Assembly: GCF_015277775.1 (NCBI RefSeq)
Contig: NZ_CP063849.1
Location: 2,604,001-2,668,000, forward strand
Direction of reading: 5' to 3'
Length of the DNA: 64,000 nucleotides
From: Paludibaculum fermentans
GTDB lineage: Bacteria > Acidobacteriota > Terriglobia > Bryobacterales > Bryobacteraceae
Part shown: positions 1 to 64,000 of the stretch, piece after piece
Layout: each line of letters starts with the position of its first letter
Position numbering within the stretch: the stretch's first letter is position 1
The notes under the pieces: generated by a model
Seen by the model: only the letters and a program-made list of their open reading frames with translations
Database searches by the model: none
What the model was told of the DNA's origin: nothing
Program-made: the position numbers and the translations under genes

Positions 1-113
1 CCATTTTCCAGATAACGCCGCTTTACCTTTTCCGGGTCGCGCATGCAGCCGCCGAGGCTGAGCAGCGCCACCAGCAGAGTTAGGAATTGCAGGACGAGTC
101 GACTATGTTTCAT
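1..113 (-). CDS. Lipoprotein, N-terminal end only (runs off the window)
   Basis: The minus strand has an ATG at 113 and stays open to the window edge, giving 37 complete codons. The peptide starts MKHSRLVLQF, continues with a leucine-rich hydrophobic stretch and reaches LLSLGGC, a good lipobox with the lipidated Cys at residue 23, so the product should be a lipoprotein. The residues after the Cys (MRDPEKVKRRYLEN) resemble the start of TPR-containing lipoproteins of Acidobacteriota, but the repeats would lie outside the window. It follows the TolC gene on the same strand after a 237-bp gap. The signal peptide is clear; the family is a guess. Confidence 0.7.
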   Translation of the reverse strand, partial: MKHSRLVLQFLTLLVALLSLGGCMRDPEKVKRRYLEN

Positions 114-350
114 GGCTATTTTTACCGAGTATGAACGCGGACCCCCCGAGAGCCCTCAACTAGTTGAGCATACACGAAAAGTGATCGCAATACAGCGCGG
201 GTCAGGGGGCATAAATTGGGTGAATCGAGCTAGTACCAGCAACGGCGGAGGCGCTGCACGCGGGCGGCCCTGCCAGGTGGCCAGTTCGCTGGCGAGTCAC
301 GCTACACCGCCGCCTGAGCTGGGCCTGGCGGCAGGCCCGATTCCGGAACG

Positions 351-1628
351 CTAGCGCAGGGCGGCCACCAGCGCGTTGGTCTGCCGCAGCAGCTCCATCT
401 GCGCCAGCTCCAGCAGGTAGGAACTGTCGTACAGCGCCAGCCACCGCTCCTGTTCCTGAAACCGGGCTTCGTCGATCTGCTTCATCGACGCCTTCCCCTC
501 TTCCATCTGGGCCAGCAGTACCGAGACCTGCTGCCGGGCCAGCTCCAGGTCGAGCTTGGCGACCTCGCGGCCCAGTTCGGCATCCCGGATCTTCATCCAG
601 GCGCGCCGTGTATTGGCCTCGACCCGCCCTCGCAAATCGTTGATCTGGAACCGGATGCGCCGCGACTCAATCTCCGCCTGGGCGGCCCTGGCTTCGTCCG
701 CCGTACTCGCGAAAACAGGGATCTGCAGCGAGACGCCCAACTGGCCGTTGTTGCGCTGAAACTTGTTGAAGTAGTCCTCGTAGTGATTGAACTTGGCGAA
801 GAGTCCATACTGCGCCACAAGGTCCACTTTGGGCATGCGATTGGCCCGGAAGCTGCGCACTTCCAGATTCTTGGCCGCCAGATCCGCTTCCATCCGCCGG
901 ATCTCCCGGTTGTCGCTCAGCGCCTCGGCCACCGAGGTGGGTTCGTCCGGCGGCAGTTCCACCGCTGCCCGCTCCTCCGGAGCCGGAGTAATGGCGTCCC
1001 CAGGATGCAGGGCCAGCACCAACGCCAGGCTTTGCGAGGCCGCATCCCGCGCCGTCTGCAGGCCTTGCAGCCGCTGGCGCGCCTTCAGCATGTTCAGCGC
1101 CGCCCGCCTCGACTCGATGGGCAGTTCCTTCCCCTCTTCCACCCGCAACCGGATCGCCGCCTCCACTCGCCGCAGGTGCTCAATCTGGCGCTCCGCAATG
1201 TCGGTCTCTTTGTGGGCTTTCTCCAGATCCAGGAACAGCGAAGCCGTCCGTAGGGCGATCTCTTCCCTCATCGCCGCCACACCCAGCGCGGCACTGCGGG
1301 CGCTTTCCCTGGCCGACGCTACCTGATACCCCTGTACGGCATTGTAGATATTCCGGACAGCCTTGGCCTGCATCACTGACGGAGAAGCCCCCTCAATGCT
1401 CATGGGCATGCCGCTGGAGTAAGCCAGGCCGCTGCCGACAAAAACCCTGGGCAGCATCGGCTCTTTCACCGCCTGGATCTCGTACGCAGCCTTCTGCTCG
1501 TCCAGGCGCGCCAGCACCAGGTCCGGACTTTGCTTCAGGGCCAGTTCCACTGCCTGCTTCAAGGTGAACGTGCGAGGCTCCGCCATTGCCCCACAAGCCA
1601 GAATCAGGAGGAGAAAGACAGTGCGCAT
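351..1628 (-). CDS. TolC-family outer membrane efflux channel
   Basis: Predicted trimeric outer-membrane exit duct for an efflux or type I secretion pump. I start at the ATG at 1628 rather than an in-frame ATG 30 bases upstream, because it is preceded by AGGGAA at good spacing and opens directly into a signal peptide (MRTVFLLLILACGAMAEP). The 425-residue mature-length protein fits the TolC/OEP family. It begins with FTLKQAVELALKQSPDL, the typical first helix of an OEP repeat, and has long Ala/Glu/Arg-rich helical hairpins, with a second OEP half from about residue 220. It lies 87 bp downstream of a hybrid kinase gene. A MacB-type permease is three genes upstream on the same strand, but no adaptor protein is visible, so the pump partner is inferred. 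Confidence 0.88.
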   Translation of the reverse strand: MRTVFLLLILACGAMAEPRTFTLKQAVELALKQSPDLVLARLDEQKAAYEIQAVKEPMLPRVFVGSGLAYSSGMPMSIEGASPSVMQAKAVRNIYNAVQGYQVASARESARSAALGVAAMREEIALRTASLFLDLEKAHKETDIAERQIEHLRRVEAAIRLRVEEGKELPIESRRAALNMLKARQRLQGLQTARDAASQSLALVLALHPGDAITPAPEERAAVELPPDEPTSVAEALSDNREIRRMEADLAAKNLEVRSFRANRMPKVDLVAQYGLFAKFNHYEDYFNKFQRNNGQLGVSLQIPVFASTADEARAAQAEIESRRIRFQINDLRGRVEANTRRAWMKIRDAELGREVAKLDLELARQQVSVLLAQMEEGKASMKQIDEARFQEQERWLALYDSSYLLELAQMELLRQTNALVAALR

Positions 1629-1715
1629 ATAGGTTCCCTTCGTAGCGTACCGCGCCACGGAATAGGCGTTGGACGCATCCGGACGCCGGAAGAGGTACAG
1701 CCGCCGCGTGCCCGG

Positions 1716-4700
1716 TCAGCCGATCAGGTCGCGGACGGTTTTCAGGAATACGTCCAACGACACCGGCTTCTGCAAGCACTCGTGGGCGCCGGCCCGCCGC
1801 GCCTCCCGCCGCACGTGGTCGTCCCAATTGCCGGCGATCGCCACCAGCCGCACATGCGGCAGCTCATGCGACAACAGATGGATCTGGTCGAGCGCCTCGC
1901 TCTCGGGGGCGATCGCGTCCACTACCAGCAGATCCACCGGCTTCTGCCGGCAGCGCGCCACGGCATCGGCTCCGTCGGCGGCAATGGCTACGGTGTACCC
2001 TTTCATCTCAAGAGCATCCCGCAGCAGTGCCGTGACCGCCGCGTCGCCGTCCAGCAGCAGCACGGACCGGGGCCGGATGGGTGTCGCCAGCACCTCCCGG
2101 ATCCGCTCGCTCAAACTCCGTGAATTGAAGGGCTTAGCCAGAAACTCCAGGCCCGGGTCCAGCACCCCGTGTTGGACGATCGCGTTCTGCGTGTAGCCCG
2201 ACATGAACAAAACGCGCATCTTCCGGCAGATTGGGGCCAGGGCCTCGGAGAGTTGCCGCCCGCCCAGGTTCGGCATCACCACATCGGTCACCAGCAGATC
2301 CACCAGGTCGCCCAGAATACGGCCGGTGCGCAGCGCCTGCTCGCCGTTCGCGGCCTCGTGGACCGTATACCCCAGCTCCCTCAGCACCCGCGCGGCAAAC
2401 TCACGTACCCCGGGATCGTCCTCCACCAGCAGGATCGTCTCACTGCCGCCGACTGACGTCACGGCCGGTTTGTCATCGGCTGTGCGGGCCAGGGCGGTCG
2501 CGGCCGGCAGATACACCTTGAAAGTACTGCCCACGTCCGGCTCACTATAGACCGCGATGTGGCCGCCGCTCTGTTTGACGATGCCGAATGCCGTGGACAA
2601 TCCGAGGCCAGTCCCCTTCCCGGCCGGCTTCGTGGTGAAAAACGGCTCGAAGATGCGCGCCTGGGTCTTCGCGTCCATCCCGTAGCCGGTATCGCTGACG
2701 GCCAGCATGGCGTGACGGCCGGGTTTGACACCCAGGTGGCTCTCCACATAGGCCTCGTCCAGGATCACTTCCTGCGACTCGATGGTGACCAGGCCACCGG
2801 CCGCCATCGCGTCGCTGGCGTTAATCACGAGGTTCATCAGGACCTGTTCCAACTGGTGCGGATCGGCCTCCACCTGGCACACCGCCGGATCCAGTTTCAT
2901 CTCAAGCTGGATGTCCTCGCGCAGCAACCGCGCCAGCAGCGGCCGCATGCCCTGGACCACCGTATTGATGTTCAGGACCCGCAGCTGCAGCACCTGCTTC
3001 CGGCCGAACGCCAGCAACTGATGCGTCAGCGCCGCCGCCCGGTCTCCGGCCGAGGCAATCTGGGCCAGATGCGGACGGATGGGATGGTCGTCCGCCAACC
3101 CCATCAGGCTGAGATTCGCATAGCCGCCGATGACGGTCAGCAGGTTGTTGAAATCATGGGCGATCCCGCCGGCCAGTTGTCCAATCGCCTCCATCTTCTG
3201 CGACTGCCGCAGTTGCTCTTCCAGGCGCTGCTTCGACGTCACATCGATCGACATCACCAGCCGTGCCGGGTGGCCCTCAAACTGGATGGAATGCGACCGG
3301 ATGTCGACATGCATCAGCGACCCATCCTTGCGCTGATGGCGCCAATACCGCTCCGGTTGGTCCGCCCAGTTCAGCTTCTCGTAGCCCTTTTCCAGCTTGG
3401 AGATACGATCAATCAGGATAGGCACATCTTCCGGCGGCCGGATGTCCCTGATCGTCATGGCCAGAAACTCAGCGCGGCTGAACCCGTAATCGTGGATCGC
3501 AGCCTGATTCACCGCCAGGAACTCCAGCGTGACCTCGTCGTAAACCCATAGCGGAACAGGACTTCGCTCAAACATCAGGCGGTAGTGCTCGGCCGTGCGC
3601 TTGCGGTCTGTGATGTCCACATACGTGGCCAGAACGCCGATCGTCTGTCCACCCGGCCCCAGCACCGGCCCGGAACTCGCATCGATGACCTTCACCCGTC
3701 CATCGGCGGTGCGTATTGCAATCTCCTCGTTCATGACGGTTGCTCCGGTGAGCAAAGTCCGCATGACCGGCCAGTCATTCGGGGTGTATGGGGTCCCGTC
3801 GGGAAGGCTGCCGGACCGCAGCGCCAATTCGGATTCCAGGTCGTCTGGGATCGGGCGGCCCATGATCCGCTCCGCCGCCGGATTGCACAGCGCGAACCGG
3901 CGCGACGGCAGGTCGATTACCATTACCCCCACCGGCAACTGGTCCACAATCGACCGCAGCCGGGCGTGCTCCGTCACCAACTGCTGCGCGACGCCGGCCT
4001 GTTCGCTGATGTCGGTCAGACACCCGGTGAGCACCGCACCCCCGCTCTCCCGGCCTTCGTGCAGCCGGCCGCGGTCGCGCACCCAGCGCACTCCATTCGG
4101 CGTAACTACTTTATAATCCTGCTGATATGGTTCTCCGGTGCGCGCCGCATTCTCCAGCGCACGCAGCGCGCGATCGCGGTCATCGGGAGACAGATGGCCG
4201 AAATGCACGCCCAAGGGACATTCCCGCAGCTCGGCGGGTAGCTCCAGCAGGCGGCAAGCCCGTTCATCCCGCGCCGCCATGCCGCTGAATGGATCGATCC
4301 TCCAGGTTCCAATGCCGGAGGCCCACAGCGCGTCCCCATAGCGCTCCTCGATCTCCCGCAGTTTTGACGCCCGGGCCAGGCGCTCCGTTATGTCCCGGGC
4401 AATCTTCGCCGCGCCCACCACCTGGCCGTCATCCCCGAGAATCGGGGAAATCGAGAGGGAGACAGGCACCAGTTGGCCGTTCTTCTTTCTACGGACGGTC
4501 TCGAAGTGCTGGATCCGCTCGCCGCGCTTGATCTTCTCCAGGATCGATTGCATCTCACCCTGGCGGTCCGGCGGCAGGATCAGGCTGATCGGACTCCCGA
4601 TCATCTCGGCCGCCGTATAGCCGAAGATCTGCTCCGCGGCCAGATTCCAACTTGTGACAGTTCCATCCAGTGTTTTGCTGATGATGGCGTCGTCAGAGGA

Positions 4701-4739
4701 TTCAATGATGGAGGCGAGGTAGGCGCTGGAGATAGACAT
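1716..4739 (-). CDS. Hybrid sensor histidine kinase, four PAS domains and two receiver domains
   Basis: A 1007-residue signalling kinase without an obvious membrane segment, so probably cytosolic. Order: PAS at about 8-118, PAS 130-245, PAS 260-378, PAS 385-503, dimerisation/phosphoacceptor domain from about 515 with the H-box [11 protein letters not shown] (His528), HATPase to about 745 with N-box Asn near 640 and G-box [10 protein letters not shown], receiver 1 at about 767-880 (acceptor Asp819, Lys869), receiver 2 at about 891-1005 (Asp941, Lys991). Receiver 2 has LLLDGDA in place of a canonical acidic pair, so its metal site may be weakened. No DNA-binding output is present, so an external phosphorelay partner is expected. 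It sits between the ABC permease gene and the TolC gene, which may be its targets or just neighbours. Confidence 0.92.
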
Positions 4740-4904
4740 AGCTCAGTCCCGGCCTAACCCGGCGACCGATGCACCGGATTGACCGCTACCACTTAAGGCA
4801 GCCACCCGGTTTACTGTCGGAGGCTGAACAACATTGTAGAGCACGGCGCACCGGCCCTCCCTGCATTCTGTACTAATTGGTTGAGATTTCCTAATGCAGC
4901 TGAA

Positions 4905-6131
4905 CTACTCATACCGCAGCGCTTCGGTAGGGTTCAATCTGGAGGCCCTGTTGGCGGGCAGAATGCCAAAGATGATGCCGACAATGAACGAAACGCCAAA
5001 GGCCACCACGATGGAGAGCGTGGAGATGGGGATATAGACTTCGTCCTGCAGGAGGTTCGCCGCCACCGGCACGGCCACACCGGCCAGAATCCCCAGGACC
5101 CCGCCGCCGACACTGATGAGGATTGCTTCCAGGAGGAACTGCAGCAGCACGGCCCGGCGCGAGGCGCCCAGCGACATGCGGACACCGATTTCCCTGGTCC
5201 GTTCCGTCACCGTCACCAGCATGATGTTCATGATTCCGATGCCCGAGATCAGCAGCGCGATGGCGCTCACCAGCACCAGCACGAAGGTCAGCACGGTCGC
5301 CACGGTACTGGCGGTCTCCAGGATCGCGGTCAGGTTCTGCACCGTATAGCGCGCGCCCTGCCGGTGCCGCGAAGCCAATAGTTCTGACAGGACCTGCGTC
5401 GCCGCCGGCACATCCTCGGCCACCCGGACCTGCAGATACATCGGGTCCACGCGCTCCACCGGCTCGAAAAAACGCTGGACCGTGAACGGGATCAGCGCGG
5501 CGCCGTTGTCGCCCAGTTCCGACTGGCCAAAGGTGGACGTGCGTTCCTTGAACACACCGATGATGGTGAATTGCAGCCCATGGATCTTGATGACCTGGCC
5601 CACCGAATTGCTGGTGGATCCGAACAGGGTGATGGCCAGTTTGTTGTCCAGCATGGCCACCTTCTGCCGCAAGGCGATGTCGGAGGGATCGAAAAACCGG
5701 CCATTCCGGGTGACCAGCTGTAGATTCCTGACCTGCGAGTAAAACTCGTCGGTGCCGATGACCCGTACGTCCCGCTCGTGACCGTCGATCACCAGGCGGT
5801 CGGTTGCATTCGTGACGGCGGAAGCGGCCACGATCCGCGAGCCCAGCTCCCGGCGGGCGGCCTCGACATCGGCCAGTTTCACAAAGTCGGCGTCCGCCTT
5901 GGCCGTGTCCTGCGTACCCGCGTCATAGTAGGCGGAAATGAGGTTGGAACCGATCCCGCGGATCTTGTCCAGAATCAGGTCGCGGCTGGTGATCGAAATG
6001 GTCACCACCAGGATCACGCTGGCGTTCCCGATCAGCAGGCCCAGGGCGGTGAGCAGCGTCCGCACCCGGTTTGCCTGCAAAGCCTGATAGCTGAAGCGGA
6101 AAGCCTCGTAAAGGAACTGCAGGGACGGCAT
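4905..6131 (-). CDS. MacB/FtsX-type ABC transporter permease
   Basis: Inner-membrane permease of the MacB type. An N-terminal transmembrane helix (about 15-45 in this 408-residue form) is followed by a large periplasmic MacB_PCD domain. Three C-terminal helices carry FtsX signatures, including IGIMNIMLVTVTERTREIG and the usual terminal LNPTEALRYE. I chose the ATG at 6131; an upstream GTG at 6149 has no ribosome site. Family members work with a separate or fused ATPase and usually an adaptor protein. Neither is encoded nearby, although a TolC-type channel lies 3.3 kb downstream. It follows the TPR gene with 49 bp between and probably shares its transcript. Confidence 0.9.
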   Translation of the reverse strand: MPSLQFLYEAFRFSYQALQANRVRTLLTALGLLIGNASVILVVTISITSRDLILDKIRGIGSNLISAYYDAGTQDTAKADADFVKLADVEAARRELGSRIVAASAVTNATDRLVIDGHERDVRVIGTDEFYSQVRNLQLVTRNGRFFDPSDIALRQKVAMLDNKLAITLFGSTSNSVGQVIKIHGLQFTIIGVFKERTSTFGQSELGDNGAALIPFTVQRFFEPVERVDPMYLQVRVAEDVPAATQVLSELLASRHRQGARYTVQNLTAILETASTVATVLTFVLVLVSAIALLISGIGIMNIMLVTVTERTREIGVRMSLGASRRAVLLQFLLEAILISVGGGVLGILAGVAVPVAANLLQDEVYIPISTLSIVVAFGVSFIVGIIFGILPANRASRLNPTEALRYE

Positions 6132-6180
6132 CAGATTCCAGTGTGCCACGAGACGCGCCGGCCGGTCCGCATGCAGCGGC

Positions 6181-7029
6181 TTAGTCGGCCGTCACGCGCT
6201 TCAACAGGCGGCGGGCATCTTCCCTCGAAGGATCTTCGGGAGAAAGCGGCGCCTGCAGGTACTCGTTCAGCAGTTTCCGCGCGACGTCCAGGTTCCGGTT
6301 GGTGTCGATATACGACTCGGCTCGCGCGTAGAGAATCCGCTTGGCGTTCGGATCCACCTTGGCCGCCTGCTGGAAGATCGTCTCGCTCTCGCCGTACTTG
6401 CCGCGGCGTGCCAGGAAGCGGGCCAGGTCGATCACGCGGCCCACCTGCTTCGGCGCCAGGTCGACGGCCTTCCGCAACTGGCCCTCGGCCAGGTCATACT
6501 GCTTGCGGCGCTGCGCGATCTGCGCCAGGGCGAAGTGGTATTCGGCCGCATCGTTCGTGCGGATCTGTTCGGCCAGCGTCATGGCTTTGTCCATGCCGCC
6601 CCCCAGGAACCCCGGAGCTTCCAGATAGTAGGAGAACAGATCGTTAACGGCCTCAACGTCCTTGGGATTGAGCGCGACTGCCTTCTCAAAGAACTGACGC
6701 GCTTTTGAGGCATAGCCGGGCGCCATGAACGGATTGGCGGTCTCGGCCCTGCGGCCCCAGGCGCGGCCCAACCAGTTCACATAGACCGAGTTGTTCGGGT
6801 TGGCCTGGACCGCCTTCTCGAAGTACTCGATCGACTTCTTGAAGTCGCCCAACTGGTAAGACGCCTTACCCGCCAGTTCCCAGCCGACGGCCGTCTTGCC
6901 TTCCGATGATTTGTTCAACGCATCCAGCGCGGCTTGGTAGTCCGTGTGGTCGTACAGTTTCTGCGCGCGGTCCACATCCGAGGCGACGGCGCACAGGCTC
7001 AAGAATAGGCTGACAATGAACACCCTCAC
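6181..7029 (-). CDS. Secreted tetratricopeptide-repeat protein
   Basis: A 282-residue protein starting with GTG at 7029 behind a GGAAG ribosome site. It has a short signal peptide (MRVFIVSLFLSLCAVAS) and then TPR-like helical pairs along nearly its whole length, such as ALDALNKSSEGKTAVGWELA, FKKSIEYFEKAVQANPNNS and ARQFFEKAVALNPKDVEAVN. TPR proteins act as protein-binding scaffolds, and here the scaffold would be periplasmic. It is the first gene of a run with the MacB-type permease. A perfect inverted repeat lies 33 bp upstream of its start. The client is unknown. Confidence 0.85.
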   Translation of the reverse strand: MRVFIVSLFLSLCAVASDVDRAQKLYDHTDYQAALDALNKSSEGKTAVGWELAGKASYQLGDFKKSIEYFEKAVQANPNNSVYVNWLGRAWGRRAETANPFMAPGYASKARQFFEKAVALNPKDVEAVNDLFSYYLEAPGFLGGGMDKAMTLAEQIRTNDAAEYHFALAQIAQRRKQYDLAEGQLRKAVDLAPKQVGRVIDLARFLARRGKYGESETIFQQAAKVDPNAKRILYARAESYIDTNRNLDVARKLLNEYLQAPLSPEDPSREDARRLLKRVTAD

Positions 7030-7061
7030 GGCTCTTCCCCGTTCCGACTACTCCCATTGTA

Positions 7062-7081
7062 CCGTGGCTATTATGCCACGG
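7062..7081. promoter_or_regulatory. Perfect 7-bp inverted repeat upstream of the TPR gene
   Basis: CCGTGGC, a 6-nt AT-rich spacer and GCCACGG form a perfect inverted repeat 33 bp upstream of the TPR gene start. Read on the minus strand the centre contains CATAAT, which could be a -10 element, so the palindrome may be an operator over the promoter of the TPR/permease run. It has no T-tract, so a terminator is less likely. Confidence 0.4.
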
Positions 7082-7354
7082 CGGAACCTCGATTTCATCG
7101 TGTTCCAACCCATTGGACGCTGAAAGGGCGTGTTTGGTGACAAGAGATGCGCACGTTTTTGAAACGGTGTTCAGCGCGCTGATTCCATGCGACTTAGTAC
7201 TCGACAATTTCTTCGCCACCCACCGCCCGAGCCTATCTTTGGAGTATCGGGGCCGCCTTGGCTCGGCGGAGGAAGCCAGGTTTGCCGGCCGGTATCGAGC
7301 GAGCGCCAGAAAAAAGATTGCGCGGAGCCTTGTTGTCTTTAGAAGATATCCAAG
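7082..7354. other. Divergent intergenic region, no gene seen
   Basis: With the palindrome this is the 325-bp gap between the divergent TPR and acyl-CoA ligase genes. It was searched for a TPP riboswitch because thiC lies downstream, but neither the CTGAGA box nor the ACCTGATCTGG-type core is present. An 81-codon open frame on the plus strand has no recognisable product and is taken as chance. Confidence 0.5.
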
Positions 7355-10349
<2,995 letters not shown>

Positions 10350-10360
10350 GTTCCTATGCG

Positions 10361-10383
10361 GACGCCGGAACCCCTCCGGCGTC
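10361..10383 (+). other. Hairpin between thiC and the next gene
   Basis: GACGCCGG, a 7-nt loop and CCGGCGTC form a perfect 8-bp stem 12 bp after the thiC stop. There is no T-run after it, so it may act as an RNA stabiliser, a pause site or a weak terminator rather than a canonical intrinsic terminator. Confidence 0.45.
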
Positions 10384-10399
10384 GCCCTTCCCGCCCAAC

Positions 10400-10699
10400 A
10401 TGCCCCCGTCCGTCACCCCCGAAGATCGAGTCCTGGTGCTCTGCCTGGGCGACACTGCCCTGCTCCGTGAGTTGGCGAAAGCCTACGCATTGGTAGGGAT
10501 GGGCGCGCCCGAAGCGGTCCAGGCCGCCCGCCGCGCGCTGGCTGACCTGGCGAACGTCATGTTCGTGCAGGGCAACCGCAACGACATCCCCTGGCAGGAC
10601 CGCTGGTTCACCCTCATCCTGGTGGAGGGCGATCTGGAATCGACGCCCGAAATGGCTCGCGTCCTGGCCGAGGGTGGCCGCATCGCCGCCATCGCCTGA
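10400..10699 (+). CDS. Small SAM-methyltransferase-like Rossmann protein
   Basis: A 99-residue protein that looks like a minimal class I SAM-binding half-domain: RVLVLCLGD in the place of motif I, VGMGAPEAVQAARR as a motif II region, NVMFVQGNRNDIPW as motif III, LILVEGD as strand 4 and ARVLAEGGRIAAIA as strand 5. Full methyltransferases are usually over 190 residues, and motif I here lacks the normal GxGxG. It may therefore bind a nucleotide without catalysis or be a truncated relic. It follows thiC by 50 bp on the same strand with a hairpin between. Function unknown. Confidence 0.6.
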   Translation: MPPSVTPEDRVLVLCLGDTALLRELAKAYALVGMGAPEAVQAARRALADLANVMFVQGNRNDIPWQDRWFTLILVEGDLESTPEMARVLAEGGRIAAIA

Positions 10700-10804
10700 C
10701 CCGCTGGACAGCGCCCGCCCGCGTGCCTACACTGATGGAGGCATTGATCCCTTCCTTTCAACGCGGCGTGTCGACGGCTTCGATCCGCCGGGAGGTGAGT
10801 TGGC

Positions 10805-12376
10805 ATGGCAACCAGAACCAGTGGTTGGAACCGGCGGCAATGGCTGGCGACAGCGGCCGCCAGCACCGCGGCCGGCGCCCAGGCGGATGCGGCGGAAATG
10901 GCTGACGTCCCCCAGACCGGCAAGCTCTACGAAGCCCTCGGAGTCCGTCCGTTCATCAACGCGCGCGGTACCTTTACCATCCTCACGGGCTCGCAATCGC
11001 TGCCCGAGGTGAAGCAGGCCATGCTGGAGGCTTCGCGCCATTACGTCCATCTGGACGAACTGATGGACGCGGTGGGCCACCGCATTGCCGAACTGACCAA
11101 GGCGGAATGGGGCATCGTCACCGCCGGCTGCGCGGCGGCCATCACGCATGCGACGTCGGCCTGCATTGCCGGCATGGATCCGGAGAAGATGCAGCGGCTG
11201 CCCAAGCTCGAGGGCTTGAAGGACCAGGTCGTGATGCCGCGCTACGCCCGCAACGAGTACGACCACGCGGCGCGCATGCTGGGCGTCACGATGATCGAGG
11301 TGGAAACGGAGGAACAACTCCAGGCGGCGCTGGGCCCGCGCACGGCGATGGTCCTGATCCTCAGTTGCCCGGCCGCCGAGAAGGGCCCGCTCACCGTCCC
11401 GGTCATCTGCCGCATCGCCCGCGAGAAGAACGTGCCGGTCCTGGTGGACGCCGCGGCCGAGACCATGACGATCCCCAACATCCACCTCAATCACGGCGCG
11501 ACCATGGTCGCCTATAGCGGCGGCAAGTGCATGCGCGGACCCCAGGCCGCCGGACTCCTGCTGGGCCCCAAGGACCTGCTGCAGGCCGCGTGGCTCAACA
11601 GCGCGCCGCACCATGCCTTCGGCCGCTCCCTCAAAGTGGGCAAGGAAGAGATCATGGGCATGCTGGCGGCCCTGGAGGCCTGGGTGCGCCGCGACCACGA
11701 CGCCGAATGGAAGCAATGGGAAAGCTGGCTGGAGACCATCCGCCAGGAGGCCTGCCGTGTGGACGGTGTCACCTCGGAAATCCTCCAACCGGAGGACCTG
11801 TCCAATCACGCTCCGCGCCTGAGGCTGAAGTGGGACGCCGGCCAGGTCGGCATCACCGGCCAGGAGGTCGCCAAGGCGTTGGACCGCGGTGAACCGCGCA
11901 TCATCGTGGCGGGCTCCACCGGAGAGCGGCCCGCGCGCATGGACAGTTCCGTCACCATCATGCCCTACATGATGAATCCGGAGGACGCACCCATCGTCGC
12001 CAAGGCGCTGCACGCGGCGTTGGCCCATCCGCCCAAAATCGAACCGGCGCCCGTCTCCACCGCGGCCCCCTCGCAGGTAGCCGGCCGCTGGACGGTGCAC
12101 CTTCAATTCATCCGCGGCGAAGCTACCCACGAAATCGCCCTGGAACAGGACGGCGGCAAGCTCTCAGGTACCCACAAGACCACCTGGATGAGCAATCCCC
12201 TGCGCGGCGACGTCAGCGGGGCGGCAGTGCAGTTCCGCAGCGCGCATCGCTACGAGGGCACCGTGCTCAATTACGTCTTTGAAGGCAAGCTGGAGGGCGG
12301 CACGCTGAGCGGAGAAGTCCGGATGGGCGAGTACGGCACAGCCAGGTGGACCGCCAGCCGCGTGCAACCGGCGTAG
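10805..12376 (+). CDS. Tat-exported SelA-like PLP-dependent protein with C-terminal beta domain
   Basis: A 523-residue protein starting at an ATG behind a strong GGGAGGTGA ribosome site. The N-terminus has a twin-arginine leader (NRRQWLATAAAST). Residues about 40-400 match the SelA/aminotransferase class V-like PLP fold found in D-glucosaminate-6-phosphate ammonia-lyase relatives: INARGTFTILTG, EWGIVTAGCAAAIT, VLVDAAAE, and the PLP-lysine segment YSGGKCMRGPQAAG. After a proline/alanine linker near 405-418 the last 105 residues form a beta-rich module (GRWTVHLQFI, GTVLNYVFEGKLEGGTLSGE). Export of a PLP enzyme and the extra domain are both unusual. The substrate is not known. Confidence 0.78.
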   Translation: MATRTSGWNRRQWLATAAASTAAGAQADAAEMADVPQTGKLYEALGVRPFINARGTFTILTGSQSLPEVKQAMLEASRHYVHLDELMDAVGHRIAELTKAEWGIVTAGCAAAITHATSACIAGMDPEKMQRLPKLEGLKDQVVMPRYARNEYDHAARMLGVTMIEVETEEQLQAALGPRTAMVLILSCPAAEKGPLTVPVICRIAREKNVPVLVDAAAETMTIPNIHLNHGATMVAYSGGKCMRGPQAAGLLLGPKDLLQAAWLNSAPHHAFGRSLKVGKEEIMGMLAALEAWVRRDHDAEWKQWESWLETIRQEACRVDGVTSEILQPEDLSNHAPRLRLKWDAGQVGITGQEVAKALDRGEPRIIVAGSTGERPARMDSSVTIMPYMMNPEDAPIVAKALHAALAHPPKIEPAPVSTAAPSQVAGRWTVHLQFIRGEATHEIALEQDGGKLSGTHKTTWMSNPLRGDVSGAAVQFRSAHRYEGTVLNYVFEGKLEGGTLSGEVRMGEYGTARWTASRVQPA

Positions 12377-12384
12377 GCGGGAAG

Positions 12385-15300
12385 CTATTCCGGCGGCCGG
12401 CCCAGCACGTCGCGCACAGTGTCCAGCATGATGGCCTGCGACAACGGCTTCGGCAGCACCGCGTTGGCCCCCAGCAGCTCCGCCATCTTCAGGAACTGGC
12501 CGAAAAAGGCGCCGGAGATGGCGATGATGCGCAATTGCGGAAACGCCTTGCGCGCCAGCCGGATGGTCTCGATGCCCTCCTGGTCGGGCATGACCAGATC
12601 GGTGATGAGGACGTCGGCGGGCTCGGCTTCCAGTGCCCGCATGGCCGCCCGCCCATCGGCAGCCTCGCGCACGGTGTAGCCGGCATCCTCGAGGACACGC
12701 CGCATGTAGAGGCGCACGGACTCTTCGTCGTCCGCCACCAGCACGCGGCAGCCGCCGGGCCCCAACTCCTCGCGCACGGCGAGCGCCAGGTCTTCCGGAG
12801 AAAACGGCTTCCGCAGATAGCGGCCCCCGGTGCCCTTCACCGACGCGCCAGACGCGTCCGGATCGCTATATCCGGACATGAAGACGACTTTCAAGGCGGG
12901 GATCGAGGCTTTCAGTTCACGAGCGAGGGTGCCCCCATCGGCGCCCGGCATCATCAGGTCCGTCAGCAGAAGATCGAGCTTCCAATCCAGCGCTTTGGCC
13001 TTGCGGAGCGCCTCTTCCGCATTGGAGGCTTCCGTGACGCGGTAGCCCAACCCGCGCAACACCTCGGAGGCGAACGCCCGAACCTCCTCCTGGTCTTCGG
13101 CGATCAGCAGGCCCTGTCCGGCGCCCATGCGCAGCTTGGCGTCCAGGCCTTCGGCTGAGGAGGAATCCTCGGGCTCCGCCGACGCGCAAGGCAGGAAGAC
13201 GTCGAAACAGGAGCCCCGGCCCACCTCGCTGCTGACCCGGATGTCGCCCCCGCTCTGGCCGACGATGCCATAGGCCGTGGAAAGCCCCAGGCCGCTACCC
13301 TCGCCCAATCCCTTCGTGGTGAAAAACGGCTCAAAGAGATGCCCCAGGACCTCCTCGTTCATGCCGTTGCCGGAATCGGAGACGCGCAGCAGGATGTACT
13401 CGCCCGGCTCCAACTTGTTCAGGGATCCAGCCGGCGGCCGGGTGATGGTCTCGTTCCGCGTAGCCAAGGTCAGTCGCCCGCCGGCCGGCATGGCGTCGCG
13501 CGCATTCAGAGCAAGGTTCAGCAGCACCTGTTCCATCTGGCCCGGATCGGCCAGGGTAACGTCGTCCACGGCGCGCAGATCCAGCGTCAACTGGATCTCC
13601 TCGCCCACCAACTCCACCAGCATGGGCTCCAGCCCTTTCACCAGCGTGTGGAGGCCCACCGGACGCGACCGCATCACCTGCCGCCGCCCGAACGCCAGCA
13701 ACTGCCGGGTTCGTTCCGCCGCACGCTCACTCGCCTTCACCACCTCCTGTAAGTAGCGAGGCAGCACCGAATCGCCGGGCGGCAGGTTGGCCAGCGCCAG
13801 CCGCGAATAGCCGGTGATCACCGTCAGCAGGTTATTGAAATCGTGCGCCACGCCGCCCGCCAGGCGGCCCACGGCCTCGAGCTTCTGCGACTGCCGGTAC
13901 TGCTCTTCCAGCGCCAGCCTATCAGTCAGATCGCGTCCAATCGCCGCGATGCCGGTAGGTTCGCCCCGGGCATCAAACAAGGGCGTGTTGTCCCATTCGA
14001 ACAGGCGCCGCTGGCCATTGCGGCACAGCACCTCGTTGCGGCCCGACCGCGCTCCGCCCAAGTCGTGAAACACGCCCTCCAGGCGCATGCGCGCCGCTGC
14101 GTGCACCGACTCCGGCAGGAACTCGTGAAACCAGTCGAGCCCCGTGAGCTCCTCGCGGGCACAGCCCAGCAGACCGGCCAGGTACTCATTGCAGAACTGA
14201 ATCCGCCCATCACAATCGAGAATCAGCGCCGCCACATTGGCTGATTCGAGCAGCTCGCGGAATCGCCGTTCGGACTCGCGCAACGCGCTCTCCGCTTCCA
14301 TGCGCTGCGTCAGATCGGTCGCCAACACCGCCAATTGCCCCGGGGAGGGCCGGAATGCACTCAGCTCCAAGGTGGCCTGATAGCGGGTCGAGTAGTGAAT
14401 GGTCTGCCGTTCTTCGCCCGTCTCCACCACATCGAGCAGGGCGGCATAGGTGGTGCGGTCGAAGTGGGGCAGAACCTCCAGCAGTGTCCGGCCCAGCACC
14501 TCCTCCAGCGGGACGCGCAGCATCGACTCCATCACCGGATTGCATTGCACCCAGCGCAGCAGCCGCTGGCCCGAATCCGGATCAGTGGACACATCGAACA
14601 GCCCAAACCCGGCCGGCATCTTCTCAAAGAGCTGCCGGTACTGCCGGTCGCTGTGCAACCGCTGGCGCTCCGCCCGCAGGCGGTCAAGTTCGGCCGAAGC
14701 CCGCGCCCCGAAGTGCTCGAACAATGCGGCCGAGTAGCCGTTGGCCTGCATCGGCTCAGTCCCCAGCACGGACAGCAGCCCCAGCGTCTCACCGCTGGAC
14801 GACCGCAAGGCCAGCCCCAGGTAGCTCTCCACGGACATCTCCGCCAGCATCTCGTCGGCCGGAAACAGGCGCTGCACCCCGCTGGAGAAGATGCACATGC
14901 CCTTATTCACAACCGCTTCGCAGGGAGTGCCCGCCAGATCGTATTCCACATCCTGGCTGACCTGGCCATTCACCGCGAAGGCGATGGAGCGCACCCGCGA
15001 TTCCGCGCCCGGCAGCAGTTCGGTCACCAGGCAATAGCGCATGTGCAGCGCCTCGGACAACCGCACGGCCAGGCGTTCAAAGTACTGCTTGCCCGTCAGG
15101 GACGAGACGGTGTCGAGCACAGCCAGCAGGGCCGCCTCCGCATCGCCCGATCGCACCACGGGGCTCAGCCAGCCGCACAGACGCCGCGGTTTTCCGTCCG
15201 GCTCGGATTCCATGATCCGGCCGCGGCTCACAACCCAGAAGTAATCGCCGCCCGGCCGCCTCATCCGGAATTCCTGATGGAGTTCCAGGATGCCTACACC

Positions 15301-15582
15301 GGCGGAACGATCCATCGACTCGGCCAGGCGCGGCATGTCGTCGGGATGCACCAGGCCTGAGTGGATCAACTCACCGACTGTCAGGCGCCACCCGCCCGCC
15401 TGGTCCTGAACGCCAAACGCCGGCTCGGGCGACAGCAGCTCCCTGATCTTCGCGCTGAAAAAGACCTGCCCGTTGACCCTGTCCACCTCCCAGTAGCCTT
15501 CACCGGAAGCCTCAAGAAGATGTCTCCAGCGGGCGGATTCAGCGGACAGTGGAGATTCGTGGCTGACCGGGTCGATTGGCAT
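12385..15582 (-). CDS. Hybrid sensor histidine kinase with PAS, GAF and two receiver domains
   Basis: A 1065-residue cytosolic-looking kinase. Order: PAS at about 15-140, GAF-like domain at about 150-305, PAS 312-428, PAS 438-555, H-box [11 protein letters not shown] (His580), HATPase to about 798 with GEGSGLGLST, receiver 1 at about 823-940 (Asp875, Lys925), receiver 2 at about 945-1060 (Asp995, Lys1045). Both receivers keep the acidic pocket, phospho-acceptor and lysine. It shares the kinase-REC-REC end with the kinase at 1716-4739 and is probably a paralogue with a different sensory front. It converges on the SelA-like gene with 8 bp between and has no obvious operon partner. Confidence 0.92.
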   Translation of the reverse strand: MPIDPVSHESPLSAESARWRHLLEASGEGYWEVDRVNGQVFFSAKIRELLSPEPAFGVQDQAGGWRLTVGELIHSGLVHPDDMPRLAESMDRSAGVGILELHQEFRMRRPGGDYFWVVSRGRIMESEPDGKPRRLCGWLSPVVRSGDAEAALLAVLDTVSSLTGKQYFERLAVRLSEALHMRYCLVTELLPGAESRVRSIAFAVNGQVSQDVEYDLAGTPCEAVVNKGMCIFSSGVQRLFPADEMLAEMSVESYLGLALRSSSGETLGLLSVLGTEPMQANGYSAALFEHFGARASAELDRLRAERQRLHSDRQYRQLFEKMPAGFGLFDVSTDPDSGQRLLRWVQCNPVMESMLRVPLEEVLGRTLLEVLPHFDRTTYAALLDVVETGEERQTIHYSTRYQATLELSAFRPSPGQLAVLATDLTQRMEAESALRESERRFRELLESANVAALILDCDGRIQFCNEYLAGLLGCAREELTGLDWFHEFLPESVHAAARMRLEGVFHDLGGARSGRNEVLCRNGQRRLFEWDNTPLFDARGEPTGIAAIGRDLTDRLALEEQYRQSQKLEAVGRLAGGVAHDFNNLLTVITGYSRLALANLPPGDSVLPRYLQEVVKASERAAERTRQLLAFGRRQVMRSRPVGLHTLVKGLEPMLVELVGEEIQLTLDLRAVDDVTLADPGQMEQVLLNLALNARDAMPAGGRLTLATRNETITRPPAGSLNKLEPGEYILLRVSDSGNGMNEEVLGHLFEPFFTTKGLGEGSGLGLSTAYGIVGQSGGDIRVSSEVGRGSCFDVFLPCASAEPEDSSSAEGLDAKLRMGAGQGLLIAEDQEEVRAFASEVLRGLGYRVTEASNAEEALRKAKALDWKLDLLLTDLMMPGADGGTLARELKASIPALKVVFMSGYSDPDASGASVKGTGGRYLRKPFSPEDLALAVREELGPGGCRVLVADDEESVRLYMRRVLEDAGYTVREAADGRAAMRALEAEPADVLITDLVMPDQEGIETIRLARKAFPQLRIIAISGAFFGQFLKMAELLGANAVLPKPLSQAIMLDTVRDVLGRPPE

Positions 15583-15684
15583 AAAAGTACCGAGTCTTGG
15601 GCGGAATCCAGGCGCTGGTCTCGAACTACATTAGCCCACAGGGGATTCGTATTGCAATTGCATGGCAGGGGCGGAAACCCGGCT

Positions 15685-16290
15685 TCAGGGCTCCGGCCGG
15701 AAGAGATAAACCGCGATCTCGGCGAAGAGGTTCGGCGCCATCTCTCCAGCCCAGTGCCCGGCGGCGAAGTAGCGCCGTTCCACATGCCAGCCCTGTTTCC
15801 GGATCAGGTCCTCAAAGTCGATCACAGTCAGAAAATGGACGTTCGGCGAATCGTACCAGTCGAACGGGAACAAGTGCGTCTTGGGAGCCCGTCCGCTGAA
15901 CAGATGACTCAGCCGCACCCGCCAGTGGCCGAAGTTCGGGAACGCCACGATGGCGTGCTTGCCGATGCGCAGCATCTCCTGCAAAACCATCAGGGGCTGC
16001 AGCGTCTCCTGCAGCGTCTGGCTGAGGATCACGTAATCGAAAGCCTTGTCGGGATAGTCCTTCAGGCTCTCTTCGAGATTGCCCTGGTAAACGGTGACGC
16101 CGCGCGCAATCGCCCGCTGGACGAGCTCACGCTTCAATTCCACGCCGCGCGCCTCCACTTGTTTGTGGACCTTGAGCCACTCCAACAGGGCTCCGTCGCC
16201 ACAACCCAGGTCGAGTACCTTGGCCCCGTTCGGAATCAACTCACTGATCAGGCGGTAGTCGGTGCGGCCAAGCACTTCCGTGACCTTCAA
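15685..16290 (-). CDS. metW: Methionine biosynthesis protein MetW
   Basis: A SAM-methyltransferase-fold protein that in many bacteria partners MetX. I place the start at TTG 16290, which overlaps the metX stop as TTGA and has GGAGG seven bases upstream inside metX; this gives 201 residues, the usual MetW size. Longer upstream starts would run through metX in another frame. Visible motifs are [15 protein letters not shown] (SAM motif I), [23 protein letters not shown] and [11 protein letters not shown], the last a strong MetW signature. The overlap implies translational coupling with metX. Family role: required for or enhancing homoserine O-acylation activity. Confidence 0.92.
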
Positions 16291-17408
16291 CGCAGAACCT
16301 CCAGCGGCCGGAACTCCCTCACACAGCGCGCCAGGAAGCCGCGCACGATCTCCGTCTGCTCTCCGATATCCACCAGGAATGCGTCGTGGCCATAGTTCGA
16401 CGAAAGCTCGCAATAGGTGACGTCGTGGTTGCGGCCGCGCAACGCGTTCACCATCTCCTGGGATTGATAGGAGGGATAGAGCCAGTCCGACGTGAAGCTG
16501 ATCACCAGGAACCTCGACCGCGCCCGCTCCAGCGACGCCGCCAGCGACGGGAAGCCCGCCGACAGGTCGAAGTAGTCCATCGCCTTGGTGATGTAGAGGT
16601 AGGAGTTCGCGTCGAAGCGCCCCACAAACTGGCTGCCGCGGTAGCGCAGATAGCTCTCCACCTCGAAATCCACCTCGAAGTCGTAGCCGAAACTCTTCTT
16701 GTCCCGCAGCCGGCGCCCGAACTTCTCGCGCATCGACTCGTCGGACATATACGTGATGTGGCCCACCATGCGCGCCACCGAGAGCCCGCGCGCCGGAGGC
16801 GTTTTGTAGTAGTAATCGCCGGCGTGAAAGTCGGGATCGGCCATGATCGCCTGGCGCCCCGTCTCATTGAACGCAATCTGCTGCGCGCTGTGCCGTGCCG
16901 TGGTCGCAATCGGCAGGCAGGCTTCCACGGCCTCCGGATAGGCGACCGCCCACTCCAGCACCTGCATGCCACCCATGGAGCCGCCGGCCACTGCCAGCAG
17001 CTTCGGAATGCCCAGGGCATCGATCAGCGCCTTTTGCAGGCGCACCATGTCGCTGATGGTGATGCCCGGAAACTTCAAGCCATACGGCTGGCCTGTCGCG
17101 GGATTGATGGAGCTCGGCCCGGTCGTGCCGCGGCACCCGCCCAGGACATTGCTGCAGATCACGAAGTAGCGATCCGTATCGAAGGCCTTGCCCGGCCCGA
17201 TCATGTTGGCCCACCAGCCCGGTTTGCCCTCATGGTCGATGCCCGCCGCATGCGCATCGCCCGTGAAGGCGTGCTCAATCAGAATGGCGTTCATCCGGTC
17301 GGCGTTCAATGTGCCGTAGGTCTGGTAAGCGACGGTGACGTCTTTGAGCGTCTCACCCACATCCAGCGTCAACGAAGGGATGAGGGTGAACTGAGTTTCC
17401 ACAATCAT
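16287..17408 (-). CDS. metX: Homoserine O-acetyltransferase MetX
   Basis: Alpha/beta-hydrolase-fold enzyme that acylates homoserine for methionine synthesis. The 373-residue protein has the nucleophile elbow [13 protein letters not shown] (Ser144), catalytic Asp308 in TSDWLYP and His341 in [12 protein letters not shown], and the family signatures [14 protein letters not shown] and [10 protein letters not shown]. Homology alone does not always separate acetyl from succinyl transferase, so the acyl donor is inferred. It is followed by metW with a TTGA overlap and preceded by nikR on the same strand. No SAM riboswitch or strong ribosome site was recognised in the short upstream gap. Confidence 0.95.
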
Positions 17409-17466
17409 GGGAGGATCAATCGCGCAAGGTGCGCCTTTGGTCCTTATTGTAGCGTGAGCCGTCCAC

Positions 17467-17874
17467 TCAGCCCGCGGCGGTCAGAGTCAGCCGCCCGTGC
17501 TGCACTCCTTTGGTGCTGATCAGGCGGTCCGCGATCTTCTGCACGCTGCCGCACTGGCCGCGCAGGACCAGCACTTCCAGGCAGTGGTCGTGGTCCAGGT
17601 GGACATGCAGCGTGGAGACGATCTCCTCGTGATGATCGTGCTGGATCTCGGTGAGCTTGTCGCTCAACATGCGCACATGATGGTCGTAGACGAGCGTCAG
17701 CGCGCCCACCACCGGCGACTCCGGCGACATGGTCGATTCCTGGATCAGCGCGTCCCGGATCAGGTCGCGGAACGCCTCGCTACGGTTCGTGTAGCCGCGT
17801 TTCTCATTTAAGGTGTCGAAGCGCTTCAACAGCTCTTCGTCGATTGCAACCCCGATGCGTGCCAGTTCGCCCAT
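17467..17874 (-). CDS. nikR: NikR-family nickel-responsive regulator
   Basis: Ribbon-helix-helix DNA-binding protein with an ACT-like nickel domain. The start used gives [20 protein letters not shown], the RHH strand and helix, followed by [16 protein letters not shown]. The C-terminal half contains the NikR metal site: His in YDHH, then [17 protein letters not shown] with two His and the Cys ligand. The start is uncertain because ATG codons at 17886 and 17883 are in frame upstream and none has a well-spaced ribosome site. It lies 58 bp upstream of metX, an unusual neighbour for a nickel regulator. In the window larE (29596-30453) is the only other gene tied to nickel. Confidence 0.9.
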
Positions 17875-17922
17875 ACCCTCCATCATCAGGCAGTGCGGGC
17901 CGCGCCTCAAGGGGGCTGCGCG

Positions 17923-18774
17923 TCAGGCGGATTCGATCTCGAATACCAGCTTCTTCGACCGGATCTCCTTGCCGTTCAGCCACAGGTGGATTGCGCCGCC
18001 GCTCAGCTTGGCCTTGCAGCTTAGTGTCCTCACCGGCAACCCGCCCACCACGGCCTTGGCTTTCCCGCCCGCGTAGAGGAAATAGTGATGCTGCTTCGTC
18101 TGTGCATCCACCACCTGGAGATTCACGCTCTTGGGCGCGCGCGGGGCGCCGTCGACCGTCGCCGTCACGCCCCCGGAATAAGTAAGCCCGATCTCCAGTG
18201 CGTAGACGGGCTTCCCTTTGATTGCGGCTTTCACCACGCCCGCTTCCAGCTTGATGTACGTGCTGGGGTCAGCGAATTGGCGCGGCCTCCGCAGCTCCGC
18301 AATCGAGCCCGTCGAGGTGTAGACAGACCGGTGCAGCACCGTGCCCTTCATCGTCGGCCGGTCGATCATCTTTTCGTCGCCCATGTAGATGCCGACATGC
18401 GTGATGACACCCTGCGACCAGCCATCGTTGTACGTGTCCTTGAACAGGATGATGTCGCCCGGTTGAGCCTCCGGCAGCTTCACCTTCGGACCCACCTCAT
18501 CCCCGGCCAGGCTGTCGGCATAGCCGGACCCCGTGGAAAGCCCGTCATGGACGAGCAGGGCATAGTCACTGGGAAACTTGACCACCGGCAGCTTGATCCC
18601 CGCCTGGCTGAAGACATGCCGGACAAACTCACAACACTGCGCCTTCACGCCGTAGCGGAAAGGCTGGTTTACCCATTTCTTCGCGCAACGGACCACACGC
18701 GTACGTGGATCCACCGCCTGACCCGGCTCACGGGCAGCCGCTCGTCCTGGAATCGACGTGGTTGAGGACGCCAT
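17923..18774 (-). CDS. NlpC/P60-family cysteine peptidase-like protein
   Basis: A 283-residue protein with an NlpC/P60 fold in its first two thirds: catalytic Cys region VKAQCCEFVRHVF near residue 47, PGDIILFKDTYN, and the His segment ITHVGIYMGDEKMI. The last 90 residues form a beta-rich region (GVTATVDGAPRAP, GGAIHLWLNGKEIRSKK) of unknown role. Family members cleave gamma-D-glutamyl bonds in cell-wall peptides, but no signal peptide is visible, so location and substrate are open. A GGAGGA ribosome site precedes the ATG and a TAGAAT -10 candidate lies at 18796-18801. It heads a minus-strand run with nikR, metX and metW. Confidence 0.78.
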   Translation of the reverse strand: MASSTTSIPGRAAAREPGQAVDPRTRVVRCAKKWVNQPFRYGVKAQCCEFVRHVFSQAGIKLPVVKFPSDYALLVHDGLSTGSGYADSLAGDEVGPKVKLPEAQPGDIILFKDTYNDGWSQGVITHVGIYMGDEKMIDRPTMKGTVLHRSVYTSTGSIAELRRPRQFADPSTYIKLEAGVVKAAIKGKPVYALEIGLTYSGGVTATVDGAPRAPKSVNLQVVDAQTKQHHYFLYAGGKAKAVVGGLPVRTLSCKAKLSGGAIHLWLNGKEIRSKKLVFEIESA

Positions 18775-19005
18775 GGACTGTTCCTCCGGCGACGGATTCT
18801 AGCACCTTGAATCTGCCGTGGCGCGTCCTGTAAGTGATTGGTAGGAAAAAGGAATCCTGTCGCCCGCATCGCGCAGCTTCGTGCGCCGTTTTGGGGCGTT
18901 CCAGCGAAATTTGGTGTTCTTGTCAGTCTATCATTTCGCCCGAAGTGTTGAAGAGTGGCCCCGGAAATGGAAAAATGGATGTTGTCCCCCATCACAGGAG
19001 AGAGC

Positions 19006-20139
19006 TTGCCCACCACAGCCATCCTCGCCCTGGAGGACGGTACCGTCTACCAGGGCCGCGCGTATGGCGCACGAATCGTGCGCACCGGGGAGGTCGTTTT
19101 CAATACCTCCATCACCGGCTATCAGGAAGTGTTCACGGATCCGTCTTACACAGGGCAGATTGTCGTTCTGACAAATCCTCAAGTTGGCAACTACGGCACC
19201 AACGACGGCGATGACGAGTCCGCGCATCCTTACATAGAAGGCCTCGTCGTCCGCGAATGGGCCGAAGCCCCGTCCAACTGGCGCAGCCAGCGGACGGCCG
19301 ACCAGTTCCTGGAACAATACGGCGTACCCGTGATTTCGGAAATGGACACCCGCGCGCTGGTGCGCAAACTGCGCATCGGCGGTGTCCTGCGCGGCGCTCT
19401 TTCGACAGCCGGCCATTCGGCCGAGGAGCTCATCGAAATCGCCCGCAAGAGCCCGTCGATGGCCGGCCTGGAGCTGGCCACCCGCGTCTCCACCAAGACT
19501 CAATATGAGTGGAACACGCCCGTCGAGGCCTGTTCACCCTCCGAGATCATCAAACAGCACGAACCGGGGCAGTTCCATGTCGTCGCCTACGACTTCGGGA
19601 TCAAGCGCAACATCCTGCGCTGCCTCACCTCCATCGGCTCCCGCGTCACGGTGGTGCCCGCAACAACCTCCGCCGAAGATGTTCTGGCGCTGAATCCCGA
19701 CGGCATCTTCCTCTCCAACGGACCCGGAGATCCTGAGCCGCTGGAGCACCAGGCCGCGCAGATCCGCAAGATGATCGGCAAGAAACCCATCTTCGGCATC
19801 TGCCTGGGCCACCAGATCATCGGCCTCGCGCTGGGCGGCAAGACGTTCAAGCTGAAGTTCGGCCATCGCGGCATCAACCACCCGGTGCTCAACACGCGCA
19901 CCAACAAGGTGGAGATCACCGTGCAAAACCACGGCTTCTGCGTCGACCCCGACTCCATCAACACCAGCGACGTCGATCTCTCGCACATCAACCTGAACGA
20001 CCAGACGCTGGAAGGGCTGCGGCATCGTTCCGAGCCGCTCTTCTGCGTGCAGTACCATCCGGAAGCGGCGCCCGGGCCGCACGATTCCCAATACCTGTTT
20101 GAGGACTTCGCCCAGATGATGAAGGAGCACAAGAAGTAG
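19006..20139 (+). CDS. carA: Carbamoyl-phosphate synthase small subunit
   Basis: Glutamine amidotransferase subunit that feeds ammonia to CarB for arginine and pyrimidine synthesis. I start at TTG 19006 because it has AGGAG five bases upstream and gives the family-typical beginning ([20 protein letters not shown]) and 377 residues. A GTG at 18955 and ATG at 18967 would add non-conserved residues and lack good ribosome sites. The C-terminal class I amidotransferase domain shows the nucleophile in [15 protein letters not shown] and the His/Glu pair in [14 protein letters not shown]. CarB follows after 2 bp, so the two subunits are one operon. Confidence 0.96.
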
Positions 20140-20141
20140 GA

Positions 20142-23354
<3,213 letters not shown>

Positions 23355-23369
23355 TTCCACGAATCATAG

Positions 23370-23417
23370 CCGCCCGTGTTGACGGGCGGTCGTGTCTGGC
23401 GCCGCGCTCGCGGCGCC
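23370..23417 (+). other. Two consecutive perfect hairpins after carB
   Basis: CCGCCCGT-GTTG-ACGGGCGG (23370-23389) and GGCGCCGC-GCTC-GCGGCGCC (23398-23417) are both perfect 8-bp stems with 4-nt loops. Neither has a T-tract. They precede a canonical terminator and may stabilise the 3' end of the carAB mRNA or belong to a small palindromic repeat unit. Confidence 0.5.
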
Positions 23418-23469
23418 TCCCACTTGGCGGAGCCGCGTCCATCGCTCCCCTTCGTTTCTGACCCTATTA

Positions 23470-23503
23470 GGGCGCCGGCCCGCACCGGCGCCCGTTTTGT
23501 TTG
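23470..23503 (+). terminator. Rho-independent terminator of carAB
   Basis: GGGCGCCGG, a 6-nt loop and CCGGCGCCC form a perfect 9-bp GC stem (23470-23493) followed directly by GTTTTGTTTG. This is the most classical intrinsic terminator in the window and lies 116 bp after carB. Confidence 0.85.
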
Positions 23504-23547
23504 ATCCCGGGCCCCCTGATGTTTACGCGTTTACAAGTAGCACAACC

Positions 23548-24741
23548 ATGCTGCTCACCCGACGCTCCTTCCTCGCCTCCAGCGCCGCGGTTGCCACCGC
23601 CGTGCCCACGCACGCGGCCGCCGGCCTCTATCGCTCCGACCCGGCCCGAACGGGCTGTCCCCTCACTTCGGGACTGCCCCACCTCACCGGAGCCAAATGG
23701 TCCTACAAGCTCGGCGGCCGGCAGCACTGCACGCCCGCGCTGGCGGACGGCCTGCTCGTCTCCGGCCTGAACGTCTATCAGAACCTCTATGCGCTGGATG
23801 CCGAGACCGGCAAGCCGCGCTGGGAGTTCCGTACCGGCAATGTGGCATCCCCGCCGACCATCGCGAACGGCATGGTCTATGCCGGCAGCGGCGACGTGCG
23901 CGAATTGGACCGCGGCCTGTTCCTTGCCATTGATCTTAAGACCGGACAGGAGCGCTGGCGACTCACCACCGGCAGGATTGAGAGCAAGTCACCGCTGGCC
24001 GTCGACGATCTGGTCTACCTGGCCAGCGACAACCTCAACCTCTATGCGCTGGATGCACAGTCGGGCCGTGAGGCATGGAAGTTCCACTTCGCCCTGCCCC
24101 ACTACATGGTGATCGGCCACACGGCGCCGGCCTATGCCGACGGGACCATCTATTTCGGGGGCAGCGGCATGAAACTCGACGGCACCACCACCTACGCGGC
24201 CCTGTTTGCGCTGGATGCCCGTACCGGAGCATTGAAGTGGCAGTTCGCGCCGCGCGGCCGCGCCAACGTCCGCAGCGACGACCGGCTGCAGGACATGGTG
24301 GCCGTGGCCGGCGGCGTGGTCTACGGCAAATCCGACAACTTCCTATTTGCGGTGGACGCCTCGACGGGCCGCCAACGCTGGATCTTCCGTGCTCCGCGAG
24401 CCATCACCGTTCCTGCCGTGACCGCCGGCCGCGCCTACGTGGGCTGCTTCGACGGGACGGTGTATGTCCTCGATTCCGCCAGCGGGGCCATCGTCGACCG
24501 GATCCCGCTGGCCGGCTACTGCGACACGGCTCCGGTCATAGCGGGCGACATCGTGTACCTCGCCCTGGGCGCGAACGGCACCCAGCACGAATCCTGGCTG
24601 ACCGCGATCGACCTTCGCTCGAAGGAGCCGCTGTGGCGCTTCCAGCCCGAGTCGAGCAAGGGTTGGAGCTTTGTTTCGCCGCTGGTCACGGATGGCCGCA
24701 TCTACGCCGGAGCGTACACGGGCATGTACTGCCTGGCCTGA
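23548..24741 (+). CDS. Tat-exported PQQ-like beta-propeller protein
   Basis: A 397-residue exported propeller. I start at the ATG at 23548 because it gives a clean Tat leader (LTRRSFLASSAAVATAV); upstream in-frame starts would read through the carAB terminator. At least six PQQ-type blades recur, with motifs such as LYALDAETGKPRWEF, FLAIDLKTGQERWRL, LYALDAQSGREAWKF, LFALDARTGALKWQF and LFAVDASTGRQRWIF. No residues typical of PQQ dehydrogenase catalysis are obvious, so a binding or scaffold role is as likely as an oxidoreductase one. It ends tail to tail with the PAP2 gene; the two stop codons share the palindrome TGATCA with no room for a terminator. Confidence 0.82.
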   Translation: MLLTRRSFLASSAAVATAVPTHAAAGLYRSDPARTGCPLTSGLPHLTGAKWSYKLGGRQHCTPALADGLLVSGLNVYQNLYALDAETGKPRWEFRTGNVASPPTIANGMVYAGSGDVRELDRGLFLAIDLKTGQERWRLTTGRIESKSPLAVDDLVYLASDNLNLYALDAQSGREAWKFHFALPHYMVIGHTAPAYADGTIYFGGSGMKLDGTTTYAALFALDARTGALKWQFAPRGRANVRSDDRLQDMVAVAGGVVYGKSDNFLFAVDASTGRQRWIFRAPRAITVPAVTAGRAYVGCFDGTVYVLDSASGAIVDRIPLAGYCDTAPVIAGDIVYLALGANGTQHESWLTAIDLRSKEPLWRFQPESSKGWSFVSPLVTDGRIYAGAYTGMYCLA

Positions 24742-25587
24742 TCAGAGCCGCCGCCAGCCCGCGGTGACGGTCAGAGCCAGCAGAGCCATGAAGAGCCCGG
24801 CCACGGTGTCGGCCGCGAAGTGGTACCGGCCATAGACCGTGGCCACGGCGATGAGGGTGGCGAGGATCAGCAGGATCCGTCCGGGCCACGGCTTCTCCGG
24901 CAGCAGCTTCATGACGGCAAACGCCGCCGAGAACGCCGCCGCCGAGTGTCCGCTGGGGAACACACTGGTGTGGATGCCGTAACCGCCTACGATCCACAGA
25001 TTCAGGAGCCGCAGCGACGACATCATGGGCAGATCGGCGGTGGGAAAGACCGAGCGCGGCGGCTCGCTCGGGAACAGCGGGTAGAGCGCGTAGGTCGTCA
25101 GCGTGCCGAAGAGCAGGATGCTGTAGGCATCGTCGAGACGCTCGCGCTTGCGGTGATGATAGAAGACCGCCACCAGGTAGACCGGGATGCCATACACCAG
25201 CAGGTAAGAGAACTCGAGGATGTTCGGGATCACCGGACCCAGAGATTCCACGGCGCGGCGCAGGCCCCAATCGCCCAAGAGAACTCGGTCCCACTTCACC
25301 CAATAGAGCTCGAACGCGCGCGACGTGTGCGGCAGGGCCATCCAGCCGACCTCTCGAAACGCCAGCAGGATGAGCGGCAGCGGATAGAAGTCGCGGACGT
25401 GATCGAGCATCACGAAGCCGCGCTGCTTGTTGGCCCAGGCGAACAGGAAAAACCAGAGAATCAGGGACAGATTCAGCGTGACGACCAGGGTGCGGATCTC
25501 CGGCGCGATGGGCCGGAACCAGGCCACGCCGATCATGTAGATGAAATAGGCGCTGAAGAACAGCTCGGAACGGCGAAACCTTAGCAA
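24742..25587 (-). CDS. PAP2-superfamily membrane phosphatase or phosphotransferase
   Basis: Integral membrane enzyme with about six hydrophobic segments. The C-terminal half carries the PAP2 motifs FPSGHSAAAFS and GRYHFAADTVAG with the two catalytic histidines. The first PAP2 motif is replaced by a proline-rich YPLFPSEPPRSVFP, as in the inositolphosphotransferase-like branch (PAP2_3) rather than classical lipid phosphatases. I start at TTG 25587 because GGAGGGGGC lies just upstream, giving 281 residues; another TTG 27 bases earlier has no ribosome site. It probably acts on a lipid phosphate headgroup. It is divergent from the first Gfo/Idh/MocA gene with only 40 bp between. Confidence 0.82.
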   Translation of the reverse strand: MLRFRRSELFFSAYFIYMIGVAWFRPIAPEIRTLVVTLNLSLILWFFLFAWANKQRGFVMLDHVRDFYPLPLILLAFREVGWMALPHTSRAFELYWVKWDRVLLGDWGLRRAVESLGPVIPNILEFSYLLVYGIPVYLVAVFYHHRKRERLDDAYSILLFGTLTTYALYPLFPSEPPRSVFPTADLPMMSSLRLLNLWIVGGYGIHTSVFPSGHSAAAFSAAFAVMKLLPEKPWPGRILLILATLIAVATVYGRYHFAADTVAGLFMALLALTVTAGWRRL

Positions 25588-25615
25588 GCCCCCTCCACTG
25601 GAGGGACGCTGCAAT

Positions 25616-25621
25616 TAGAAT
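25616..25621 (+). promoter_or_regulatory. -10 element 6 nt before the start of the Gfo/Idh/MocA gene
   Basis: TAGAAT is followed by exactly 6 nt and then the ATG at 25628. Transcription would begin at or next to the start codon, so the mRNA should be leaderless; no ribosome site exists before this ATG. No good -35 was found. The same spacing recurs at larE, the GntR gene and the BNR gene. Confidence 0.5.
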
Positions 25622-25627
25622 AAGTGC

Positions 25628-26965
25628 ATGGCATCGACAAGACGTCACTTCCTGCAGACTACGGCCCTGACAGCCGGGAGCCTGCCGGCGATTGCTCAAA
25701 CCGCGGGCAAATCCCCCAATGACAAGATCCAGTTTGCCACGATCGGCATCGGCGGCATGGGTTCCGGCGATACGGAATCGGCGATCGCGACGCCGGGGAC
25801 GAAGCTTGTCGCTGTCTGCGACCTGTACCAGGGCCGGCTGACGCGCGCGAAGGAAGAGTGGGGCGCGGGCCTGGCGACCACGCGGGACTACCGCGAGATC
25901 CTGAACCGGAAGGACATCGACGCGGTGATCATCGGCACGCCGGACCACTGGCATGCCGCCATTGCGATTGCCGCGATGGAGTCCGGCAAGGACGTCTACG
26001 TCGAGAAGCCGATGGTCCAGAAGTGGCAGGACGGCCACAAGGTGATCGAGGCTTCGCGCAAGACCAACCGCATTCTCCAGGTGGGCAGCCAGCGCGTATC
26101 CAGCGCGGTCTACCAGAAGGCGCAGGACCTGTTCCGCTCCGGCGCGATCGGCGAGCTGAACATGGTGCAGGCGTGGTGGGACCGCAACTCCGCCATGGGC
26201 GCCTGGCAGTACTCCATTCCGCTGGACGCCTCGCCAACCACCGTGGATTGGGACCGGTTCCTCGGCTCCGCGCCAAAGCGGCCTTTTGACGCCACGCGGT
26301 TCTTCCGCTGGCGCAACTACCAGGACTACGGCACCGGCGTGGCTGGCGACCTTTTCGTGCACCTGTTCTCGGGCATGCACTTCGTGACCGGCGCGATTGG
26401 CCCGAACCGCGTCTTCGGCTCTGGCGGACTGCGCTTCTGGAAAGACGGCCGCGACGTGCCCGACATCCTGCTGGGCCTGTACGACTACGAGAAGACGGCG
26501 GCGCATCCGGCCTTCAATCTCCAGCTTCGAGTGAACTTCGTGAACGGTGCGGGCGAGAGCTCGGGCTTCACGTTCACGGGCAGCGAGGGCGTCATGACGA
26601 TCGGCAACGGCGTCACGCTCTCGAAGCTGCCGCCTGAGACGGATCCGGGCACGTCGGCCGGCAACTTCGACTCCGCCACGCAGAAGCTGATCCAGGAGGA
26701 GTACCGGCGCAAGTATCCGCAGCAGAACCAGACGGCCGACTCCATGCGGCCCATCGAGGACGAGCGCTGGCTGCCGCCGCGCGGTTACAACGACCACCTG
26801 GACCACCACGCCAACTTCTTCAACGCCGTGCGCACGCGCAAGCCGGTGGTGGAAGACGCCACGTTCGGCCTGCGGGCGGCGGGTCCGGCGCTGCTGTCGA
26901 ATATGAGCTTCTATTCCGGCAAGACCGTGGCCTGGGATCCGACGACGATGCAGGTGAAGGGGTAG
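25628..26965 (+). CDS. Tat-exported Gfo/Idh/MocA-family oxidoreductase
   Basis: A 445-residue NAD(P)-dependent sugar or cyclitol dehydrogenase-like protein with a Tat leader (STRRHFLQTTALTAGSLPAI), so it should act outside the cytoplasm after folding with its cofactor. The N-terminal Rossmann domain shows FATIGIGGMGSGD, VAVCDLYQGR, IIGTPDHWHAAIAIAAM and the family Lys in VYVEKPMVQ. The C-terminal alpha/beta domain has GDLFVHLFSGMH, the usual His segment. The next gene is a close paralogue without a leader. The substrate is unknown. Transcription probably begins at the start codon. Confidence 0.9.
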   Translation: MASTRRHFLQTTALTAGSLPAIAQTAGKSPNDKIQFATIGIGGMGSGDTESAIATPGTKLVAVCDLYQGRLTRAKEEWGAGLATTRDYREILNRKDIDAVIIGTPDHWHAAIAIAAMESGKDVYVEKPMVQKWQDGHKVIEASRKTNRILQVGSQRVSSAVYQKAQDLFRSGAIGELNMVQAWWDRNSAMGAWQYSIPLDASPTTVDWDRFLGSAPKRPFDATRFFRWRNYQDYGTGVAGDLFVHLFSGMHFVTGAIGPNRVFGSGGLRFWKDGRDVPDILLGLYDYEKTAAHPAFNLQLRVNFVNGAGESSGFTFTGSEGVMTIGNGVTLSKLPPETDPGTSAGNFDSATQKLIQEEYRRKYPQQNQTADSMRPIEDERWLPPRGYNDHLDHHANFFNAVRTRKPVVEDATFGLRAAGPALLSNMSFYSGKTVAWDPTTMQVKG

Positions 26966-26977
26966 GGAGTCACCACC

Positions 26978-28234
26978 ATGGCATACGCTGCAAACGACAA
27001 CATTCAGATTGCCCTGATCGGCTCCGGCGGCATGGGCCAGGGCGACATCAAGGATGCGCTGCTGAACCCGGGCGTCAAGATCGTGGCCGCGGCCGACATC
27101 TACGACGGCCGGCGGAAGCGGATGGAAGAGGCCTACCCGGGCATCTTCACGACACGCGACTACCGAGAAGTACTGGCCCGCAAGGATGTGGACGCCGTGG
27201 TCATCGCCACCCCGGACCACTGGCACGCCACCATCTCCATCGACGCCCTGAACGCAGGCAAGGACGTCTATTGCGAGAAGCCCATGATCCAGAAGATCGA
27301 CGAGGGCAAGCGCGTGATTGAGGCCCACCAGAAGTCGGGCCGCATCTTCCAGGTGGGGTCGCAGTACGCCTCGGCGCTGAGCTTCCAGAAGATCCGCGAA
27401 CTGCTGGAGCAGGGCGCCATCGGTGAGCTGAACATGGTGGAAGCCTGGCTCGACCGCAACACCGCGATGGGCGCCTGGCAGTACTCGATTCCACCCGACG
27501 CCTCGCCGTCGAACGTCGACTGGGACCGCTTCCTGGGCAACGCGTCGAAGCGCCCGTTCGAACCGATCCGCCTGTTCCGCTGGCGCAACTACACGGACTA
27601 CGGCACGGCCGTGGCCGGCGACCTGTATGTCCACCTGCTGACGGGGCTGCACACGGCGACGCGGTCGTTGGGCCCGAAGCGGATCTACTCCACCGGCGGC
27701 CTCCGCTATTGGAAGGACGGCCGCGATACGCCGGATACGCAACTCGGCATCATCGAGTACCCGAAGACCGAGACGCATCCCGAGTTCACCTTCAGCATGA
27801 AGGTCAACTTCAAGAGCTCGAAAGCCCAGGAGGACTTCGGCTTCAAGTTCATCGGCAGCGCCGGGACCATCACCACCGATGTAAGGACCGTGACAGTCGC
27901 GCGGCAGCCGCGCGAGAAGGAGCCGGGCGTCAGCATCGATACCTTCTCGAAGTCAGGGCGCGAGCAGTACATGGCGGAGTACCGCAAGAAGTACCCGGCG
28001 GAGAAGGTGACCGCGGTGAACATGGGCTCGAATGGCGAGGCCCGCTATGTCTCCGAGATCGACGCCCACCGGCAGCACATGGCCAATTTCATTGAGGCCG
28101 TGAGGACGCGCAAGGCGCACTTCGAGGACTCGACATTCGGCTTCCGGGCGGCCGGTCCGGCCCTGCTCTGCAACACCAGCTACTACGAGAAGCGGATCTG
28201 CACCTGGGATCCGCAGACAATGACGGCCGGCTGA
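26978..28234 (+). CDS. Gfo/Idh/MocA-family oxidoreductase, no leader
   Basis: A 418-residue paralogue of the preceding protein. It shares long collinear blocks (TPDHWHA, EKPMIQK, IGELNMVEAW, MGAWQYSIP, VDWDRFLG, RLFRWRNYTDYGT, FGFRAAGPALL) but begins directly at the Rossmann strand (NIQIALIGSGGMGQGD) with no Tat leader, so as annotated it is cytosolic. It starts 12 bp after its paralogue with GGGAG nine bases upstream, so the two are one operon. A tandem duplication with one copy exported is the simplest reading; heterodimerisation before export (hitch-hiking) is an alternative. Confidence 0.9.
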   Translation: MAYAANDNIQIALIGSGGMGQGDIKDALLNPGVKIVAAADIYDGRRKRMEEAYPGIFTTRDYREVLARKDVDAVVIATPDHWHATISIDALNAGKDVYCEKPMIQKIDEGKRVIEAHQKSGRIFQVGSQYASALSFQKIRELLEQGAIGELNMVEAWLDRNTAMGAWQYSIPPDASPSNVDWDRFLGNASKRPFEPIRLFRWRNYTDYGTAVAGDLYVHLLTGLHTATRSLGPKRIYSTGGLRYWKDGRDTPDTQLGIIEYPKTETHPEFTFSMKVNFKSSKAQEDFGFKFIGSAGTITTDVRTVTVARQPREKEPGVSIDTFSKSGREQYMAEYRKKYPAEKVTAVNMGSNGEARYVSEIDAHRQHMANFIEAVRTRKAHFEDSTFGFRAAGPALLCNTSYYEKRICTWDPQTMTAG

Positions 28235-28242
28235 GGTTGGCC

Positions 28243-29571
28243 CTAGTTCAGGGCGCTGTGGTTGTGCGTGGTCCGGTAGAGGATCTCCAGTGCGGAGCGA
28301 AGGCCTCTTCTCGCCAGGAAGACATGGCGGAAGGTGTCGAGTTCCCCACTGCGATGGCCCAGGTAATGGAGCGCGTGCAAGGCGCCCAGGTATTCGCACC
28401 AGCCCTCGGGCGCTTTCAACCGCGGGTAGTAGAGCAGCCGCAGCAGGTAGCAGTCGAACAAGAGCAGGAACTCCAGTTCCAGGGTGGCCATCGCGTCCAC
28501 ATAGAACGGGGCTGAGGCCCGGGTGAAGGCTACGCCCTGCAGGAGCGAGTACTCCAATAGGGCGTGGGCCGCGACGCGCTCGTAGAAGAGCGGGCGGCCG
28601 ATGCGCAGGACGCCGGCGGTCATCTCCAGCGGCTCGAGGCGGTGGTCGTAGGCGCAGAAGTACCAGCGGGAGAGGCGCGAGCGGAGCAGGTGCTCCAATT
28701 GAGAAGCTTGGCGGACGGCCCACTCGCCGGGCGACGGCGGCAGCAGGTAGTTGAGCGCGTACTGCGCCATCCAATCGGCCGAATCGAAGCAGAGGGCGAA
28801 GTCGGGTAACTGAAGGCCGAGGGCGAGGCCTTTCAGCTTGGCGATCTCCAGGCCCAGGCCGGCCTCGGTGAGGGAGTGGTGGAAGTCCGGGAAGACGTCG
28901 GCGTGGGCGCAGGCGTAGATGAGGGGCAGCGAGGCCTCGTCGGTGGTGGAGCGGCGCAGGAACCAGACCTGGCGGGCACGGTATTCGATGCCGTGCTGGA
29001 GGTGGTCGAGCGCGGCGCTGAGGCGGCCGGCCGGGGTCCGGCCCACCTTGCGGGACCAGCGTTTGGCGGAGGCCTTGGAGAAGCCGCGGGCAAAGGGGGT
29101 CCGGCCCAGGTTGAGGCCGGCCGCATGGGCGAGGACCTCGAACTCAGTACGGAGCCAGGGGCTTTCCACCAGCATGCGAGGCAGTTCCTTGAAGCCCTGG
29201 TTTTCGGCCGGTTTGGGCGCGTCGGAGAGATGCTCGGCGAGTTCGCCGTACTGGCGGGACAGGTGCCATTCGGCGCCTTCGCGCTGCCGGCGGAGTTCGG
29301 CGTTCATCTCGACCACGAGGCTGCCGAATTCATTGAGGACCAGCGCCATGGGCTCCGGCGAGGGGTCGTCCACGAGGAGCTTGGTGGCGAGGCGCAGGCC
29401 CAGCGAGAGCTTGGCGATCTCCACGGGGAAGACGGCGGCGATGCGCTCTTCCAACTGCTGAGACGTTTCGAGCAGGCCGGCGTCGAAGATGCCGGGAAGT
29501 TCTTCCTCTTCCAGGTGCAGTCCGGACGCGAACTCGTTCAGCGTATCCTTGATTTCGTCCAGTTGTTCCAA
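28243..29571 (-). CDS. Conserved-looking hypothetical protein downstream of larE
   Basis: A 442-residue protein I do not recognise. It starts with TTG 29571 behind GAGAGG and opens with an acidic segment (LEEEELPGIFDAG). The rest is mainly alpha-helical, with many Leu/Ala/Arg heptad-like stretches, a basic patch (FSKASAKRWSRKVGR) near 170 and an aromatic C-terminal third (FLLLFDCYLLRLLYYPRLK). No signal peptide and no clear transmembrane helix is seen. It lies 24 bp after larE on the same strand, so they are probably one operon, which hints at a link to sulfur transfer or the nickel-pincer cofactor but does not prove one. Confidence 0.65.
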   Translation of the reverse strand: MEQLDEIKDTLNEFASGLHLEEEELPGIFDAGLLETSQQLEERIAAVFPVEIAKLSLGLRLATKLLVDDPSPEPMALVLNEFGSLVVEMNAELRRQREGAEWHLSRQYGELAEHLSDAPKPAENQGFKELPRMLVESPWLRTEFEVLAHAAGLNLGRTPFARGFSKASAKRWSRKVGRTPAGRLSAALDHLQHGIEYRARQVWFLRRSTTDEASLPLIYACAHADVFPDFHHSLTEAGLGLEIAKLKGLALGLQLPDFALCFDSADWMAQYALNYLLPPSPGEWAVRQASQLEHLLRSRLSRWYFCAYDHRLEPLEMTAGVLRIGRPLFYERVAAHALLEYSLLQGVAFTRASAPFYVDAMATLELEFLLLFDCYLLRLLYYPRLKAPEGWCEYLGALHALHYLGHRSGELDTFRHVFLARRGLRSALEILYRTTHNHSALN

Positions 29572-29595
29572 TATCCGAGGCCTCTCTGCCTGGCG

Positions 29596-30453
29596 TTAGC
29601 GCCCGGGCAGCACCTCATTCATGGAACCCTGGCGATAACCGCTGAGGTCGAGGGCGACGTAGGTGAAGCCGAGCCCTTTGAAGATGGCCGTGATGCGGTC
29701 GCACATTTCCAAACTGAGGGCCTTCTCCATCTCACTACGAGCAATCTCGATGCGCGCCATCTCGGTGTGATGGCGGACGCGGAACTGGCGGAAGCCGAGG
29801 GCTTTGAGTTCCTCTTCGGCCTGTTCGACCTGGCGGATGTTCTCGGGCGTGACGGGCGTGCCGTAGGGAATGCGGGAGCTGAGGCAGGCGGCTGCGGGCC
29901 GGTCCCAGGTGGGGAGCCCGGCGAGGCGCGACAGTTCGCGGATTTCGGCCTTGGTGAGACCGGCTTCGACGAGGGGCGCCCTGACGCCATGCTGTTGGGC
30001 CGCGCCCTGGCCGGGTCGGTAGTCGCCCAGGTCGTCCTTATTGACTCCGTAGATGATGGCCTTGCCTTCGAACTGGGGGGCGATCTCCTCCATGCGGCGG
30101 AAGAGCTCGTCCTTGCAGTGGAAGCAGCGGTCGGGGTTGTTGGCGGAGTAGGCCGGGTTCTCGAATTCGAGGCTCGGGATCATCTCGTGGCGGATGCCGA
30201 ACTGCTGGGCGAAGGCCACGGCATCGCGCTTGTGGGAGGCGGGAATGGAAGGCGAATCGGCGGTGACGGCGACAGCCGCGTCGCCGAGGGCCTGGCGGGC
30301 AGCCCAGGCGAGATAAGCCGAATCGGTGCCGCCGGAATAGGCGACGAGCACGCTGCCGAGGGAGCGCAGGATGCCGAACAGCCGCTCTTCTTTCAACCGC
30401 AGCGAGGCCGCGTCGAGCGGGACGGGGGGCGACAGTGTGACAAGTCCGGCCAT
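29596..30453 (-). CDS. larE: ATP-dependent sacrificial sulfur transferase LarE
   Basis: A 285-residue PP-loop enzyme that adenylates the pyridinium dicarboxylate intermediate and donates a cysteine sulfur during nickel-pincer cofactor synthesis. Visible features are the PP-loop VAYSGGTDSAYL (Ser40-Ser45), RCFHCKDELF (Cys110/Cys113), IIYGVNKDDLGDYRPG, and AAACLSSRIPYGTP with Cys190, the position equivalent to the sacrificial Cys of known LarE. The start at ATG 30453 is set by TATAAT exactly 6 nt upstream and by conservation; the reading frame stays open upstream for another 2 kb and should not be extended. larB and larC are not in this window. Confidence 0.9.
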   Translation of the reverse strand: MAGLVTLSPPVPLDAASLRLKEERLFGILRSLGSVLVAYSGGTDSAYLAWAARQALGDAAVAVTADSPSIPASHKRDAVAFAQQFGIRHEMIPSLEFENPAYSANNPDRCFHCKDELFRRMEEIAPQFEGKAIIYGVNKDDLGDYRPGQGAAQQHGVRAPLVEAGLTKAEIRELSRLAGLPTWDRPAAACLSSRIPYGTPVTPENIRQVEQAEEELKALGFRQFRVRHHTEMARIEIARSEMEKALSLEMCDRITAIFKGLGFTYVALDLSGYRQGSMNEVLPGR

Positions 30454-30459
30454 GCCGTC

Positions 30460-30465
30460 ATTATA
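30460..30465 (-). promoter_or_regulatory. Perfect TATAAT 6 nt before the larE start
   Basis: On the minus strand TATAAT is followed by GACGGC and then the larE ATG. No ribosome site lies between, so larE is probably translated from a leaderless transcript. The best -35 candidate (TTGTCG) is 20 nt upstream, which is long spacing. Confidence 0.55.
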
Positions 30466-30521
30466 TCGGCAAGTGGTCTTCCAATCGACAAGTCGAGTGG
30501 AATTGAGGGCTTTTGGAGCTG

Positions 30522-30558
30522 GCGAGCCAGGGGGCTCGCTGCGGACGAGGGCGTCCGC
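30522..30558. repeat. Twin hairpin, REP-like palindromic unit
   Basis: GCGAGCC-AGGG-GGCTCGC (30522-30539) is followed after one base by GCGGACG-AGGG-CGTCCGC (30541-30558). Both stems are perfect 7-bp palindromes and both loops read AGGG. The unit sits between larE and the downstream end of the next gene. Paired short palindromes of this kind resemble REP/BIME elements; a bidirectional terminator role is possible but there is no T-tract. Confidence 0.6.
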
Positions 30559-30590
30559 CCTCCTGGCCGTGGGGGCGGCGCCGTGTCGTG

Positions 30591-31511
30591 TCAGGACGAG
30601 TGGATCTGCCTGACAATGGAGCAGTTCTCGGTGATCTCGTCCTTGAATTTGGGGAACATGCCGACGATGGCCGCATCGCCGGGCTTGATGTTCTGGTAGG
30701 CGAAGCGGAAGGCGGCTTCGATGTTGTCGCGCGAGCCTCCGGCGCGTCCGGCTCCGAGGAGTTTGAAGGCCAGGCAGGGCTTCGAGATCTTCTTGATGAC
30801 GTTGGTCATGCGGACGGGGTCCTTCTCGAGAAAGGTCTCGCCCAGGGGCCGTTCGCCGCCGAGCAGGGCGCGCGCCTCTTCCGGCGTGCGGCTGACGCGA
30901 TAGAGACAGGTCATGTAATAGTCGGTGGGCCAGCCCTTGCTCTCGATCCACTCCACCACTTCGGGATTGTGGGTGGAGACGCCCGCCATGGCGCCGGTGT
31001 CCCTGACGCGCTTCACAAAGTCGAGGACCGTGTCCATCTTGCCCTGCCGGAAGGCCTCGTCGGTGCGGTTGCCATGGTGCGCCATGCCGAGGAAGCCCAG
31101 CTTGGCGAGAGCGGGGATCATGGTGAAGTCCTTCTGGAGTTCGAAGTCGCTGAGGAGGAAGACCTTCATCTTGGAGCCGCGGGCGCGGATACCTTCGAGG
31201 ATGGCGATGGTGTCCTTGTGGTAGTGGAGCTGCCAGGTGGTGATGCCGGCCTGTTCGGCGTCGAGGACGGTTTTGATGCGTTGTTCCGGCGTATAGAACT
31301 CGCGCATGCACTGGTCGAGGACTCCGTTGAAGTGCGAATAGCCCATGAGCGGGTTGGTGCCGATGATCAAGCGGGAGATCTCGTGTTTTCCCCCGAACAT
31401 CACCTTGGGCAGCGCCGGCGCGGCAGCGGCGCTCGCCATATTCACAGCTACCGTACCAGCGGCAGCCGCCTGCAGAAAGCCGCGGCGGGTATCCTTCGTC
31501 ATTTCCGGCAT
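30591..31511 (-). CDS. Tat-exported TIM-barrel-like protein of unknown function
   Basis: A 306-residue protein with a strong ribosome site (GGGAGGT, about 7 nt spacing) and a Tat leader (DTRRGFLQAAAAGTVAVN). The body has a pattern compatible with an aldo/keto-reductase-like or other TIM barrel: ISRLIIGTNPLMGYSHF, TVLDAEQAGITTWQLH, KMKVFLLSDFE, LGFLGMAHHGNR, AMAGVSTHNPEVVEWI, CLAFKLLGAGR, DAAIVGMFPKFKDEI. The classical Asp-Tyr-Lys-His tetrad of aldo/keto reductases is not evident, so the reaction is unknown. It is upstream of larE on the same strand with 137 bp and the twin hairpin between, so probably separate. Confidence 0.75.
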   Translation of the reverse strand: MPEMTKDTRRGFLQAAAAGTVAVNMASAAAAPALPKVMFGGKHEISRLIIGTNPLMGYSHFNGVLDQCMREFYTPEQRIKTVLDAEQAGITTWQLHYHKDTIAILEGIRARGSKMKVFLLSDFELQKDFTMIPALAKLGFLGMAHHGNRTDEAFRQGKMDTVLDFVKRVRDTGAMAGVSTHNPEVVEWIESKGWPTDYYMTCLYRVSRTPEEARALLGGERPLGETFLEKDPVRMTNVIKKISKPCLAFKLLGAGRAGGSRDNIEAAFRFAYQNIKPGDAAIVGMFPKFKDEITENCSIVRQIHSS

Positions 31512-31512
31512 G

Positions 31513-32490
31513 GTCTACCTCCCGATAATCAGATCCACCAGTCTGATTTATACCGCATTGGGATGGTGATTGCAGGGGGTGTCCGGGTGGGTGGTGGTGA
31601 GGAGGGCGGACGGATCCTCGCGGAAAGGGCGGAAGGGGGATGAGCTTGTGGGTGGCGGAGGGCTTGGGGGTCGTGGCGCGGGGGTGATGAGGCTCGAATG
31701 GGTTTGTTCCCTCAAAATTTGTGGTGGGTTGCGGGGCGTGGGGGGCCGGGTTCGAGGGAGACGCGTGGGTTAGGGGTCGCGCGGCTGGGTAGATTGGAGC
31801 GTTTCGGGGGGTTATCCGCTCCCTGACGGTCGCGGCTCCGTTTGCGGCGCTGTTTGCGGTTTGGGGCGGTTTCGCGGTTGGTGGAGGGATGGATGAGTCT
31901 TTGGTGGCCGCGCCGGCTGGCAGGGGCGGGTCGGGGGAAAGTGGGTTTGTTCCCTCAAAATTTGTGGTGGGTTTGGGGGTTGCGGGTTCGGCCGGGCCGG
32001 GTTGAGTGCTGGCAGCTAAGAGCTGGGTGAGGTGGTCGAGGCCGACAGGCTTGGAGAGGATGGCGCTTTCGATCCGGCGGAGGCGCATCTGGATCCAGCC
32101 GGCGTAGCGATTGAGGGCCTGGATGAAGCCGTGTTGGCGAAGGACCCAGTCGCGGGCGACGTCCTCGTTGCCGCAGCCATATTCAAGACCAGCATTGAAG
32201 AGGGCGCGTTCGCGGCTCTCGTGGAGGGTGAGGTGGCCGTGGAGCATGTGCCATTCGTACGTGAGGTCGCGCAGGGTCGGATCGGCCAGGTTTTGCGTGC
32301 GGGCCTCGGCGAGGGCTCGGAAGTGGGCCTCGATGCGGGGCGGCATGCGGTGGTCTTCGCTGTAGGCTCCCGTGCGGCGGGCGTTGTCGGAGACTTTGGC
32401 TTTGCCCTGGGCGGTTCGCGGGCCGGTGGATTTTTGGGCGTTGGCTCGGTTGGCAGCGAGGCGCTTCTCGGAGATCTGGGTTGGGGGCAT
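31513..32490 (-). CDS. ANAQKSTGPR-type hypothetical protein with no stop of its own
   Basis: The N-terminus (SEKRLAANRANAQKSTGPR, then TAQGKAKVSDNARRTG) is a signature I recognise from many uncharacterised proteins in Acidobacteriota and Planctomycetes. About 155 helical residues follow, then a Pro/Thr-rich tail containing TTNFEGTNP twice. The frame has no stop codon before the next gene; it stays open across the whole neighbouring gene in a wrong frame and into larE, an apparent 964-codon frame that is not one protein. The 3' end given here is only the limit of the intergenic part. Either a stop was lost by frameshift or the tail is variable. Function unknown. Confidence 0.5.
31699..31973. 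repeat. 32-bp perfect direct repeat encoding TTNFEGTNP
   Basis: The same 32 bases occur at 31699-31730 and 31942-31973, 243 bp apart (81 codons, in phase). On the minus strand each encodes PTTNFEGTNP in the tail of the ANAQKSTGPR-type protein. The core reads TTCCCTCAAAATTTGTGG on the plus strand and is markedly more AT-rich than its surroundings. Confidence 0.75.
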
Positions 32491-32639
32491 GGGTCGGGTG
32501 CTTTCCGGGTTTCTGTTCGTGAGTGCGTTGGGTTCAGTGCACCGACTGGATGGGGCGGATGGCCAGCAGGCCGGCTTCCGGCAAGGCGCCAGCGACTGGT
32601 TCGGGGCTGTTCATGTGAAATGTCCTCTATACCCATTCT

Positions 32640-33105
32640 TAAGGGGCGTGGACCAAGGATTTAGGAAGGGAATGTCTGCAATGTGTTGATTGTAGGGGAG
32701 AAGAAATTTGTGATTGTTGCGTGATGAACGAAGCTTAACGTGTGGAAATGAGGGAGAAGTCGATGGGGGTGGCGGGTGTGGGGTGATCCACTGTGCGCAG
32801 CGGAATCGTGATGGGTGAGCGCGATGAACGGAGATGGCCGCAGTTGGCCTCCGCTCAGTCATCCCTGGCGTATGTTCTCGCCGAAGCTCACCAGCGGAGG
32901 GTGACCCGTCCCAGTGGCGCTTGGGGTCAATTGAATCCGTACTTTGAGGCATGCCGCCGGTGGAAGGCGGGGTTATTGAGGTCCGGCAAGCTATTGCATT
33001 CTCAGAAGTTGGGGGCTATTGATGAATGTGGCGGGCAGCCGGGCTCCAGGGTGTCTTACGCCAAACGGTCGAGAGGTTGGGTCAGTAAGCCTTTCTTTTT
33101 CAGTT
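32640..33105. other. Intergenic region, no gene seen
   Basis: Open frames of up to 122 codons exist on both strands but overlap each other, show no family signal and lack ribosome sites. Together with the repeats that follow, no believable gene lies between 32.5 and 33.55 kb. Confidence 0.5.
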
Positions 33106-33257
33106 GCTTGCGGAAAGGTGCACGCCAGGCTGTCCACGTTCCTGTAGGCGCCCGCCAGTGATGCCTTCGCGTGGGGCATGAATGGGCCCGCCGCGTAACG
33201 CCGGTTGAATCTCTCGAAGTGGAACGGAGTGATTGCGCCAAACGAATCGGTGAGCTT
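33106..33257. repeat. Dispersed repeat, longest copy (A)
   Basis: This 152-bp stretch matches three other places in the window. Its last 111 bp (33147-33257) match 43881-43991 without gaps at about 90% by hand count (11 mismatches). Its first 37 bp (33106-33142) match 49871-49907 with 4 mismatches. A looser match lies at 39848-39887. Read on the minus strand the copies keep the same peptide (LTDSF, TPFHFER.NRRY, AGPFMP, KASLAGA, then DSLACTFPQ), as if derived from coding sequence. Confidence 0.75.
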
Positions 33258-33297
33258 CGGCGTTGGCCGGTCGCCGCCTTTCTAAACTCAACCTCCG

Positions 33298-33413
33298 ATC
33301 CGTGTGTAGCTGTGTCCATCTGTGGCCCACTAACCGAGTTCCGCAAGCGAGCGCAACCTCTCACCAATCGGAGCGCGAGTTTTAGCCACAGATGAACGCA
33401 GATGCACACAGAT
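33298..33413. repeat. 116-bp element with imperfect 29-bp terminal inverted repeats
   Basis: The left end (33298-33326) and the reverse complement of the right end (33385-33413) match at 24 of 29 positions, including a perfect 10-bp core CATCTGTGGC / GCCACAGATG. The inner 58 bp show no coding sense. CACAGATG-type intergenic repeats occur in several environmental phyla; the size and form fit a small non-autonomous (MITE-like) element or a large RNA hairpin. Confidence 0.55.
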
Positions 33414-33553
33414 TGCAGCCAGAAGGAGGGTTGTTGAAAGGGAAAAGGGGACACCCGGTCCGCCTTCCAGGCGAGATCACGGTTAAACTCCCACGCCGTT
33501 CGACCATAGAGCGCGCGTGCCGATCGCCATGCGCCGGGGGTCACGCTCCTTGC

Positions 33554-34366
33554 TCACTCTTTCAAGATGGACGACAGAAGCTCAACGCCTTGCACCGTCA
33601 AGAGGAACTTCTCGACTCGCTCATAGGGGGGCTTGCGGAGTTCGTAGTACTGGTGTTCGTCGACAGAGTGGACGGTGATCATGCCCCCCCTCACTTCAAT
33701 TTCCGCGCTGATCCGCATCGGCGGCGCCCATAGCGTGGAGAATTTTTCGCCGTCAAAGCTGTAGCCTCGGATGCGGACAAACCGGCCATTCGCTCCCGTT
33801 AGGTTGCCGTAGGCAAGAAACCAAGCTTCGCCTGCCCGTTGCGACGGAAGTTCCTTCATGAGTAGTTCATGGTGGTCCAGATCGTCGCCAGTCTCGGCCA
33901 CGCATTGCCAACCCGAAGTGTTCCGCCGGAAGGCCTGCACGATCACCTTCGTATCATAGGATCCGGACCCTCCTCGCAGGAGCAGAAATCCGGTGACGAC
34001 CACCGGCTCTCCCTGAATTTTTGTCTGGAAAACGTACGGCGCCTGGCTGTACTCGTCGCCCATATGCCTAGGATCGAGTTTGCTCAGTGTCTGCCGGAGC
34101 GCTGCCATGTCCTTTTCGTCGTGGTTCAGGCTGTCGACGATATGGCGCACCAGCAGCGCCTTTACCTGCCTCGTCAGCCGATCCCGAAATTCAGGGGTGT
34201 AGCGTTTTAGATCGTCATCGCTCTTGACCTGCAACTGATCTTGTAGGGTTCGAAACTGTTCGTTGCTCGATGTTGCCTGCGATGAGACAGGATCTTGAAG
34301 TGCCCATCCGGACAGGCAGTAGAGCGACAGCCCGATGACGGCCGCACAGATTTCTCGAAGCCACAT
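33554..34366 (-). CDS. Secreted hypothetical protein
   Basis: A 270-residue protein not recognised. The start at ATG 34366 has AAGGAG eight bases upstream; a TTG two codons earlier is too close to it. A signal peptide (MWLREICAAVIGLSLYCLSGWA) is followed by a helical region (FRTLQDQLQVKSDDDLKRY, FRDRLTRQVKALLVRHIVD) and a beta-rich C-terminal half ending in LTVQGVELLSSILKE. It should be periplasmic or surface-located. It stands alone between repeat-rich regions. Confidence 0.68.
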   Translation of the reverse strand: MWLREICAAVIGLSLYCLSGWALQDPVSSQATSSNEQFRTLQDQLQVKSDDDLKRYTPEFRDRLTRQVKALLVRHIVDSLNHDEKDMAALRQTLSKLDPRHMGDEYSQAPYVFQTKIQGEPVVVTGFLLLRGGSGSYDTKVIVQAFRRNTSGWQCVAETGDDLDHHELLMKELPSQRAGEAWFLAYGNLTGANGRFVRIRGYSFDGEKFSTLWAPPMRISAEIEVRGGMITVHSVDEHQYYELRKPPYERVEKFLLTVQGVELLSSILKE

Positions 34367-34549
34367 GGTCAAATCTCCTTGATCATTACACCGTCGAATC
34401 CGGCCTGCTCAGTCAATCTGGCGGGCTGCGGGCGACGACGAACTACGTTGTTGAAGGAAAAGGAATGCTGGCGCACCAGCATAATTGCCAGCGGTTGTTT
34501 GTGTAGATGGAGGTTTTGTAAAGAATCCTGCGAGGCTCATGCTCCCAAG

Positions 34550-34658
34550 GTGGATCGCGAGACACCGGAGAGTCGTGCGAGCTCCCCGTTGTCTCGCCAG
34601 GAGGCACCAGCAAGGTACTTGCTGTCGCTGCGACGATTGCCTCGCTGTCCCGCTTCAA
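34550..34658 (-). pseudogene. Deletion remnant of an AraC-family gene
   Basis: Two pieces of the AraC gene at 47492-48412 are fused here. 34550-34585 matches the helix-turn-helix coding part near 47718-47753 (ELARLSGVSRST), and 34586-34658 matches the upstream sensor part near 48100-48172 (SEAIVAAT.ST, GETTG). The roughly 345 bp between them in the intact gene are missing and the frame ends soon after. The sequence is close but not identical, so it comes from an older duplicate or a related gene. Confidence 0.75.
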
Positions 34659-34914
34659 ACCTGCACATCGTCCACAGGCGATCGCACTCCGTCCGCTGGC
34701 GGACTGGCACCAGCTTGGGCGTGGGCGGCTCCTGAGTGTGCGGAATGGTCAGGCGCCCTGGATTGCCTATCGAATGACCGTTCGCCCGCTCTCCGAATTG
34801 AGGACGAGGCGAACAGAATCCCGGTTAGAATCTTACGAAGTTTGTACGAATCACGCCGCTGTACCTCTCACCTGCCATCGATGCGCCGGGATTCAGTGAA
34901 AGGAATGTGCCATC

Positions 34915-37692
34915 TTGCCAGTACGCAGACCATCCCCTTCTCACCTTTTGAGTTGTGCTCCGTTTCGACAGGCGCTCGCCCGGATCCGCCGGCGCGCCAT
35001 CCTGGTTTTCGTCTTCGCGGGCGCGCTCATCCCGCCAGCAGCCGCTGACAACTGGAACTGGCGGGCCACTGCGCTGCTGAAGCAGGCGCGTTCCGGAGCC
35101 TGTGCGGTGCGCATGGCGGATGAACGTGTCCTGGTCACCGGAGGCACCGCCGAGGCGGCACTCTCGTCGGTTGAGATCTATCAGTTCGTGCCGGAGGAGC
35201 GCTTCGCGGACGCCGCGCCGATGAATGCAGCGCGGTCGAGCCACGGTTGCGCACTCGTCAAGGACGGCCGGATTCTGATTGCCGGCGGCGGGGCGGCCGG
35301 TATCGAACTGTACGAGCCTTCCCTCGACACCTGGACCTCGTTCGATTCCACGGTCCTGCGTGCAGAAGGCACCACCGTGACCCCTCTCTCCGATGGCCGG
35401 GTGCTGATCCTGGCCGGCAGAGCCAGCGAGGTGGAAGTGTTCGATCCGGACACGTCCACGATCAGCATTCTGCCCACCGCACTGACGCCGCGGCAACGGA
35501 GTTCCGTCACCCTTCTCCGGGACGGCCGCCTCCTGATTGCCGGAGGCACCGGCGATGCAGGTACGTTGAATACGGCCGAAATCCTGGATCCGGAAACGGG
35601 GGCAGTGACAGCCCTGACGCTGTCCATGCCCCGCGCGGAGCATTCCGCGACCGCCCTGTTCGATGGCCGCGTCCTGCTGGCGGGCGGGACCGATGGAGCG
35701 TCGGACTTGAACACTCTCGATATCTGGAGCCCCGAGACGAACACCTTCCAACTTCTGGGGGCGACGCTCAGCGTGGCGCGCCGGAATCATACGGCGCTGT
35801 TGTCGGACACAAACGGCTTCGTTCTGATTACCAGCGGCTCGGCGGCCGCACAGCCACTGGGCTCCTCGGAGTTGTTTGACCCTTCCTCGGATTCAGTCCA
35901 GCCAGCCGGATCCCTCACCGTCGCCCGCACGGACCTGGCGGGTGTCGTTCTGGCGGACGGGACGATTCTTGCCCTGGGGGGCCGCGACGACAACGGACCG
36001 AGCAGTGCCTGCGGCGTGCTGCCCAATCCCTCGTTCCGGCCATCGCAAAGCACCTATCACCCGCTGGAACGCGCCCTCGTCAGCGGATCGACTGGCGTCT
36101 CCGCTCTCAACGGCCGCATCAGCTTCGACCTGACCCAGATCGACGCGGGCGGGAAATCGATCGCTTCCAATGCGCGCCTGATCTCGACGTTCGGGACGCT
36201 GGTGAACGGCAATCTCCCCAGCACGCCCGTTGTGGACCTTGGGCGTTCCGACATCGGCAGCACGTTTGTCCTGACCCTGCGGGCGACTGTTTCCCCGACC
36301 CAGATCATCAGCGTCCAGGTGCGCTTCAACGTCAAGTTGCGCCCCTCCCTGGTGGTGACCGGGCTGACCGGCGCGGTGGTCGCTGGGCAACCGGTTGCCA
36401 CCCGCGCCACGCTGACTGCCGATGGGGGCAACGTGGCCTTCTCGGGGACGCTCAACCTCACAACCGGCGGTGTCACCCTGTCAAAGAGCATTTCCGCCAC
36501 TGCCGCCTCCTTCTCGACCGAGAACACGATCTGTTGTCCTCTTGCGGGCAAGGATACGGGAGCCTCCGGAATCGCCTCGCTGAACGCCACGTACGGTGGC
36601 AATCTTTTCCTGGAGCCGGCCTCCGCCTCGACCTCGCAGGTGGTGGTGAGCGCTATCCCATCGATGTCGCTCACCTTTGGGGCCATGCGGCTGGCCACGC
36701 CGTCCCCGCTCACGCTGAACGTTGCTCCCGCCGGGCCCGATCTCACCGGCCTGAACCTGACCATCGACCCTGCGCTGCGGCCCACAGGAGAGGGCACGGT
36801 GAAAGCGGCGAACGGCACCCCCTCTTCGGCCGCTTTGCAGGGCCCCGGCGCTCCCGTGTTCAGCGCCGTGCCGTCGTACCCCCTGTCGGCCGCGGCGTTC
36901 AGCTATACGCCCACTATCGCCGACCGGCGCAGTGGATTTGTCTGTTTCGATGCGGCCTATTCCGGAGACGCCCGGTACCGCCCCGTCGCCGGGCTCGCTA
37001 CGCTGCCGTGCGCGCAGGTCAGTGGCGCTCCTACGGGTCTGCAGGCCGTCTCCCCGCCGGGCACGTTCGTGATGGGAACACCGAGTGCGCTGACTGCGCG
37101 CCTGACGTGGCCGAACTCCGTGGGCATCGTCAATCGAAACGTGAACGTGCTGGCAGACGGACGGGCCGCGGGTACCATCCTGCTCACGCCCGATCCGACT
37201 GGGTTGGGGGTTGCGCAAGGCACGGCCAACGTTCTGCTCCCGTTCAATACGCGCAACCTGGCGTTCACCTACGACCAAAGCGGGGACCTGTTGTCGTCCC
37301 AGGCGTCCGTTGCCGTTGCGATGTCGCCTGTCTCCACGGCGATGACGACGCGGGTGGCGGCCACCGTGAGTAATCCGTTCTCGATCGGATACACGCTGAC
37401 CGTCAACAATCAGGGCGTGACGATTCCCGGCGGAACTTCGCTGGGGAGCGGCATAGAGCTACGGGAGAACGGTGTGTTGGTGCAGCAGTTGCCTGTGCCC
37501 ACCATTCCGGCCGGGATCGCGGGTACGATCGTCGATGGAAGCAGCAACACAATCCTGCCGACCAGCATTCTGGTGAACGGGTCGATCACCAACCTGATTC
37601 TGCCGCTGGGGCAGCACGCGTTCACCATCCGGTTCCCCGGAAGTGCCTTGTTCCAGGCGTCGGAGGCGCAAGTCACGGTGCGCGTGCAGTAA
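34915..37692 (+). CDS. Secreted kelch-propeller protein with Ig-like repeats
   Basis: A 925-residue exported protein starting with TTG 34915 (AAAGGA about 10 nt upstream). A basic/hydrophobic leader (RIRRRAILVFVFAGALIPPAAA) precedes seven kelch-type blades at about 50-375, each ending in a repeat such as RVLVTGGTAE, RILIAGGGAAG, RLLIAGGTGDAGTLNTAEI, RVLLAGGTDG and TILALGGRDDNG. The rest (about 390-925) is beta-rich and Ser/Thr/Gly-rich, with Ig-like (Big_3-type) modules such as ATLTADGGNVAFSGTLNLTT and FDAAYSGDARYRPVAG. No catalytic site is visible; adhesion or glycan binding at the cell surface is plausible. It converges on the GH127 gene with 16 bp between. Confidence 0.8.
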   Translation: MPVRRPSPSHLLSCAPFRQALARIRRRAILVFVFAGALIPPAAADNWNWRATALLKQARSGACAVRMADERVLVTGGTAEAALSSVEIYQFVPEERFADAAPMNAARSSHGCALVKDGRILIAGGGAAGIELYEPSLDTWTSFDSTVLRAEGTTVTPLSDGRVLILAGRASEVEVFDPDTSTISILPTALTPRQRSSVTLLRDGRLLIAGGTGDAGTLNTAEILDPETGAVTALTLSMPRAEHSATALFDGRVLLAGGTDGASDLNTLDIWSPETNTFQLLGATLSVARRNHTALLSDTNGFVLITSGSAAAQPLGSSELFDPSSDSVQPAGSLTVARTDLAGVVLADGTILALGGRDDNGPSSACGVLPNPSFRPSQSTYHPLERALVSGSTGVSALNGRISFDLTQIDAGGKSIASNARLISTFGTLVNGNLPSTPVVDLGRSDIGSTFVLTLRATVSPTQIISVQVRFNVKLRPSLVVTGLTGAVVAGQPVATRATLTADGGNVAFSGTLNLTTGGVTLSKSISATAASFSTENTICCPLAGKDTGASGIASLNATYGGNLFLEPASASTSQVVVSAIPSMSLTFGAMRLATPSPLTLNVAPAGPDLTGLNLTIDPALRPTGEGTVKAANGTPSSAALQGPGAPVFSAVPSYPLSAAAFSYTPTIADRRSGFVCFDAAYSGDARYRPVAGLATLPCAQVSGAPTGLQAVSPPGTFVMGTPSALTARLTWPNSVGIVNRNVNVLADGRAAGTILLTPDPTGLGVAQGTANVLLPFNTRNLAFTYDQSGDLLSSQASVAVAMSPVSTAMTTRVAATVSNPFSIGYTLTVNNQGVTIPGGTSLGSGIELRENGVLVQQLPVPTIPAGIAGTIVDGSSNTILPTSILVNGSITNLILPLGQHAFTIRFPGSALFQASEAQVTVRVQ

Positions 37693-37708
37693 CGGAGATC
37701 GACTGCGG

Positions 37709-39715
37709 TTATCCGGAGACCCTCCAGTAGACCGCAAAGCGACCCCACAGCCGATGGAGCGGCTTCAGCGCGATGGGCGGGTTGGACCCGGCAATCCGGA
37801 AGGAGAGCGGAGATGACCCGTCGGGCTTGATCCAGTCCTCCGGGGCCGCACCGGAGGCGCGGAGCGCCGGGACCTCGATCGGAGCCTTGGAAACCTGCGG
37901 GCCCTGCTTGTTCCGGATGAGATCCTCGGTGAGGCCTGCCATGCCGAGATCGCCGGCGAGAACGATGGGCCCGTAGAGGAACGCCTGCAGGCCGGGATCG
38001 TCAGGAAGCGATTCGACGGTCAATCGCATCGGCATTTCCAGGTCGATGCGGTCCCCTTTCTTCCATGCGCGTGTGAGACTCAGGTAGCTGCCGGCCTGGG
38101 GCGTCGCTTCGATGGCCTTGCCGTTGACCTTGACGCGGGCGGAAGTGGTCCAGGCGGGGATTCGCAGCCGCAGGGTCCAGGCCGCTGCCGGCGTCGCCTG
38201 GATGACAATCCCGGTTAAAGGCTCATCCGGAAACCTGGTTTCCTGGCGCAGCCGAACTCCCTGCTGGGTGGCATTCAGTTCCGAAGCCACAAACAGGTTC
38301 ACGGTGATGCCATCCGGCCCGTAGAAGTAGATGCTGTCGTTCAGCTTGGCGAATTCTTCCAGCGCTGATCCCGTGCAGCACCAAAACGACTGATCGTCCG
38401 TATTGAGCGTTTTCCAGGCGCCCGGCGCCAAGGAGAGGAAGTAAGTGGAGTGACCGGTGGCGTGCTCGATGGTGCCCAGGCGGTGGTTGAACAGGTTGCG
38501 CTCGTAGTAATCGAAATAGCGCGGATCGCCGCTCCAGGAGTACAACTGCCGCGTGAGCTTCATCATGTTGTAAGCGCAGCAGCATTCCTGGTGGTGCGTC
38601 GAGGCTTTCCATTCGAGAGAAAGGCGGCCTGGATTGGTGAGCCAGGCCTCGGCATTGCTGCTGCCTCCGGTGGCGTACGTGCGCGCCGAGACGACGGAAT
38701 ACCAGAAGAACTCGGCCGCATCCCGGAAGCGCACGTCGCTGGTGAGTTCGAAGCGGCGTGCGGCCCCGATGACCTGGGGGATGTGGGTGTTGGTGTGCAG
38801 ATTGCGAAGTTCGTCGCGGCGTTCGGCCAACGGGGTGACAAAGGCCAGTTTGTGGAAGCGGTCGCCGGCGGTGGCCCAGCGATCCTCGTGTGCAGCGGCA
38901 GCCATGTTGTACAGCACCTCATTCATGCCGCCGAACTCTTCCTTAAGAATCTGCTGCATGGGGCGCAGCCCCTTCGAATCGCTCCAGCGATCCGCCCAGT
39001 CCGCCATCCTGGAAGCGACTTCGAGGGCCTGCCGGTTACCCGCATGGAGGTACATGTCGAGCAGGCCGGCCATGATCTTGTGGATAGTATAAAACGGCGC
39101 CCACACGCGTTTCCCTTGCTCCAGCCGGTTGAACAGCTCGATTGGGAAAGCACTCAGATAGCCGCCCGCGGACAACGCTTCCTGGCAGCGCGCCAGGCCG
39201 GCCACGATCTCGTCGCCGCGAGCCTTGAGTTCCAGATCGCCCGCGGACGCGAAGCGCAGAGCGCACGCGGAGAGGTAGTGTCCGGTGAAATGGCCGCGCA
39301 GTTCAGACTTCGGATCCTCCCATCCACCCAGCGGGTTCGCGGACGTCGGCAACCCGGCGTTGAGGCGGAAGGTATGGAGGAGGCGATCCGCCCCCAGGCG
39401 CAGCATGTAGGCCCGGTTGGCCTCCGACGCCTCGAGGCAAGGACCCGGCAGCAGGCGAACCTGAGTCAGGGAAAACGGCAAGGCCCGGCGCGGTGCTTCC
39501 TTACGAGTGAACACTAGCGGCTGGGCGAACAACGGTGCCTCTCCGGTGGGGGGACGCACTCCGGGAGGAACCGGATTCTGCACCGCGGTTTCCGAGGCGG
39601 AAGCCGGCGGCGGCTGAGGCGTCTGTTGTGCGAGGGCCGCCGGCACACCTGCCACCGCCACCGTGAAGGCTCTCCGGCTCGGGCTCGCCCCCTGTGCGGG
39701 GTCCTTGTGGGTCAT
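37709..39715 (-). CDS. GH127-family beta-L-arabinofuranosidase-like protein (DUF1680)
   Basis: A 668-residue exported glycosidase. I start at ATG 39715 (GGGGTGA just upstream), giving a Tat leader (SPSRRAFTVAVAGVPAALAQ); an 82-residue upstream extension runs through a repeat and is not conserved-looking. The (alpha/alpha)6 barrel shows WAPFYTIHKIMAGLLDMY, GGMNEVLYNMAA and FELTSDVRFRDAAEFFW. The zinc/thiolate catalytic site of GH127 is represented by HHQECCCAYNMMKLTR and SFWCCTGSALEEFAKL. The C-terminal beta domain ends near LHRLWGRFAVYWRVSG. It likely removes L-arabinofuranose from plant-derived polymers in the periplasm. The extra Cys in ECCC is unusual. Confidence 0.88.
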   Translation of the reverse strand: MTHKDPAQGASPSRRAFTVAVAGVPAALAQQTPQPPPASASETAVQNPVPPGVRPPTGEAPLFAQPLVFTRKEAPRRALPFSLTQVRLLPGPCLEASEANRAYMLRLGADRLLHTFRLNAGLPTSANPLGGWEDPKSELRGHFTGHYLSACALRFASAGDLELKARGDEIVAGLARCQEALSAGGYLSAFPIELFNRLEQGKRVWAPFYTIHKIMAGLLDMYLHAGNRQALEVASRMADWADRWSDSKGLRPMQQILKEEFGGMNEVLYNMAAAAHEDRWATAGDRFHKLAFVTPLAERRDELRNLHTNTHIPQVIGAARRFELTSDVRFRDAAEFFWYSVVSARTYATGGSSNAEAWLTNPGRLSLEWKASTHHQECCCAYNMMKLTRQLYSWSGDPRYFDYYERNLFNHRLGTIEHATGHSTYFLSLAPGAWKTLNTDDQSFWCCTGSALEEFAKLNDSIYFYGPDGITVNLFVASELNATQQGVRLRQETRFPDEPLTGIVIQATPAAAWTLRLRIPAWTTSARVKVNGKAIEATPQAGSYLSLTRAWKKGDRIDLEMPMRLTVESLPDDPGLQAFLYGPIVLAGDLGMAGLTEDLIRNKQGPQVSKAPIEVPALRASGAAPEDWIKPDGSSPLSFRIAGSNPPIALKPLHRLWGRFAVYWRVSG

Positions 39716-39847
39716 GTCACCCCACATCATACGGAATTGGAGTGTAAAGGGAGGGCTTGGGCCGGGATGGCGGCAGAAGGGTGGGAGCCGGCAGTGGGCA
39801 TCGCGGCCATGACCTGGAAGTTGTTCTCGAAAGAGGAGTGGGCCGAC

Positions 39848-39887
39848 AAGCCTTTCGTTTTTTGTGGTTTGGGGAAAGGTGGACGCC
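39848..39887. repeat. Dispersed repeat, divergent copy (D)
   Basis: This stretch resembles 33087-33127 in copy A (AAGCCTTTC, GGAAAGGTG, ACGCC in the same order). In the same minus-strand frame it gives STFPQTTKNERLVGP against CTFPQATEKERLTDP in copy A. Similarity is weaker than between the other copies. The surrounding 39716-40282 gap has no supportable gene. Confidence 0.5.
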
Positions 39888-40258
39888 GAGGGTATTCCCT
39901 GTCGAGGAAGCGCCCGGCTTCCTTCCAGGCCACGTTTTGCGATAGATCTCATTCCGACCACCTCTCGGGCCGTCAGCCTTCTCGCAGCACTATCGAGCTA
40001 CACGATAATCGAGGCCATTCTTCATCCTGGGATCATTAGAGGATTTCTACCGCTGGTTGCGACGCATCTGGATTCAAGGCTGGACCAGCAGCCTGTGGCG
40101 GAAGTCGCCCAGCCGCGTTCGCACGGCCGCCGGTACTACAATGGCAGCCCAAGTGCAATTTCGAAGCCGCTCCGAAGAGAGTCGCCTTTTTCTGGGAGGA
40201 GGGCCGGCGGCGGGGCGGACCCAAAGGGCGACAAGGGGTTGCGGCCCATGGCAGTGTC

Positions 40259-40298
40259 GAGCCGGCCTCCGAGTGGCCGGCACTAGTTCGGCCGGCTC
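40259..40298 (-). other. Inverted repeat across the 3' end of the immunity-like gene
   Basis: GAGCCGGCC (40259-40267) and GGCCGGCTC (40290-40298) form a perfect 9-bp stem with a 22-nt loop, and the stop codon at 40283-40285 lies inside the loop. It may stabilise the end of the transcript; no T-tract follows. Confidence 0.4.
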
Positions 40299-40741
40299 TT
40301 CGCGCCATGGCCTCGCAAGCCCTTGCCGCGCGGCAAGCGGGACTTCCGCCACAGACTGCTATACCAGTCAACGTTTGTCCTGGCATCCACACCTATGCTG
40401 GATTTGACGTAATCCTCAAAAAGGAGATTCGACGATGTCTTTGGCCTGCCGTAATAGAACCACTCCCACAGTACTCGATCCGCATCAGCGATTCGGAACG
40501 TAGATTTATCAAACACCAATCCGCTCGGTGTCCAAATGGTCAAGTGCTCGTCGTCGTCGAAATAAAGATGAAGAACATTCGCATCAGCCCGACATCGTGC
40601 CAATTTTAGGAAGCTATCATACGGCCGACCGAACCAGACGCCCCAGAAACGTGGCGTACCTGTTTTCGCCTTAGAAAGATCGCGGCAGATTGCATCCGCG
40701 ATCCTGCTGGTTTCAATAGAATTTGGGATCTCACGTTGCAT
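40283..40741 (-). CDS. Hypothetical protein, candidate immunity protein for the adjacent toxin fragment
   Basis: A 152-residue protein. The central block (FWGVWFGRPYDSFLKLA, LHLYFDDDEHLTIWTPSGL, FRIADADRVLWEWFYYGRP, NLLFEDYVK) reads like a real compact alpha/beta domain, with Trp/Tyr-rich and acidic stretches like those of small immunity proteins. The last 15 residues (WRKSRLPRGKGLRGH) look low-complexity and may be read-through past a lost stop. It starts 2 bp after the stop codon of a toxin C-terminal fragment, the usual position of an immunity gene. No ribosome site is evident. The immunity role is inferred from position only. Confidence 0.6.
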   Translation of the reverse strand: MQREIPNSIETSRIADAICRDLSKAKTGTPRFWGVWFGRPYDSFLKLARCRADANVLHLYFDDDEHLTIWTPSGLVFDKSTFRIADADRVLWEWFYYGRPKTSSNLLFEDYVKSSIGVDARTNVDWYSSLWRKSRLPRGKGLRGHGAKSRPN

Positions 40742-40743
40742 GC

Positions 40744-40959
40744 TTATCTCACAACCCAGGCTGGATCCACTTGTTGCGGGTACACCTGGTTGCCGCCAAC
40801 CAGGTAACCGAAATGTGGAGCCGCAGAGCCTTCGAACATTCGCGTCCCAGGCTGCACCCTAATCTTGAATACCGACGCAGCCGTGATGCCCGGTGGCAAC
40901 TCGAAAAGGGGACGAAAAGAGGACAGCCTTTCCAGTACTTCCGCCGGACCGGGCGTCAG
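40744..40959 (-). pseudogene. Orphan C-terminal fragment of a TNT-like (DUF4237) toxin
   Basis: Translating the minus strand gives 71 sense codons and TAA at 40746. The peptide runs through ERLSSFRPLFELPPG, VFKIRVQPGTRMFEGSAAP and HFGYLVGGNQVYPQQ and ends DPAWVVR. The order LPPG, then V.PGT, then G.AAP.FG, then GG.Q.Y resembles the end of tuberculosis-necrotizing-toxin-type NAD glycohydrolase domains found at the C-termini of polymorphic and RHS toxins. There is no start codon or delivery domain; upstream it runs straight into the HigA-like gene. I read it as a displaced toxin tip. The family match is by eye and moderate. Confidence 0.5.
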
Positions 40960-41273
40960 GCCGAAACCGGCTCGGCGGCTTCCATGCGCCTGACGCGGAT
41001 TTTCACCTCCACGCGCGAGCCCAGGCGGTTGATGATCGACATGAGCCGATCAACGGTGAAGCGCCCGAGGTCTGCGTTTCGGATGCGGGAGAAGTCGGCC
41101 GCCGCGATGCCGGTGCGGTCATGCGCCTTGCGTACGGTTAATCTCTCCTTGTCGAGCATTTTGATGATTTCGGCAGCTAGCAGCGCCTTGAATTGTTCCA
41201 CATCGGCGTTGGCATGCCCAAGATCGCGGAACACGTTGCCGCTGCCACGCACGATCTCCAGTTCGCCCTTCAT
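40956..41273 (-). CDS. HigA-like antitoxin, XRE helix-turn-helix
   Basis: A 105-residue DNA-binding protein of the short HTH type found in HigBA/RelE-linked antitoxins. The HTH reads LTVRKAHDRTGIAAADFSRIR followed by FTVDRLMSIINRLG, and the C-terminus is basic (VEVKIRVRRM). Its ATG overlaps the stop of the upstream toxin frame as ATGA, the usual toxin-first order of this class. It should bind both the toxin and the operator at 41643-41660. The antitoxin frame is intact although the toxin is frameshifted. Confidence 0.85.
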   Translation of the reverse strand: MKGELEIVRGSGNVFRDLGHANADVEQFKALLAAEIIKMLDKERLTVRKAHDRTGIAAADFSRIRNADLGRFTVDRLMSIINRLGSRVEVKIRVRRMEAAEPVSA

Positions 41274-41616
41274 CGCAACATCTCCTTCATCCGTTTCAGC
41301 CGGTCCTTGATCAGGTCAATTTCGCGTTTGGGTGTCTTTATGCCCTGTGTGGATTGCTTCTGGAAGGCATGCACGACCCATATCTCATTGGCGATCTGCA
41401 CCGCGTAGACCACGCGGAAGGCATCGCCCTTGAACGCCAGGCAATCTCGAAGACACCGGAACTGAGGCCGTGCATCGGCCTTGCCAGGTCCGACTTGCCA
41501 CCTTCGGCCGCGATGGTGATCGCCGTGAGACAAATCGTCCGGGCCGCCTCCGGAAAAGTCTCAAACTCTCTCAATGCCGCCTTCACCCACGAGACAGGCA
41601 GGGTTTTTCGCGTCAT
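41270..41616 (-). pseudogene. HigB/Gp49-like toxin inactivated by a one-base frameshift
   Basis: The first part (MTRKTLPVSWVKAALREFE to LSSGVFEIA) and the second part (LAFKGDAFRVVYAVQIANEI to KRMKEMLR) together form one complete phage Gp49/RelE-superfamily toxin of about 115 residues, but they lie in different frames. The break is at about 41437-41442, where GCCTGGCG appears in place of an expected GCCNTGGCG, so one base is missing. The toxin stop overlaps the antitoxin start (ATGA). A sequencing error cannot be excluded; if the base is restored the pair is a complete toxin-antitoxin operon. Confidence 0.8.
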
Positions 41617-41642
41617 ACCGGAGGAAGCGCCCCTGGAGAGAT

Positions 41643-41660
41643 GTTGTCATATCTGACAAC
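41643..41660. promoter_or_regulatory. Operator-like inverted repeat upstream of the HigBA pair
   Basis: GTTGTCA-TATC-TGACAAC is a perfect 7-bp inverted repeat with a 4-nt spacer, 27 bp upstream of the toxin start. Size and position fit the palindromic site that HigA-type antitoxins bind to repress their own operon. Confidence 0.65.
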
Positions 41661-42206
41661 AGCGTATCAACTATCCTCTTCAGGGGGAGCATGCTAGCGC
41701 TGGAGAAGGGGCCCTCCCTGTACACCCCTCTGGAGCTCGAATCTTCGTCACGCCGGAAGGCGCTACATTGTAACGTCCGATCGGTTTGGAGTCGGCGGGC
41801 ACCAGGCTGGAAGGGGGTCTCGCAAGCACGGATCCCGGAGGCCCTACGAGAAGCGCGGGCTTGCAGCGGTACTAGATTGTATCGTCTGACAGAAGATATA
41901 GGTCGTGCGAGAGCGACAGCCCCTCGCCTCTGGGTGATGGCTTGCCAGAATCGACGATCTTCAGTGCCAACTGAGGCCGCAGGGCAACTTTTCCTAACCG
42001 ACGCAAAGGTTGTCTACGAACGCGCAGTCGTGGACTGCGGGCGGGAGGAGCCAGCGACCTATCACCATCGGGGGCGGCCATCGCCTGGTCATCGAGAGTA
42101 CCGCAGGATCGCTCCTATGGCCTGTCCCGGGTCTTCAATGGACTGGCGACGGCGACGGGCGGCGGGTGCTATCTGCCGTCTTCCGGAAAGGCTCCGAGAG
42201 CCGGCG
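41661..42206. other. Intergenic region, no gene seen
   Basis: About 550 bp with no supportable gene. A 320-codon plus-strand frame starting at 41574 crosses it and then runs antisense into the next gene; it shows no domain and is treated as chance. A short minus-strand frame at 41872-42081 is also unsupported. Confidence 0.5.
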
Positions 42207-43463
42207 CTATTTGACGAGGATATCGGCCAGCCCCTGCCAATTCACTTGCTGCCACATTCTGGCGTGAACTGCGCAGCCTCCTGCGGAGATGGGTCCGGAG
42301 GGGGCAACGAATGTGTCGCCGCTGGGCTTGACGCAGCGCGTGATGCTGGTGACGGTCATCAGTTGCGGCGCCGTGCGCGGCAGGGTGCGGTCGTAGTAAT
42401 TGGGATTGGTGACCACCAGCGGAAGGCAGGCGGGGTCGCCTGTGCTCCGATGAACTTCGCCCCGCATGGCATAGGGGAGCCGCAGGTCGAGCGGCTGATA
42501 GCAGGCAGGCGCGGAGGCTTCCTCCGCGGACAATGACGCGAGCCGCTTCTGCGCGTTGGCATAGCCGTCAATCGCATTGAAATACCACTCACTGTCCCTG
42601 TTGCCGCGGACGGGCGGAGCTGCCGCGGCCTCGTGTTCCTGGCGCTGGCGCAGCACGGGCGCCATCCACTGACGCTTATGCTCTTCGTAGTCCTTCACAT
42701 CGCTGGAACGCAGGTAGCCCCACTGTTTTTCAAATTTGGCCAGCTCTTTCTGCTCATAGTCGTCGGCCTCGCCGGACTTGAATTCCAGATTGCGCTTCTT
42801 TCTTTCCACCAGTTCACGCTCGGCGGCGTCACGGTTCGTGGCGTAGACCACCATGGCTGCTTTCAGGGCGCGCTGCACAGAGATCGGGACAAAGAATTCG
42901 CGGCCGGGCCGGGCAATGAACAGGGTGTCTCCATAGATGGGAAATCCACCCAAAGAGCCCGCTTTCGGAGGTGCGGTGTAGATGGGATGCTGGACACCAT
43001 CCGGGCCCGTCTCATCGAAGACCTTCGAGCTGACCCGCTCAATATCCGATAACAGATTGAGACTGTACTCCATGGAGGCTGTTTCCCCGTGCATGTCCAG
43101 CGTCCACACGCCATTCCTGAGAAACTCCACGAATGTCAGGGGGTAGATGCCGAGTCCCTGGAGAATCGGACGGTTGCCCCGGGTGCTGGTCCACATGGGT
43201 GCAGGCAGGTAATAGAAGCCGACCGGATTGGTTCCGATGGGAGTTGCCATCAGCACGGCCTGAATTGCCTTCAAATTGGCCGTAATCTGCTGCGCCTCAG
43301 CCGCGGTCGCGCCGGCGCCGTGCTCGCCCAGGTAGCGCAGGGGCTGCCAGAAGCCCGGCTTGTCGGGCAGATAGCGGATGTCGCTGCCCGCCAGTCCGGC
43401 CGGCACGCCGACGATTGCGAGCCACAAACCCACAATGGCTAATCCGAAGTATCTGATCTTCAT
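42207..43463 (-). CDS. Secreted hypothetical protein
   Basis: A 418-residue protein I do not recognise. I start at ATG 43463 because it opens a signal peptide (MKIRYFGLAIVGLWLAIVGVPAGLAG). The mature part begins SDIRYLPDKPGFWQPLRYLG, has a central charged helical stretch (ATNRDAAERELVERKKRNLE, DYEQKELAKFEKQWGYL) and several Cys near the C-terminus (APACYQPLDLRLPY, GDPACLPLVV, ITRCVKPSG, GGCAVHARMW) that could form disulfides in the periplasm. Start and leader are good; the role is unknown. Confidence 0.68.
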   Translation of the reverse strand: MKIRYFGLAIVGLWLAIVGVPAGLAGSDIRYLPDKPGFWQPLRYLGEHGAGATAAEAQQITANLKAIQAVLMATPIGTNPVGFYYLPAPMWTSTRGNRPILQGLGIYPLTFVEFLRNGVWTLDMHGETASMEYSLNLLSDIERVSSKVFDETGPDGVQHPIYTAPPKAGSLGGFPIYGDTLFIARPGREFFVPISVQRALKAAMVVYATNRDAAERELVERKKRNLEFKSGEADDYEQKELAKFEKQWGYLRSSDVKDYEEHKRQWMAPVLRQRQEHEAAAAPPVRGNRDSEWYFNAIDGYANAQKRLASLSAEEASAPACYQPLDLRLPYAMRGEVHRSTGDPACLPLVVTNPNYYDRTLPRTAPQLMTVTSITRCVKPSGDTFVAPSGPISAGGCAVHARMWQQVNWQGLADILVK

Positions 43464-43505
43464 CTCGTTATTCTTTCCGCTTGCGAGCACCGGCAGAGAT
43501 AATTA

Positions 43506-44048
43506 TCACTTTACATTGCGCCCGCCGGCGGCGGGGCGCGCCTTCGGCGCGATGGAACGCGCGGCTCCATTCACGGCAGCACCCGGCGCGGACCGGGGCG
43601 TCTCGTTGGGCGCGCGGTGGTCCGCCTTGTCGCGGTAGAAGACCTCGAAGGCCCCGTTGGGCTGGAACAGGATCGGCGACTGGAGGTTGCTCTCAAGTTC
43701 AATCGGCCATAACAATGGATGGCGCGGCTTGCCGGAAGGCAGTCGGATTGCGATCTCGCGCTTTACCCGGTGGGCGCCCTCCACGATCTGATTCACCGCC
43801 TCGCCCTTGCGGACCGGGCGGTACCGGCCGTTGGCGAGGAAGGCGCAGCCCGAGTGTCTGCGGCCAGGGCTCACTGTCGAGGCACCCGCCAGTGAGGCCT
43901 TCGTGTAGGGCATGAACGGGCCCGCCACGTAACGCCGGTTTAATCTCTCGAAGTGGAACGGGGTGCTTGCGGCAAACGAATCCGTGAGCTTGAGCGGGGA
44001 TGAGGTGACAGCCCCATTCCCAGCTCGCCGTCTACGACTTCCACTCAA
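43506..44048 (-). CDS. Chimeric hypothetical frame containing dispersed repeat B
   Basis: A 180-codon open frame. Residues about 19-55 are the dispersed repeat (LTDSFAASTPFHFERLNRRY). From about 65 a different, more protein-like stretch follows (GCAFLANGRYRPVRKGEAVN, REIAIRLPSGKPRHPLLWPI, FQPNGAFEVFYRDK), which may be the C-terminal end of a gene truncated by insertion of the repeat. There is no ribosome site or recognisable start. I keep it as a low-confidence or degraded gene. Confidence 0.3.
   Translation of the reverse strand: MSGSRRRRAGNGAVTSSPLKLTDSFAASTPFHFERLNRRYVAGPFMPYTKASLAGASTVSPGRRHSGCAFLANGRYRPVRKGEAVNQIVEGAHRVKREIAIRLPSGKPRHPLLWPIELESNLQSPILFQPNGAFEVFYRDKADHRAPNETPRSAPGAAVNGAARSIAPKARPAAGGRNVK
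43881..43991. repeat. Dispersed repeat, copy B
   Basis: 111 bp matching 33147-33257 without gaps (11 mismatches by hand). The match stops sharply at both ends: upstream of 43881 and downstream of 43991 the two places are unrelated. Confidence 0.75.
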
Positions 44049-44303
44049 CCCGGCCGCCAGTCTTAGAGCCTTCGACCGAAGAAGCGGCGTGGATCACGAC
44101 GCCCGCGAACGCCCAGCCGGGAAGGATGCTCTCTCCGGGAGCGGAGCTGCGGACCCCGCGGAAAGAGTCTCCACCGGGTTGACGCCAATCGCACGAACTT
44201 CGACCGAGACGCCGGAATCGCGAAGTACGGGCTCCGGGACAGCAAGGAGCGGAATGGCGCAGTTTTCGAGTGTATGGGCGTTCCTATAGACAAGAACTTT
44301 CAT
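44032..44303 (-). pseudogene. N-terminal fragment of a zinc-type alcohol dehydrogenase/quinone oxidoreductase
   Basis: The frame opens at ATG 44303, overlapping the previous stop as ATGA, and reads MKVLVYRNAHTLENC then VSVEVRAIGVNPVETLSAG, a typical MDR-family N-terminus. A frameshift near 44140-44160 moves the continuing match to another frame (ILPGWAFAGVVIHAASSVEG), which ends at a TAG at 44032-44034. The NAD(P)-binding and C-terminal domains, about 250 residues, are absent. The gene is dead, but it shows that the two upstream redox genes were once part of a longer operon. Confidence 0.75.
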
Positions 44304-44908
44304 GGAACGAACCTTTCGCTCAATGTCAGCCGGACTCCGGCAAGCGGGCCACCAAGCTGCTGGAGCCGTCCGCCGATGGCGAGCGAGCCGAGATCGATGC
44401 AGGAGAAGCCGGCCTGTTCGATCAGGTCGCTGACTGGCTTCTTGGCGTCCGGATGGTCACCGGAGATGAAGAGGACGGTGCTCGGCTTGGTTGAGGAAAA
44501 GTCAGAGATCCAAGACATGGGCACGGAGTTGAATGCCTTGACGACTTTGGCACCCGGAGCGAGATCCGCCACGATTTCGCTGGAGGTCCGCCCTGAGATG
44601 TCCCCCAAGACCAAAGGGCTGTATCCCGCAACGCGATTGGTAGCGTCGACGAGAACGCGGCCTTTCCAGTCAGGAAGCGAGAACAGGGCCGACTGGACTC
44701 TCGGCCAGTTGGTAGCGAGAACGACAATGTCCTGGTCGGCCGCCTGTTGGGGCATGCCCGCCGTAGCGCCGGACCCCAGTTCTGTCACGAGTGAGGCTAG
44801 CGATTCAGGTCCGCGTGAGTTGCTGAGCAGGACCTTATGCCCGAAAGGGAGCACATGCTTCGCGAGCGTCCGGGCGACGACGCCAGCGCCGATAAAGCCA
44901 ATTTTCAT
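44300..44908 (-). CDS. F420/NADP-oxidoreductase-type NAD(P)-binding protein
   Basis: A 202-residue Rossmann protein of the coenzyme-F420-dependent NADP oxidoreductase-like family: MKIGFIGAGVVARTLAKH at the N-terminus, LLSNSRGPESL for phosphate binding, IVVLATNWPRV, VLVDATNRV, GAKVVKAFNSVP and VLFISGDHPDAKKPV. Many family members outside F420 producers use NADPH with other acceptors, so F420 use is not implied. It overlaps the NmrA-like gene before it and the dead quinone oxidoreductase after it by ATGA, so translation is coupled along the cluster. Confidence 0.85.
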   Translation of the reverse strand: MKIGFIGAGVVARTLAKHVLPFGHKVLLSNSRGPESLASLVTELGSGATAGMPQQAADQDIVVLATNWPRVQSALFSLPDWKGRVLVDATNRVAGYSPLVLGDISGRTSSEIVADLAPGAKVVKAFNSVPMSWISDFSSTKPSTVLFISGDHPDAKKPVSDLIEQAGFSCIDLGSLAIGGRLQQLGGPLAGVRLTLSERFVP

Positions 44909-45822
44909 TTGGCCAGATCCTGGTTCGGCCTATTGGAGGCCGGAGTTTTAGCGACGGCGCCATACGTTTCGCGCAGGTATTCCGTCACCGTCTGGGGTTT
45001 GCGTCCGATGAGCTTCTCCAAATCGCCGCCCTGCTCCGACCACTCGCCAGCGCCCATGCCCTGCACCCAGCCGAGCATAAACTTACTGACGAAGCCTGGA
45101 AGACCATCGGCCACTTTGAGGTCGATGAATTCCTGCTCGGAGATAGGAATGAAGGGCACGTGCTTACCCAGGATCTCGGAGAGGATCCTGGCAGTCTCGG
45201 GGAAAGAGACCGCCTGCGTGCCGGTCAGAGAGTAAGTCCTGTTCTCGTGGCCGGGCTCAGTCAAGACGACGGCGTGGGCTTCGGCCAGATCATCGCGAGA
45301 GGCGGCGGTGAATTTACCGTTGCCTTCCGGCAGACGAACGCCGGTCCCGGGCGCATTCAGCCCAATGTAGAGGCTGATAGATTCCAGGAAGGGTGGATGC
45401 TTTACGAGCGTGTAGACAAGACCCGACGACTGGAGCAGCTTTTCCGTGAAGATGTCTTCTTCCGTCACTTCCTGAAGCACGTAAGTGGAACCCGGCTTGC
45501 GGTTGATCGGCATATAGACGATGTGCCTGGTTCCGACTTCCGCGGCAGCATTGATGACGTTGGCGTGCGCGGTTTTGCGGTCAGTAAAGGCGTGTGTCGA
45601 GGTGAGCATCACCTTCTCAACGCCCGTGAAAGCGCGTCTGAGCGATTCCGCGTCGAGGTAGTCGCCCTGATGCACCGCGATGCCCAGCGCGGCCAGTTCC
45701 TTTCCCTTCTCCGGATCGCGGACCAGCGCGACTAATTCACTTGCAGGCTTGCGTTTCAGCAGTTGGCGAAGCGTCTTCTTTCCGAGGTTTCCGCTTGCGC
45801 CCGTGACGAGAATCTTTCCCAT
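44905..45822 (-). CDS. NmrA-family NAD(P)-binding protein (atypical SDR)
   Basis: A 305-residue atypical short-chain dehydrogenase-fold protein close to quinone oxidoreductase 2/NmrA-like proteins: KILVTGASGNLGKKTLRQLL at the start, ALVRDPEKGKELAALG, GDYLDAESLRRAFTGVEKV and GKFTAASRDDLAEAHAVVL. No YxxxK catalytic pair stands out, so it may be a redox sensor or a quinone reductase. AAGGAAAG precedes the ATG. It is the first gene of a coupled cluster with the F420/NADP-type protein and the truncated quinone oxidoreductase. The nearby AraC gene could be its regulator. Confidence 0.86.
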   Translation of the reverse strand: MGKILVTGASGNLGKKTLRQLLKRKPASELVALVRDPEKGKELAALGIAVHQGDYLDAESLRRAFTGVEKVMLTSTHAFTDRKTAHANVINAAAEVGTRHIVYMPINRKPGSTYVLQEVTEEDIFTEKLLQSSGLVYTLVKHPPFLESISLYIGLNAPGTGVRLPEGNGKFTAASRDDLAEAHAVVLTEPGHENRTYSLTGTQAVSFPETARILSEILGKHVPFIPISEQEFIDLKVADGLPGFVSKFMLGWVQGMGAGEWSEQGGDLEKLIGRKPQTVTEYLRETYGAVAKTPASNRPNQDLAK

Positions 45823-45941
45823 GGTTCTTTCCTTTGGTTAGGTGTTGTCGTTCAAAATGGCCGCTGCTATCAGACCCCTGAGTTCACGGAACTCGCTTCC
45901 CGGCGGCGGTCAGAGGGCGCACACCGGGCTCCATCAGCTTG

Positions 45942-46643
45942 CTAGAACGCCAAGCCACCGTTGCCGAAGTAGTTCTGGCCGGTGATCCAGCCCGCTCGAG
46001 GGGTCAACGGAAACGCAGCCCTCTCCGAAATGTCCTCCGGCTTGCCCAGACGGCGGTGGGGGACCACAGCCGCTGCGGCCTCGGCAGGAGCACCCATCCA
46101 AGCCATGAACTGGTTGCGGAGGATGCCGGCGCCTTGAATCTCGACACCGCCCGGAGTGACGGCCATAATCAACGCCGCCCGATTGTCAGTCATCCAGGTT
46201 CCGGTGGTGAGGTACTGCCTGTTGCCGCGAAAGCCGGCAGATGCAACCGTGCAGCTATCGATTACTTTCGGGAAACCGGCTGGTCCACCCCTGTGTTGCA
46301 GGCAGGGCCAGCCGAGTCCGATCGCTTGCACGAAGGCGTTGATCACCTTGGCATAGTTTTCGAACGTGCACTCGAAGACGGAGTGGTCCGGCATGCGGCT
46401 TGGTCCATAGCCGGGATAGCCCGGAGCCACCAGGCGGAAGGAGCCGGCCGACCTCGGGATCAGGTTGGGAAACGTGTTGGACGAAGCGGGGAAACCGTAG
46501 AGGAGCAGAATCACAGGCAGTCTTTCGGGACCCGCTTCGCGGCAAAAGATGTCCAGATCATTCACGCGAACGGTCTTGCAACAAACAGGGTACTGAGTGC
46601 GCGTAGGGTTCTCGACGGTGGTCATCGTTCTGTTCTCCATCGC
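45942..46643 (-). pseudogene. Chimera of an epoxide-hydrolase-like N-terminus and a short-chain dehydrogenase C-terminus
   Basis: The first 110 residues are an alpha/beta-hydrolase front (LDIFCREAGPERLPVILLLY, GFPASSNTFPNLIP, FRLVAPGYPGYGPS, FENYAKVINAFVQAIGL), but the sequence changes just where the nucleophile elbow should come. The last 50 residues are an SDR end (HRRLGKPEDISERAAF, RAGWITGQNYFGNGGLAF). Neither half has its catalytic residues: the hydrolase Asp/His and the SDR Ser-Tyr-Lys are missing. A deletion joining two neighbouring genes explains this best. The start at ATG 46643 has GGGAG upstream. The frame is open, so a stable product cannot be excluded. Confidence 0.7.
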
Positions 46644-46865
46644 CTGCTCCCGCTTGACAGGAGCGAGCCTCGTAGGGACAACACTACGGCAATCATCGGC
46701 TGGCGACTTCCATAAAGGTGCGATTCTGACTGGAGGATGCGCGGAGTTCGACAGCCGGAAGGTTGGCCGGGCGCGGCGGCTTGCGCGAACCAAAGCGGCG
46801 CAGTTATCAGCAAGGATCGCACCATTTGGAAAGAGTGCTCCGGCTGAGGCTGCTACTCTCCCAGG

Positions 46866-47261
46866 ATGGAGCTACCGCGACGTTCTGGAATTGTGATGCG
46901 GCAAAGCCACTATTCAGTGGAACAGACGCTGCGCAGGCTGCAGGACCAACTCAGAAGCCGGGGCATCTCCCTGTTTGCGGTGATCGACCACAGCGGCGAA
47001 GCCGGAAAGGCCGGCCTGAGCATGCCGAACACCAAATTGCTGATCTTCGGCAATGCTAAAGCGGGCACGCCGATCATGCTTGCCTCCTCGAGTGCCGCTC
47101 TCGATCTTCCGCTAAAGATCCTGGTCTCAGAAGATGCGGCTGGCGATGTCTGGCTCACCTACAACAGCCCGGCCTGCCTGGAGGCGAGGCATGGCTTCCC
47201 CAGCGACCTGACGAAGATGATTGAAGTGGTCGAAGACCTGGCCAAAAGCGCGGGGGATTGA
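46866..47261 (+). CDS. DUF302-domain protein
   Basis: A 131-residue protein with a DUF302 fold: SHYSVEQTLRRLQDQLRSRG, ISLFAVIDHSGEAGKAG, MPNTKLLIFGNAKAGTPIM, LDLPLKILVSEDAAGDVWL and TYNSPACLEARHGFP. DUF302 proteins are small and uncharacterised, sometimes linked to sulfur or metal stress. The ATG at 46866 gives ten residues before the conserved region; GTG at 46893 or ATG at 46896 are alternatives. It stands alone on the plus strand, divergent from the hydrolase/SDR chimera. Confidence 0.82.
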   Translation: MELPRRSGIVMRQSHYSVEQTLRRLQDQLRSRGISLFAVIDHSGEAGKAGLSMPNTKLLIFGNAKAGTPIMLASSSAALDLPLKILVSEDAAGDVWLTYNSPACLEARHGFPSDLTKMIEVVEDLAKSAGD

Positions 47262-47491
47262 GCGGGCGAGGTCTCCCACGTCGCCAACCCAACGACGGAG
47301 CGCGCCTATAGAGTAGGAGGCTGCTAGTAAAGAGGTATTTGAAGGGGGCAGGCGTCGCCCTGACGCTCTCGGAAGTATTCACTTATTCGCTGAGTGGATA
47401 CTTGTCCCCATCGACTAAATGGACACTTCGGACGCGACGGCCGGGTCCGGACGCTCACACCTGGCTTGCTGGCGACGCGGGAAAGGATCGG

Positions 47492-48412
47492 CTATTTGAC
47501 GTGCACTCTGCGCGTCGCAAACCGTTTTGGAGAGCAGCCTACCGCTCGAGTGAACGCAGTGCTGAAGGCGCTGGAAGAGTGAAAACCCACGGATAGAGCA
47601 ATCTCTCCGATGGCCTTTGTTCCGCAGGAAAGTTCGTCTTTTGCCAAGGCGATCCTCCAATTCGCCAGGTATTCAATGGGACCGAGTCCCATCACCGCCC
47701 GAAACCGAGTCGCAAACGTGGATCGCGAGACACCGGAGAGCCGTGCGAGCTCCGCCACGGTCCACGTGCCAGCGACCTCGCGATGCAGCGCTGAGAGCGA
47801 TTTGGCTATGACCGGATCGGCAAGACCGGAGAGTAGACCTTTTGTTCCCGGTTTCAGCCTCGGCAGCTCGCTACGCAGCAGCTCCAGGAGGGTTAGTTCC
47901 ATCAGGCGGCTGACGACGAGATCGCTGCCCGGTCCTGGATGTTGGCCTTCGGCATCGTTCATGGTGAGCAAGGAACGCAGGCGCCAGGAGATCTGCTGGT
48001 TAGCCGCGATATGAATGAGAGAGGGGAGGAAGCTCCACAGCAGAGCTTCGTTGGGCGTGCCGAATACGAAACGGCCACAGCGGAGCATAGTACAGGGACC
48101 CGTTGTCTCGCCCAGCACAAGCTCGGTACTTCCTGTCGCCGCGACGATTGCCTCGCTGTCCTGCGGCTTGAGCTCCGGATCGGATGACAGAGAGAACGGC
48201 GACGAGGTCCGAATGAAAACGAAGTCTCCGGTTCTGAGAAGAACCGGATCCCGATGAGAACGCGCCAGCTGGCATTCCCCCGTTTCCACCCAGCAGAACA
48301 AAAGGTCGTCGCGCTTGCGAAAGGAAACACTCCATCTGCCAGTGCCCTTGATGCGTCCCCACAGCGTGGCCCGGGGTCTTAGCAAACCGATCAGATCGGC
48401 GAAGGGATCCAT
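47492..48412 (-). CDS. AraC-family transcriptional regulator with cupin-type sensor
   Basis: A 306-residue regulator. Residues about 1-190 form the AraC-binding-like cupin (cupin_6 type: LLRPRATLWGRIKGTGRWSV, LFCWVETGECQLA, LLRTGDFVFI). Residues about 205-300 hold two helix-turn-helix motifs (WTVAELARLSGVSRSTFATR and AIGEIALSVGFHSSSAFSTA) followed by GCSPKRF. Relatives often control adjacent short-chain dehydrogenase or NmrA-like genes, and such a cluster lies 1.7 kb downstream. A deleted relative of this gene survives at 34550-34658. Confidence 0.9.
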   Translation of the reverse strand: MDPFADLIGLLRPRATLWGRIKGTGRWSVSFRKRDDLLFCWVETGECQLARSHRDPVLLRTGDFVFIRTSSPFSLSSDPELKPQDSEAIVAATGSTELVLGETTGPCTMLRCGRFVFGTPNEALLWSFLPSLIHIAANQQISWRLRSLLTMNDAEGQHPGPGSDLVVSRLMELTLLELLRSELPRLKPGTKGLLSGLADPVIAKSLSALHREVAGTWTVAELARLSGVSRSTFATRFRAVMGLGPIEYLANWRIALAKDELSCGTKAIGEIALSVGFHSSSAFSTAFTRAVGCSPKRFATRRVHVK

Positions 48413-48696
48413 TCAGGATTGGACGCTCGATAAACGAATTCGGTGCATCGCTTATCGACGGTGTGAGTTGGACCCGGTATTCTGAACCAGAGGGGAAAGC
48501 CGGCACGATGCAGTGCCTGGCTCGCAAGTCTGGGAGCCGCTGCGTCTATGACGCGACTGTGCCGGGTGCCCGCTTACTGCCGTGCGCGGTTCGTGGCGTG
48601 GTGGGGACCCCTCCTTGACGATTGGGGTTCGTGGCGGCTTCCCTCACTTTGGCGGCCCGGAGGGTCATGCGGGATTCCGATAAAGACGCGGTGGGA

Positions 48697-49460
48697 GCCC
48701 GTCGCTTACGCTCGGGGACTGGGCCGGGCTTAGCCCGTCGCTTACGCTCGGGGACTGGGTCGGGCTTAGCCCGTCGCTTACGCTCAGGGACTGGGCCGGA
48801 CTTAGCCCGTCGCTTACGCTCAGGGACTGGGCCGGACTTAGCCCGTCGCTTAAGCTCGGGGACTGGGCCGGGCTTAGCCCGTCGCTTACGCTCAGGGACT
48901 GAGCCGGGCTTAGCCCGTCGCTTACGCTCAGGGACTGGGCCGGACTTAGCCCGTCGCTTAAGCTCGGGGACTGGGTGGCTTAGCCCGTCGCTTAAGCTCG
49001 GGGACTGGGCGGGCTTAGCCCGTCGCTTACGCTCGGGGACTGGGTCGGGCTTAGCCCGTCGCTTACGCTCGGGGACTGGGCCGGCTTAGCCCGTCGCTTA
49101 CGCTCGGGGATTGGGCCGGGCTTAGCCCGTCGCTTACGCTCGGGGACTGGGCCGGGCTTAGCCCGTCGCTTACGCTCGGGGATTGGGCGGGCTTAGCCCG
49201 TCGCTTACGCTCAGGGACTGGGCCGGACTTAGCCCGTCGCTTACGCTCGGGGACTGGGCCGGGCTTAGCCCGTCGCTTACGCTCAGGCACTGGGCCGGGC
49301 TTAGCCCGTCGCTTACGCTCGGGGACTGGGCCGGGCTTAGCCTGTCGCTTACGCTCAGGGACTGAGCCGGGCTTAGCCCGTCGCTTACGCTCAGGCACTG
49401 GGCCAGGCTTAGCCCGTCGCTTACGCTCGGGGACTGGGTCGGGCTTAGCCCGTCGCTTAC
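48697..49460. repeat. Tandem array of a 36-bp GC-rich unit, about 21 copies
   Basis: I count 22 occurrences of GTCGCTTA, mostly at 36-bp spacing with a few shortened units. The unit reads roughly GGGCTTAGCCCGTCGC followed by TTACGCTCGGGGACTGGGCC, with recurrent variants (CTCAGGGACT, TTAAGCTC, GGACTTAG, GGCACTGG). Each unit holds the near-palindrome GGGCTTAGCCC. Because 36 is a multiple of three, both strands show stop-free periodic frames with 12-residue repeats such as RRLRSGTGPDLA; these are not believed to be genes. There are no spacers, so it is not CRISPR. The 280 bp between the AraC gene and the array hold nothing recognisable. Confidence 0.9.
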
Positions 49461-49491
49461 CAATCAGAACATCAGACAGGAGAACAAGAGT

Positions 49492-49866
49492 ATGCCATCG
49501 AAAGCAGTAGACCTTTACAAACGGTACGCTACCGCCTGGTCAGCGATCCCGGATCAGGAGCGTCGCAGTATTCTGGACTCCGTCCTGGAAACAGAGATCA
49601 GCTACCGCATTCCCAGGATGGAAGGAACAGGCCATCAGGTCGTGATCGACGACATAAACGACTTTCAGGCGAAGGTCCCCGGAGGGCGGTTTGCCCTGCA
49701 CAGCGTCTCTGAGCACCACGACGTAGCACTGATGGAGTGGCAACTGATCCTTCCAGATGGGACGCCGGGCGTGCGGGGCCACGATGCCATCCGCGTTACA
49801 CCGGAAGGCAAGTTGGGACAGATCGTCACGTTCGCACCGTCCACGCTGGAGCCGCAGGGCTCGTAA
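49492..49866 (+). CDS. SnoaL/NTF2-like small protein
   Basis: A 124-residue protein with an NTF2-like pattern: an N-terminal helix (AVDLYKRYATAWSAIPDQER), then a short helix and curved strands (TEISYRIPRMEGTGHQVV, FQAKVPGGRFALHSVSEHHD, ALMEWQLILPDGTPGVRG, GQIVTFAPST). SnoaL-like proteins include isomerases, hydroxylases and non-enzymatic binders. AGGAG lies nine bases before the ATG. It begins 32 bp after the tandem array, so its promoter must lie in or before the repeats. Confidence 0.75.
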   Translation: MPSKAVDLYKRYATAWSAIPDQERRSILDSVLETEISYRIPRMEGTGHQVVIDDINDFQAKVPGGRFALHSVSEHHDVALMEWQLILPDGTPGVRGHDAIRVTPEGKLGQIVTFAPSTLEPQGS

Positions 49867-49870
49867 TTTG

Positions 49871-49907
49871 GCTTGCGGGCAGGTGCACGCCAGGCTATCC
49901 GCGTTCC
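49871..49907. repeat. Dispersed repeat, copy C
   Basis: 37 bp matching 33106-33142 with 4 mismatches. On the minus strand it gives NADSLACTCPQA against NVDSLACTFPQA in copy A. It lies in the 43-bp gap between the SnoaL-like gene and the downstream end of the membrane regulator gene. Confidence 0.7.
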
Positions 49908-49909
49908 AG

Positions 49910-51232
49910 TTACCGCGGGTGGCCCGGCGCCGGGCCGATGACCCTAGTTGCCACGATGCGGGCACGGTTTGGGGTGTTGTCCACGGCGTGGGTTTCGAGC
50001 ATCATTTCGAAATAGGGCAGATCTTCCAACCGGGTGGCCCCTACGGCGGAGAGGATCGACGCGGCTGAACCGGGATTGGCCGCAAACTCTCCGGCCGCCT
50101 CCATGGTCACCATGTTCACCCCGTTGATCAGAAGTACACCGCCCTGGCCGCTGAGATTCGGGAGGTAGGCCAGACGGCCATAGTTGGTTCCCTGCTCCGA
50201 GCCGGGCTGATTGGCCAGATAGGCGGGCAACTCGTTGCCTCGCGGCTGGCGATTGAGAAAGCCCGCCCTGCCTTTTTCGAGAATGTACTGGAAGTTCAGG
50301 CGATCCTCGAAGAGGGCAATCCAGGTGGTGGATTGCGCGTTGCCCAGCAGGATGTGCCAGCCCGACTTGAACTCACGCGCCGCCACATCCCTGGCATGCC
50401 GTACCTGGATCCGGTCCGGAGTCCGGGACTGCTTCTGGATCAGGGACGTAATATTCAGATCGCCGAGCCGTGTGATGCGGTGCGTTCTGAGGATGTCAAA
50501 GAGCGTCCGCAAGCGCTCGTCCGCGTTGGGTTCCGGACGCAGGTTCTCGTAGTTCCAGGCGGAGTAGTTGTCCAGGGAGAGCGGAGGGTTGTGCCCGATG
50601 GTTCTCATTAAGACATAGGAAAAGTCGGAGACCACCACTTTCACCGGCCCGTCCGAACGGTCCAGGAAGGAGGAGACAAGATTGGGCGCGCGCTGGGACT
50701 CCGACGCGGGGTGCCGAGTGGAGGAGAACCGATCCACCAGCAGCCACGCCAGGAGGATCACATTCAGGGCCGCGGCGGCAACGAGAACCCGGGCCGCCCA
50801 TACGGGCCGCCGGGCCGAACTAGCACTGGGTGGAGGTACCAGCGGAGGCGCGGGCTCCGCTTCCGGCCGCCGGGTAAACACCGGAACATACCCGCCGCGG
50901 AGGATCTCCACCTGCCAGGTCTCTGAAGCGCCTTCGGTCTCGAAGTAGTCCTTGAGCTTGGCCCTGAGCTGGCGAGCACTGACACGGACGACGCTGTCCT
51001 CGGAGGGGACGTAGCCGCCGTCGCGCCCGAAGATCCGCCGGCCGATCTCCAGTTCGCTGATCTGGTCCTGGCGGCCCTGGATGGTGCGGGCCGCGACAAA
51101 GTGGAAGAACTCCCGGAGCCGTGGGGACTTTGCGAACGCGCGGCTCTGCAGGATGCGCACGGCGAGGGCGCCGCGCTCGTCGTGCCCTAACTCCTCCAGG
51201 GGCGTTAACTCCGACTCTGAATCTCCGGTCAT
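49910..51232 (-). CDS. Membrane-anchored winged-helix-like regulator, divergent from TonB receptor 1
   Basis: A 440-residue protein. The N-terminal 120 residues look DNA-binding: FAKSPRLREFFHFVAARTIQ, ISELEIGRRIFGR, DSVVRVSARQLRAKLKDYFE and VEILRGGYVPVF, a pattern like ToxR/OmpR-type winged helices seen in Acidobacteriota. A Pro-rich linker leads to one transmembrane helix at about 146-166 (AARVLVAAAALNVILLAWLL). The remaining 270 residues would be periplasmic and resemble a ligand-sensing domain (VKVVVSDFSYVLMRTIG, SGWHILLGNAQSTTWIALFE, GVLLINGVNMVTMEAAGEFA). It is divergent from a TonB receptor, with 108 bp between. It may sense uptake or periplasmic ligand and regulate that receptor directly from the membrane. 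Confidence 0.75.
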   Translation of the reverse strand: MTGDSESELTPLEELGHDERGALAVRILQSRAFAKSPRLREFFHFVAARTIQGRQDQISELEIGRRIFGRDGGYVPSEDSVVRVSARQLRAKLKDYFETEGASETWQVEILRGGYVPVFTRRPEAEPAPPLVPPPSASSARRPVWAARVLVAAAALNVILLAWLLVDRFSSTRHPASESQRAPNLVSSFLDRSDGPVKVVVSDFSYVLMRTIGHNPPLSLDNYSAWNYENLRPEPNADERLRTLFDILRTHRITRLGDLNITSLIQKQSRTPDRIQVRHARDVAAREFKSGWHILLGNAQSTTWIALFEDRLNFQYILEKGRAGFLNRQPRGNELPAYLANQPGSEQGTNYGRLAYLPNLSGQGGVLLINGVNMVTMEAAGEFAANPGSAASILSAVGATRLEDLPYFEMMLETHAVDNTPNRARIVATRVIGPAPGHPR

Positions 51233-51340
51233 CGCGTGCCTATCGTGTTACTCACATGTGTCGCACAAGATTTGTCAGTGACTTACCTATCAACAGCACG
51301 GCCCCTCCGGTTATCGTACAAATCCGAGAGGAGTTTCGCT
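51233..51340. promoter_or_regulatory. Shared divergent promoter region
   Basis: 108 bp between the membrane regulator and TonB receptor 1. It holds the palindrome CACATGTG near its left end and the receptor's ribosome site (AGAGGAG) near its right end. It is the natural place for the regulator to bind; no clear -35/-10 pair was fixed. Confidence 0.45.
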
Positions 51341-54300
51341 ATGTCGCAGCCCAGCCGCAATGTCTTGCGCCCAATCCGATTCCTGTTCGCCCTCGTGGCC
51401 ACCGTTGTGGCCCTTACAATAACGCAACCGCCGGTTGCAGCTCAAACGCAGAATGCGGAGCTCAATGGGACGGTTACCGACCAGGTGGGCGCCCTGGTGC
51501 CTGGTGCACAGATTCTCGTCATTAACCTCGAGACCCAGGTGCCGCGCAGCGTGGAATCCAATGCATCAGGCGTTTTCGTGGCGGCGAACCTGAATCCGGG
51601 ACGTTACCAGGTGAAGGTGCGCAAGCAAGGGTTCCAGGAATCCGTCGTCTCCGATGTGAACCTGGATGTGAATCAGCGTGCCACGCTCAACTTTAAGCTG
51701 GCACTTGGCGCGGTGAGCGACAGCGTCCAGGTGAGTGCCGAAGCGGCCTCGCTTGAGGCCAGTAACGCCCAGCTCGGAACAGTCATCACCCAGGAGAAGA
51801 TCACGGACCTTCCGCTGAACGGCCGCAACTTTACACAACTTCTGACGTTGACGCCCGGCGCGACACCCGTGAGCGTGGGGCAGAACTCCGGCGGAGGCCA
51901 GGTGCAGCGGGTGGGTACCATCGTGTTCCCGGCCATCAACGGCCAGAGCAACCGCAGCAACTCATTCACCCTGGATGGCGTGTACAACAACGCTCCGTGG
52001 ATGGGCACCTACGCGCTAGCGCCGAATGTCGATGCGCTCACACAGTTCAAGGTGCAGTCGCACAGCGACCAGGCGGAGTTCGGCGGGGTGAGCGGGGGTG
52101 TCGTCAACATTCTGACCCGCGGCGGCACGAACCAGTTTCATGGGGGCGTGTATGAGTTCGTCCGCAACGATGCCCTGGACGCGCGCGGCTTCTTTACCGC
52201 CAGCAAGCCGGTGCTGCGCCAGAACCAGTTTGGCGCGAATCTGGGCGGCCCGATCCTGCGGGACAAGACGTTCTTCTTCTTTTCTTATGAAGGCTACCGC
52301 CAGAAGAACACCTCCTCCGCACTGACTGTGGTGCCCACTGCCGATCAACTGGGCGGCAACTTCAGCAGCTCCAGCCGGCCCATTTTCGATCCCTTCTCCA
52401 CGAGACCCGATCCGAGCAACGCCAGCAAGTACCTGCGCGATCCATTTCCGTCGAATCGCATCCCCACCTCGATGCTGAACTCGTCCATCCAGCAGTGGGC
52501 CAAGGCGATTCTGCCGGCCCCCATCGACACGGGCAACCCGGCCTACAACTCCAGGAACACAGCGGCGCAGACGTTTCCGGCGGACCAGTACAGTCTGCGG
52601 GTCGACCACAACTTCTCGCAGTCGGACATGCTTTGGGCGCGCTACTCCTGGGGCACACAGGACGTGAGCAGCGCCCAGGTGATTCCCGGGGTCCAGAACG
52701 TGATTGAACGGCCCGCGAAGAACGCGGGGTTGGGTTATACCCATTTGTTCGGACCCAATACGCTGCTCACCGGGCTCTTCGGCTACAGCGGCCTGACTGA
52801 GAACAGCGTTCCTTTTCTCTCCAGCCGCAACATGTTCGACGAGGGCTTGTTCAAGGGGTTCCCAGCCAGAACCGGGCTGACGGCGCCAGGTATCGCAGTG
52901 CCCAGCACCTGGGGCAGCCTCACCAGCCGCGTCGATTTCCTGGGCCCGCAGGAAGGGTATCAATACCGGGGCGACCTCTCTCTGATTCGGGGGCGCCACA
53001 ACCTGAAGTTCGGCGGGGAGGCGGTTCGCCAGTTGTTCGCCGATGATACATACGATGGCAATTTCGCGTTCAACTCCATCCAGACGGCCGACCTGAATTC
53101 GCCCGGCACCACGGGCAACGATCTGGCGTCATTCGTACTGGGGCTGCACGATACGTGGGAGTACCGCAACCGCGCGTATCAGTACGAGTCCCAACTCTGG
53201 AGTTTCTATGCGCAGGACTCGTGGAAGGTCACCAGTGCGTTGACGGTGAACTTCGGCCTCCGTTGGGATCTGCTGCGCAACCCGGCCTTCAGCCTGAACT
53301 ACCCATCCACCTGGGACTTCAACACAGGGCAATTCCTCGTGGGCAGCGCCAAGCCGCCTGCGTGCAGTGCCACGCAGGTCGCACCCTGCCTGCCGGATCC
53401 GAACTCGGCGTACGTCAGCCAGTATGTAAGGTTCACGGGCTCCAACAAGATCCGTAGCGACGACTACAAGATGTTCGGCCCCCGTCTGGGCGTCGCATAT
53501 ATGGTCCGCCCAAACTGGGTAGTCCGTGCGGGCGCGGGCCTTTTCTACGACCTGCAAGCCGGCGTCATGCAGCAGGCCCAGAATGCCAGCGGCGCGTGGC
53601 CCAGCACGAACCTGATCCGCGGGGTGAATCAGAATCGCACGACGGTGCAGGCCACGATCAACGATCCGTTCAATGGAATCGATCCGCGGGTGCCGACGGC
53701 CACGCCGGAGAACGCCTCGGCCTTCTTCTTCGATCCCAACTTCAGAAACCCCCGCTCGCTGCAGTGGAACCTGGAGATGCAAAGGGACCTGAAGGGCATC
53801 GTCAACCTGACGTTGGGCTACGTCGGCTCCCACAATGTGTTCTCGCCCGTGAGCGGCAACTACAACACAGCCCTTACGCCCGGGCCCGGCGCCGTGCGCC
53901 CGCGGGCGCTGTGGCCGAATGCACCAGTCACCAACTACGACCGCAGCATCGGGCGGAGCGGCTACCACGGCCTGCAGGTGAAGGCGGAGCAGCGTTTCGC
54001 GCGCGGCCTCTCCTATCTGGTTTCCTATACCTGGAGCAAGTCGATGGATCTGGCGTCGTCAGGACAGTTCGGAGTGGAGAGCCAGTCGCTGCAGGATCCT
54101 TATCATGTGGATGCCGACCGCTCTGTCTCCGGCTACGATATCCCGCATAATTTCACGGCAGCCCTGGTCTACCAGCTACCGTTCGGACAAGGGCAGCGCT
54201 GGATCAGCAGCGGATTGGCGTCGCGCATCGCCGGAAGCTGGCAGATGAACACCATTGTTGGGCTGCGCAGCGGCCAGCCGTACAGCCTCGCGATGGGTGT

Positions 54301-54670
54301 CGACGTCGCCAACATCGGCGCCAACACAACGCGCCCGAATCAGGTGGGCGACCCGCACCTTGCCCATCCCACGCCGGAAGCGTGGTTCAACAAAGCGGCG
54401 TACGCCTCTCCAGCCACGTACACCTTCGGCAGTTCCGGCCGGAACCAGCTCAGGACCGACGGATTCGAGAATCTGGACCTCTCGCTCTTCCGCGAAGACC
54501 GGATCACTGAGCTGGTTCATACGCAACTGCGGGTGGAGATGTTCAATCTGCTGAATCATCCCACTTTCGGAATTCCACAGACGACATTCACCAGCCCCCA
54601 GTTTGGCAGGGTGAGTTCCACTATCAGCACGGCCCGCCAGATCCAGTTGGGCCTCAAGGTTATGTTCTAG
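51341..54670 (+). CDS. TonB-dependent receptor 1 with carboxypeptidase-regulatory-like N-terminus
   Basis: A 1109-residue outer-membrane receptor. I start at ATG 51341 because AGGAG lies eight bases upstream and a signal peptide follows (LRPIRFLFALVATVVALT). Residues about 38-120 form a CarboxypepD_reg-like Ig domain (AELNGTVTDQVGALVPGAQI). A plug follows at about 130-240 with ITDLPLNGRNFTQLLTLTPG and FTLDGVYNN. The rest is the barrel, with paired strands such as RGGTNQFHGGVYEFVRNDAL and NQFGANLGGPILRDKTFFFF, ending RQIQLGLKVMF. This Oar-like type is expanded in Solibacteres and takes up bulky substrates. The sulfatase gene follows by 13 bp. Confidence 0.92.
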   Translation: MSQPSRNVLRPIRFLFALVATVVALTITQPPVAAQTQNAELNGTVTDQVGALVPGAQILVINLETQVPRSVESNASGVFVAANLNPGRYQVKVRKQGFQESVVSDVNLDVNQRATLNFKLALGAVSDSVQVSAEAASLEASNAQLGTVITQEKITDLPLNGRNFTQLLTLTPGATPVSVGQNSGGGQVQRVGTIVFPAINGQSNRSNSFTLDGVYNNAPWMGTYALAPNVDALTQFKVQSHSDQAEFGGVSGGVVNILTRGGTNQFHGGVYEFVRNDALDARGFFTASKPVLRQNQFGANLGGPILRDKTFFFFSYEGYRQKNTSSALTVVPTADQLGGNFSSSSRPIFDPFSTRPDPSNASKYLRDPFPSNRIPTSMLNSSIQQWAKAILPAPIDTGNPAYNSRNTAAQTFPADQYSLRVDHNFSQSDMLWARYSWGTQDVSSAQVIPGVQNVIERPAKNAGLGYTHLFGPNTLLTGLFGYSGLTENSVPFLSSRNMFDEGLFKGFPARTGLTAPGIAVPSTWGSLTSRVDFLGPQEGYQYRGDLSLIRGRHNLKFGGEAVRQLFADDTYDGNFAFNSIQTADLNSPGTTGNDLASFVLGLHDTWEYRNRAYQYESQLWSFYAQDSWKVTSALTVNFGLRWDLLRNPAFSLNYPSTWDFNTGQFLVGSAKPPACSATQVAPCLPDPNSAYVSQYVRFTGSNKIRSDDYKMFGPRLGVAYMVRPNWVVRAGAGLFYDLQAGVMQQAQNASGAWPSTNLIRGVNQNRTTVQATINDPFNGIDPRVPTATPENASAFFFDPNFRNPRSLQWNLEMQRDLKGIVNLTLGYVGSHNVFSPVSGNYNTALTPGPGAVRPRALWPNAPVTNYDRSIGRSGYHGLQVKAEQRFARGLSYLVSYTWSKSMDLASSGQFGVESQSLQDPYHVDADRSVSGYDIPHNFTAALVYQLPFGQGQRWISSGLASRIAGSWQMNTIVGLRSGQPYSLAMGVDVANIGANTTRPNQVGDPHLAHPTPEAWFNKAAYASPATYTFGSSGRNQLRTDGFENLDLSLFREDRITELVHTQLRVEMFNLLNHPTFGIPQTTFTSPQFGRVSSTISTARQIQLGLKVMF

Positions 54671-54683
54671 GAGAGGCTTCATC

Positions 54684-56105
54684 GTGACTTTCACTCGCCG
54701 GCAGATCATGACTGCGGCGGCCGGGCTGGTTCCCCGCCTGGACGCCGGACCGAAGAAGCGGCCGAATATCCTCGTCCTGCTCACGGACGATCAGCGCTTC
54801 TCCACCTTGCACGCGATCAACAATCCAGAGGTGCAGACGCCCACGATGGATCGTCTCGCCAGCCGGGGCACCACGTTCACCCATGGCTGCATCATGGGCG
54901 GCACCATCCCCGCAGTTTGCTCCCCCAGCCGCGCCATGCTGCTGACGGGGCAGTCGCTATTCCACGTGACGGACAGCATCGTGACGCCGCGTAGCGGGCC
55001 AGATTCCGTGGCGCGTCCCTTCGAGATGTTCCCGGAGTTGTTCCGCAGGAACGGCTACCGCACGTTCGGCACGGGCAAGTGGCACAATGGCGAGCCGTTG
55101 TATGCGCGGTGCTTCGCCGACGGAGGCAACATCTTCTTCGGCGGCATGTCCGATCATCTGAAGGTCCCGATTGCCGATTACGATGCTTCCGGCCAATATC
55201 CCAAGGAGAAGCGCTACACAGGAGCCAAGTTCTCCAGCGAGCTCTTCTCGGACTCGGCCGTGGACTTCCTCGATCGTTACAAGGGCGACGACCCGTTCGT
55301 GATGTATGTCGCCTATACGGCCCCGCATGATCCGCGGATGGCGCCCAAGCGCTATCTGGACCGCTACCCGTGGCAGGACATCAAGCTGCCGGCCAATTTC
55401 CTTCCGCAACATCCCTTCGACAATGGGGAGCTGCGCATCCGCGACGAAATGCTGGCGCCGTTCCCCAGGACACCGGACGTCGTCAAACAGAACATCGCGG
55501 CTTACTACGCGATGATCACGGAAGTAGACGAACAGATGGGCCGAGTCGTTCAGGCACTGGAAAGAAGCGGCCGCGCCGAGAATACGATTATTGTCATGGC
55601 GGGCGACAATGGCCTCGCGCTCGGCCAGCATGGACTGATGGGCAAACAGAGCCTCTACGACCACAGTATCCGCGTGCCGCTGATCGTGGGCGGACCTGGG
55701 TTGCCGGCGGGTAAGCGCTCGGACGCGTTGTGCTATCTGATGGATCTCTACCCTACATTGTGCGATGCGGCCGCCCTGAAGGCGCCGTCGAATGTGGAAG
55801 GCCGCAGCCTAATGCCCCTGCTGACGGGGCATAAGACCAGGATCCGCGATTCCGTGTTTCTCGCCTACCGTGACTTTCAACGAGGGGTGCGCACCGATCG
55901 CTGGAAGCTCATCGTCTATAACGTCAAGGGGCAGGAAACGGTGCAGCTCTTCGACCTGCTGGCCGACCCCCTGGAGCAGAAGAACCTGGCCGCTGATGCG
56001 TCGCATGCTCACCAGGTTCGTGAGCTGCGGCAACTGCTGAAGCGGTGGATGACCGAGACGCAGGACCGCGTGGATCTCGACAAGGCGGACTGGGGCCGGA
56101 CGTGA
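54684..56105 (+). CDS. Exported type I sulfatase
   Basis: A 473-residue sulfatase starting with GTG 54684. The N-terminus is Tat-like but short (FTRRQIMTAAAGLVPRL). The catalytic site is complete: NILVLLTDDQRF for metal binding, AVCSPSRAMLLTG with the CxPSR sequence whose Cys becomes formylglycine, GTGKWHNG, and the second metal motif VMAGDNGLALGQHG. A Cys-type sulfatase needs a formylglycine-generating or anSME enzyme, not seen in this window. It is co-transcribed with TonB receptor 1, which points to removal of sulfate esters from an imported glycan. Confidence 0.9.
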   Translation: MTFTRRQIMTAAAGLVPRLDAGPKKRPNILVLLTDDQRFSTLHAINNPEVQTPTMDRLASRGTTFTHGCIMGGTIPAVCSPSRAMLLTGQSLFHVTDSIVTPRSGPDSVARPFEMFPELFRRNGYRTFGTGKWHNGEPLYARCFADGGNIFFGGMSDHLKVPIADYDASGQYPKEKRYTGAKFSSELFSDSAVDFLDRYKGDDPFVMYVAYTAPHDPRMAPKRYLDRYPWQDIKLPANFLPQHPFDNGELRIRDEMLAPFPRTPDVVKQNIAAYYAMITEVDEQMGRVVQALERSGRAENTIIVMAGDNGLALGQHGLMGKQSLYDHSIRVPLIVGGPGLPAGKRSDALCYLMDLYPTLCDAAALKAPSNVEGRSLMPLLTGHKTRIRDSVFLAYRDFQRGVRTDRWKLIVYNVKGQETVQLFDLLADPLEQKNLAADASHAHQVRELRQLLKRWMTETQDRVDLDKADWGRT

Positions 56106-56141
56106 GCCGGTCCGACCGGTAAAACGAAGCCCACGCCGGCC

Positions 56142-56167
56142 ACCGGAGCCCAGAGTGCGGCTCCGGT
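56142..56167. terminator. Hairpin between convergent sulfatase and sugar kinase genes
   Basis: ACCGGAGCC, an 8-nt loop and GGCTCCGGT form a perfect 9-bp stem in the 191-bp gap between convergent genes. No strict T-tract follows on either strand, so it is at best a weak or Rho-assisted bidirectional terminator. Confidence 0.4.
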
Positions 56168-56296
56168 TGGCTGAGTTTGAGGGCGCCCAGATCCGGTGTT
56201 TTCCCTTAAGACTTGCCAAGCAAAGTTTCCGTAACTCGGGGCTTGCTTCGTCTGGCGATGCGCCAATAGCTTCCGTCAGGCCTCGCGGTTCACGCC

Positions 56297-57829
56297 TCAA
56301 CCAATTTGGATTGGGCTTTCAACTGGTGGGAGGGGCGCAACGGGGTAGGCCTCGGACGGGAGAAACAGCGGGGTCAGTTGCTCCGCCAGCATCGTGTACA
56401 GCTGGAACTGCCGGTCGTAGACGGCCTTGTTCGCCGCGTCAGGCAGGACGGGTGCGCCGCCCTGGCCGAGCACGCAGGCCGCCTCAGCGTCAGACTCATA
56501 CCATCCCAATGCGCGGCCCACGATTGCCGCGGCGCCCGACGTCGTCAACTCGTGGTCGAGTAGCGGCACCAGAGTTTTGCCGGTGATGTCGGCCTTGATG
56601 GCGTTCAGCAGAGGGTTCTGCGCCAGCCCGCCGGCAAGCTTCACAGTCCCGATGCGGACTCCGCCGGACTCCATCACGCTCTGGATATGGCGCAACGAGA
56701 AGCAAACGCCCTCATACACCGCCCGCGCCATGTCGGAGCGCGTGGTGGAGGCCGTGAAGCCGAAGAACGCTCCGCGGGCGTCCGGGTTGCACAACGGCGC
56801 CCTCTCGCCGGCGAGATAGGGGAGGAACACGAGTCCGCGCGCGCCTGGGGGCGAGGACCGGACCATCTCGTCGAAGCGGGCAAAGTCGCAGTCCATCAGT
56901 TCAGCGCGCGCCCACTCGAGCGAGGCGCCTGAAGCGGCCGTCGAGCCGCGCACCAGCCAATCGCCCGAACCCGAGAATGGCAGCGAATAGACACGCCTGT
57001 TCCCGTCGAGGAACTGCGTTGCCCGCCTGACCCCGAACGAGGTCACCGTGCCGGAGATGTCGAGAGCCTCGCCCTCGCGGTGGAGACCTGCGCCCAGGTA
57101 GGCGGTCATGCTGTCATATGACAGTGAAATGATGTGACACGGCGGCAGGCCGCAAGCGGCTGCAAGTTGTGGAGCAAGCGTCCCCAGCACCGACCCGATG
57201 ACGGCGGGTTGACCGAGTTTGCCGGCGTCCAGGCCGAGTTCCGCCAGTAATGGCCGGGGCAACTCGCCGGAGAACGGATCGGCATAACACGTGAATTGAG
57301 TGTAGGTGTCCATCCATGCAGCACCCGTCAGAAGGTAGTTGAGATACCCGGTGGAGTCGAGCAGGAGCCGCGCGCGGGCATACGTATCCGGCTCTTCTCG
57401 CGCCAGCCAGAGGACCTGCGGCAGAAGATCGCAGGCATTGGCCCGCCAGCCAGTCGCCTGGCTCACCACCTGGAATGCGGCCGTGGCTTCGATTTCGGGC
57501 AGACAGCGCGCCGGGCGAGCGTCGGAGTAGAGCATTGCCGGACGCAGCGGCTCACCGCGCTCGTCGAGAGCCACGGTCCCGGCCAGCGTTCCGCAGGCTG
57601 CAATCGCACGCAGGCAGCGGGCTAGCTGATGGTCCCTTCCGAGCCACTCGAGCAAGGTCCGGAGGCCGTCGCGCCACTCGCGAGCATCCTGCTCCGCGCA
57701 AGTGCCGGCGCGGATGGTTGTCACGGGAACAGACCACCGGGCGAGTTTGTGGCCAGCACGGTCCATCACCGTGCCGCGCAGGCTCTGCGTGCCCAGATCC
57801 ACTAACAGAATGACGTCACCAGGCGCCAT
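56297..57829 (-). CDS. FGGY-family carbohydrate kinase
   Basis: A 510-residue sugar kinase of the xylulokinase/gluconokinase-like group. The N-terminal phosphate-binding region reads VILLVDLGTQSLRGTVMD, followed by AEQDAREWRDGL. The C-terminal FGGY domain has GLVFLPYLAGERAPL, ARGAFFGFTASTTRSDMARA, YEGVCFSLRHI and VKLAGGLAQNPLLNAI. The sugar is not readable; L-fuculose, xylulose and keto-acid kinases share these motifs. The aldolase gene lies immediately upstream with 0 bp between its stop and this ATG, so the product is probably phosphorylated and cleaved in sequence. Control by the divergent GntR protein is likely. Confidence 0.9.
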   Translation of the reverse strand: MAPGDVILLVDLGTQSLRGTVMDRAGHKLARWSVPVTTIRAGTCAEQDAREWRDGLRTLLEWLGRDHQLARCLRAIAACGTLAGTVALDERGEPLRPAMLYSDARPARCLPEIEATAAFQVVSQATGWRANACDLLPQVLWLAREEPDTYARARLLLDSTGYLNYLLTGAAWMDTYTQFTCYADPFSGELPRPLLAELGLDAGKLGQPAVIGSVLGTLAPQLAAACGLPPCHIISLSYDSMTAYLGAGLHREGEALDISGTVTSFGVRRATQFLDGNRRVYSLPFSGSGDWLVRGSTAASGASLEWARAELMDCDFARFDEMVRSSPPGARGLVFLPYLAGERAPLCNPDARGAFFGFTASTTRSDMARAVYEGVCFSLRHIQSVMESGGVRIGTVKLAGGLAQNPLLNAIKADITGKTLVPLLDHELTTSGAAAIVGRALGWYESDAEAACVLGQGGAPVLPDAANKAVYDRQFQLYTMLAEQLTPLFLPSEAYPVAPLPPVESPIQIG

Positions 57830-58603
57830 TCAGTCCCCTGCCGCCAACCTGCGGAGCGCTTCCATGCCGTGCCGCATGCCCGACGCCAGCATGCCACGAT
57901 CGGAGCCCATGGCGATGAACGTGAAACCCATGCGCAGGTACTGCTGCGCCTGCTCGGCATTGCGGGCCAGAATCCCCGCCGGCTTGCCGTGAGCGGCAGC
58001 GGACGCCACCACTGTCTGCAGCGCGGCGCTGAAGCGCAGTGCGTCTTCCGCCGTGGCGCCTACACCCAGGCTGACACTCAAGTCGAGGGGGCCTATGAAC
58101 AGCACGTCGATGCCGGCCGTCGCCGCGATGGCGCCGGCGTTCTCTACCGCTTGCGCGGACTCGATCTGCACCGTCAACAGCACTTCGCGGTTGCTCCCGC
58201 TCAGGTATCGGTTGTAGGTGAAACCGTAGCCGCTGGCCCGTGTGGAAGTCGCCGCGCCTCGAGCGCCCAGCGGAGGGATCCGCACCGCCGCCACGGCCGC
58301 AGCCGCCTGTTCAGGCGTCTCCACATTCGGGATCATGACGCCGGCCGGCCCCAGATCCAGCACGCGCTTGATCTCCACCGAATCGAGCCCACCTACACGA
58401 ACCACCACCTGGGCCGGGCCCGCCTGCGCCGCCCACAGTTGATGGGCGAGGTCCCTGTAGTCGCCTGAGCCGTGTTCCAGATCGACAAGCAGCCAGTCGT
58501 AGCCAGCCAGCGAAGCGATCTCCGCCGAGACGGCAGAGCCCAGGTTCAGCCACATGCCAAATGCCGCGTTCCCGGATTGCAGGTTTTTGAGGAGTTGGGT
58601 CAA
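57830..58603 (-). CDS. HpcH/HpaI-family class II aldolase
   Basis: A 257-residue metal-dependent aldolase related to 4-hydroxy-2-oxoheptanedioate and 2-dehydro-3-deoxyglucarate aldolases. Features are FGMWLNLGSAVSAEI, WLLVDLEHGSGDYRD with the catalytic His region, VVVRVGG, AGVMIPNVETPEQA, LTVQIESAQAVENAGAI with the metal Glu, and DVLFIGPLDLSVSLG. It should cleave a 2-keto-3-deoxy sugar acid to pyruvate plus an aldehyde. The start is TTG 58603, 8 nt from a good -10 with no ribosome site, so translation may be leaderless. It leads an operon with the FGGY kinase. Confidence 0.9.
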   Translation of the reverse strand: MTQLLKNLQSGNAAFGMWLNLGSAVSAEIASLAGYDWLLVDLEHGSGDYRDLAHQLWAAQAGPAQVVVRVGGLDSVEIKRVLDLGPAGVMIPNVETPEQAAAAVAAVRIPPLGARGAATSTRASGYGFTYNRYLSGSNREVLLTVQIESAQAVENAGAIAATAGIDVLFIGPLDLSVSLGVGATAEDALRFSAALQTVVASAAAHGKPAGILARNAEQAQQYLRMGFTFIAMGSDRGMLASGMRHGMEALRRLAAGD

Positions 58604-58611
58604 GCGAGGCT

Positions 58612-58641
58612 AGTATACGGAAGATCCGAATAACATGTCAA
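58612..58641 (-). promoter_or_regulatory. Promoter of the aldolase/kinase operon with GntR-site candidate
   Basis: On the minus strand TTGACA (58641-58636), an 18-nt spacer and TATACT (58617-58612) form a good sigma-70-type promoter ending 8 nt before the TTG start. The -35 lies inside TATTGACATGTT (58632-58643), a 12-mer that recurs exactly at 59564-59575 before the BNR gene; it may be bound by the GntR protein. Confidence 0.65.
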
Positions 58642-58701
58642 TAAGTATTATAAACATATCAGCCGCGTTTCGGGCGGCTTCTTGAGCGACCAATGACGTG
58701 C

Positions 58702-58707
58702 TAGAAT
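58702..58707 (+). promoter_or_regulatory. -10 element 6 nt before the GntR start
   Basis: TAGAAT is followed by exactly 6 nt and then GTG 58714, with no ribosome site between. The -35 is weak (TTCTTG at 17-nt spacing). The arrangement matches the promoter of the BNR gene (TAGAAT, 6 nt, GTG). Confidence 0.5.
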
Positions 58708-58713
58708 CGCCTC

Positions 58714-59448
58714 GTGGGTACACTCCGCTCACCGCAACTGAAGGAAGATATTGCAGGCTTGGCCGATCGTGCCTACCGGTACATTCTCGACCAGATTCTG
58801 CGCGGTGACGCTCCGATGGGCGCCGAGATCAACCGTCGCAAAATCGCGGCGGAGCTCAATATGAGCCTGCTGCCTGTGAGTGAGGCGCTGAAGCGGCTGG
58901 AGCAGGAACTGCTGGTCGAAAGCGGACGCCGCGTCGGCACCCGTGTCCGCATCCCCTCTCCCCAGGAGATTCGCGGCTTCTGCATTGTTCGCGAGGCTCT
59001 GGAAACTCAGGCTGCGCGGCTGTTCGCCACGCACGCCCGGCACAAGGACCGGCAGCAGCTCAATCAGCTTGCGGCTGAACTCGATGCCCTTTACGAACAG
59101 AACGCGGAACTCGGTGAAGATGCGGACAACGCCTTCCTGCACGAGCTGCGGCTCTGCCACATGCGATTTCACCTGAGCATCGCCGACGGGGCCGGCTGTC
59201 CGTATCTGCAGCAACAGGTGGAGAAGAACCAGCACCTGGTGTTTAACTGCTTTTACGACAAGCTCTTCGGCCCACGCCGGCTGCCGCGCGAATGGCATCT
59301 TTCGCTGGCTGTCGCGATCAACTCAGGGGATATCGACGAGGCTGACCGTGCTACCCGAACGCACGTCCGGCACCACCTGGACGAGATCCTCTACAGCCTC
59401 GAGCCCTACCTGAGCCTGGACCGCCAGCGGATAGTTTCCACCGAGTAG
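58714..59448 (+). CDS. GntR-family (FCD) transcriptional regulator
   Basis: A 244-residue repressor-type regulator starting with GTG. The winged helix at about 12-76 reads LADRAYRYILDQILRGD, INRRKIAAELNMSLLPVSEA and LKRLEQELLVESG. The FCD effector domain at about 85-220 reads IREIRGF-like entry then CIVREALETQAARLF, FHLSIADGAGCPYLQQQ and HLSLAVAINSGDIDEADRAT, with the Asp/His positions typical of metal-assisted binding of small carboxylates. It is divergent from the aldolase/kinase operon and upstream of the BNR and receptor 2 genes, so it is the obvious local regulator. The effector is probably a sugar acid or pathway intermediate. Confidence 0.9.
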   Translation: MGTLRSPQLKEDIAGLADRAYRYILDQILRGDAPMGAEINRRKIAAELNMSLLPVSEALKRLEQELLVESGRRVGTRVRIPSPQEIRGFCIVREALETQAARLFATHARHKDRQQLNQLAAELDALYEQNAELGEDADNAFLHELRLCHMRFHLSIADGAGCPYLQQQVEKNQHLVFNCFYDKLFGPRRLPREWHLSLAVAINSGDIDEADRATRTHVRHHLDEILYSLEPYLSLDRQRIVSTE

Positions 59449-59565
59449 CAGGCCCCTCCAAATCCCTGGGAAGCGTACCTTCCGCAGCCTCATTCCTGTG
59501 ATTCATACAGTTGAGACGCTGCCGGCGGCTGGACCGCTCTCTGTCTAGCATTTTATAAATTGCTA

Positions 59566-59593
59566 TTGACATGTTTTTTACATCATGTAGAAT
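59566..59593 (+). promoter_or_regulatory. Sigma-70-type promoter of the BNR gene, leaderless arrangement
   Basis: TTGACA (59566-59571), a 16-nt spacer and TAGAAT (59588-59593) are followed by 6 nt and the GTG at 59600. The -35 is inside TATTGACATGTT (59564-59575), the same 12-mer as in the aldolase promoter, and ACATG...CATGT inverted pieces flank the T-rich spacer. GntR control is plausible. Confidence 0.7.
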
Positions 59594-59599
59594 TCTTTT

Positions 59600-60748
59600 G
59601 TGATCTATCATCCCGGTTCCCGCACTTGCGCTTCCCTTCCTCTGCTGCTGCTCCTGATGGCCCCGCTCTCGTGTGCCACCGAGCCATTTGAACTGTGGGA
59701 CAGGCGCGTGCCGTTTCCGCCGGTGGAGATCATGCCGTTCCTCTCGACGGTGACGCATGTCTCGGTGGAGCGAGCCACCCCGCAGGGCCCGTTCTATCTG
59801 CACGAATCGGGCATCGCCTACTACAAGGGACAACTCCATGCGATCTGGGCCAATGGGCCCACGGAGCTGAACTTCTATGAAGAGTCCACCCGGACTAGAG
59901 TCTCCAACGACAAGGGCATGACTTGGTCCGCCTCCACCGAAATTGCGCCTGGAGGTCCCCAGTTCGCCCACAATCACCCGGTGATCTTCACGCACAAGGG
60001 CCAACTCTGGGCCTACGCGGCGAACTTTAACAAGGAAGAGAAACGGCCGCGGGTCAAGGCGTTCCTGTTCAACGCCAAGTCAGGCAAGTGGGAAGCGAAG
60101 GGGCTGGTCATGGAGGACTTCGTGCCCTTCGATCCGCCGAAGAAGATGGCGGATGGCAACTGGATTCTGACCGGGGAGAAGAGCTTCGATACCAATCCAC
60201 GGGTGCTCATCAGCAAAGGCGACGATTTCTCGCACTGGACGCCCGTCGACCTGCCGATGCCGGAAGGCATGAAACTGATCTTTCCCGAGACCACGACGCT
60301 GGTGTATCCGGACGAACTCATTGCGGTGACTCGAAACAGCCTTGCTCCGCGCGCGCTGGTATCGGTCAGCAGGGACAACGGCCGCCATTGGAGCCCACTG
60401 GAAGCCAGCAACCTGCCGATGGTGGCCTCGAAGCCCCTGGGCGGAGTGCTTTCCACGGGGCAGCGCTATCTCATCTCCAATACTCCGGACAAGGGCCGCC
60501 AATTGCTCACCATTGCGGTGACGGCTCCGGGAGAGCGGAAGTTCTCCAAAGTCTGGAAGATCCGTCATCAGGGCTACCCTGTGAGGCGGTCCACCCAATA
60601 CGTTCCGCTCGAGGCCAAGGATGGCACCACTCACTGGGCGTACCCGGCGGCCCTCGAGTTGGACGGCAAGCTCTACGTTACCTACTCGGTCGCGAAGGAA
60701 GACTGTGAGCTGTCCATCATTCCACTCACAGCGCTGCGCGTTGATTGA
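59600..60748 (+). CDS. Secreted BNR/sialidase-like beta-propeller protein
   Basis: A 382-residue exported protein starting with GTG 59600 directly downstream of its promoter. A signal peptide (SLPLLLLLMAPLSCATE) precedes a propeller with Asp-box repeats (VSNDKGMTWSASTE and VSRDNGRHWSPLEA), plus GIAYYKGQLHAIWANGPTEL and YPAALELDGKLYVTYSVAKE. This fits exo-alpha-sialidase-like and related BNR proteins of Acidobacteriota. The full sialidase Arg triad was not established, so glycoside hydrolysis is not certain. It lies 43 bp upstream of TonB receptor 2 and is probably co-transcribed with it. Confidence 0.8.
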   Translation: MIYHPGSRTCASLPLLLLLMAPLSCATEPFELWDRRVPFPPVEIMPFLSTVTHVSVERATPQGPFYLHESGIAYYKGQLHAIWANGPTELNFYEESTRTRVSNDKGMTWSASTEIAPGGPQFAHNHPVIFTHKGQLWAYAANFNKEEKRPRVKAFLFNAKSGKWEAKGLVMEDFVPFDPPKKMADGNWILTGEKSFDTNPRVLISKGDDFSHWTPVDLPMPEGMKLIFPETTTLVYPDELIAVTRNSLAPRALVSVSRDNGRHWSPLEASNLPMVASKPLGGVLSTGQRYLISNTPDKGRQLLTIAVTAPGERKFSKVWKIRHQGYPVRRSTQYVPLEAKDGTTHWAYPAALELDGKLYVTYSVAKEDCELSIIPLTALRVD

Positions 60749-60791
60749 GTTGAACAGAATTCAGCATAGAACTCAAAAAAGGATGTCCACG

Positions 60792-63700
60792 ATGCTCCGT
60801 TTGCATATCACGGTTCTCGCCGCGGCAATGCTGCCGGTCTTGTTCATTCCAGCCGCGGTTGCCCAGGCGACGCTCGGCTCCATCTCGGGAAGGATCGCTG
60901 ACCAGTCATCCGCGGCGATTCCCGGCGTCACCGTGACGCTGACGAATCTGGCCACGGCGCAGACCAAGGTCGCGACCACCAGCGCGGACGGCTATTACAT
61001 CTTCAGTTCGCTACAGCCGGGCCGCTACGCGAGCCGGGCGGAGTTTGCCGGCTTCAAGTCGGCGGTCACGCCGGAAATTGTCCTGCAACTCGGGCAGGTG
61101 CTGACGCAGGATTTGCAGATGAGCGTGGGTGAGGTGAGCACGACGGCGGAGGTGACGGCGGAAGCTCCGCTGGTGCAGCGCGAATCCGCCGCTCTCGGGC
61201 AAGTGATTACCAGCCAGCAGGTCGTCGAAATGCCTCTGAACGGCCGCAATTTCCTATCACTGTCGCTGCTGATTCCCGGTGCGGCTGAGAATCCCGGCGC
61301 GCAAAGCCAGTTCAGCATCAATGGCCAGCGCGGCAACCAGACCTCGCTGCTGTTCGACGGGCTGGATTCGCGCATGGTGCAAAATGGCAGGCCGGCCGTT
61401 ACGCCGTCCGTCGACGCAATCCAGGAGTTCAGGATCGACCAGAACTCAACGTCGGCAGCGTATGGCAGCGGCACGGCGGTGATCAATGCGGCCCTGCGCT
61501 CAGGCACGAATCAGCTCCACGTCGTATTGTGGGAGTTCCTGCGAAACAACGCCTTGGATGCGCGAGGCTATTTCGACACGGTGCAGCCTTCCTTGCGACG
61601 CAACCAGTTCGGCTTCACTGTGGGCGGACCCATCCGGCGCAACAAGACCTTCTTCTTTGCCAACTACGAAGGCGGCCGCCGGCGGCAGTCGTCCACGCAG
61701 TATGCACTCATCCCTACTCCGGCTGAATTGAGCGGCAATTTCGCGGCGGGACAGACTATATACGATCCACTGACCTTGAGCGGGAATCAGCGGCAGGCGT
61801 TTCCGGGGAATGTCATCCCGACAAACCGGCTGTCCCAGTTTGGGAAGGCCGCCGCCGGGCTGTATCCGCAGCCCAATCTGGGTAGCGTCACCGGCTTCAA
61901 CTACGCGGGTTCATCCATCGCGCCCGAAGACGCCGACCAGGTGCATATCCGCATCGATCATCAGATCAACGCCAAGACCACTTTATTCGGACGTTTCAGC
62001 AGGACCAACAGCGACTCGCTCGGCTACACCACCCCGCTGCCATACAGCGGAACGACAGCAAAGAACAGCGGCACGCAGATCGTCCTAAACGTGAACCGCA
62101 TTTTCACCCCAGCGCTGCTGAACTCACTCACGATGGGCTACACCTACGGCAACAGCGTGAGCAAGATCCTGCTTGCCGACCGGCCGATCTCTGTCACTGA
62201 TTTTGGCCTAGGGAATCTCAAGATCACCGGCGATACACAGGGCATGCCGCTGCTGGCCGTCACCGGGTATGCGCAGATGGGTTCGCCGATCAACAATCCG
62301 ACGGGCGGCCGACAGGACTACTACCAGCTCACAGACGATGTGACGTGGACCCGCAACCGGCACAACATCAAATTCGGGGCCGATTTCCGGCAATACCGTC
62401 CTTCGATCTACGACCAGCAGACCCCGAACGGTAGTCTGAGCTTCGATGGCCGCTATACGAATCAACCCGGCGTGGCGAGGACAGGCAGCGCAGTAGCCGA
62501 TCTCGTCCTGGGCAATCCGTTCTCGGCGTTAGTCACCCAGATGGTCGAGTCCAACGGCATTTGCACCATGCGCTGGACCCATCTGGCTTACTATCTCCAG
62601 GACGACTTCAAACTGACGACCAGATTGACGTTGAATTTCGGCATCCGCTACGAGTACGACACGCCTTATCGCTTCATCCGCAACGACGCGTACGTGTGGT
62701 CTCAAAGCGATGGGCGGTTTCTGATCCCCGGCAAGGACATCGCACGACAGTACAACCCCGACAGAAACAACTTCGCGCCCCGGCTCGGCTTCGCCTACAG
62801 CATTTCCCCGAAGATGGTGATTCGCGGCGGCGCGGGTGTGTTCTATGGATTCATCCGCGGTCTTGAGCTACAGAATGCGCACGCGAATCCACCATTTCTC
62901 GTGAATTCGACGGTGAATTCCGGCGCGCTGACCTACACGCTGCCGGCCGGAGTCTTCAACCCGCCATCGCGAGACGTCACCGCGACCACGAACCTCTTCT
63001 CGGCGAATCCCGATTTCAGGACGAACTACAACTATGAGTGGAACCTGACAGTCCAGCGTCAGCTGGCACAGTCTATCTCGCTGCAGGCGGCTTACGTGGG
63101 ATCGTCGTCCCACAAGCTGATCGGCCGTGCGCTGATCAACCAGGCGCGTCCTGATCCGGCGTCCGCCACCGCCACCCCGATCCAGGGCCGCCGCCCCTTC
63201 ACGGGAGCGGGCGATATCAGCATCACCGACTCTATCGACAACGCGAACTACCACGCGCTGCAGGTGACGGGTGAGAAGCGCCTGGGCGCGGGTTGGAACT
63301 TCCTCGCCGCTTACACCTGGAGCAAGGCGATGGGCATTGGGGAAGGCAACGCCGACCAGTCCGCCATCGGCAACCAGTATGTTTCCAGGCACGTCTACTA
63401 TGGCCCGACGGCTTTCAGCCAGCCGCAGCGTTTCACGCTGAGTTCCAATTACGAACTGCCTTTTGGAAAGGCCAAACGGTTTGCGAGCAACCAGTCGCCG
63501 CTGGTGGACAAAGTGATCGGAGGCTGGAGCTTGTCGCTCATCGGCACGTTCTTCGCGGGCGAGTTCCAGACCCCCACTTCGAACGTCAGCGCCAATGTCG
63601 GCCGTGTCGATAAGAATGTTCCGTCCTGCATCGCCAATCCGAACCTGCCGGCCGATCAGCGCAGCTTGCAGCGCTGGTTCGACAAGAGTGCGATTGTCGC

Positions 63701-63962
63701 CCAGCCCTTCGGAACATTCGGCAACTGCGGCATCGGTGTGGTGCAAGTCCCCGGCACGAATAACATAGACCTGGCCGTGCTGAAGAACATTCGCATCGGC
63801 GAGGGGATTCGGATGCAACTGCGCGGCGAGGCATTCAATGCCCTGAACCACCCCAGCTTCGGCGGTCCGGGGCTGACGACTGGCTCGGCGTCCTTCGGCG
63901 CGATCAGCAGTACGCGGACCGCGATGAGAAGCCTGCAAATCGGGCTCAAGATGTACTGGTAA
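60792..63962 (+). CDS. TonB-dependent receptor 2 with carboxypeptidase-regulatory-like N-terminus
   Basis: A 1056-residue outer-membrane receptor, homologous to receptor 1. I prefer ATG 60792 (AAAGGA eight bases upstream) over ATG 60783, which overlaps that site. A signal peptide (LHITVLAAAMLPVLFIPAAV) leads to a CarboxypepD_reg-like domain (TLGSISGRIADQSSAAIPGV). The plug (VVEMPLNGRNFLSLSLLIPG, SLLFDGLDSRMV) and the barrel (RRNQFGFTVGGPIRRNKTFF) follow, ending SLQIGLKMYW. It probably imports the product or substrate of the upstream BNR protein. The last 38 bp of the window hold nothing recognisable. Confidence 0.92.
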   Translation: MLRLHITVLAAAMLPVLFIPAAVAQATLGSISGRIADQSSAAIPGVTVTLTNLATAQTKVATTSADGYYIFSSLQPGRYASRAEFAGFKSAVTPEIVLQLGQVLTQDLQMSVGEVSTTAEVTAEAPLVQRESAALGQVITSQQVVEMPLNGRNFLSLSLLIPGAAENPGAQSQFSINGQRGNQTSLLFDGLDSRMVQNGRPAVTPSVDAIQEFRIDQNSTSAAYGSGTAVINAALRSGTNQLHVVLWEFLRNNALDARGYFDTVQPSLRRNQFGFTVGGPIRRNKTFFFANYEGGRRRQSSTQYALIPTPAELSGNFAAGQTIYDPLTLSGNQRQAFPGNVIPTNRLSQFGKAAAGLYPQPNLGSVTGFNYAGSSIAPEDADQVHIRIDHQINAKTTLFGRFSRTNSDSLGYTTPLPYSGTTAKNSGTQIVLNVNRIFTPALLNSLTMGYTYGNSVSKILLADRPISVTDFGLGNLKITGDTQGMPLLAVTGYAQMGSPINNPTGGRQDYYQLTDDVTWTRNRHNIKFGADFRQYRPSIYDQQTPNGSLSFDGRYTNQPGVARTGSAVADLVLGNPFSALVTQMVESNGICTMRWTHLAYYLQDDFKLTTRLTLNFGIRYEYDTPYRFIRNDAYVWSQSDGRFLIPGKDIARQYNPDRNNFAPRLGFAYSISPKMVIRGGAGVFYGFIRGLELQNAHANPPFLVNSTVNSGALTYTLPAGVFNPPSRDVTATTNLFSANPDFRTNYNYEWNLTVQRQLAQSISLQAAYVGSSSHKLIGRALINQARPDPASATATPIQGRRPFTGAGDISITDSIDNANYHALQVTGEKRLGAGWNFLAAYTWSKAMGIGEGNADQSAIGNQYVSRHVYYGPTAFSQPQRFTLSSNYELPFGKAKRFASNQSPLVDKVIGGWSLSLIGTFFAGEFQTPTSNVSANVGRVDKNVPSCIANPNLPADQRSLQRWFDKSAIVAQPFGTFGNCGIGVVQVPGTNNIDLAVLKNIRIGEGIRMQLRGEAFNALNHPSFGGPGLTTGSASFGAISSTRTAMRSLQIGLKMYW

Positions 63963-64000
63963 CGGAAAGCCAGCTTGAGGCGGATCAAAGGCGGGGACCG

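Follow-up and report, generated by a model that had tools for sequence, protein, structure and literature searches.

Four stretches of DNA lying between 33 and 50 kb of the window analysed here (64,000 nucleotides, C1:2604001-2668000 of the 9.53 Mb, two-contig genome of Paludibaculum fermentans, G000) raise the question of whether they descend from a mobile element, from a former gene or from local duplication, the initial annotation having grouped them as one dispersed repeat family with a conserved reading frame. Sequence sharing between the stretches (33106-33257, 39848-39887, 43881-43991 and 49871-49907, hereafter copies A to D) is above chance in BLASTN comparisons within the window. Copies A and C share 112 bp at 90% identity (E 3e-39), A and D 40 bp at 88% (E 2e-8) and A and B 40 bp at 83% (E 1e-5); a separate repeat-family scan of the window returned the same similarities as families D2 and D7. 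The stretches do not constitute a single family, as the similarities belong to two unrelated repeats, X and Y, that meet at position 33146. Copy C has only part Y in common with A (33146-33257 corresponding to 43880-43991). Copies B and D share only part X, which extends below the reported start at 33106.

When ten near full-length copies were aligned, X proved to reach approximately position 32847 and to have conserved ends, and a sequence-only profile, R1, was built from these ten. Within the window, where matches were counted at E up to 0.1, X is represented by one near full-length, old copy and two fragments, all on the minus strand. Copy A, a member of subfamily 1, spans 32847..33146 (192.5 bits, E 1.5e-57, the sequence being among the ten used to build R1) and contains a 230-bp core from GACAGCC to CTGGGACGGG at approximately 32905-33134. 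The outer half of its right end is not recognisable, and with this half lost the copy looks old. Copy B (39775..39899; 26.1 bits, E 1.3e-6) is a fragment situated about 45 bp upstream of the start of a predicted GH127 gene, and copy D (49866..49910; 19.5 bits, E 1.3e-4) is a left-end fragment at the stop codon of the ORF at 49910-51232. A further copy lies just beyond the window at C1:2668152-2668393. An exact inverted 14-mer, GGTGAGCTTCGGCG, flanks the joined X and Y at 32879-32892 and 33249-33262. Other repeats in the window comprise tandem arrays of 36-bp period in two blocks at 48552-49567, with 16 overlapping reference copies listed, and two repeats between 34547-34653 and 47715-48164 (39 bp at 95% and 50 bp at 88%). 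The second of these lies within an AraC-type regulator gene (47492-48412), so that 34547-34653 may be a gene remnant.

X is not restricted to this region. A DNA search of the genome recovered additional incomplete copies, including five in a 12-kb stretch at 4067-4079 kb, and R1 matched at E<=0.01 at least 36 times in the own genome and at least 16, 11 and 1 times in three congeners (G006, G002 and G001, respectively). Among the matches listed at that threshold there were none in five further congeners, and a wider search under stricter filters matched, among the matches listed, the own genome alone (1 of 61). After overlaps and weak rows were left out, 54 of 72 R1 rows remained, and none of the 54 lay wholly inside a predicted gene, the gene calls being crude ones based on codon usage with partial overlaps not flagged. 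The copies are thus extragenic. They do not consistently occupy one side of genes, since orientation is mixed (upstream neighbour on the same strand in 29 cases and the opposite strand in 24; downstream neighbour 34 and 18). X adjoins several Rhs genes, but Rhs genes were rejected as its carriers, none of the matches listed falling in the listed Rhs clusters at approximately 6.58, 6.80-6.83 and 3.79 Mb. One locus was checked for an empty X site in five congeners, and none was seen. That all of the similarities arose by simple duplication and decay between 33 and 50 kb is extremely unlikely, given that X copies with differing flanks occur throughout the genome and in three congeners; local duplication is refuted for X. 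It draws what support it has from part Y, which occurs only in A and C, at a distance of 10.7 kb, and for which it is the best reading.

The first copy of Y (33146..33257, minus strand) lies directly beside the left end of X and is identical to the second (43880..43991, minus strand) at 101 of 112 bases (E 3e-39, BLASTN within the window). Y is a separate two-copy duplication that X directly adjoins in A. It is full-length in A and C alone (112 bp); in G012 and G017 its edge is matched over 28-34 bp. The proposal that all four stretches occupy intergenic or degraded DNA holds for X and is less plain for copy C, where an open 180-aa ORF (43506-44048, minus strand) that matched no Pfam family includes Y in its frame. 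Y is open in both copies. Their 11 differences, six of them at third positions, fall in 5 synonymous and 6 non-synonymous codons (pS 0.18, pN 0.07), and with a Fisher p of 0.13 on 11 differences the comparison cannot decide whether Y was coding. A weak match to a G007 protein (E 0.003) is antisense to a long open frame read as Fic-like, and Y has no trusted homologue. Y may derive from coding DNA.

The initial annotation attributed the peptide shared by the copies to a conserved reading frame, and hence to an element derived from coding sequence or to a short peptide family. In several copies the left end of X does read DSL(A/T)C/RT..., but in the frame of CTFPQATEKERL a stop codon occurs within 25 codons in 27 of 41 aligned X copies, the frame being open in 14. 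Over the 120 bp that precede the right motif, differences at the three codon positions numbered 357/358/389 (56 copy pairs), that is, without periodicity; uneven blocks were present 120-160 bp away (48/124/62) and beyond the motif (43/16/57), the pairs not being independent. These results discount X as coding sequence. The idea that X and Y together are fragments of a former protein gene or of a short peptide family, to which the open frame of Y and its third-position differences lend some weight, is accordingly scarcely credible, and for X it is largely refuted. The shared peptide of the X copies is a by-product of conserved DNA, recurring because the left-end DNA of X is conserved. How such a peptide arises is shown at locus L122 of G002, where an open frame read as Rhs-like (3128-3508) enters the end of a transposase element (AGNGDSLTRPTS). 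A repeated peptide in degraded DNA can therefore be an artefact of conserved element ends. It had also been reasoned that an absence of further copies genome-wide, combined with substitutions unbiased towards synonymous sites, would indicate local duplication and decay; the outcome was divided, there being far more than four copies of X genome-wide, yet no synonymous bias.

Conserved linear blocks inside X might alternatively reflect a structured RNA or a regulatory leader. Folding was assessed on alignment A3, comprising 42 hand-picked rows of the 72, from which L104, cut too short, was dropped for the end-profile, folding and stop-codon tests. Good minus-strand folds were obtained for two copies (z -4.6 and -5.1), and ten close copies yielded a weak consensus structure with RNAalifold. 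Across 41 copies of subfamilies 1-3, by contrast, folding was no better than that of shuffled sequences (mean z +0.24 and -0.04), RNAalifold returned no consensus pairs or structure in 42 X sequences, and neither an excess of complementarity in X nor an Rfam match in the window between 32500 and 50500 was found. The left end alone was tested as a hairpin in five cases (z -1.9 to +1.1). With no conserved fold, no Rfam match and mixed orientation relative to neighbouring genes, an RNA or leader function is very improbable. For 9 copies of subfamily 4, folding was better than that of shuffled sequences on either strand (mean z -1.8 for both).

The ends of X and the distance between them are its most regular features. 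The left end reads GGGACAGCCTGRC... and the right end is an inverted version of it (...TGGGACGGGTC...), nearly complete in subfamily 4 and without its outer half in the window's subfamily 1. In 36 copies the left boundary is sharp, information falling to approximately 0.1 bit within 10 bp outside GACAGCC, and at the right boundary information fades after GGGACGGGTCAC. The distance from GACAGCC to CTGGGACGGG was 230 bp in 20 and 227-232 bp in 31 of 36 model-collected copies; in a second count 35 of 43 copies measured 227-232 bp, and several of the lengths far from 230 look like mis-picked anchors. The number of copies used differed between analyses, with 54 for gene location, 37 and 43 for lengths and 29 for ungapped identity, of which the 23 of exactly 230 bp were kept.

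A model-free search gave the same spacing. A plain left-end pattern, which favours subfamilies 2 and 4 and not the window's own, identified 24 sites in the genome against none in the backward control, and the right motif (<=1 mismatch) was located at 229-232 bp from 17 of these 24, a figure that counts one element twice, by its two ends, and includes some sites from duplicated segments (e.g. 8858432 and 8865044). Within 700 bp the motif otherwise occurred only at 290, 461 and 504 bp, these being the right ends of neighbouring copies. This search exposed subfamily 4, in which both inverted ends are nearly complete and the element measures approximately 242 bp end to end. At L149 (G000 C1 8652299-8652539) both inverted ends are recognisable by the left-end pattern. 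With the fullest ends and better-than-shuffle folding, subfamily 4 looks to be the youngest. The left-end pattern was absent from viral contigs. The exact two-ended pattern occurred in two records of a contig database, an Acidobacteria MAG contig and a Pantoea contig, the latter being without an R1 match and so taken as chance.

Length is better kept than sequence. The median ungapped identity among the 23 copies measuring exactly 230 bp was 40%, a value that can be lowered by internal gaps that cancel. Pairs of copies 90-100% identical (7) differed by 18 substitutions and 0.3 gap events per pair, those 80-90% identical (24) by 34 and 1.4, those 70-80% identical (16) by 54 and 0.8, and those 60-70% identical (65) by 72 and 8.4. 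Pairs at 40-60% identity (483), which are hardly alignable, showed 73 substitutions and 15.2 gap events. Below 70% identity gaps are therefore many, and the net length difference averages less than 1 bp in copies that had been preselected at 221-239 bp.

Genes for Y1 transposases, identified by PF01797, number 9 in the own genome, 3 in G002 and 14 in G006. At three of 20 loci scanned (L108, L110 and L122) both X-like ends were present in inverted orientation, 851-871 bp apart around the Y1 gene; two further loci (L116 and L117) had single ends, six gave weak matches and nine had no end motif. When X profiles were compared with ten stretches hand-picked from 24 Y1 loci, the best E-values, which refer to a tiny set of approximately 12 kb, were 8e-5 for subfamily 2, 7e-4 for subfamily 3, 2e-4 for subfamily 4 and 1e-4 for all copies; the same profiles gave no match at E<=1 against the reversed stretches, and the best E over all 24 loci was 8e-4. 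The profile of subfamily 1, the window's own, matched transposase ends at E 0.18 or worse, and its link to the transposase consequently runs through subfamilies 2-4. The left end of X corresponds to the end on the 5' side of the transposase element. Approximately 80 bp at the right end of X align with the 3' side of L108 (E 0.009) and with an orphan end in L117 (E 1e-4). The middle of X has no match in the transposase elements. The proteins of L108 and L122 carry NHIH and YVE.NP motifs and have as their best NCBIfam match REP_Tyr_transpos, the REP-associated tyrosine transposase, at 71 and 74 bits, both below the cut-off of 80. The end motif GGGGACAG is found at the end of L122, and most subfamily 4 copies carry it in their right end.

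Inverted ends carrying GGGGWSAS flank the Y1 genes of TIRYT transposases in PMC3733652, which also describes a distinct acidobacterial group. The present genomes resemble these TIRtrons in having Y1 genes with inverted ends, where GGGGACAG is the counterpart of GGGGWSAS, and end repeats of moderate number. X differs in consisting of two-ended units of approximately 240 bp and near-constant length, of which the available portion of that account describes none, and the window copy, which lacks the outer right half, reads GTGGACAG, one letter off GGGGWSAS. REPINs (PMC3116915) are extragenic and tied to a RAYT; their two ends keep a constant spacing of 71 or 110 bp, the middle varies more freely and the excised unit is asymmetric at its right boundary. 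X shares the constant spacing, at 230 bp, the freer middle, the asymmetric right boundary and the extragenic location, and its tie to a RAYT is a probable one; in addition, the right end of the window subfamily is incomplete and subfamilies 1-3 fold no better than shuffles. As no hairpin with compensatory changes was found in subfamilies 1-3 (mean z near 0, no covariation), X is not filed as a REPIN. The Class 3 TnpA-Y1 enzymes of Acidobacteria, likewise HUH transposases with many copies of associated structures (approximately 600 in Solibacter usitatus), bear the signature Y....Q in the description available (PMC6006769); the proteins here have YVE.NP in its place, which makes Class 3 membership unlikely.

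Taken together, these data suggest that X is probably a REPIN-like, non-autonomous element, now present as old copies, that belongs to an acidobacterial RAYT/TIRYT transposase. For X, the earlier suggestion of a mobile element is thus the best reading, with many dispersed intergenic copies, a sharp left end, near-constant length and ends similar to those of Y1 transposase elements, and no sign of a coding role or of RNA structure. X would be a family of non-autonomous mobile DNA approximately 240 bp long, similar at its ends to a REP-associated tyrosine (Y1/HUH) transposase element of the TIRYT type known from Acidobacteria. A few intact transposase genes at other genomic positions would supply the enzyme, which would recognise the pair of ends on single-stranded DNA at a fixed distance from each other and move X between intergenic places, leaving the middle free to diverge. 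We infer both the action of the enzyme on X and the single-stranded route, the latter from the enzyme's relatives.

Several other elements adjoin X at its left end. L087, L088 and L100 have a flank in common (27 bases, <=1 mismatch) that stops at the left end of X; in L110 this flank stops at the transposase element's end. The adjoining 356-aa gene in L087, the one locus of this group in which families were scanned, encodes an IS110-family transposase, and the other loci of the group have an ORF of the same length (356 aa) at that place. A group II intron (RF02005, RF00029) adjoins X in L021 and L076, TIGR04416 having been scanned in L076, and their common flank ends one base before GACAGCC. 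In an Rhs array at 4064-4080 kb of C1 (L019 and L020) four duplicated Rhs units of 1.7-1.8 kb, at 4066-4080 kb, start a few bases from the left end of X; a fifth unit is without X. A further array of X copies at 8858-8882 kb of C1 (L075 and L076) contains three near-identical modules that each carry a primase-like gene and a gene for a tyrosine recombinase, as identified by a family scan of one module. This recombinase was rejected as the autonomous partner of X, near-identical copies being present at three places only and the rest being no more than 38% identical.

These neighbours, together with a length better kept than sequence, could also be explained if X were not itself transposable but a DNA site of fixed geometry that serves the host or other elements (IS110, group II introns, a tyrosine recombinase), for instance as a point of docking or breakage within Rhs and mobile-gene arrays. 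This is unlikely: most X copies examined have no such neighbour, the orientation of neighbours is mixed and the recombinase is limited in the manner described above. REP sequences are moreover known targets of IS elements (PMC1525189), and an IS110-family gene beside the left end of X in several copies is in keeping with this behaviour. X differs from that precedent in having group II introns at the same spot too; a limited literature search, which cannot prove absence, recognised no description of group II introns at such ends.

The preferred reading of X as a non-autonomous element of a Y1 transposase admits a more speculative form, put forward tentatively and judged rather doubtful, in which the element is kept by its length and not by its content. 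The Y1 transposase or another machine might measure approximately 230 bp between two short ends, and the elements might in addition be favoured docking places for IS110 and group II introns and mark the breaks in Rhs arrays, thereby shaping the variable parts of these large acidobacterial genomes. If this were true, lineages of X sharing only 40% of their letters would keep their length to approximately 2 bp. On the preferred reading itself, X offers a natural case in which to ask what is essential to small elements that Y1 transposases move, since the spacing of the ends is kept and the sequence between them drifts to approximately 40% identity.
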